A stretch of 33,516 bases of DNA, from the NCBI RefSeq assembly GCF_002895485.1, contig NZ_AZRK01000005.1:1-33516 (forward strand), read 5' to 3'. The stretch's first letter is position 1; each line of letters opens with the position of its first letter. The notes under the pieces were generated by a model. It had not been told where the DNA came from, did no database searches, and worked only from the letters and a program-made list of their open reading frames with translations. This document shows positions 1 to 33,516 of this stretch, piece after piece. The translations under genes and the position numbers were made by a program. This DNA comes from Petrotoga sp. 9PWA.NaAc.5.4 (lineage in GTDB: Bacteria > Thermotogota > Thermotogae > Petrotogales > Petrotogaceae).

Positions 1-66
1 GCTCTTTTTAAAATCCCAAAGGCTCGTATAAATTTAAAAATTCCTTTTCTAAATACTCTATACTGT

Positions 67-265
67 CTTTAGAAATTCTAAAATTCATATTTTATCAATA
101 GTTCATTGTTCAACTCTTCATAAAATACCTCCATAACTATAATCTTTATTGACTATGAATTTTTTAACTTTTTGGTGCCTGTACCAAAGAGTTGGGGAGA
201 GGGCTTCGCCCTGAATTTACTTTAAATGCAAAAACTTATTTTTAGAAAATTCTCATTTCTAAAGT
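67..265 (-). repeat. Full-length TIR-bounded intergenic element, copy A
   Basis: One of the near-full-length members of the dispersed element (199 nt). On the minus strand it opens with ACTTTAGAAAT (265-255) and closes with ATTTCTAAAG (76-67), an inverted pair. The GC-rich core at 193-212 gives a hairpin with stem AGGGC/GCCCT around a GAA loop. A second hairpin at 172-190 pairs TTTGGT with ACCAAA, a different sequence from the CGGTAC/GTACCG stem of copy B3 but still paired. Its right end points left, toward whatever gene lies outside the window. Confidence 0.75.
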
Positions 266-312
266 TCTAAAATCCCTATAAATAATCTAAAATATTTTTT
301 TAAATATTAAAT

Positions 313-343
313 AAAAAAGTGGATGCTTATGCACCCACTTTTT
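313..343 (-). terminator. Rho-independent terminator of the decarboxylase gene
   Basis: On the minus strand a 13-bp stem (AAAAAGTGGGTGC / GCATCCACTTTTT, one G-T pair) closes on an ATAA tetraloop and ends in a T run. It begins about 25 nt past the stop codon of the decarboxylase gene, as expected for its transcription terminator. Confidence 0.85.
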
Positions 344-367
344 GATAACCTTACTTATATGCTTCTG

Positions 368-1537
368 TTACACTCTTTCTGTATTTTCCAAAAATTCACC
401 TTTCAACATTTCTTCTAATTCTTGTACAGTATAAACTTTTACTGGTTCTATTCCATTAAAATATGTCGCATATTCATTAGTATAAGCTCCGGTGTTAATA
501 AAATAAACAATATCGCTATAATCAATATCAATAGGAAGGTCAATTTCATCATATATCGTATCTACACTATCACAAGTTGGCCCGGCTAATGTCATGGTCA
601 TAGTCTCAGAATTTTCTTTCCCCTCAACTACTACTTCGTATCTGAAATTTTCTATAGTTTCCATCAAACCATGAAAAACTCCAACATCTAAAAATACCCA
701 TGTTTGAGTTCCTTTTCTACTTCTTAAAAGCACCCTTGAGGCAGTTATACCAGCACTTCCTACCATGGATCTACCGGGTTCGGAAATGACTCTCAATCCA
801 TCAACCCAACCTAAATATTCATTTACTGATTCATTTATTATTGCACCTATTTCTTCAACCGATGGAACAGGTTTCGTATGTTGTACAGGTATTCCGCCAC
901 CCAAATTTAACATTTTTAAATCGATTCTTTCCTTATGAAGTTTTTCAAATACTTCGCTCGCAGTTAATATAGCTTCCTTCCATTTATATTTATTATATGA
1001 TTGAGAACCAACATGAAAAGAAACACCGTATGGAACCAATCCTTTTCTTTTCGCATATTTTAAGATATCTATTAAATGATCGGCATCCGTACCAAATTTA
1101 CCAGAAAGCGGCCATTCAGAGTCATTGGAACTCATTGCCAACCTTCCATATACCTTTGCACCTGGAGCATTCCTAGCTATTTTTTCAACTTCCATTTCAG
1201 AATCCACAGCAAAATACTCAACTCCATTTTCCCAAGCAAACTTTATATCTTTCTCTTTCTTTATAGTATTTCCAAAACTCATCTTATCTGTAGAAACACC
1301 TATGTCCATCAACTTTATTATTTCTCCTTTTGAAGCCACATCAAAAGAAGATCCTAAATCTCTCAATGTTTCTAAGATACTTGAATGAGAATTCGCTTTG
1401 ACCGCATAAAAAATTTCAACGTTATTTATTGAATTCTTCAATCTAAAATAGTTCTCTTTGACACAAGAAGTATCAAGAACCAAAAATGGAGTTTCTAATA
1501 ATTTTGCTGCTGTTCTAATAAGGTGCGTTAATTCCAA
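368..1537 (-). CDS. Ornithine/lysine decarboxylase family (PLP fold-type III)
   Basis: Predicted PLP-dependent amino-acid decarboxylase of the Orn/DAP/Arg decarboxylase 2 family, most likely making putrescine (or cadaverine) from ornithine (or lysine) in the cytoplasm. Visible family marks are FYAVKAN near the N-terminus (the lysine that binds PLP), HVGSQ, the GGGIP glycine loop, EPGRSMVG for phosphate binding, and GPTCDSVDTI, the Cys-Asp segment that completes the active site across the dimer. Length of about 389 aa is normal for bacterial and eukaryotic-type ODC. A TTG lies at 1546 but directly abuts GGAGG (1551-1547). The next in-frame TTG at 1537 has a 9-nt spacing and is preferred. The gene stands alone, ending in a strong hairpin at 313-343. 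Substrate choice between ornithine and lysine cannot be decided by eye. Confidence 0.88.
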   Translation of the reverse strand: MELTHLIRTAAKLLETPFLVLDTSCVKENYFRLKNSINNVEIFYAVKANSHSSILETLRDLGSSFDVASKGEIIKLMDIGVSTDKMSFGNTIKKEKDIKFAWENGVEYFAVDSEMEVEKIARNAPGAKVYGRLAMSSNDSEWPLSGKFGTDADHLIDILKYAKRKGLVPYGVSFHVGSQSYNKYKWKEAILTASEVFEKLHKERIDLKMLNLGGGIPVQHTKPVPSVEEIGAIINESVNEYLGWVDGLRVISEPGRSMVGSAGITASRVLLRSRKGTQTWVFLDVGVFHGLMETIENFRYEVVVEGKENSETMTMTLAGPTCDSVDTIYDEIDLPIDIDYSDIVYFINTGAYTNEYATYFNGIEPVKVYTVQELEEMLKGEFLENTERV

Positions 1538-1711
1538 TTTATCCAACCTCCTATAATTTTTGAAAGCATTAAATTATATACTTCAAACAATATTTAATAC
1601 TTATAAAGTAACGCAAAAACATTGATATAGTTAATATATAATTTATAAAAAGTTAAATTTCTAATAGTTCGTTAAGCTAACTTTATAATATTTTTTGTAA
1701 GTTCTTTAGTA

Positions 1712-1740
1712 TTTACAATTAATGTTTATCGTAGTATAAT
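1712..1740 (+). promoter_or_regulatory. Promoter of tRNA-Leu
   Basis: TTTACA (1712-1717), a 17-nt spacer and a perfect TATAAT (1735-1740), placed 26 nt before the tRNA-Leu gene. This is a textbook sigma-70-type arrangement. Confidence 0.75.
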
Positions 1741-1766
1741 TTATAAAGAATAAATTAAATATTTTT

Positions 1767-1854
1767 GCCGAGGTGGCGGAAGTGGTAGACGCGTAAGATT
1801 CAGAATCTTATGAGTTATGAACTCGTGCGGGTTCAAGTCCCGCCCTCGGCACCA
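1767..1854 (+). tRNA. tRNA-Leu (anticodon CAG)
   Basis: Class II tRNA of 88 nt with encoded CCA. The acceptor stem pairs GCCGAGG with CCTCGGC. The anticodon stem TAAGA/TCTTA holds the loop TTCAGAA, giving anticodon CAG. A long variable arm (TGAGTTATGAACTCG) follows, as required for leucine tRNA. The T arm GCGGGTTCAAGTCCCGC is intact. Its own promoter and terminator flank it, so it is a single-gene transcript. Confidence 0.97.
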
Positions 1855-1860
1855 ATTAAA

Positions 1861-1905
1861 GCCACCTGATTTTTTATTATATTTATTTAATAAAGGTGGT
1901 TTTTT
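1861..1905 (+). terminator. Terminator of tRNA-Leu
   Basis: GCCACCT (1861-1867) pairs with AGGTGGT (1894-1900), and AT-rich sequence between them can extend the stem. A T run follows. It starts 7 nt after the tRNA CCA end. Confidence 0.75.
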
Positions 1906-1961
1906 ATATTTTTTTGTAAAGTAATTTTGATATAATTTTTTAAATGAGAGATTAAGTTAGG

Positions 1962-2161
1962 ACTTTAGAAAGGAAGATTTTTGAAAATTAAACTCTTAAA
2001 TTTAAGTCAATTCAGGGTGGAACTCTCCTCCTATACGTCGGTATGAATACCAACGAACTTAAAGAGATTCGTAGTTAGTAAGAATTAGATTTATAGAGAT
2101 ATTTTTGAAAAAATTTAAAACTAAAACATTGACAAAACTTAAGTCTTACAATTTTTAAAGT
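1962..2161 (+). repeat. Full-length TIR-bounded element, copy B1
   Basis: 200 nt from ACTTTAGAAA (1962) to ATTTTTAAAGT (2161), an imperfect inverted pair. It is the most diverged full copy. The core hairpin reads AGGGT-GGA-ACTCT, where the closing C-G of other copies has become T-A and the stem still pairs. The second hairpin, GGTAT/ATACC near 2040-2051, also stays paired. It is followed without a gene by two more copies. Confidence 0.7.
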
Positions 2162-2183
2162 AGATAACTTTTTTAAGTTAGGA

Positions 2184-2325
2184 ACTTTAAAAATGAAAAT
2201 TTTCTAAAAATTAAGCTTTTGAATTTAAAATGGGTCCAGGGCGGAGCCCACCCTCTCTCTTTCGATATGCGTAGTAAAGAACTTAAAAAAAAGTTAATTT
2301 GTCAAAATTAGAATTGCAGAAGCAT
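2184..2325 (+). repeat. TIR-bounded element, copy B2 (right end lost)
   Basis: Begins ACTTTAAAAATG at 2184 and runs through the GAATTTAAAATGGGTCC block and the GGGC-GGA-GCCC hairpin. The second hairpin is degraded and the right half merges into copy B3 near 2325. This looks like an element interrupted by, or recombined with, the next copy. Confidence 0.6.
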
Positions 2326-2523
2326 TTTATAAATAAAGATTTTTAGAAAATAAGGTTTTGAATTTAAAATGGGTTCAGGGCGGAGCCCTCCCCCCCTCTC
2401 TCGGTACAAGTACCGAAAAAGTTAAAAAATTAGGAATTAATAAGGATTAGAACTGAGGAGATATTTTGTAAAAAAATTAATTCTAAAACATATATGTAAT
2501 AAGGATTTTGTAATTTCTAAAGT
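2326..2523 (+). repeat. TIR-bounded element, copy B3
   Basis: Best-preserved interior. The AGGGC-GGA-GCCCT hairpin (about 2377-2389) is perfect, and TCGGTACAAGTACCGA (2401-2416) forms a second hairpin with perfectly complementary arms. The right end ATTTCTAAAGT (2513-2523) is clear, while the left terminal repeat is degenerate. The start codon of the next gene is 35 nt beyond the right end. Confidence 0.7.
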
Positions 2524-2558
2524 GGGTATTTTTTAAGTAAAAGGGAGGATAAAATTTA

Positions 2559-3506
2559 ATGAGAAGTGTCTTCAGAGATTTTACAGATGATTTTTTTGAA
2601 ATATTAACTTATCCTAAAGAAAATTGGGAAGATTTTTGGAAAAGTTATAAAAAATTGTTTGATTTTGTTGATATATACGTCAAAAAAACAAACTTAAAAG
2701 ATGAAGATATTGTCAAAAAACTGAAAGAGATAGGAAGAAGAGATTTAGATAAAGCTTTTTGGTATAAACAGGAGATTATAAGAAATTTAAAATCAGATAT
2801 TATAGAAGACTTGACGAAATATTCCGAAAAGTTTCAACTAAATAGGGGAGATTTTGCAGTTTATTTGAGTGTCTTTTTAGGTGACAAACCATATTTATTT
2901 TTAGACTCTTTTAAAGGAACAATAATCGTCGTAGATATATTATATTTGTATTTCAACAAAGACAAAATAAACCCAAGAAAGATCATAGAAGAGGCGATAA
3001 CAACTTTTATAAATTTTACTTCTCCTAATAAAAAAAAGGCTGACTTTTGGATATTGTACGATAAAATAAAAACAATTATTACAGACAAAAATTATAAAGA
3101 TAGAAACCAGGTTCTAAAAATAATTTGTGAACTATTAGCTGAAAGGATACCATATTACAATTGGGTGGGTTTTTATCTTGTGGATGAAAAAGAAAAAGAC
3201 TCCCTTACATTAGGTCCATTTGTAGGAGAACCTACTGAACACACAAAGATAAAATTTGGTCAAGGTATATGTGGACAGGCGGCGAGTACCAAAACCACTT
3301 TTATAGTGGATGATGTAAGTAAAGAAGATAATTACTTATCTTGTAGTCCCAAAACGCAATCTGAAATTGTTGTTCCTATTTTTGATAAAAAAGGAAAGAT
3401 CGTGGGAGAAATTGATATAGACAGCCATAATAAAGCATCTTTTGACAGTGACGATCATAATTTCTTAGAAGCCATTGCAAAATTATTGACAGAAAGATTT
3501 TGGTAG
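2559..3506 (+). CDS. GAF-domain free methionine-(R)-sulfoxide reductase-like protein with N-terminal extension
   Basis: Residues about 185-315 form a GAF domain of the fRMsr (YebR-like) type, which reduces free methionine-(R)-sulfoxide with thioredoxin. The markers are NWVGFYLVDE, the FGQGICGQAA loop (C238), the NYLSCSPKTQ segment (C262, matching the catalytic cysteine position) and SEIVVPIFD. Stand-alone fRMsr proteins are about 150-170 aa, so the first 180 residues are an extra domain I do not recognise. The first cysteine of the three-cysteine E. coli pattern falls on PTEHTK and is absent. The start ATG has a GGGAGG site. A Nudix gene follows after 13 nt, probably in the same operon, and three repeat elements lie upstream. 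Reductase activity is likely but not certain, since a pure sensor GAF is possible. Confidence 0.72.
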   Translation: MRSVFRDFTDDFFEILTYPKENWEDFWKSYKKLFDFVDIYVKKTNLKDEDIVKKLKEIGRRDLDKAFWYKQEIIRNLKSDIIEDLTKYSEKFQLNRGDFAVYLSVFLGDKPYLFLDSFKGTIIVVDILYLYFNKDKINPRKIIEEAITTFINFTSPNKKKADFWILYDKIKTIITDKNYKDRNQVLKIICELLAERIPYYNWVGFYLVDEKEKDSLTLGPFVGEPTEHTKIKFGQGICGQAASTKTTFIVDDVSKEDNYLSCSPKTQSEIVVPIFDKKGKIVGEIDIDSHNKASFDSDDHNFLEAIAKLLTERFW

Positions 3507-3519
3507 ATATGGTGATTAC

Positions 3520-4134
3520 ATGGATATAAACAAAATTAAAAATATTTTTAGCAATTATATTCCCAAACCTATTGGTGTCGAAAACTGTTTTTCAGTTTTA
3601 ATATCTTTAGTTGAAAAAGATGAAACTTTACATATATTATATGAGCTTAGATCTAAGAATTTAGAAAGGCAGCCTGGAGAAATATCTTTTCCAGGAGGAA
3701 AAATTGAAAGGAACGAAACCCAAAAAGAAGCAGCTATACGGGAATGTTGTGAAGAATTAAATTTAAAACCAGAAAATATAGATTTAATAGGAGCTGCAGA
3801 TTATCTGCTAACTCCCTTTAATTATTTAATATATTCTTATGTTGGATTTTTAAAAGTAGATGTCAATAAAATAAAACCCAATGAAGAAGTAGAAAAAATA
3901 TTTACCATACCTTTGGATTATTTCCTAAATCACGATCCCTTGAAACACGATACTTACTTAACAAATGAGACGGATGAAGGGTTTCCTTACGAACTTATCC
4001 CCAACGGTAAAAATTACAACTGGCGTATAGGTAAATACCCTGTTTATTTTTACATCTATGAAGATTATATTATCTGGGGTCTTACAGCAAGGCTAACCTA
4101 TGAATTTATACAAAAACTTAAATTAACTACATAA
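3520..4134 (+). CDS. Nudix hydrolase, CoA pyrophosphatase family
   Basis: Predicted to split coenzyme A and oxidised or derivatised CoA into 4'-phosphopantetheine (or its derivative) and 3',5'-ADP. The Nudix box sits at residues about 66-89: GGKIERNE followed by KEAAIRECCEELNL, with the RE and EE metal ligands intact. Just before it is RQPGEISFPGGK, the CoA-pyrophosphatase signature that separates this branch from other Nudix enzymes. Length of 204 aa is typical. It follows the fRMsr-like gene by 13 nt and ends in a 12-bp tail-to-tail overlap with the minus-strand glycerate kinase. The ribosome-binding site is weak, which fits translational coupling to the upstream gene. Both partners would act on oxidised small molecules, a plausible housekeeping pair. 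Confidence 0.85.
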   Translation: MDINKIKNIFSNYIPKPIGVENCFSVLISLVEKDETLHILYELRSKNLERQPGEISFPGGKIERNETQKEAAIRECCEELNLKPENIDLIGAADYLLTPFNYLIYSYVGFLKVDVNKIKPNEEVEKIFTIPLDYFLNHDPLKHDTYLTNETDEGFPYELIPNGKNYNWRIGKYPVYFYIYEDYIIWGLTARLTYEFIQKLKLTT

Positions 4135-5370
4135 TATAAAAGTCAAATCATTTACGTTAGTTCCTGTAGGACCGGTTATAACTAAACCATCTATACTCTG
4201 CAATGCATGATAAGAATCATTATTATTGAGGACCTCTTCTATATCTATATTTTTTTCTATCAATCTTTTCACAGTCATACCATCCACTATGCCACCAGCA
4301 GCATCTGTTGGCCCATCCGTTCCATCAGTCCCCACTGAAACAATTATAATATCTTCATAATTAACTATACCCTTAGCTGCGGAAAGTACTAATTCTTGGT
4401 TTCTCCCACCAACCCCTTTACCTTTAACATGTACGACTGTTTCTCCTCCCAATATTACTGCACAAGGTTTTTTTAGAGGCCGATTTTTTTCTTTGACTTC
4501 TCTTGCAATTGAAGCTAAGAATGATCCCGCTTCTTTTGCTTCACAATCTAATGTTGTTGTCAAAATCAAAGTATTGTATCCTAAACTTTTAGCGATCTTT
4601 TCTGCACTTTCACAAACTTTTGACACACTTCCTATAATTCTTGTTTCAACGTTATTCAATTCTTTTGGAGTTTCTTTTTTTAAAGCGTTTATAACATGTT
4701 CGGAAAGATTTAACTTATACTTATCAATAATTTCTTCCACATCTTTAACTGTAGTAGAATCAGGATAAGCGGGTCCTGAGGCTATACTATCTAACCTATC
4801 TCCTAAAACATCCGAGAGCACAAGCGAGTAGATTTTTGCTGGCTCCACTAACTTTGCAAACTTCCCACCTTTTACTTGAGAAAGACGTTTCCTTATAGTA
4901 TTTATTTCTACAATATTTGCCCCTGATTTAAGCAATAAATCCGTCATTTTTTTTAGTTCTTCCAAACTTATCCCTTCTACAGGAAGTTCAAAAAGTGCAG
5001 AGCCTCCTCCCGAAACTAAAAATAATATAGTATCTTCTTGCCCTAAATTCATAACTAACTCAACAACTTTTTTAGTTGAATTTATTGTATTCTCATCCGG
5101 TATAGGATGTCCTGCTTCATATATTTTTAAACCTTCTATTTTCCCTTTTGAATGACCATATTTTGTGATAACTATTCCATCTTTTATTTTATCCCCAAGT
5201 GAATCTTTTGCTGCCTTAGCCATTCGCCATGCAGCTTTACCAATAGCGACTAAGTATACATTGCCGTTGAAATTCAGCTTTTCAATCTCTTCTCTTACAG
5301 CCTTATCTGGTAAAACAGACTCAATAGAGTTATTTATAATTCTAATTGCATCTTCCCCTAAATTTTTCAA
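4123..5370 (-). CDS. Glycerate 2-kinase (MOFRL family)
   Basis: Phosphorylates D-glycerate to 2-phosphoglycerate with ATP, feeding lower glycolysis. The 415-aa protein has the two-domain layout of this family: an N-terminal domain with VAIGKAAWRMAKA, FLVSGGGSALFE and SDVLGDRLDSIASGPAYPD, and a C-terminal MOFRL domain with GGETVVHVKGKGVGGRNQE and VGTDGTDGPTDAAGG. All these glycine-rich loops are intact. The start is TTG at 5370, behind an AAGGGG site with suitable spacing. It lies 12 nt after the GntP-family permease gene on the same strand, which strongly supports a glycerate uptake-and-kinase unit. Its 3' end overlaps the convergent Nudix gene and no hairpin terminator is visible there. Confidence 0.93.
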   Translation of the reverse strand: MKNLGEDAIRIINNSIESVLPDKAVREEIEKLNFNGNVYLVAIGKAAWRMAKAAKDSLGDKIKDGIVITKYGHSKGKIEGLKIYEAGHPIPDENTINSTKKVVELVMNLGQEDTILFLVSGGGSALFELPVEGISLEELKKMTDLLLKSGANIVEINTIRKRLSQVKGGKFAKLVEPAKIYSLVLSDVLGDRLDSIASGPAYPDSTTVKDVEEIIDKYKLNLSEHVINALKKETPKELNNVETRIIGSVSKVCESAEKIAKSLGYNTLILTTTLDCEAKEAGSFLASIAREVKEKNRPLKKPCAVILGGETVVHVKGKGVGGRNQELVLSAAKGIVNYEDIIIVSVGTDGTDGPTDAAGGIVDGMTVKRLIEKNIDIEEVLNNNDSYHALQSIDGLVITGPTGTNVNDLTFILCS

Positions 5371-5382
5371 AAAATCAACCCC

Positions 5383-6720
5383 TTACAAAATTATCAGACT
5401 CATTATCCAGATTATAATCGCTGCTGTAAGACCTTCTACCAATGTTCCTACTGTTTGAAGTTTATAAGCTTGATTTACACTCATTTTTGAAAATTGTGAT
5501 ACAACCCAAAAATAACTATCATTAGCATGAGATACAACCATTGAACCTGCACCAATAGCTACCACAGACAACGCAATAGCTACAGGACTCGTTAAATTTA
5601 AAGTTCCCATGAGTGGTGCCATTAATGAGGCAGTTGTTATTATAGATACAGTAGAAGAACCTTGAGCAGATTTTATCGCTGCAGCAACAATAAATGGGAG
5701 CCATATACCTAAATTAATGGTCGCTAAACTTTCTCCTAATACATCAGCAATCCCAGAATTTTGAAGAATCCTACCAAATGCTCCACCTGCTCCAGTGATC
5801 AAAATAATTGAAGCAGCATTTAATAATCCCTCTCCAACCCATCCACTAGAAGATAACATTTTTTTATCTAATTTTTTAGGTAACGTAAAAGCTATTAATA
5901 CCCCTATCATTAATGCTATTACTGGATTACCCACAAATCCAAAGAAAGTTCTTATTGCACCGTCTCCAAAAGGTCTTGTAGGAAAATCAGAGATTGATTT
6001 CAAAAGTATTAAAATTATTGGAAGTACTATAGGCATAAAAGAATTAAAAGTAGAAGGAGCTTTTTTAGTTCTTTCTTGTATTTCTTTATCACTTAATTCT
6101 GGTTCTGGTTCTATGTAAATTCTTTTTCCCATTCTATTAGCATAGAAAACACCAACAAGCATTGAAGGAACAGAAACGATTAGCCCAATTAAAATAACAA
6201 GTCCTAAATCCGCACCCAAAATACCAGCAGCAGCTATAGGCCCAGGAGTCGGAGGCACCATAGTATGGGTAGCATATAACCCTAAACTTAAAGCAAGACC
6301 GGTTGTTGCAAGAGAAAATTTTGCTTTTTTGGTAATAGCCTTATTCAAAGGAGATAGGATAACAAAACCCGAATCACAAAAAACAGGAATAGAAACGATG
6401 TAACCAATAATAGCCATAGCCAAAGGAACTCTTTTTTCTCCTGTAAGTTTTAAAGTAGCTTCAGCCATTTTAAATGCGCCACCTGATTTTTCAAGAAAAG
6501 TACCTATAATGGTACCAGCAGCTATAACTATCCCTATACTCCCTAAAGTTCCACCGAAACCATTCGTAATAGAATCAATAATATCTGTTAAATTCATTCC
6601 AGAAAATAAGCCAAATAAAACGGCAGTAAAAAGCAAAACTAAGAAAGGATGAAGAGTTAATTTAGCAGTGGCAAAAATTATGAAAACAACCGACAAAACA
6701 AGCAAAACTATAAGCCACAT
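5383..6720 (-). CDS. GntP-family permease, probably for D-glycerate
   Basis: A 445-aa polytopic inner-membrane symporter of the gluconate:H+ (GntP) family, with about 12 hydrophobic segments across the whole length. Recognisable family stretches are GFGGTLGSIGIVIAAGTIIG, the FCDSGFVILSPL segment, THTMVPPTPGPIAAAGILGA and SAQGSSTVSIITTASLM, all in the usual order. Substrates of the family are gluconate, related sugar acids and glycerate. The immediately downstream glycerate 2-kinase makes glycerate the best guess. The gene sits 26 nt after the GGDEF gene and 12 nt before the kinase. AGGGAG lies about 14 nt from the ATG, a long spacing, so the exact start is slightly uncertain. Confidence 0.9.
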   Translation of the reverse strand: MWLIVLLVLSVVFIIFATAKLTLHPFLVLLFTAVLFGLFSGMNLTDIIDSITNGFGGTLGSIGIVIAAGTIIGTFLEKSGGAFKMAEATLKLTGEKRVPLAMAIIGYIVSIPVFCDSGFVILSPLNKAITKKAKFSLATTGLALSLGLYATHTMVPPTPGPIAAAGILGADLGLVILIGLIVSVPSMLVGVFYANRMGKRIYIEPEPELSDKEIQERTKKAPSTFNSFMPIVLPIILILLKSISDFPTRPFGDGAIRTFFGFVGNPVIALMIGVLIAFTLPKKLDKKMLSSSGWVGEGLLNAASIILITGAGGAFGRILQNSGIADVLGESLATINLGIWLPFIVAAAIKSAQGSSTVSIITTASLMAPLMGTLNLTSPVAIALSVVAIGAGSMVVSHANDSYFWVVSQFSKMSVNQAYKLQTVGTLVEGLTAAIIIWIMSLIIL

Positions 6721-6746
6721 TCCTATTCAGATCACTCCCTTTCATG

Positions 6747-7850
6747 TTATTTTTCCTGAAGCATCTTTTTATCTGCTATCTCAATCGCTTTTTGAATATT
6801 AGCAGCTTCTTCGGGTACAACTGCATAACCCGCACTAAAAGACACTATTAATGAAACTTCCCCAAAAGTAATAGGGCCGCTCACAAAAGATTTTATTCTT
6901 TTCAATATTTTTTCAATGTCTTCTTTAATTTTTATGTTATTTAATATCAATACAAATTCATCCCCACCATACCTAAAAATAATATCTTTAGAATCTATTA
7001 CGTTCCTAATCCTTTTTACTATTATTTTAAGCGTCTGATCTCCTATAATATGGCCAAAATTATCGTTAATTTCTTTAAAGTTGTCTATATCTAAAAAAAC
7101 TACCCCTACAAGGTGGGAAGGTACATTATGATTTTGGAGATATTTTTCTAGAGCTCTTCTATTATAAGTTTCTGTTAAAGGGTCCAAATTAGAATTCAAT
7201 AACAAGTCATTTAACCTAAATATTTTTGTTAGAATTCTTGATATTTCCTTTGAAAACGTTTCTAAAAGTTCTATTTCCGATTTAGATACTTTTCGCTTTT
7301 TAAACCAGTCTATGTTCAAAACTCCTACAATTTGCCCATCTACATATATTGGAATTCCCATCCATGAAATTGTTACTGCATTAGAATTGTCCCAAAAGTC
7401 ATTCTTTTTAATATCTTTATAAAACAGCGACCTTTTAGTTTCCAATATAATTTTTATATGTTTACCTTTGTCTTTGACAGACTTGGCAATCTGATCTAAC
7501 GGTAAAAAATCTAAATTTTTGTTCCAACTTAAAAATCTCCACTCATCATTTTCCGGCGTCAATAAAAAACTCCAAGAATCCGCTTTCAAAAAAACTGGAA
7601 TCTGTTCTATAAAAACACTTAAAACTTCGTTTTTTTCCATCTCCTTTTCTAAACAATCTAATGCTATTTCAAGTAAATTCTCCTTAAATCTACTCAATAT
7701 TACATAATTTGGTTTCGGTGGTCGGAATATTCTTACTTTATCTTTATTTTTATCCATCCTTCTTATATAAATAGCTATTCTTATACCATGCCAATAAACA
7801 TAAGCTATTAAAATAATAAGTATTAAAAATAAAATCGACAAATAATACAT
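6747..7850 (-). CDS. Membrane-anchored GAF-GGDEF diguanylate cyclase
   Basis: Predicted to make cyclic di-GMP from two GTP. One N-terminal transmembrane helix (residues about 3-25) anchors it. A GAF-like sensor domain covers about 60-215, and a GGDEF domain fills the C-terminus from the DPLTETYNRRALE start. The active-site loop reads RYGGDEFVLIL, so catalysis should be intact. The inhibitory I-site, normally RxxD before the loop, reads DSKD here, so product feedback is probably absent. AAGGA precedes the ATG by about 5 nt, and an extended -10 lies at 7884-7892. The gene is followed at 26 nt by the GntP permease and then glycerate kinase, suggesting one transcript and a possible link between substrate uptake and c-di-GMP signalling. 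Confidence 0.9.
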   Translation of the reverse strand: MYYLSILFLILIILIAYVYWHGIRIAIYIRRMDKNKDKVRIFRPPKPNYVILSRFKENLLEIALDCLEKEMEKNEVLSVFIEQIPVFLKADSWSFLLTPENDEWRFLSWNKNLDFLPLDQIAKSVKDKGKHIKIILETKRSLFYKDIKKNDFWDNSNAVTISWMGIPIYVDGQIVGVLNIDWFKKRKVSKSEIELLETFSKEISRILTKIFRLNDLLLNSNLDPLTETYNRRALEKYLQNHNVPSHLVGVVFLDIDNFKEINDNFGHIIGDQTLKIIVKRIRNVIDSKDIIFRYGGDEFVLILNNIKIKEDIEKILKRIKSFVSGPITFGEVSLIVSFSAGYAVVPEEAANIQKAIEIADKKMLQEK

Positions 7851-7883
7851 TATATTCCTTCTTTTTTGAATTATTTACTAAAA

Positions 7884-7892
7884 ATTATACCA
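7884..7892 (-). promoter_or_regulatory. Extended -10 promoter of the GGDEF-GntP-glycerate kinase unit
   Basis: On the minus strand TGGTATAAT is a consensus extended -10 (TGnTATAAT), 34 nt upstream of the ATG. No good -35 is visible, which is common for extended -10 promoters. Near 13658 the same nonamer precedes another gene. Confidence 0.5.
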
Positions 7893-7974
7893 TATTGAAT
7901 TAAATATTTTTGCAAACTATTTATGTGATATAATAAAGTAAGTACAATAAACTAACTTATTTCTAAGAATTTCA

Positions 7975-8046
7975 CAAATGAAGTGTTTTGAAAAATAAGC
8001 GTTTGAATTTATAACGGGTTTAGAGAAACTTCAAAATTTCTAAAGA
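7975..8046 (+). repeat. TIR element, internally deleted copy C
   Basis: Keeps the left block AAAAATAAGCGTTTGAATTT and the right end ATTTCTAAAGA (8035-8045) but lacks both hairpins and the middle of about 120 nt. The right end is about 33 nt upstream of the aldo/keto reductase start codon, as in the full copies. Confidence 0.6.
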
Positions 8047-8078
8047 CAGTAAAATTTATTTCGTAAAGGAGGAATATA

Positions 8079-9047
8079 ATGAAATACAACAATCTTGGAA
8101 AAGCAGGAATCAAAGTTAGTGAAATTTCTTTTGGTTCTTGGTTGACTTTTGGAAATCAACTTGATACAGAAGGAGTAAAAGCATGCTTAAGAACAGCTTT
8201 TGAAAACGGAGTCAATTTCTTTGATAATGCAGAAGCTTATGCAAACGGACTTTCTGAATCCCTGATGGGAATGGCTATAAAAGAATATAAACGAGAAGAC
8301 CTTGTAATTTCAACGAAAATATTTTGGGGTGGAAAAGGGCCAAATGATATAGGAATTTCAAGAAAGCATCTTTTAGAAGGAATATGGAATTCTCTTAAAA
8401 GATTACAGTTAGATTATGTTGATCTTATATTTTGTCATCGTCCCGACCCAACGACACCTATAGAAGAAACAGTATTTGCAATGGATTATATTATCAGAAA
8501 CGGGTTAGCTCTTTACTGGGGAACTTCTGAATGGAATGCAAAACAGTTAGAAGAAGCCTATACAATTGCCGATAAAAGAAACTTAATCGCTCCAAGTATG
8601 GAACAGCCTCAATACAATATGTTTGTTAGAGAAAAGGTAGAAAAAGAATTTAAGCCCCTTTACGAAAAATATGGTTTAGGATTAACAACGTGGAGTCCAT
8701 TAGCAAGTGGTGTCTTGACAGGAAAATATAATGAAGGAATTCCAGAAAATAGCAGACTTGCAAAGTTTAAAGGTTTGAAAGAAGATATAGAAAGAAATGG
8801 CTTGTTATCCAAAGAAAATATCGAAAAGGTAAGAAAGCTAACCAAAATTGCCGTCGACTTAGACGCAACAATGGCTCAACTCGCTATAGCATGGATACTT
8901 AAAAATCCGAATGTAAGCACTGTCATAACAGGAGCAAGTAATCCACAACAAGTAAAAGAAAATATAAAAGCTTCAGAAATTAAAGAAAAACTAACCGATG
9001 ATGTTATACAAGAAATAGAAAAAATACTAAACAATAAACCTTTATAA
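8079..9047 (+). CDS. Aldo/keto reductase, Kv-beta/YghZ-like
   Basis: NADPH-dependent carbonyl reductase of the aldo/keto reductase superfamily with a TIM-barrel fold, cytoplasmic. The catalytic tetrad is visible: D49 in FFDN, Y54 in AEAY, K80 in STK and H120 in FCHRPD. The C-terminal cofactor-binding stretch [12 protein letters not shown] is characteristic of the branch that includes potassium-channel beta subunits and E. coli YghZ. Length of 322 aa is normal. AAAGGAGG gives a strong ribosome-binding site. The physiological substrate cannot be told; methylglyoxal-type aldehydes are handled by relatives. It is monocistronic, preceded by a shortened repeat element and followed by the tRNA-Pro gene. 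Confidence 0.9.
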
Positions 9048-9112
9048 CAACATTCCATGATATGACGAAATTTTGTTAATTATACATGCGAATTGCGATT
9101 CCATTTAAGCAA

Positions 9113-9141
9113 TTCACATTCAAAAGAAAATATGGTAAAAT
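9113..9141 (+). promoter_or_regulatory. Promoter of tRNA-Pro
   Basis: TTCACA (9113-9118), 17-nt spacer, then TAAAAT (9136-9141) preceded by TGG to make an extended -10. It sits 20 nt before the tRNA. Confidence 0.6.
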
Positions 9142-9161
9142 AAAATATAGACTTTATTTTT

Positions 9162-9237
9162 CGGGGCGTAGCGCAGTTGGTAGCGCGTTGGTTTCGGGAA
9201 CCAAAGGCCGCTGGTTCAAGTCCAGTCGTCCCGACCA
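9162..9237 (+). tRNA. tRNA-Pro (anticodon CGG)
   Basis: 76 nt including encoded CCA. The acceptor stem pairs CGGGGCG with CGTCCCG, including one G-T pair. The anticodon stem TTGGT/ACCAA holds the loop TTCGGGA, giving anticodon CGG. The T arm GCTGGTTCAAGTCCAGT is intact. It has its own promoter upstream and a strong hairpin 3 nt downstream. Confidence 0.97.
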
Positions 9238-9240
9238 AAA

Positions 9241-9270
9241 ATAATACTTCCTTTTTTAAGGAAGTATTAT
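9241..9270. terminator. Bidirectional terminator between tRNA-Pro and the PP-loop gene
   Basis: ATAATACTTCCTT pairs perfectly with AAGGAAGTATTAT around a TTTT loop. It begins 3 nt after the tRNA and touches the stop codon of the convergent minus-strand gene, so one stem can end both transcripts. Flanking A and T runs are present on both sides. Confidence 0.85.
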
Positions 9271-10284
9271 TTATTTGTCTAATTTTTCATAATCAATAAC
9301 TGCAAAAGTCCAAAGTTTTTTATTAGTACTTTTAATCCATTCAGCGGATATGGGCATAGCAAATTCAGGAGCTAATCTGCCATTTAAGACCCAATACTTT
9401 GATTCATCGTTGTTATAAATTCCGGGATTTGCAAGAATTTTTAATTTCAAAGGCTTATCAACAATATCTACAAAATCTATACTTTCCTCTCTCTCCAATA
9501 TAGATAATATTTCTGTTAAAATTTTTCGATCAGGTAACGGTTTTATATTTATTAAAGCAACGTTCTTAGATAAAGGTCCGATTATTTTCACATTTGCAAT
9601 TTCTCTTTTCACATCATAGAAATCTAACACATCATGAATTATTTCATTAGCAATTACATCTGCACGTGAATGATAAATATTACTAACAGACATCTTTAAT
9701 AAATGTTTATATTTACATCCTTCTCTGATATTGTTTTCTCCAATTTTTGGGATGGTGAATTCATAATAATCCAAAATCTCTTTTATTTCATCTTTATTCA
9801 AATTTATAAGTGGAGAATATATTCCATCTAAAAATTTAATGCCTGTATTTCCCCATGAATCAGATTTATTTGCTCCTGAAGCAATTATACCTTTATACGA
9901 AAACTCTTTAACTTTACCTATTTTGACGACCCTTGTACATTGATTGCAGTTGGGACCGTGATACATAATACTTTCTTGCTCTTCCTCGCCACGTACAAAA
10001 AAAAGCCTTATACCTAATTGAGTAGCTACACTTAAAACAGCTTCAAGACCTTTAGAATAAGAATAAGCGCCAAAACAAACATTTACCAAAGTAATTCTAT
10101 TTTTTTTTAAAGTATCTTTTGCAAGTAAGGCTACTACAGTACTATCCATACCTCCAGAAAAAGCGATATATAAGTGTTTATCTCCAATTATTTCTTTCAT
10201 TTCAATTTGTATATTTTTTATCCTTTCTTTTACATTATTATCAATTATTATTTCAACCTCCTTAAAAACTTGACTTATACTCAC
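9271..10284 (-). CDS. PP-loop ATPase with CxxC...C cysteines, possible sulfurtransferase
   Basis: An N-type ATP pyrophosphatase: the PP-loop SGGMDST begins at residue 43 in AFSGGMDSTVVALLA. Three cysteines, C113 and C116 (NCNQC) and C190 (REGCKYK), are spaced CxxC-73-C. LarE- and TtuA-type sulfurtransferases use three cysteines in a similar layout to hold a [4Fe-4S] cluster, so a sulfur-transfer or sulfide-handling role is possible. No zinc fingers of TtuA type are seen. The last 120 residues are unfamiliar. The GTG at 10284 lies in the terminal repeat of element D and lacks a ribosome-binding site. A perfect AAGGAGG (10263-10257) lies inside the reading frame and is followed only by ATA or ATT codons (10251-10243), so translation may begin at a rare start. 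Function is a family-level guess. Confidence 0.7.
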   Translation of the reverse strand: MSISQVFKEVEIIIDNNVKERIKNIQIEMKEIIGDKHLYIAFSGGMDSTVVALLAKDTLKKNRITLVNVCFGAYSYSKGLEAVLSVATQLGIRLFFVRGEEEQESIMYHGPNCNQCTRVVKIGKVKEFSYKGIIASGANKSDSWGNTGIKFLDGIYSPLINLNKDEIKEILDYYEFTIPKIGENNIREGCKYKHLLKMSVSNIYHSRADVIANEIIHDVLDFYDVKREIANVKIIGPLSKNVALINIKPLPDRKILTEILSILEREESIDFVDIVDKPLKLKILANPGIYNNDESKYWVLNGRLAPEFAMPISAEWIKSTNKKLWTFAVIDYEKLDK

Positions 10285-10478
10285 TTTAGAAATTCTAAAA
10301 TCCTTATTATATATATGCTTTAGAATTGATTTTTACAAAATACTTCATCAGTTCTAAACCTTACTAATTCTTAATTTTTTTAACCTTTTCGGTACTTGTA
10401 GCCAGGTAGAAAAGGGCTCCGCCATGGACCCATCATAAATTCAAATGCTTATTTTTAGAAAATATTCGTTTATAAACT
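10283..10478 (-). repeat. Full-length TIR element, copy D
   Basis: 196 nt, filling nearly the whole gap between two minus-strand genes. On the minus strand it carries AATAAGCATTTGAATTT, the GCGGAGCCC core, GGCTACAAGTACC in place of the second hairpin, and ends in ATTTCTAAAGT. The core stem has one mismatch (ATGGC/GCCCT). The left terminal repeat is degraded to AGTTTATAAACG. Its right end runs into the start region of the PP-loop gene. Confidence 0.75.
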
Positions 10479-10480
10479 CT

Positions 10481-12535
10481 CTATATTTTCGAATGATTAT
10501 ATAATAACTTTTTAAATTCACTTAACGAAACTGGCGGACTAAAATAATATCCTTGTATTTCATAACATTCTTTCTCTTTTAAAAATTCTAATTGTTCCGA
10601 GCTTTCAACTCCTTCTGCGATAACTTCCATATCCAAACTCTTGGCTAAATAAATGATCGTTGATACTAATTTCTTAGATTGGCTACTTTGAAAAAGATTG
10701 TCCATAAAACTTTTATCTATTTTTATTTTATCAATATCAAGTTTACTCAAATATGACAAAGAAGAATACCCGGTTCCAAAATCATCTAAAGCTATTTTTA
10801 CACCCATTTCTTTTAGTGATTTTATCTTTTTTTGAGCAGAATAAAAATCTCTAATAAAAATATTTTCTGTCAGTTCTATGCCCAAATATTTAGGATCCAC
10901 ATCATTATCTAATAATATTTTATAAATTATATTCACAAAATCTTCTCTGTCAAAAAAATCTTTAGACACGTTTGAAAAAATTCTAACCTCTTTTTTACTA
11001 TTTTCTCTATTAATTTCTTTAATCGCTTTAATAACTTTTTTTAAAACATATTCGTCAATTTTATCTAAAAGCCGCTTTTTTTCAGCTACTCTTAGGAAAG
11101 AAAGCGGTAGATTAACAGATCCATCTATATTTTTCAGCCGAATCAAAGCCTCAGCACCAATTATTGTTTTACTTTCATAAGAAACCTGTGGTTGATATTG
11201 CAAGAAAAAATGATTATCTTTCAAAGCTTCATATAGTTGAACTTCCAATGTTTTTTCAGACTTGATATGGTTAGATATTTCTTTAGAATAAAAAGAGTAA
11301 TTTCCTTCTAACGACCTACTTAAAGCTATTCGAGCTTTATTTATTATATCTTCAAGACTTTGACAATCCTTAGGATAAATACTAATTCCTATACTAACTT
11401 TTACGTATATTTTTTCACCTAAAACCAGAATTGGTTCAGATAAAATTTTAATTAAACTATCAGCTAAATTTTGAATTTGATCTATATTTTCAAATTCGCC
11501 AAATATTGAAAACTCTTCATCAGAATATCTTGCTAAATAAAATTCCTTTTCTAAAAGTTTGGTTATTTTATCTGCAATCTTTTTTATCACAAAATTAGCT
11601 TTTTCTGCACCATATGCATCGAATAATTCGTGATACTCATAAATTTTTATTAACAATAATGAAAAATTATTTTTCGTTAATTTTTTCGAAGAGACCTCAT
11701 TTATATATTCTAATAAGTGATTTTTGTTGGGTAAATTCGTAATAGGATCATACTTTACTTTTTTAATTAATTCATTTTCTTTTTGAATCCTATTTGTAAC
11801 ATCAGAATTTATTGCTATATAACCTACTAATTGATTATTTGCTCCTCTTATTTCAAATATATTTGATCTCAACGCGAGAATTTCGCCATTTTTCTTTTTA
11901 TCCCAAATTATTCCACTCCAAAAGCCTTTTGTTTTAAGGTCTCTCCACATTTTTTCATAAAATTCTTTATCATGCATTTGAGAAGACCAAAAGCTCGGAT
12001 TTTTACCTAACACTTCCTCCATACTATATCCAGTCATATCCACAAAATATTTATTCACCCTTACAACTTCGTTTTGACTATTTGTAATGACTATTGCTTC
12101 TGTAGAATTATCAAAAAAATCTTTTGGAAACAGTAAATCTGGACTAAATATACCAAAATTTTGATTGGGATTTCTAACAACAAAATAAACAAAGTCTTTT
12201 AATTCTCTTTTTTCTTTTTTTCCTATCAAATCAAAAACATCATAACCCTCTCTTTCTTTTTTCAATTTAACCCTTATATTCCATTCCGTATTATATTCAA
12301 CATTATGAATGGTATTTAATAACTTTTCGAAATCTTCTTCGACTAACAAGGCTTTTAATTCGTTAACATTACGTGGTAATTCATCGCTCCCCAAACCAGT
12401 AATATTCTTTAAATTATTAGAAAATATTATTCTTCCATTTGAAATATCCATTCTGATTATCGCACCTGATACCAAACTCATTACTGATTCATACATATCC
12501 AATATTTCATATATGTCATCGATATTATTCGTCAT
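10481..12535 (-). CDS. PAS-PAS-GGDEF-EAL protein, probable c-di-GMP phosphodiesterase
   Basis: 684 aa and soluble. Domains in order are a PAS-like region (about 15-120), a second, clear PAS (about 135-250, with MTGYSMEEVLGKNPSFW), GGDEF (about 260-420) and EAL (about 430-680). The GGDEF loop reads RYSDEEFSIF, so the two glycines are lost and cyclase activity is unlikely. The EAL site looks complete: E462 in AEALIR, N522, E554/E557 in IELTEN, DDFGTGYSS (D584-D585), K608 in KIDKSF, E641 in EGVE and Q661 in IQGYYFS. It should therefore hydrolyse c-di-GMP, with the degenerate GGDEF perhaps acting as a GTP-sensing regulator as in other proteins of this type. AAGGAG precedes the ATG. It may oppose the cyclase at 6747-7850. 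Confidence 0.92.
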   Translation of the reverse strand: MTNNIDDIYEILDMYESVMSLVSGAIIRMDISNGRIIFSNNLKNITGLGSDELPRNVNELKALLVEEDFEKLLNTIHNVEYNTEWNIRVKLKKEREGYDVFDLIGKKEKRELKDFVYFVVRNPNQNFGIFSPDLLFPKDFFDNSTEAIVITNSQNEVVRVNKYFVDMTGYSMEEVLGKNPSFWSSQMHDKEFYEKMWRDLKTKGFWSGIIWDKKKNGEILALRSNIFEIRGANNQLVGYIAINSDVTNRIQKENELIKKVKYDPITNLPNKNHLLEYINEVSSKKLTKNNFSLLLIKIYEYHELFDAYGAEKANFVIKKIADKITKLLEKEFYLARYSDEEFSIFGEFENIDQIQNLADSLIKILSEPILVLGEKIYVKVSIGISIYPKDCQSLEDIINKARIALSRSLEGNYSFYSKEISNHIKSEKTLEVQLYEALKDNHFFLQYQPQVSYESKTIIGAEALIRLKNIDGSVNLPLSFLRVAEKKRLLDKIDEYVLKKVIKAIKEINRENSKKEVRIFSNVSKDFFDREDFVNIIYKILLDNDVDPKYLGIELTENIFIRDFYSAQKKIKSLKEMGVKIALDDFGTGYSSLSYLSKLDIDKIKIDKSFMDNLFQSSQSKKLVSTIIYLAKSLDMEVIAEGVESSEQLEFLKEKECYEIQGYYFSPPVSLSEFKKLLYNHSKI

Positions 12536-12611
12536 TTTTCTCCTTTCTATGCTTTAAATAATTCGAAATATATTAATCCTTTTAGTACCAACTTATATTG
12601 ATATTTTAAAC

Positions 12612-12660
12612 ACTTTAGAAAAATTTTTTTAAAAATATGCCTTTGAATTTATAAGGAATT
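12612..12660 (+). repeat. Left-half fragment of the TIR element, copy K
   Basis: Starts ACTTTAGAAA at 12612 and continues through TTTTAAAAATATGCCTTTGAATTTATAA-type sequence, the left 45-50 nt of the element. It overlaps the 3' end of the convergent membrane-protein gene, supplying its last codons and stop. Confidence 0.55.
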
Positions 12661-13425
12661 TACATAATCCCTAAGCGAAGAGCCCATTCTTTCTAAAAGA
12701 GAATCTATATCTCTTGATGTATTTAACTTTTTTAAGGTATACCAAAAAATTTGAGATCCTATAATCGCCCCCAAAAAATTCCCTATAAAATCAGTCATTG
12801 TGTCAAAAAGGCTATCTTCTTGAGCAAGTCTATATCCCGGATAATTTCTAAACATTAAATCAGAAACAAATTCACTTATTTCCCAAAATACACCCAAGGT
12901 CATTACTATCGATATTGTTATAACAAGGACTTTTAAATAAAAAAAAGGCATTTTCATCTTCGTCCAAATCAATTCTGTTCCCATTACTATCGGAAATATT
13001 AAAAATACAAGCCAAACTCCCCCTGTTACATGTAAAATAAAATCATAAATTTCAATATTATTGTAAAATTCGAACCACATCCCAAAAACACTATGCAAAC
13101 TAATTTGTATTATGGTTATTGTTCGTATTTCTTCAAGAATTGTAGATTTGGTTACCCATTCAAATATCCACGTCAAATAAACTCCAAATGCACTTAAAAG
13201 ATAGCCAAGAAAATGTGGAAAGTTGAAATTCCAAAAGCTACCAATAATGGGAATAAAAACGACAAAAGAAAAAAAGACGTTTAAAACTCTTAAGAAAGTA
13301 TAAACTTTAGAGTTAGAAGTAAAAAGTGTTTCTTTAACAACGGGATCTCTAACTAAAAAATTATGTATTTTGTCAAACTCATCTTTTGCTTTCTTCAGAG
13401 TTTTAGAAAACACAGGTGTATTCAA
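12649..13425 (-). CDS. DUF2238/YjdF-like integral membrane protein
   Basis: 258-aa membrane protein with about six hydrophobic segments. The C-terminal half carries LHVTGGVWLVFL, then GVFWEISEFVSD and SLFDTMTDFIGNFLGAIIG. The polar residues inside or beside membrane helices (WEISEF and DTMTDFIGN) resemble the WE...D-T-x-D pattern of the DUF2238 (YjdF) family, whose function is unknown. A GTG at 13434 overlaps the AGAGG site, so the in-frame TTG at 13425, 6-9 nt after that site, is the better start. An extended -10 TGGTATAAT lies at 13658-13666, giving a 5' leader of about 225 nt in which I see no recognisable structure. The gene ends in a fragment of the repeat element, so its C-terminus may be a recent change. 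Confidence 0.68.
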   Translation of the reverse strand: MNTPVFSKTLKKAKDEFDKIHNFLVRDPVVKETLFTSNSKVYTFLRVLNVFFSFVVFIPIIGSFWNFNFPHFLGYLLSAFGVYLTWIFEWVTKSTILEEIRTITIIQISLHSVFGMWFEFYNNIEIYDFILHVTGGVWLVFLIFPIVMGTELIWTKMKMPFFYLKVLVITISIVMTLGVFWEISEFVSDLMFRNYPGYRLAQEDSLFDTMTDFIGNFLGAIIGSQIFWYTLKKLNTSRDIDSLLERMGSSLRDYVNSL

Positions 13426-13657
13426 AATTATCACCTCTTATAGTAATTTAGTAATTAAAAATTTTAGGAAATCGATCTTTATTCTCTTATTTAACAGTTT
13501 TATCTGAGTTCACAATTTTCCTTCTGCAACGCGACAATTACACGAGCTTTATATCACAAACAAAGTATTTTAAAAACAATAAATTCATAATTTTATTTCC
13601 CAACTTTTCCAAAAATTTTTATTTCTAAAGCATCTACTCACTATTCTTATTTTAAAT

Positions 13658-13666
13658 ATTATACCA
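13658..13666 (-). promoter_or_regulatory. Extended -10 promoter upstream of the DUF2238-like gene
   Basis: TGGTATAAT on the minus strand, a consensus extended -10, about 235 nt before the start codon. The region between (13426-13657) holds no gene that I can see, only AT-rich sequence with a terminal-repeat-like ATTTCTAAAG at 13621. Confidence 0.4.
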
Positions 13667-13701
13667 TACCTTTAAACTTAATTACTTTTTTCAAAAAAGA
13701 A

Positions 13702-13723
13702 AAGGGACCTATATAGGTCCCTT
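13702..13723 (-). terminator. Terminator of tRNA-Asn
   Basis: AAGGGACCTAT pairs perfectly with ATAGGTCCCTT, and on the minus strand a T-rich run follows. It lies 34 nt after the 3' end of tRNA-Asn. Confidence 0.8.
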
Positions 13724-13757
13724 AATATTTCAAAAAGAAAATCGAGGGGATGAAAAA

Positions 13758-13832
13758 TGGCTCCGGGTGAGGGATTCGAACCCCCAACCTAGTGGTTAAC
13801 AGCCACCCGCTCTGCCGTTGAGCTAACCCGGA
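13758..13832 (-). tRNA. tRNA-Asn (anticodon GTT)
   Basis: 75 nt with encoded CCA. The acceptor stem pairs TCCGGGT with ACCCGGA. The anticodon stem GGTGG/CCACT (one G-T) holds CTGTTAA, giving anticodon GTT. D arm and T arm (GGGGGTTCGAATCCCTC) are intact. Confidence 0.97.
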
Positions 13833-13844
13833 ATTACTGTCTCT

Positions 13845-13873
13845 TTTATACTTCAAGATTCTTTTCAAATAAA
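13845..13873 (-). promoter_or_regulatory. Candidate promoter of tRNA-Asn
   Basis: On the minus strand TTTATT (13873-13868), 17-nt spacer, TATAAA (13850-13845), then 12 nt to the tRNA. The -35 is weak, but the position is right. Confidence 0.45.
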
Positions 13874-14013
13874 TAACTTCAAACTTCAGGAAAGATTATA
13901 TCACTAAAAAAATATTTTGTCAATATTTAGCATATTGAATGTCCGTGAAAAGAATTGGTTAGAACACAACTAAATTTCTTTGAAACGATACCATGCCTTT
14001 GTTTCTTTTAGAT

Positions 14014-14060
14014 AGTTTAGAAATTAAAAAGTTTCTAAAAATAAGATTTGAATATTTTTA
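14014..14060 (+). repeat. Left-half fragment of the TIR element, copy L
   Basis: AGTTTAGAAAT at 14014 followed by AGTTTCTAAAAATAAG and TTTGAATATTT matches the first 45 nt of the element. The rest of the gap 13833-14301 is AT-rich, and I see no gene or RNA in it. Confidence 0.45.
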
Positions 14061-14301
14061 AACGCCCAAATTTAAAATTGAATATCTTATTAAACCTTCA
14101 AATACCTATTTTCCAAGAAAGAAATATTCCATTATTTTTCAAAGGCCTTTTTTACCAAAAGAAATAATAGGTAAAAGAACCGATGAAAATTTAAAAAAGA
14201 ACCTACCGAATTAAAGAAAAGTAAAGATGTTTAGTCTAAAAAACTAAAAACAAAAACAGAGAAGCAATTCATTTGAAAAAATTGTTAAAATCATAAGTGT
14301 A

Positions 14302-15249
14302 TCAATTCTTTATTTTATACCTATACATGGTTTTTACTATTTTTATTATTCCCTTAGAACCTAAAACACAACCAAAGGCAATAGTTCCTAATTTTCCTCC
14401 TCCACCGCCCAAATGGGTATAACTGTAAATGAAGAAAAGGGCGACGAAGAAGGTAACCAAAAAAATTTCATAAAAATTTCCTATTCTATCATCAGAACTC
14501 ATACCAGCAAAAGTTGCCGCCATCAAAAGTACAGATAAATTCTCTCCGCTTTGTGGAAATATTTCAGGTAAAAGTAATGCCCCCAACAAACTTACTAATG
14601 CAGATGATCCAACTAAATCTTTTTTCATATAAATATGCAAAAAATAGGTAGATAAAACACCTACCAAACTTATTAAAAATATTTCATAACCTACAACATG
14701 GGTAATAACTGGATTAATAATTTTTAAATTTGAAGTAATAAAAAGAAGTATCCAAGAGCTAAAAGCAATTGTTCCCAACTTTCCTCCAATTCCATTGAAA
14801 ACATCTTTTGCTAACTCAAAAATGAAACCAGCTATAATGCAAGCAATCAAAATATGGTAAAAATCATGTAAAAGTTCTGGAGAAACCATACCTACAAATG
14901 CTCCTGTATAAATTGGAATAGCTTTTTCGTTAACAAAAAGTGCCCCTATAATTCCAACAATGCTTGCCGCAATTATAGCTCCTTGATTCAAATATATGTT
15001 CAGTATATACGCACTTAGTCCACCAATTACGACTGATATAAAAGATAAAAATTGAAAGTTAAATTTTTTGTTCTTGATTTTTTTTAAGTTTTTTGATTCT
15101 TCAAAAATCGAATAAACTATCCCAAGAGATAGAAACAACAAAATAAAAAATACAAAAAAATTATTTCTCACAGAATACACTGCGGTTAGAACAAATAAAT
15201 AGAGTGTAACCCCACTTAAAATACTAAAAGATACGTATTTATAAATCAT
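14302..15249 (-). CDS. Polytopic membrane protein with internal duplication
   Basis: I do not recognise the family. The 315-aa protein has about 9-10 hydrophobic helices. Two halves resemble each other. In the first (about residues 85-165), IYTGAFVGMVSPELLHDFYH is followed by GIGGKLGTIAFSSW. In the second (about 210-300), LLMAATFAGMSSDDRIGNFY is followed by GGGGGKLGTIAFGCV. Each repeat thus pairs a G-x-x-G-M-x-S motif with a GGKLGTIAF motif about 35-45 residues later, the pattern of a transporter or pore made of inverted or direct repeats. A charged loop ESKNLKKIKNKK (about 51-62) divides the N-terminal helices from the duplicated part. GAGGG lies 6 nt before the ATG. Transport is only a suggestion from the architecture. 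Confidence 0.7.
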   Translation of the reverse strand: MIYKYVSFSILSGVTLYLFVLTAVYSVRNNFFVFFILLFLSLGIVYSIFEESKNLKKIKNKKFNFQFLSFISVVIGGLSAYILNIYLNQGAIIAASIVGIIGALFVNEKAIPIYTGAFVGMVSPELLHDFYHILIACIIAGFIFELAKDVFNGIGGKLGTIAFSSWILLFITSNLKIINPVITHVVGYEIFLISLVGVLSTYFLHIYMKKDLVGSSALVSLLGALLLPEIFPQSGENLSVLLMAATFAGMSSDDRIGNFYEIFLVTFFVALFFIYSYTHLGGGGGKLGTIAFGCVLGSKGIIKIVKTMYRYKIKN

Positions 15250-15344
15250 CCTGATCCCTCGTTTATTTCTTTTATATCATTTCATTTATCTTATATTTAG
15301 TTCCCTTAATATTTTTTTGAAATTTTCATAATGTTTTATCAGAA

Positions 15345-15720
15345 TCAATAAAAAAGAAGAAAAATCAACATTGAATTGAAATTAAATATAGGAAATAATG
15401 AACATAACCACACTAAGAAAACAGTCATAACAATACCAATGGCCATAAAGTAATGATTAAATAAAGAACAAAGAAAAGTATTACTTACCTCGTACTTAGA
15501 AGCAAACAGTATACCCCTCGTTTTAGCCATGCCTTTTTTCCACCTTTAAATTTCAAAAAAATTCTCCAGTTACGACCTCCAATAGCAACCAAAGAAGATA
15601 AAACAAGTATCAAGCCAAATACATTAAAAACACTAATAACTAAATAATAAGCCAAATAACCTTTAGAAAAGTCTCCAGTTTTGCTTTTTTAGAGTTTTTG
15701 AAAAATATCTGGGATGTTTA
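15345..15720 (-). pseudogene. Remnant of a polytopic membrane protein gene
   Basis: On the minus strand one frame reads KTGDFSKGYLAYYLVISVF, continues as a hydrophobic helix ending LSSLVAIGGRNW, then FLKFKGGKKAWLKRG, and stops near 15500. It has no start codon and an in-frame stop directly upstream. A second frame, overlapping it, reads MAKTRGILFASKYEVSNTF and then two hydrophobic helices to 15345. The two frames look like pieces of one membrane protein that has suffered a frameshift and N-terminal loss. I cannot name the family. The remaining gap to 15903 is AT-rich and holds nothing recognisable. Confidence 0.4.
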
Positions 15721-15903
15721 TTGGACTTCTTTTCTTTAATTTCATTATAAGATTATATCATTTAGACAAAAAATAAAAAAAAATGGGGCCTTTCTTGCAC
15801 AAAATATTTTACATTACCTTTTAAATACCAATAAAAATGAATAATTTGTTTAAATATTTTTGAATATTTTCTTCTATCTTCCGTTAAATATAATTATTTA
15901 AAT

Positions 15904-15932
15904 TTGCATTGTAACATGTTTCATAATAAAAT
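15904..15932 (+). promoter_or_regulatory. Orphan promoter with TGTAA-N4-TTTCA operator
   Basis: TTGCAT (15904-15909), 17-nt spacer, TAAAAT (15927-15932). The spacer begins with TGTAACATGTTTCA, a near-perfect inverted repeat. The same arrangement occurs at 17969-17997 and 23068-23096, where it precedes sugar genes. No protein gene follows on this strand for 2.1 kb, only a short stretch ending in a terminator. Confidence 0.65.
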
Positions 15933-15938
15933 GTTATT

Positions 15939-16052
15939 AGATAAAAAAATGGATCTTATATTTTTTTAAAGCCGCATATACCTCTCATTCTTGAAAAAGA
16001 AAAGATAGTATATTTTTCTTTCTTTACGGAGGTAATTCCTCCGTAGTTTTTT
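15939..16052 (+). ncRNA. Candidate small RNA of about 110 nt
   Basis: Defined by the operator-bearing promoter at 15904-15932 and the hairpin terminator ending near 16052. A 12-codon frame (starting near 15932, MLLDKKMDLIFF) lacks a ribosome-binding site and is probably not translated. The middle contains an exposed ACCTCT (near 15987), complementary to the AGAGGT ribosome-binding sites of the permease gene at 25140 and of the gene at 13425. A remnant promoter-plus-terminator of a lost gene is the main alternative. Confidence 0.4.
16025..16052 (+). terminator. Rho-independent terminator of the candidate small RNA
   Basis: TACGGAGG (16025-16032) and CCTCCGTA (16038-16045) form a perfect 8-bp stem around TAATT, followed by GTTTTTT. 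The T run lies only on the plus-strand side, so it ends a plus-strand transcript. Confidence 0.8.
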
Positions 16053-16066
16053 AAGAAAAATACTGT

Positions 16067-16140
16067 CTTCAGAAATTTCAATGCACAGAACTTAACTTAT
16101 TTTTCCTTAAAAACCTATACTTTCTTTCTAAAAATTTTCA
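16067..16140 (-). repeat. TIR element, internally deleted copy J
   Basis: On the minus strand it reads GAAAATTTTTAGAAAG, GGAAAAATAAGTTAAG and ends GAAATTTCTGAAGACAG, matching the left and right blocks of the element without the hairpin core. The right end GACAGTAT resembles copies A and C. Confidence 0.4.
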
Positions 16141-16160
16141 TACAATAATTAAATTTAATT

Positions 16161-17327
16161 TTATATTTTTTTAAATGTAAAAAACAGGAACACAAAAAAC
16201 ATCAAAGAATAAAATCCTGAAAATAAATAAATTAAATTTAATCCGCTTACACTGTATAGCGATCCCATCATTATTGGAGATATAGATCCTGAAATTTTAA
16301 AACATACTTCTCTAAAAGAAATAGCGGCTCCACGACTTTTTTGATTAGTTAAATCGATAGTTAATAAATGTAAGCTAGGCAGATTTATACCATGTCCGAT
16401 TCCATAAAGAATAAGTGAAATAATTAGCCCTATTACATTTTTTGAGAGTATCATTGATAAAAGTGCAAAACCAAAAAAAAGATAAGATAGAGTTAGTAAC
16501 CATTTGCCAGTAAATCTTTTGTTAAGTTTAACTATTTGAGAAGAAGTAACTGCAGCTGAAAAAGATACGATCATCATCAAAAATCCAGTAATTAGGGGAG
16601 TAAATCCAAAATTGTTTTCTAATAAAAATGGAAAATACGTTGAATAAGCTCCACTAAAAAAGAAAAAAGTTGAAAAACCCGCCAGATAAATAAGTAGTAT
16701 TTTAATATCTTTCAATGTTCTGAATAGTTCGGAGAAATATCCTGTAAAACTTTCAGTTTTTTCGTGTTTGGAATCTTCTAAGTATATTAAAGTAAAAATA
16801 GCTATTGGAACAGCCAATATAAATAAAAAGAAAGGAAATCGCCAACTTAAAAGAGCCAATAACCCAACAAAAACGGGAAATAATGCAAATCCTAAGTTTG
16901 CTGCAATTTCGTTATAGCTTATAACTTTTAATCTTTCTTCACCATTAAAAAGATCTCCTATAAGAGTGATGTTTAAAGCTCCTAAAGCACCCGCTCCAAC
17001 CCCATTTAGTAATCTCAGAAAGAGCAAAACATTAAAATTGTTGGTAAAACCACTTAACACACCAGAAATAGCACATAAAAAGAGCAGAGGAACTAAAAAC
17101 TTTTTTCTTCCATATCTATCTGCTAAGATTCCAAACACAGGAGTTAGAAAAATAGCAGGAATATTAAAAAAAGCTATAAAAAGACCTATTTGTTGTTCGG
17201 TAACATCAAAGGTTTTTTTTATTAAAGGAAGCACAGGCGTTAAACCTGCTATACCTAAAACTACTATCAAAGTTATTCCAAAAATTATAACATACATATT
17301 TCTAATAGAATCTTTTTCTTTGTTCAT
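16161..17327 (-). CDS. Major facilitator superfamily transporter
   Basis: 388 aa with twelve hydrophobic helices. The MFS motif A is clear between helices 2 and 3 as GILADRYGRKKFL, and the helix-4/5 region carries LLNGVGAGALGALN followed by LIGDLFNGEERLK. These features place it with DHA1-type proton antiporters or sugar-efflux carriers. The substrate cannot be read from sequence. GAGGGGG precedes the ATG. On the same strand the remnant of an alcohol dehydrogenase gene lies 57 nt upstream, so this gene may once have been the second of an operon. It has no obvious tie to the beta-glucan genes. Confidence 0.85.
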   Translation of the reverse strand: MNKEKDSIRNMYVIIFGITLIVVLGIAGLTPVLPLIKKTFDVTEQQIGLFIAFFNIPAIFLTPVFGILADRYGRKKFLVPLLFLCAISGVLSGFTNNFNVLLFLRLLNGVGAGALGALNITLIGDLFNGEERLKVISYNEIAANLGFALFPVFVGLLALLSWRFPFFLFILAVPIAIFTLIYLEDSKHEKTESFTGYFSELFRTLKDIKILLIYLAGFSTFFFFSGAYSTYFPFLLENNFGFTPLITGFLMMIVSFSAAVTSSQIVKLNKRFTGKWLLTLSYLFFGFALLSMILSKNVIGLIISLILYGIGHGINLPSLHLLTIDLTNQKSRGAAISFREVCFKISGSISPIMMGSLYSVSGLNLIYLFSGFYSLMFFVFLFFTFKKI

Positions 17328-17383
17328 CTAATTTTACCCCCTCATATTATCCATATTATCATAGACACATTCTAAAGATTCCC

Positions 17384-17830
17384 TCAATATCTTTTTGCCA
17401 CATCAATTGGTTCCATATTAGTATCAATTTCAAGTACATTTGTTCCAAATTGATAGTATCTTTCAACTGTGTTTTCATCGAGATAATATTCTAACCATCT
17501 GGGTGTTAGAAGGATAAGGCCATGAAAAAGACAACATCAGCTTCGCTTGCACCCAATAATTATCTGGTTCCTTCTCCATTCATTTCAGAGCCTGTAACTG
17601 TAAGAGTGAAAATAGTAATTACTGGAAGTACCTTCTATATGTGCCCATTTACTAAAGGAATCCATGGATCAAAATCAACACAAGCACTGACTACCATATA
17701 CTTTATTTTATCTAATGTTGCACTTTCTTCAATAGCTAATAAAATATCAATTTTTCAGGTTTTTAATTTGATACTCTCCTTGTATTATTTCCATCATACA
17801 CCTTGGAGTTACCTCCATGTCAAGTGCTAA
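17384..17830 (-). pseudogene. Degraded iron-containing (butanol-type) alcohol dehydrogenase
   Basis: Minus-strand fragments match the Fe-ADH family in order. EVTPR is followed by ILLAIEESATLDKIKYMVV, the degraded cofactor loop normally written AVGGGSxIDTAKA. Then come ACVDFDPWIPLVNGHIEG, FTLTVTGSEMNGEGT (the usual A-T/A-GSEMN motif), GASEADVVF, HGLILLTPRWLEYYLDENTV and YQFGTNVLEIDTNMEPIDVA. There are frame changes between segments and stops inside them. About 130 residues between ADVVF and HGLILLTPRW, carrying most metal ligands, are missing, as is the C-terminus. The gene is clearly dead. It lies just upstream of the MFS transporter on the same strand. Confidence 0.75.
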
Positions 17831-17968
17831 ATTGATTTGATTAAATATTGAGAGCGGATTAATACACTTTGAAAAAGTGAATTTTAAGAAAAGATGCAAA
17901 AAACGAAGATTATTTTAAATAAATTAAAATAATTTTTTATAATCGATTCTAAATAGAGCCTATTATGA

Positions 17969-17997
17969 TTGAAATGTAAATTGTTACATATTATTAT
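17969..17997 (+). promoter_or_regulatory. Operator-bearing promoter ahead of the GH94 remnant and GH16 gene
   Basis: TTGAAA (17969-17974), 17-nt spacer, TATTAT (17992-17997). The spacer starts with TGTAAATTGTTACA, an inverted repeat of the same type as at 15904 and 23068 (consensus TGTAA-N4-TTWCA). It would fire toward the phosphorylase remnant at 18112 and on through element H to the laminarinase at 18536. Confidence 0.6.
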
Positions 17998-18020
17998 CTA
18001 ATTAGATAATAATATGTAAC
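17983..18020. repeat. Perfect 38-bp palindrome
   Basis: GTTACATATTATTATCTAA (17983-18001) followed directly by its exact reverse complement (18002-18020). It overlaps the right half of the operator, the -10 and the transcription start of the 17969 promoter. It may be a large operator, a 5'-end RNA hairpin or an AT-rich cruciform. No T run follows, so it is a poor terminator. Confidence 0.85.
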
Positions 18021-18111
18021 CTAAATTTTTTGTTTCTTTATCAATTTTTTGTTGTATTTTTAGCTATTAACCTAATTACTAAACAAATAAGAAATTTGGG
18101 GAATAGATTAG

Positions 18112-18312
18112 AAATACGGATATTTCGATGACACCCAAAAGGAATATGTAATAACCATAGTAAAAACACCATATATTTGGATTAATTATTTGGGTGGTGA
18201 AGTTTTTTTGGATTAATCTCTAATACACAAGGAATACTGGTCTCATTCATTGCAACCTATTAAGAAAGATCTTGATGAATATGAATATAGATATGTAGGT
18301 ACTTTAGAAATG
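18112..18312 (+). pseudogene. N-terminal remnant of a GH94 cellobiose-type phosphorylase
   Basis: The frame from 18112 reads [15 protein letters not shown] then [17 protein letters not shown], a stop, and in the same frame KEYWSHSLQPIKKDLDEYEYRY. GH94 phosphorylases begin with the same order: (R/K)YGYFDD-x-x-(R/K)EYVIT, TP-x-PWINYLG, and about 45 residues later W-x-P-x-x-x-x-LD-x-YECRHG. The stop and the shortened interval show an internal deletion. A GGGGA ribosome-binding site survives at 18098, but the start codon is changed. The fragment ends exactly at the left terminus of element H (18301), so the other 90 percent of the gene is gone. Phosphorolysis of cello- or laminari-oligosaccharides would suit this locus. 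Confidence 0.75.
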
Positions 18313-18502
18313 ATAATTTTCAGAAAATAAGCATTTGAATTTAAAATGGGTCCAGGGCATAGCCCTTTCCCCCTTGCTTGGCTACAAGTACCGAAAAAGG
18401 TAAAGAAATTTGGAATTAGTAAGGACTAGAAGCGTGTAGGTATTTTGTAAAAGAATCAACTCTAAAATATACATATAATAAGGATTTTGTAATTTTTAAA
18501 GT
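18301..18502 (+). repeat. Full-length TIR element, copy H
   Basis: 202 nt from ACTTTAGAAAT to ATTTTTAAAGT, terminal repeats matching at 10 of 11 positions. The core hairpin keeps AGGGC/GCCCT although its loop is ATA instead of GGA. The second hairpin is degraded (GGCTACAAGTACCG). TATAAT at 18474-18479 near the right end could serve as a -10. The GH16 start codon is 34 nt past the right end. Confidence 0.8.
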
Positions 18503-18535
18503 GGATAACAGATATGGAAAAGGAGGTTTCTCTTA

Positions 18536-20458
18536 ATGATGTTAGAAGCAAGGGTTATTAATAAAAGTTTGTGCGCTTTCTTTTTATGCCTGTTTTTATT
18601 TGTATCTACAGGAAATACAGCCTTTTGTAGTGACAATGAATTCATTAACTTGTTAGAAAATGGAGGTTTTACAAAAGAGCTATCTCAAAATCAGCCTGAT
18701 GAAATCGGATATCTTGACAGTGAAGGTACTTGGTCATTATTTTTAAATCATGGGGAAGGAAAGGCAAGTGCAACAATCGAAAATGGAATCCTAAAAGTTC
18801 ACGTATTAGATCATGGCCCAAATCAATGGTCTGTTCAATTGTTGCAAGCTCCTATAAAGATTGAAAGAGGAGGTAAGTATAGAATTACATTTGATGCCAG
18901 AGCAGAAGGTATGCAATCGTTAATGATTAAAGTAGGCGGAATAGCGTCAAGAGGTTGGACTGCGTATTCACAAAAACAACTTGACTTATCTCCCCAATGG
19001 CAAAGCTATGAAATGAATTTTACAATGTATCAAGATACCGATGAAAACGCTCGTTTTGAATTTTGGTTTTTGAATAATGGAGTGTATTACATTGATAATG
19101 TGGAATTAGGGAAAATAGGTGAAGAAATCTTGCCAGAGGAAGGATGGCTAACGGAAGAAGATGAAGATAAAGTGGAAAACTGGATATTAGTTTGGGAAGA
19201 GAATTTTGATAGTATAAACCCTGATATTTGGACTTTTGAAATTGGAAGTCCTGATTGGGATGGAGATGGAGTGCCTGATCGATGGGGTAACAATGAACTA
19301 CAGTATTATACAGATAAAAACGCTTTCATAGAAGATGGAAAACTTATCATTACAGCAAAAGAAGAAACAGTTTATGATATGAATACAAGATTTGATTATA
19401 CTTCAAGCAGAATGGTTACAAAAGGTAAATATGAAGTGCAATATGGAAGGATAGAGGTTCGTGCTAAGTTACCAATTGGTCAAGGTATCTGGCCAGCTAT
19501 CTGGATGTTAGGTAATGATATAGATTACAATCCATGGCCAGCATGCGGTGAAATAGATATAATGGAGTATTTAGGGTATCAACCCAATACTGTCTATGGT
19601 ACTCTTCATGGTCCTATTTCAGGTGGACCTGGGGTAGGATCTTCTTATATCTTGGAAAATGGAACTTTCCATGATGATTTTCATGTTTTTACAATCGAAT
19701 GGGATGATGATGAAGTCGAGTTTTATGTTGATGATGATTTGTATCTTGTAGTTAATAAATATGAGATAGGTGAAGCAGATTGGGTATTCGATCATCCATT
19801 TTTCTTCATACTCAATGTTGCTGTTGGAGGTAATTGGCCTGGTTATCCTGATGAAACAACGGTTTTCCCGCAAAGTATGGAAGTAGATTACATCAGGGTA
19901 TATGAAGACACCGATCCAAGAACTATTTCAGGACTGGAGGTCTGGGATTGTGAATATGAAAAGATGATCAAAGAAAAGAAAGAATCAATCACATATAGTG
20001 AAGGAGAAGTAGTAAATGGAAACTTTGAAAGAGATATCGTAAATAAACAGGAAGAATTTCCTAACGAGTGGTATATCTGGGTTGGAGAAGGTGGAAAAGC
20101 TTCAGGAGTTGTTGCTAATGGAGAGTTTAAGATGAATGTTGAAGCTTTGGGCAATCAAACATGGTCTATTCAACTAGCTCAATTTATTAAACTGAAAGCA
20201 GGAAACTACATTCTTTCTTTCAAAGCACGAGCAGATATGCCAAGGGATATTCTCGTTTTGGTTCAACATGAAGGAGGAAGTTGGACTGTTTATGGTGAAA
20301 AGTATGCAGAATTGACCCAAGAAATGCAAGAATTTACAGTAAACGTTTCGCTTTCTGAAGATGATATTCCTAAGCTTTCATTTAATTTTGGAAATACTCC
20401 AAAAGGTGTGCCAACTACTGTGTATATAGATGATGTGTATATAAGGCCAGCAAACTAA
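18536..20458 (+). CDS. Secreted GH16 endo-beta-1,3-glucanase (laminarinase) with flanking CBMs
   Basis: Hydrolyses beta-1,3-(or mixed beta-1,3/1,4-)glucans outside the cell. 640 aa in order: signal peptide with hydrophobic core about 10-29, a CBM4/9-like carbohydrate-binding module (about 35-190), a GH16 domain (about 213-455) and a second CBM4/9-like module (about 490-640). The GH16 catalytic signature is intact as CGEIDIMEYLG, with E339 as nucleophile and E344 as acid/base. The substrate-site sequences WPAIWMLG and DWVFDHPFFFILNVAVGGNW are also present. A CBM-GH16-CBM layout is known from Thermotoga laminarinases. Both CBMs share the FDARAEG/FKARADM and YIDNVE/YIDDVY patterns, so they are internal paralogs. 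AAGGAGG lies 9 nt before the first of two adjacent ATGs. Element H supplies its upstream region. Confidence 0.93.
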   Translation: MMLEARVINKSLCAFFLCLFLFVSTGNTAFCSDNEFINLLENGGFTKELSQNQPDEIGYLDSEGTWSLFLNHGEGKASATIENGILKVHVLDHGPNQWSVQLLQAPIKIERGGKYRITFDARAEGMQSLMIKVGGIASRGWTAYSQKQLDLSPQWQSYEMNFTMYQDTDENARFEFWFLNNGVYYIDNVELGKIGEEILPEEGWLTEEDEDKVENWILVWEENFDSINPDIWTFEIGSPDWDGDGVPDRWGNNELQYYTDKNAFIEDGKLIITAKEETVYDMNTRFDYTSSRMVTKGKYEVQYGRIEVRAKLPIGQGIWPAIWMLGNDIDYNPWPACGEIDIMEYLGYQPNTVYGTLHGPISGGPGVGSSYILENGTFHDDFHVFTIEWDDDEVEFYVDDDLYLVVNKYEIGEADWVFDHPFFFILNVAVGGNWPGYPDETTVFPQSMEVDYIRVYEDTDPRTISGLEVWDCEYEKMIKEKKESITYSEGEVVNGNFERDIVNKQEEFPNEWYIWVGEGGKASGVVANGEFKMNVEALGNQTWSIQLAQFIKLKAGNYILSFKARADMPRDILVLVQHEGGSWTVYGEKYAELTQEMQEFTVNVSLSEDDIPKLSFNFGNTPKGVPTTVYIDDVYIRPAN

Positions 20459-20508
20459 AGTAGACTAACGTTTTGTAGTGATGGATTTATTGCCTTTTAA
20501 AGAGCATA

Positions 20509-20537
20509 TTTACATCATATAGAAGCAAATTTATAAC
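20509..20537 (+). promoter_or_regulatory. Candidate promoter of the GH5 gene
   Basis: TTTACA (20509-20514), 17-nt spacer, TATAAC (20532-20537), in the 196-nt gap after the laminarinase. It lacks the TGTAA-N4-TTWCA operator. Read-through from the GH16 gene is also possible, as no terminator is seen. Confidence 0.4.
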
Positions 20538-20654
20538 GATATAAAAATAGTGGGAAAAAGAATTAAATAAGTAAAGGATAGTAAAGAAAGTAAAAAGGCG
20601 AGATGAATAACTTGGCTTCAAAAAGTATTTAAATGGTAAGGGGGTGCATTAAAG

Positions 20655-22913
20655 TTGAAGGTGATGAAAAAGACGGTATATGTTTTCGTGGTAGTTTCTG
20701 TTTTTGTAATGGTGTCAGGGTGTTTGACTATTGCAAAAAACGAACAACCAAAGGGTGAGGACATGTTTGATTATTCCTATCTTTTAGTGCCACTTGCTGT
20801 TAAGCCATCAGTTGCTGGGCCGTTACAGGTTATAGAGCACAACGGTATAAAAACTATAGGAGATCAAAATGGAAATGTGATTCAACTGAGGGGTATGAGT
20901 ACTCATGGGTTACAGTGGTATCCAGAAATATTGAACGATAATGCTTTTGCGGCCCTTTCAAATGATTGGGGAGCGAATGTCATTCGATTGGCTATGTATG
21001 TGGGAGAAGATGGGTACGCTAAAGATCCAAAGACGATGAAAGAAAGGGTAATAAAAGGCATCGAACTAGCAAAAAAATACGATATGTACGTAATAGTAGA
21101 TTGGCATGTTCATATTCCAGGTAACCCTTTAGCCGACATTTATAGTGGAGCTTATGATTTCTTTGACGAAATTTCAGATCTTTATCCTAACGACCCATAT
21201 ATCATCTATGAACTCTGTAATGAACCTAGTAGTAATGATGGAGGTATTCCTGACGGAGGTGTTCCAAATAACGAAGAAGGTCGGCAAATTGTCAAATCTT
21301 ATGCAGAACCAATTATTAAAATGCTTCGTGAAAAAGGAAATGAAAATCTTATAATCGTTGGAAACCCGAACTGGAGTCAAAGACCAGATTTAGCAGCAGA
21401 TGATCCAATAGATGATTTTAATACTGTGTACGCAGCCCATTTTTATACAGGTACTCATAAGCCGGATCCTAACGATTATGTGATGAGCAATTTAATATAT
21501 GCTTTAGAAAAAAGGGTACCAGTTTTTATTTCAGAGTGGGGAACAAGCGAAGCTAGTGGAAATGGTGGACCATATCTAGAAGAATCTGATAAATGGCTCA
21601 GTTTTCTAAACAAGAATAATATTAGTTGGGTTAATTGGTCACTTACAAATAAAAACGAAACTTCTGGCGCTTTTAGGCCATTTATCAGTGGACAACATGA
21701 AGCTGCCACTCTTGATCCAGGAGAACAACAGATTTGGGATCCTTATGAACTCAGTGTATCTGGTGAATATGTAAGAGCACGTATTAAGGGTATACCTTAT
21801 CAACCCGTTGATCGTGCAAAAAGTATTATATGGGATTTTAACGATGGCACAACGCAAGGATTTGTAATAAACAATGATAGCCCTATCAAAAATTTGACTC
21901 TTCAAAATGAAAAGAAAAAGTTGAAAATATCAGGTTTAGGTTCTAACAGCGATGTTTCAGAAAGTAATTTTTGGTCGAATGCACGTATCTCAGCAGATAA
22001 CACTACAGTGAGAAGGGACATATTCGGTTGTGAAGAATTACAAATAGATGTTTTTGTAGAAGAACCAACAACTGTTGCAATAGCTGCTGTTCCACAAAGT
22101 TCAACTCATGGATGGTCCAACCCTAACCGTGCTGTAAAATTAACTGAAAATGATTTTGTGAAACAAGAAGATGGCATTTACAAGGCAACATTGAGTATTA
22201 CCATGGAAGACGCACCTAACTTGGAGGCAATTGCTACAGATCCTAATGACAGTACATTAACCAACATAATTCTTTTTATTGGAACAGATCACGCTGATAC
22301 CATTTTTCTTGACAACATAGCTATATTTGGTGAAAAATTGGTAACTCCAGTAGAACATGCTCCTTTAGGAGCTGCAAAATTGCCTTCTGATTTTGAAGAT
22401 GGTACACGTCAAGGCTGGGATTGGGACGGACCATCAGGAGTAAAAAGTGCATTGACTATAGAAAACGCTAATGGTTCAAAGTCACTTTCATGGGAAGTAA
22501 CGTATCCAGATGTTAAACCAGCAGATGGTTGGGCTAGTGCCCCGCGATTAATCCTTGCAAATATAAACACAACTCGTGGCGATAACAACAAGTTTGCTTT
22601 TGATTTCTATTTAAAACCAGAACGAGCAAGTAAAGGAGCTATATCTATAAACTTAGCTTTTGCGCCACCAACTTTAGGTTATTGGGCACAAGTAGCAACA
22701 ACTTATGATATATCTTTAGAGAAACTTGAAGATGCTGAATTAACTGAAGATGGATTGTATCATTTCAAAGTTTCTTTTGATTTAAATGACATAGCAGATA
22801 ATAAGATTATTGGACCAGACACCGTTTTAAGGGACATAATAATAGTATTTGCTGATGTTGAAAGTGATTTTTCTGGAAGGATGTACATAGACAATATTGC
22901 TTTTATTAATTAA
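20655..22913 (+). CDS. GH5 endo-beta-1,4-glucanase lipoprotein with CBM17 and CBM28
   Basis: Cuts cellulose and mixed-linkage glucans internally. The start TTG follows a GGGGGTG site. Residues 5-22 form a lipoprotein signal ending MVSGC, so C23 is probably lipidated and the enzyme tethered to the cell surface. The GH5 domain spans about 55-375, with acid/base E190 in YELCNEPSS and nucleophile E294 in [21 protein letters not shown] and [15 protein letters not shown] mark the GH5_2-like branch. Two C-terminal modules follow: one (about 390-560) with VDVF-type [15 protein letters not shown] resembling CBM17, and one (about 570-752) with [18 protein letters not shown] and [16 protein letters not shown] resembling CBM28. 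This order and much of the wording match secreted alkaline cellulases of Bacillus, which suggests gene transfer. Confidence 0.92.
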
Positions 22914-23067
22914 AAATTTGTACTGTACATAAAGTAGTCTAATTCTCTTTTTGTTTATAATAAAATTAAATAGTTATAAAGCTATAAGAAAATTAAGAAA
23001 AGGATAGTTTTTATTAAATAAAACTATATATTCCCTTCTAATTGACTCTAACTCCAAGTAATCTTTG

Positions 23068-23096
23068 TTGCAATGTAACGTGTTTCATTTTATTAT
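23068..23096 (+). promoter_or_regulatory. Operator-bearing promoter of the oligosaccharide ABC operon
   Basis: TTGCAA (23068-23073), 17-nt spacer, TATTAT (23091-23096). The spacer opens with TGTAACGTGTTTCA, differing from the 15910 operator at one base. It lies 226 nt before the binding-protein start codon. Confidence 0.65.
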
Positions 23097-23101
23097 TAAA
23101 A

Positions 23102-23321
23102 TAGATTTAAAATATGAAATTCAAATTAATATTTTAATAAATACATTTTTTTAAATAGAGCCTGATATCTCCCTAAATTTACTTTGTTTTTTTATTTAAT
23201 TATTAATAATTAAAATTAATATTTTTTATCAGCAGAGATGTTCCTCCTTTGTAAAGCTTTGTTTCATGAATATGGAATACTTTCCCAAAAAGGAAAGAAA
23301 AACTGATGGAGGTGAAAAGGT
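23102..23321 (+). other. Long 5' leader of the ABC operon
   Basis: About 215 nt between the predicted transcription start and the binding-protein gene, with no reading frame of note. CCTCC at 23243-23247 is complementary to the GGAGG ribosome-binding site at 23308-23312. CTTTCC/GGAAAG near 23280-23297 can form a small hairpin just before that site. Alternative pairing that hides or frees the site is possible but unproven. The rest of the gap after the GH5 gene (22914-23067) is AT-rich and shows only a weak hairpin near 23008-23032. Confidence 0.3.
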
Positions 23322-25052
23322 ATGAAAAAAGTAGTTGGTGTGTTTTTGTTACTTACGGTTTTGACCTTCGGGACTATGCTGTTTGGTCAAGTTACTCAGA
23401 TACCAAGGGGAGAAGCCGTATATGTTGCTGGTTTCCAATGGGGACCTCCAACAACAGATAATCCTTTTGCTGGTTCACCAATGACTTTTGTTTCTGATCC
23501 AAGGCAGCACATTTGGATTTATGAACCTTTGTTCACATGGGATTTTCTCAATGGTAAGTATGTTCCTATTTTAGGCGAATCTTACAAATGGCTTGATAAT
23601 TTAAGATTAGAAGTTAAGATAAATCCAAAAGCTTATTTTCACGATGGAAAGCCTGTTACAGCTGATGATGTCGTCTATTCTTACAAGTTTGGACAAAAGT
23701 ATCCAGTAGGGTTACAAGTTTGGGAATGGCTAAAAGATGTTTACAAAGTCGACGATCACACAGTTATCTTTGAAATGAAACCAGATAATCCAAACAGATT
23801 GATGATAGAAGATGCAATTGGAGCCACTTTTATTATTCCAGAACATATTTGGTCAAAAGTCGAAGCTGAGAATGGTTATGATATCTCTAAAATAAGACAA
23901 TTCAGAAATGAAAATCCAGTTGGATCAGGTCCCTACAGAGTTTACTATGAGAGCCCAGAAACAATAATATTAGAAAGAGTCGATAATTATTGGGGTAACG
24001 AAGCATTACACGGAGGGAAAAAACCTGCTCCGAAATACATAGTTCATCCGATTTTCAAAAGCAATGATGAAGGTAGTTTAGCGTTCGAAAAAGGTGAAGT
24101 AGATGTTTCTCAACAGTTTACTCCAAGAATTTGGGAAATGTGGGAGAAAAAAGGACTTCCCATCGGAACATGGTATAAAGAAGCACCTTACTATGTACCT
24201 GCAACAATGCCATCACTATGGTTCAATGTAAATAAATATCCGTTGAGCTTGCCAGAAGTTAGAAAAGCTATTGCTTATTCAATAAATTATGCAAGAATAT
24301 CAGAACTTGCAATGTCAAATTATTCACCAAAAGTTCAAGCAAGTCTTATTATGCCTTATGGTGGTGAAGCTAAGTATTTCAATGAAAACTTAGTTAAACA
24401 ATACGGTTGGGAATATAACCCTAAAGAAGCTGTAAGAATTTTGGAAGAAGAATTAGGAGCTACAAAAGGTAGAGATGGAATATACGTACTTCCAGATGGC
24501 ACACGGCTTGGGCCATTCTCTGTTGAAGCCCCTTATGGTTGGACAGATTGGAATGCCGCATTACAAATAGTCGCACAATCAGCAAGAGCTGTAGGTATAG
24601 ATATTCAAACTTCCTTCCCAGACATGCCAATAGCTTATGATCACAGACAAAATGGAAACTTTGATATGACAATGTGGACTCCTTCTTCTCCAGGACCTGC
24701 TCAACCATGGTTGAGATTCCAGATAGTCCTTTATTCAAAAGGTGTTCCTGAAGTTGGTAAGATGGCCTACAGTAATTTTGGTAGATACAAAAATGAATGG
24801 GCTGATCAACTAATAGATTTGATACCAACAATTACAGATGAAAATCAATTAAAATCACTATATTCAGAACTTGACCAAATATATAGACAAGATGTTCCTA
24901 TAATTCCTCTTATGTACAGACCGTGGGTTTTCTACGAATATAATGAAACCTACTGGAAAGGTTGGGCAAATGCTGAAAATCCATATGCACCTCCTATGCC
25001 TCTGGTGGGAGCAGGAATGGAAATGCTATGGCATATAGAACCTGCTAAGTAA
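23322..25052 (+). CDS. Oligosaccharide-binding protein, peptide-type (family 5) SBP
   Basis: Extracytoplasmic receptor of the importer encoded by the next four genes. 576 aa: an N-terminal signal peptide (about 1-22, MKKVVGVFLLLTVLTFG and on to LFGQ), then an SBP_bac_5 fold with YEPLFTWDF, KAYFHDGKPVTADDVVYSY and GSGPYRVYYESPETI. These are peptide-binding family marks. In Thermotogota, paralogs of this family bind oligosaccharides, and a relative in the T. maritima beta-glucan cluster binds beta-glucosides. The flanking GH16, GH5, GH1 and GH3 genes make cello- or laminari-oligosaccharides the likely ligands. GGAGGTG precedes the ATG. A GC-rich hairpin after the stop probably lowers downstream gene expression relative to this gene. 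A true peptide receptor cannot be excluded from sequence alone. Confidence 0.88.
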   Translation: MKKVVGVFLLLTVLTFGTMLFGQVTQIPRGEAVYVAGFQWGPPTTDNPFAGSPMTFVSDPRQHIWIYEPLFTWDFLNGKYVPILGESYKWLDNLRLEVKINPKAYFHDGKPVTADDVVYSYKFGQKYPVGLQVWEWLKDVYKVDDHTVIFEMKPDNPNRLMIEDAIGATFIIPEHIWSKVEAENGYDISKIRQFRNENPVGSGPYRVYYESPETIILERVDNYWGNEALHGGKKPAPKYIVHPIFKSNDEGSLAFEKGEVDVSQQFTPRIWEMWEKKGLPIGTWYKEAPYYVPATMPSLWFNVNKYPLSLPEVRKAIAYSINYARISELAMSNYSPKVQASLIMPYGGEAKYFNENLVKQYGWEYNPKEAVRILEEELGATKGRDGIYVLPDGTRLGPFSVEAPYGWTDWNAALQIVAQSARAVGIDIQTSFPDMPIAYDHRQNGNFDMTMWTPSSPGPAQPWLRFQIVLYSKGVPEVGKMAYSNFGRYKNEWADQLIDLIPTITDENQLKSLYSELDQIYRQDVPIIPLMYRPWVFYEYNETYWKGWANAENPYAPPMPLVGAGMEMLWHIEPAK

Positions 25053-25075
25053 AAAAATTATAATTAAATAAGCAA

Positions 25076-25111
25076 AGTTCGTGGGGGAATGTTACGCCCC
25101 CACTAACTTTT
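25076..25111 (+). terminator. Intercistronic hairpin, partial terminator
   Basis: GTGGGGG (25081-25087) pairs with CCCCCAC (25097-25103), and outer GTT/AAC bases extend the stem. The following TAACTTTTT is a short T run. Placed between the binding protein and the permease, it fits the usual attenuation or mRNA-stabilising hairpin that keeps binding protein in excess. Confidence 0.7.
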
Positions 25112-25139
25112 TCAAATATACTTTTAAGAGGTGAAATAT

Positions 25140-26150
25140 GTGAAAGGCTTTGCAAAGTATTTTACACAAAAATTATTGTGGTACGCTCTTGCTTTTTTTC
25201 TTGCTTTATTTTTAAATTTTTTTCTTCCCCGGTTAATCCCTGGAGATCCTATTTCGGTTATCGTTAGTCAAATGATGTCAGGAAATGTTGCGAGTGAAGC
25301 ACAGGAAAGAATTTATCAATCTTTTGTTAAGGAATTTGGATTAGATAAGCCACTTATAGTTCAATTTTTTAATTATATAAGAAACATCTTTAAAGGTAAT
25401 TTAGGAACTTCATTTAGTTTGTATCCACTTTCTGTTAATGAAGTATTAGGAAATGCGATTCTATGGACTATATTTCTTCAATTTCCGGCGATAATTGTCG
25501 GATGGATTTTAGGCAACTTATTAGGAGCAGCGGCAGCATATAGAAAAGGAGTTTTTGATAAAACAATTTTTCCAGTCGCATTATTCATTAATTCAATTCC
25601 ATATTATGCATTAGCCATAATATTATTATATGTTTTTGGAGTTTACTTAGGCTGGTTCCCAATAGGCGGTGGATACAGCAGAACTTTGCTACCTTCATGG
25701 AGTTGGACATTTATTGTAAATGTATTGCATCATTACTTTTTACCTTTTATTTCCATTGTATTAGTTACAATTGGGGGCCAAGCCATAGGTATGCGAGAAA
25801 TGTCGATATATGAATTAAATACAGATTATGTTACCTACTGTAAGATGTTAGGTATGAAAGATAAAAAGATTCAAAGGTATGTATTTAAAAACGCCATGCT
25901 TCCTCAAATTACCGGTCTTGCCATCAGTCTCGGAACTATGATTGGAGGGGCGTTGATTACAGAGATTGTTTTTGGATATCCTGGTGTTGGAACTTGGCTA
26001 TTCAACGGGATAAGACAATTAGATTACCCAATGATACAAGGTTCTACTTTAATAATTGCGTTAATGGTACTTATCGCTAATTTTATTTTGGATATGGTAT
26101 ATGGATTTATTGATCCAAGAATAAAAGCTGCACAAACGGAGGAGGGATAA
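25140..26150 (+). CDS. ABC importer permease, DppB/OppB type
   Basis: First transmembrane subunit of the oligosaccharide importer. 336 aa with six helices. The N-terminal helix with FLPRLIPGDPI is typical of the DppB branch. The cytoplasmic EAA-like loop that docks the ATPase reads YVTYCKMLGMKDKKI, and GYPGVGTWLFNGI is a conserved late segment. An upstream in-frame GTG at 25131 lies inside the AGAGGTGA ribosome-binding site. The GTG at 25140, 6 nt after that site, is preferred. The stop is followed after one base by the next permease gene, a sign of translational coupling. Confidence 0.92.
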   Translation: MKGFAKYFTQKLLWYALAFFLALFLNFFLPRLIPGDPISVIVSQMMSGNVASEAQERIYQSFVKEFGLDKPLIVQFFNYIRNIFKGNLGTSFSLYPLSVNEVLGNAILWTIFLQFPAIIVGWILGNLLGAAAAYRKGVFDKTIFPVALFINSIPYYALAIILLYVFGVYLGWFPIGGGYSRTLLPSWSWTFIVNVLHHYFLPFISIVLVTIGGQAIGMREMSIYELNTDYVTYCKMLGMKDKKIQRYVFKNAMLPQITGLAISLGTMIGGALITEIVFGYPGVGTWLFNGIRQLDYPMIQGSTLIIALMVLIANFILDMVYGFIDPRIKAAQTEEG

Positions 26151-26151
26151 T

Positions 26152-26985
26152 ATGAATACAATAAAACTGCTTTTAAAATCCCCAAAATTTATAATAGGTT
26201 TTTGCCTTTTTATGTTCTTATTTTTAACAGCATTCATATACCCTGCCGTATCCACAAAAGATCCTTTAGATATGGTAGGATTCATGTATGAACCTCCTTC
26301 TTCAACTTTTTTATTAGGAACAGATAATTTTGGTAGAGATGTATTTGTAGAACTCATACATGGTATGAAATCATCCTTAATAATTGGTTTGATTTCTGGA
26401 GTTATTGCAACCGCAATAGGTATTACTATAGGGCTCTTCGCAGGCTATAAAGGTGGAACTGTTGATAATATATTGAATTCAATTACCAATATATTCCTAG
26501 TTATTCCTCCCTTTATAATACTCATACTTATAACTGTTAGTTTAAAAAGCCGTTCTTTAGGTGTTATGGGATTGGTCCTCGGAATAACTTCTTGGCCATG
26601 GACTGCTCGTGCTGTTAGAGCACAGACCCTTAGTTTAAGAAATAGAGAACACGTAGATATTGCCAGGTTAAACGGTGCAAGTACAGTCGAAATAATTATT
26701 CGAGAAATAATGCCTTATATTTTGTCATATATATTCATGGCTTTTATTTTACAAGTAGCAACTGGAATATTGAATGAAGCAGGAATCAGTATGTTAGGTT
26801 TGGGGCCAAGTAATATTGTTTCACTTGGAACTATGCTTTCTTGGGCATTGCTTTTTGAATCTGTTAGATCTGGTGCTTGGTGGGCGTTTATCTCTCCATC
26901 TATTGCAATAGCTTTGATTACTTTTTCGCTTTACATTATGAACAGTGGAATGGATGAAATATTTAATCCTAAGCTTAGGAGTTGA
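26152..26985 (+). CDS. ABC importer permease, DppC/OppC type
   Basis: Second transmembrane subunit, 277 aa. Family marks are LGTDNFGRDVFVELIHGMKS in the first third, the EAA-like ATPase-docking loop HVDIARLNGASTVEIIIRE, and NEAGISMLGLG near the C-terminus. It has about six helices. GGAGG lies upstream, overlapping the previous gene's 3' end. It pairs with the preceding DppB-type protein to form the channel. Confidence 0.93.
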   Translation: MNTIKLLLKSPKFIIGFCLFMFLFLTAFIYPAVSTKDPLDMVGFMYEPPSSTFLLGTDNFGRDVFVELIHGMKSSLIIGLISGVIATAIGITIGLFAGYKGGTVDNILNSITNIFLVIPPFIILILITVSLKSRSLGVMGLVLGITSWPWTARAVRAQTLSLRNREHVDIARLNGASTVEIIIREIMPYILSYIFMAFILQVATGILNEAGISMLGLGPSNIVSLGTMLSWALLFESVRSGAWWAFISPSIAIALITFSLYIMNSGMDEIFNPKLRS

Positions 26986-26990
26986 TTGAT

Positions 26991-28010
26991 TTGGAAATTA
27001 AAAAGACAATATTAGAAGTTAATAATCTAAAAACCTATTATCAAACAAGATTGGGAGAAAAAATAAAAGCGGTTAATAGCGTTTCGTTTAATTTATGTGA
27101 AGGGGAAATCTTAGGTATAGCAGGAGAATCTGGTTGTGGAAAATCTACTTTAGCAATAAGTTTGTCCGGACTTTTTTTACCACCTTTGAAATATGAAAGT
27201 GGTTCGGTAATTTTGGATAACGAAAACATAATACAAAAAAAAGAAAGTGATTTAAGAAAAAACATACTGGGTAAAAAATATTCTTATATACCTCAAAGCG
27301 CTATGAATGCTTTGAATCCAACGATAAAAATTAAAAATTTCATTATAGACCTTTTAAAAGAACACGATCCTAAAATCTCAGAAAAAGAAATATTAAAATT
27401 AACCAAAGAAAGGTTTGAATCACTATCTTTACCTTCAAGAGTTTTAAACCTTTACCCTTTAGAACTTAGTGGAGGTATGAAACAAAGAGTAGTTGTTGCA
27501 ATTTCTACACTTTTGGACCCAAAAGTTGTTGTAGCTGATGAACCGACTTCTGCCCTTGACGTAAGCTCACAAAAAATCGTAATTAAATTGATTAAAGAAC
27601 TCTTCGATATAAAAATAGTTAAAAGTATTATTTTTATTACGCATGAACTTCCTGTATTAAGGCATATATGTGATAGAATAGCCGTTATGTATGCGGGAGA
27701 ATTTGTTGAGATAGGTAAAATGGAAGATGTGATATTTAATCCTATTCATCCTTATTCACAATCATTGATGCAGTCTATTTTAGTCCCTGAAAAAGGAATA
27801 AAAGGCAAAAAACTTCCCAATTTACCAGGTTCTCCGCCAGATTTGAGAGAGATACCTCAAGGATGTAGATTTGCGGACAGATGTCCTATAGTAATAGATG
27901 ATTGTAAAAAAGAAAGTATTGATTTAACAAAAATAGGTGATAGATCGGTTAGATGCATTAGGTTAAAGCATATTTTAACTCAAGAGAAGAGGGTGACACC
28001 TTATGCCTGA
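26991..28010 (+). CDS. ABC importer ATPase, DppD/OppD type
   Basis: One of two nucleotide-binding subunits driving uptake. Walker A is GESGCGKST, the signature LSGGMKQR, Walker B VVVADEPTSALD, and the switch His lies in FITHE. The C-terminal extension with GCRFADRCP and a later C is the oligopeptide-transporter ATPase domain (possible Fe-S cysteines in this family). An in-frame TTG at 26982 abuts AGGAG. The TTG at 26991 has 9-nt spacing and is preferred, giving 339 aa and removing a 4-bp overlap with the permease gene. Confidence 0.92.
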   Translation: MEIKKTILEVNNLKTYYQTRLGEKIKAVNSVSFNLCEGEILGIAGESGCGKSTLAISLSGLFLPPLKYESGSVILDNENIIQKKESDLRKNILGKKYSYIPQSAMNALNPTIKIKNFIIDLLKEHDPKISEKEILKLTKERFESLSLPSRVLNLYPLELSGGMKQRVVVAISTLLDPKVVVADEPTSALDVSSQKIVIKLIKELFDIKIVKSIIFITHELPVLRHICDRIAVMYAGEFVEIGKMEDVIFNPIHPYSQSLMQSILVPEKGIKGKKLPNLPGSPPDLREIPQGCRFADRCPIVIDDCKKESIDLTKIGDRSVRCIRLKHILTQEKRVTPYA

Positions 28011-28809
28011 TTCATTAAATAATGAGATAATCAAAGTTGAAAATTTGACCAAAATTTTTGGAAGAGGGAAAAAAACTGTGGAAGCTGTTAATAATGTTAC
28101 TTTTTCAATAAAAAAAGGCGAGATAGTTTCACTTGTGGGTCAAAGTGGAAGCGGAAAAACTACAGTTACAAGATTGATTCTCAGATTACTTAGAGAAACT
28201 TCTGGTAAAATAATCTTTGATGGTCAAGATATTACAAAGATCGAAGGCAATCAAAAAAAAGCTTATTGGAAAAAAGTTCAAGCAATATTTCAAGACCCAT
28301 ACGCCTCTTTCAATATATTTTCGCCTGTGAAAAAAGTTTTATTAGATGCTTTCAAATTATTTGATAATACTTTTACAAAAGAAGAAAAAAAGAAAAAAGT
28401 TTATGATGCATTAGAGTCAGTAAACTTAAGACCTGATGAAATTGCTGAAAAATACCCCTTTGAATTAAGTGGTGGACAAAGACAAAGAATAATGATTGCA
28501 AGGGCACATTTAATAAAACCAAAGTTACTTTTAGCAGATGAACCAACTTCTATGATTGACGCAAATTTGAGATCAGGAATATTAGAATTATTATTAGGTT
28601 TGAGAGACACAGAAGGTACAACTATCATGTTTATAACACATGATCTTGGATTGGCATATTACGTAAGCGATAGAATATTTATCATGCATGAGGGTAAAAT
28701 TGTAGAAGAAGGTAATGCCGATAAGGTAATTACTCAGCCAGAACACCCTTATACAAAGCAATTAATGATGGATGTTCCTAAACTTTCAGAAGAATGGTTG
28801 TTGAAATAA
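28003..28809 (+). CDS. ABC importer ATPase, DppF/OppF type
   Basis: Second nucleotide-binding subunit, 268 aa. Walker A is GQSGSGKTT, the signature LSGGQRQR, Walker B LLLADEPTSMID, and the His switch lies in FITHD. A Q-loop is visible as IFQDPYASF. The gene overlaps the previous ATPase by 8 bp, and a GAGGGTGA ribosome-binding site lies inside that gene. Compared with many OppF proteins the C-terminal cysteine-containing extension is missing. It is the last gene of the importer unit before repeat copy I. Confidence 0.92.
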   Translation: MPDSLNNEIIKVENLTKIFGRGKKTVEAVNNVTFSIKKGEIVSLVGQSGSGKTTVTRLILRLLRETSGKIIFDGQDITKIEGNQKKAYWKKVQAIFQDPYASFNIFSPVKKVLLDAFKLFDNTFTKEEKKKKVYDALESVNLRPDEIAEKYPFELSGGQRQRIMIARAHLIKPKLLLADEPTSMIDANLRSGILELLLGLRDTEGTTIMFITHDLGLAYYVSDRIFIMHEGKIVEEGNADKVITQPEHPYTKQLMMDVPKLSEEWLLK

Positions 28810-28810
28810 A

Positions 28811-28904
28811 ACTTTTTAAAAAAAGTTTTTTGAATTTATAGTGGTTCATAGGAACATTTTCTTTCAAACAGTAAATAAAATGCAGATCTTATAATTTCTA
28901 AAGT
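28811..28904 (+). repeat. TIR element, internally deleted copy I
   Basis: Starts ACTTTTTAAA at 28811 only two bases after the ATPase stop codon, keeps TTTGAATTTATAGTGG, loses the hairpins, and ends ATTTCTAAAGT (28894-28904) plus GGGC. The GH1 start codon lies 33 nt past the right end. Confidence 0.6.
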
Positions 28905-28936
28905 GGGCAATCACTATCATTTAAGGAGGCAAAAAT

Positions 28937-30271
28937 ATGCTAAAAAAAGTTTTTCCAAAAGATTTCATATGGGGCGCAGCAACGGCATCTTATCAAATAG
29001 AAGGATCTCCTTTAGCAGATGGAGCAGGAACCTCTATTTGGCATAGGTTTTCTCATACATCCGGAAATATTTTAAATGGAGATACGGGAGATATAGCTGA
29101 TGACCATTATAATAGGTACAAAGAAGATATTTCAATTATGAAACATTTAGGGTTGAAAGCTTACAGATTTTCGATATCATGGCCACGTATTTTCCCCTAC
29201 GGTAAAGGTAAAATAAACGAAAAAGGATTAGATTTTTATAATAGATTAGTGGATGTACTACTTGATGCAGAAATCATACCTTTTGTTACACTTTATCATT
29301 GGGACTTACCCGCAGCTTTACAGGATTTAGGAGGTTGGATGAATAGAGACATAGCATGTTGGTACGCTGATTATGCAGATTATATGTTTCAAAGATTAGG
29401 AGATAGAGTGAAAAATTGGATTACTTTAAATGAACCTTGGGTAATGGCATTTATTGGTCATTTTACAGGTGAACATGCTCCCGGAATGAAAGATATTTAT
29501 GGAGCTTTTTCAGTTGTTCATAACCAATTAAGAGCCCATTCTAAGGCAGTTAAATCATTTAAAGAGGAGAATATAAAAAATGGAAAAATTGGAATCACTC
29601 TATCTAATTCTTCTCATGATCCTGCCACTGATTCCGAAGAAGACAAAAGAGCTGCCCAATTAGCGCATGAATGGACTAATTATCCTTTATTTTTAAACCC
29701 TATATTTAAAGGTGATTATCCAACATTGCTAAAAGAAAAAGTTTATGAATATTTACCAAACAATTATCAAAAAGATATGCAAGATATTAAAGAAGAAATT
29801 GATTTTGTTGGGATAAATTATTACTCTGGCGATCTTATTAAGGCTGATTCTAATTCTTTCTTGGGTGGAAAAAACGTTGAAAGAGGTCTTCCTAAAACAG
29901 AAATGGGTTGGGAAATATATCCAGAAGGTTTTTATAAAATACTAAAAGGTGTTCAAGACGAATACAATCCAAAAGAAGTCTATGTAACTGAAAATGGAGC
30001 TGCTTTCAATGATAAAGTTGAGGAAGAACAAGTTCACGATGAAAGTAGAATTGAGTATTTGAAAAAACACTTTGAAAAAGCTCATAAAGCCATTGAAGAC
30101 GGGGTAAAGTTAAAAGGCTATTTTGTATGGTCATTATTAGATAATTTTGAATGGGCATGGGGATATTCTAAAAGGTTTGGAATAGTGTATGTTGATTATA
30201 AAACCCAAAAAAGAATCATTAAAGATAGCGGTAAATGGTACTCTAATTTTATTAAAAATAATGAATTATAA
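28937..30271 (+). CDS. GH1 beta-glucosidase
   Basis: Releases glucose from the non-reducing end of beta-glucosides. There is no signal peptide, so it acts in the cytoplasm on imported cellobiose or laminaribiose. 444 aa, the usual GH1 length. Landmarks are [14 protein letters not shown] at the N-terminus (sugar-binding Gln), the acid/base E166 in TLNEPW, NYYSGD, the nucleophile E352 in VTENGAAF, and [13 protein letters not shown] near the end for the aglycone site. GGAGG precedes the ATG. It follows the importer genes with repeat copy I between, and the GH3 gene starts 20 nt after its stop, so the two glucosidases are probably co-transcribed. Confidence 0.95.
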
Positions 30272-30291
30272 CCCATAAGGATGTGAAAGAA

Positions 30292-32562
30292 GTGGAAAGA
30301 GACATAAAAAGCCTAATCTCGCAGATGACACTTGAAGAAAAAGCAAGTCTATGTTCAGGTTTAGACAATTGGCACACAAAACCCATAGAAAGGTTAGGAA
30401 TACCTTCAATAAGGATGAGTGATGGACCTCACGGATTAAGAAAAGAAGATGAAAATTCTGAAGAAGAGATCTTAAAAAACAGTATTCCCTCAACATGTTT
30501 TCCAACAGCAGCTACTACAGCATGTTCTTGGGATAGGGAATTAATAAAACAGTTAGGAAAAGCACTTGCAGAAGAATGTCAAGCAGAAGAAGTAGACATA
30601 ATCTTAGGACCAGCAATCAACATAAAAAGGTCACCACTTTGCGGAAGAAACTTTGAATACTTCTCAGAAGATCCATATCTATCAGGTCAATTAGCAACAG
30701 CCTACATACAAGCAGTACAAAGTTTAGGAGTAGGAACTTCCTTAAAACATTACGCAGCAAATAACCAAGAGCACAGAAGATTCACAATAGATGAAATAAT
30801 AGATGAAAGGACGTTAAGAGAAATATACCTCACAAACTTTGAAGGACCGGTAAAAGAAGGAAATCCTTGGACAGTCATGTGCTCATACAACAGGATAAAT
30901 GGAACATTAGCTTCAGAAAACAGATACACACTAACAGATATATTAAGGAACGAATGGGGATTTGAAGGGTTTGTAGTATCAGACTGGGGAGCGGTAAATG
31001 AAAGGGTAGAAGCAATAAAAGCAGGTCTTGACTTAGAGATGCCATCAAGTTATGGTATAGGAGACAAAAAGATAGTAGAAGCAGTAAAACGAGGAGAACT
31101 TGACGAAAAAATATTAGACCAAACAGTAGAAAGACTATTAAAAATCATATTCAAAGCGATAGAAAACAGGAAAGAAAACGCAACTTACAACAAAGAAGAA
31201 CATCACAAACTTGCAAGAAAGATAGCAACAGAAAGCATAGTACTACTAAAGAACCAAGACAACATCCTCCCACTAAAAAAAGAAGGAACCATAGCAATAA
31301 TAGGAGGATTTGCAAAAAATCCAAGATATCAAGGAGGAGGAAGTTCACACGTCAATCCAACAAAACTAGATAATGCACTAGAAGAAATAGAAAAGATAGT
31401 TCAAGGGAAAGCAAACGTTTTATATGAAGAAGGATACAGTTTGGAAACAGATGAAATGAACCAAGAACTCATAGAAAAAGCAAAAGAAACAGCAAAGAAA
31501 TCGGATGTAGCGATAATCTTTGCAGGATTACCAGAAAGATACGAATCGGAAGGATACGATAGAACACACATGAAAATGCCAGAAAACCACAACAAATTAA
31601 TAGAAGAAGTGACAAAGGTACAACCAAACACAATAGTAGTATTAAGTAACGGATCGCCAGTAGAGATGCCTTGGGTAGATAAAGTAAAAGGGATAATAGA
31701 AAGTTACTTAGGTGGCCAAGCTGGAGCTGGAGCGGTAGCAGACATACTCTTTGGAGAAGTAAACCCAAGTGGAAAACTAGCAGAAACCTTCCCAAAGAAA
31801 CTAAGTCATAACCCATCATACTTAAACTTTCCTGGAGAAGGAAACAAAGTAGAGTACAGAGAAGGAGTCTTTGTAGGATACAGATACTACGACAAAAAAG
31901 AGATAGAACCACTATTCCCATTTGGATATGGACTAAGTTATACAACGTTTGAATACACAGATATAACTGTAGACAAAAAAGAAATAACAGACAAAGAAAC
32001 AATAGAGGTAAAAGTTAAAGTAAAAAATACAGGAAAAGTAAAAGGCAAAGAGATAGTACAACTATACGTAAAAGATATAGAAAGCACATTAAACAGACCC
32101 GAAAAAGAATTAAAAGGATTTGAAAAGATAGAATTAGAGCCAGGAGAAGAAAAGACAGTAACATTCACATTAGACAAAAGAGCTTTTGCATATTACAACA
32201 CAGAAATAAAAGATTGGCATGTAGAAAGTGGAGAGTTTGAGATATTGGTAGGTAGATCATCAAAAGATATAGAATTAAAAGAAACAGTTAAACTGAATTC
32301 AACGGTTACTATCAAGAAAAAATACGATAGGAATTCAACAATAGGTGATTTAATGGAAGATCCAACAGGTGCTCAAATAATAGACGAGCTTATTCAAAAA
32401 CTAAGTAAAGTTGGAGGAATGTTCTCACAAGACGATCACAAAAGTAATGAAATGGTGTTAGCAATGATAAAATATATGCCACTAAGAGGGTTAATAAACT
32501 TTGGAAAAGGGCAGTTCACAGAAGAAATGTTGGAAGAGATTCATGAAAAGGTAAATAAATAA
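30292..32562 (+). CDS. GH3 beta-glucosidase
   Basis: Cytoplasmic exo-beta-glucosidase, with no signal peptide. Domain order is a TIM-barrel (from about residue 15, with [13 protein letters not shown]), the nucleophile D231 in GFVVSDWG, an alpha/beta sandwich with [13 protein letters not shown] providing the probable acid/base, and a fibronectin-III-like domain from about 575. A C-terminal tail of about 75 residues (from [13 protein letters not shown]) recalls those of other intracellular GH3 enzymes. GTG codons occur at 30283 and 30292. The second has better spacing to AAGGA and is chosen. From about 30460 to 32290 the codons end mainly in A or C, unlike the T-ending codons of GH1 and of the gene's own ends. 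The hairpin at 32584 ends the unit. Confidence 0.93.
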
Positions 32563-32583
32563 AAATGATTGTTCGGATTTTAT

Positions 32584-32604
32584 GGCGCTCCAAAGAGCGC
32601 CTTT
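32584..32604 (+). terminator. Terminator of the GH1-GH3 unit
   Basis: GGCGCTC pairs perfectly with GAGCGCC around a CAAA loop, followed by TTTCACT. The T run is short, but the stem is GC-rich in very AT-rich DNA and lies 21 nt past the GH3 stop codon. Confidence 0.75.
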
Positions 32605-32700
32605 CACTATAATAATTGGCAACCAATAGAGGCTTATATCTATAAGAATATATTTGAACTTCAAAACAAAACATTTAACTAATTATAGAGGGGGGCTATA

Positions 32701-33516
32701 ATGAAATCGAGATCAATTAGTAGTAGAATAATAAGTATAATAATAGTAATATTTATTTTATTTGGTGTTTCTATACTTTTTAATATTTTTTCACTTACAA
32801 GATCTAACAAAGGATTGGCATCTTATAAGGATTTATCTGACGATGTTAATAATATTACAGAATTAGAAACTTCTTTCTTTGAAGCCTCTTTGAACTTTAA
32901 AGATTATCTTGTTAACTACGCCAAAAATGTTGAAAACCTCTTTAAAAATAATTTATCTAAAGCTAATAGTTATTTAAATGCTTTAATTCAAGTAACAGAG
33001 GATTCAACTTCTTTGAAATATTTAGAAGAGCAATTAAGTATATACGAGAATAATTTTAACCAAATTGTTCAATTAAATTCACAAGCTAATAATTACGTGG
33101 TTGAATTCAATAATTTAAAAGATACTTTTATTCAAGAATTGAATAATTTTGATACGCTTACAAAACAATATAGTGTGTTGGCTTTTTCCTTATTACCAGA
33201 AGACCCTGCCATCTCTATACAAAATATAGCACAAAAGGTAAGCGAATATTATTTTTCAAAAGCAATTAGTGACAAAAACAATATTTTAAACATGTTCTCA
33301 ACTTTTAAAGACAATTTAGCGTTTGTAGAATTTGGTTTAACTAATGAAGAACTAAAAAGTGCCTTTTCAGAATTAATGAAAGAGTTAGAATCTTTAGAAT
33401 CTACCTTCATCCAAATAGTTGAGACAATAGAATCACAAGAACCAATAATACAAGAGATGGAAGAAATGAGAGTGGAAATATTAAACCTATTAGATGAACA
33501 AAGAGCGGAGTTAAAA
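32701..33516 (+). CDS. Methyl-accepting chemotaxis-type receptor, N-terminal part (runs off the window)
   Basis: An open frame of 272 codons from the ATG to the window end without a stop. A GAGGGGGG ribosome-binding site precedes it. The start MKSRSISSRIISIIIVIFIL gives a positively charged N-terminus and one transmembrane helix (about 10-30). The following 240 residues are polar, almost without predicted strands, and rich in Leu/Ile/Glu/Lys/Asn heptads, as in all-helical extracellular sensor domains of chemoreceptors. The HAMP and signalling domains expected in a receptor would lie beyond the window, so the call is by N-terminal architecture only. A helical-sensor histidine kinase is the other option. 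It follows the terminator of the glucosidase unit and might sense sugars, which is speculation. Confidence 0.6.
   Translation, partial: MKSRSISSRIISIIIVIFILFGVSILFNIFSLTRSNKGLASYKDLSDDVNNITELETSFFEASLNFKDYLVNYAKNVENLFKNNLSKANSYLNALIQVTEDSTSLKYLEEQLSIYENNFNQIVQLNSQANNYVVEFNNLKDTFIQELNNFDTLTKQYSVLAFSLLPEDPAISIQNIAQKVSEYYFSKAISDKNNILNMFSTFKDNLAFVEFGLTNEELKSAFSELMKELESLESTFIQIVETIESQEPIIQEMEEMRVEILNLLDEQRAELK

Follow-up and report, generated by a model that had tools for sequence, protein, structure and literature searches.

The window, by which we mean the whole 33,516-nt stretch of DNA that was analyzed, lies on contig C5, and its right half is a beta-glucan cluster with genes for a GH16 enzyme carrying carbohydrate-binding domains, a GH5 cellulase, an opp-type importer (a binding protein, two permeases and two ATPases), and GH1 and GH3 enzymes. 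An initial annotation of this DNA had pointed to an operator-bearing promoter at 15904 that is followed approximately 110 nt on by a terminator, with no protein gene, and we saw the same arrangement again in the sequence. The upstream neighbor of this short unit is a tRNA-Asn(GTT) gene (13758–13832, minus strand), and the next gene 3′ of it in the window is a convergent MFS gene (16161–17327, minus strand).

Two other features of the neighborhood were observed. More than 600 bases around 15250–15800 are without a recognizable gene, and the minus-strand frames at 15250–15800 contain hydrophobic pieces broken by stops, perhaps from a decayed membrane-protein gene. Between the unit and GH16 there is a repeat with a GGGCGTAGCCCT-type palindrome, resembling repetitive extragenic palindromes; repeats of this type, as tandem arrays or single copies, were seen at ~18330–18405 in the window, at ~8750–9340 in L035 and at ~13100–12860 (minus strand) in L034.

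Promoter, operator and probable regulator

The promoter of the unit (15904–15932, plus strand) has a −35 box, TTGCAT, at 15904–15909 and a −10 box, TAAAAT, at 15927–15932, and the 17-nt spacer between them holds a 14-bp palindromic operator, TGTAACATGTTTCA (15910–15923). An identical layout was found at two further plus-strand promoters, one at 17969–17997 (TTGAAA-TGTAAATTGTTACA-..-TATTAT), 5′ of a GH94 phosphorylase remnant and GH16, and the other at 23068–23096 (TTGCAA-TGTAACGTGTTTCA-..-TATTAT), 5′ of the gene for the importer solute-binding protein. Zero-mismatch matches to the −35/operator pattern TTGNNNTGWAANNNGTTWCA numbered three in the whole 2.22-Mb genome, and all three were these beta-glucan cluster promoters at 15904, 17969 and 23068. 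A generic sigma-70 scan returned 20 sites versus 22.7 in shuffles, and since there was no excess, the case for the promoter rests on the operator and not on the hexamers.

The GH94 remnant (18112–18297, plus strand) comprises the N-terminal ~62 codons, with one internal TAA; the gene is intact in two relatives, G003 and G009, and the 17969 promoter probably now drives GH16. The only other GH94 in the window's own genome, encoded elsewhere, is a distant one (34% identity).

In G003, G009 and two Petrotoga genomes, a LacI-family gene is conserved together with the cluster. Its ortholog in the window's own genome, 66% identical to that of G003, was located on contig C6 (3643–4647), which gene order in the relatives suggests is the continuation of C5. 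A palindromic operator common to the cluster promoters, together with a linked LacI-family gene, is what would be expected of a LacI/CelR-type regulon. In T. maritima, the LacI-family regulator CelR controls a beta-glucan importer, glucanases and a cellobiose phosphorylase (PMC3750489). Given this precedent and the LacI ortholog linked to the cluster, a CelR-like LacI-family repressor is the likely controller of the unit, with binding and inducer being properties that we infer.

The predicted RNA

The predicted RNA spans 15940–16052 (plus strand, ~113 nt), its start being placed 7 nt past the −10 box. It would end at an intrinsic terminator (16024–16052, plus strand) with a 9-bp stem that includes five G-C pairs, a loop of 5 and six Ts. 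Terminators of such strength occur at a rate of ~0.4 per 10 kb in this genome, and shuffling the local sequence 400 times yielded none. We found no plausible ORF in the predicted RNA, the longest ATG ORF being six codons (MDLIFF) without a ribosome-binding site. In a search of Rfam 15 at the gathering threshold, only tRNAs were matched in the window, leaving the RNA unit without a family.

The RNA body holds a short conserved core, ACCTCTCA (15980–15987, plus strand), which is identical in G003 and G009 and is a candidate pairing (seed) region; it is partly paired in predicted folds, making its accessibility only partial. The unit has several of the features of trans-acting sRNAs of the Hfq type, namely its own promoter, an intrinsic terminator, no ORF and a conserved GC-rich short stretch, and an Hfq gene was present in 21 of 21 genomes of the family.

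The same unit in relatives

G003 and G009 belong to one genus, different from that of the window genome but within the same family. The complete G003 genome has 2,053,097 bases, a size compatible with Defluviitoga tunisiensis, and in G009 (Thermotogota bacterium USSF_maxbin.001) the unit is on contig JAKOZG010000024.1. Both carry an orthologous cluster with ~81–91% protein identity (GH16, GH5 and importer genes), and each has three operator promoters within it, of which one precedes GH94, one the importer and one a short gene-free unit, such that all three regulon promoters of the window were matched one-to-one in both genomes. In the window as in both relatives, the unit has tRNA-Asn (minus strand) on one side and GH16 (plus strand) on the other. 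The order within the unit of G003 and G009 is promoter-operator, TTATGCACCTCTCACT, a hairpin GTGGGTTA...TATCCACAT and a terminator, CACGGAG...CTCCGTG, and no gene was found between promoter and terminator in either. Measured in 40-nt steps, G003 and G009 are ~65–85% identical over the promoter and RNA, compared with ~28–55% over the noncoding stretch just upstream of the unit.

The initial annotation had proposed conservation of promoter, RNA body and terminator in relatives as a check, and we found position, promoter, core and terminator to be kept in G003 and G009. Most of the RNA body of the window was unalignable to theirs and their second hairpin is absent from the window unit, but ACCTCTCA is identical and similarly placed, and the CGGAG core of the terminator is kept. 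The terminator hairpin is retained with paired changes: one pair is altered on both sides between G003 and G009, and a second, C-G to U-A, distinguishes the window from both relatives, this one having been read by eye because MAFFT misplaced the joint alignment of the three terminators. When the window RNA body was dinucleotide-shuffled 20000 times, a GC-rich 8-mer common to all three arose 14 times (9 of these at a similar position), and native 82-nt pieces of the window's own genome share such an 8-mer more often than shuffles do (46/9720, 0.5%).

We also built a covariance model, R2, for which nothing but the transcribed portion of the unit in the two relatives was used, without the promoter. 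Searched against 517 kb of own-genome and Petrotoga DNA, R2 scored highest on the window unit, at full length, from just past the promoter (15952–16051). The score of 25.6 bits (E = 0.004 in the window and 0.06 in the 517 kb) was only just above that of the best background match, at 24.2 bits, to a terminator 3′ of GH5 in Petrotoga (L036), which was set aside as chance; it is modest alone, and its weight comes from landing on the single predicted place.

A nucleotide search with the unit across 60 relatives gave only short AT-rich matches because the RNA body diverges, and it was inspection of the syntenic position alone that revealed the homologs. Searches of Petrotoga and the rest of the family found no unit, so that three genomes only carry it; matches of an operator-core model in Petrotoga proved to be the promoter of the binding-protein gene and not an RNA. 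A scan of 151 genomes for a core-plus-terminator pattern gave scattered matches near the control level and no further homolog that we could recognize, the scan being a weak one in which the permitted spacing was too short for G003 and G009.

Candidate target of the RNA

The initial annotation had claimed that the RNA is complementary to AGAGGT-type Shine-Dalgarno (SD) sequences, including that of an importer permease. We saw this complementarity in the sequence and located it in the core, although the permease AGAGGT is at 25127–25132 and not, as had been given, at 25134–25139, which is off by seven. The candidate site as a whole (25127–25142, plus strand) consists of the SD AGAGGTG and the GTG start codon, at 25140, of a permease of the oppB type. 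In G003 and G009, the oppB SD is TGAGAGGTG, with 9 nt complementary to CACCTCTCA, and this 9-mer has only 7–8 occurrences per genome, counting both strands. The match in the window is shorter, with collinear pairing that reaches the start codon and first codons, and the pairing of the window RNA with oppB was equalled by 0 of 300 shuffled RNAs.

Among the genes of the cluster, oppB had the lowest pairing energy in the window's own genome and in G003, and tied for lowest with the binding-protein gene in G009. In target rankings drawn from 400-kb samples of ~350 genes each, oppB ranked 3rd of 345 sampled genes in the window's own genome and 16th of 356 in G003. Petrotoga oppB carries a similar SD, GAGAGGTGA, and no RNA copy was found there. 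These comparisons are only suggestive of the oppB SD as a target of the RNA.

The SD of rny, the RNase Y gene, is likewise TGAGAGGTG in all three genomes (L080, L088 and L096), where TGAGAGGTGA, fully complementary to the core, stands 5′ of the start. Here the TGA is apparently the stop codon of the upstream gene, so that the match is likely a coincidence and probably no target signal.

Interpretation and alternative explanations

On the sequence evidence, the locus is most likely a conserved, sugar-regulated small RNA gene found in two Thermotogota genera. For the more specific reading, a stand-alone regulatory RNA gene of ~113 nt whose core would pair with AGAGGU-type SD sequences and for which oppB is the best candidate, we consider the balance to lie slightly in favor. 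We envision that a LacI-family repressor would keep the promoter shut via the spacer operator, and that beta-glucan breakdown products would release the repressor, so that the RNA would be induced jointly with the genes for importer and glucanases. Transcription would end at the terminator hairpin, which would supply the 3′ end usually needed by Hfq, and the C/U-rich core ACCUCUCA would pair with AGAGGU-type SD sequences and thereby lower translation. The best candidate target in reach would be oppB, and because it is inside the co-induced importer operon, the RNA would trim the permease relative to the binding protein.

The complete scheme, in which one repressor switch controls both the importer operon and a beta-glucan-induced sRNA that pairs at oppB, within this operon, is offered tentatively, as we think it rather unlikely to hold in every part; if it is true, one signal would both switch the importer operon on and determine how much binding protein is made relative to permease. 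The idea of a beta-glucan-responsive small RNA, raised in the initial annotation, thus gains support in part: it is backed by the stand-alone short unit, the regulon-type promoter, and the position and key sequence conserved in two genomes of another genus. Pairing with the permease mRNA is above background (3/345 and 16/356) but not decisive.

An alternative that we judge possible, but doubtful, is that the unit serves, or once served, as a 5′ leader to the mRNA of the GH16 beta-glucanase. Its terminator would then attenuate or prematurely stop transcription, the ACCUC core would pair with GAGGU in the left arm as an antiterminator, and the MFS gene and GH94 remnant would now intervene in the window. 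Indeed, no regulated promoter is nearer upstream of GH16 in G003 and G009 than that of the unit, and both the window and G003 allow pairing of the core with the left arm of the terminator (outer pair U-A versus C-G). However, this antiterminator pairing is weak in G009 (−4.7 versus −9.7 and −11.5), and repeat arrays of some hundreds of bases separate the terminator from GH16 in the relatives. Moreover, GH16 is directly downstream of the unit in G003 and G009 only; in the window the convergent MFS gene follows, so readthrough would serve no gene in cis. That the unit is intact in the window beside a decayed GH94, with an oppositely oriented MFS gene next, favors a stand-alone role.

We regard as improbable that the unit encodes a tiny peptide, or that the RNA acts by protein binding instead of base pairing. 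An ATG is present just 5′ of the core in G003 and G009 (MHLSLYVG; MHLSLRVGYSVYFISYPHFIDYSRRNSP), but the two peptides differ in length and, beyond five residues, in sequence, and the window has ATA where the relatives have ATG; a missing start codon and differing peptides make a peptide unlikely, and no Rfam family matches the unit. About as improbable is a relic, the alternative named in the initial annotation, in which promoter and terminator were left after decay or rearrangement of a regulated gene: there is decay nearby (the GH94 remnant with its stop, and no recognizable gene at 15250–15800), but the annotation's own test, which we ran, showed G003 and G009 to hold the same short unit with no gene inside it, making a leftover promoter unlikely, and in the window the promoter, core and terminator are intact where the adjoining GH94 is not, with an operator that matches the regulon pattern without a mismatch.

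Relation to known systems

To our knowledge, no regulatory RNA in Thermotogota has an assigned role. Here the predicted RNA gene is conserved, its promoter is defined, an inducer is likely and the candidate targets are few, and it would thus offer a starting point for studying how these bacteria regulate polysaccharide uptake through RNA. The case would also illustrate that a promoter without a protein gene may mark a genuine gene. A stand-alone RNA gene of this kind invites comparison with Spot 42, which is controlled by CRP, whereas the window promoter has a local, apparently LacI-type operator; the two RNAs also differ in sequence and come from different phyla. Their likeness is that of short RNAs tied to sugar metabolism, with pairing, proposed here, at an operon-internal gene and unequal cistron expression: in enterobacteria, the Spot 42 sRNA pairs at galK, which lies within galETKM (PMC8577784).

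The cluster resembles the CelR regulon of T. maritima in having an opp-type beta-glucan importer, glucanases, a GH94 phosphorylase and a LacI-family regulator gene in a conserved cluster, a likeness in cluster content; the available portion of that source describes regulated protein operons and mentions no regulated RNA gene (PMC3750489). The same species has 13 putative ncRNAs, found by transcriptomics, which are likewise short intergenic transcripts in a Thermotogota species; for these, the part of the report consulted gives no regulation or conserved core, in which they differ from the unit (PMC3636130).

Other features of the importer operon

Between the binding-protein gene and oppB, we observed a strong hairpin with a T-rich stretch (25077–25113 in the window; also L035, L034, L157 and L158). 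This intergenic hairpin was present in every genome looked at, Petrotoga included, and may itself govern the relative amounts of binding protein and permease. In addition, the leader of the Petrotoga binding-protein mRNA (L103–L107, ~60–140 bases past the operator) contains a conserved stretch, GAGCACCTnCCACCTT, that is partly complementary to its own SD, GGAGGTG, pointing to possible regulation in the leader.
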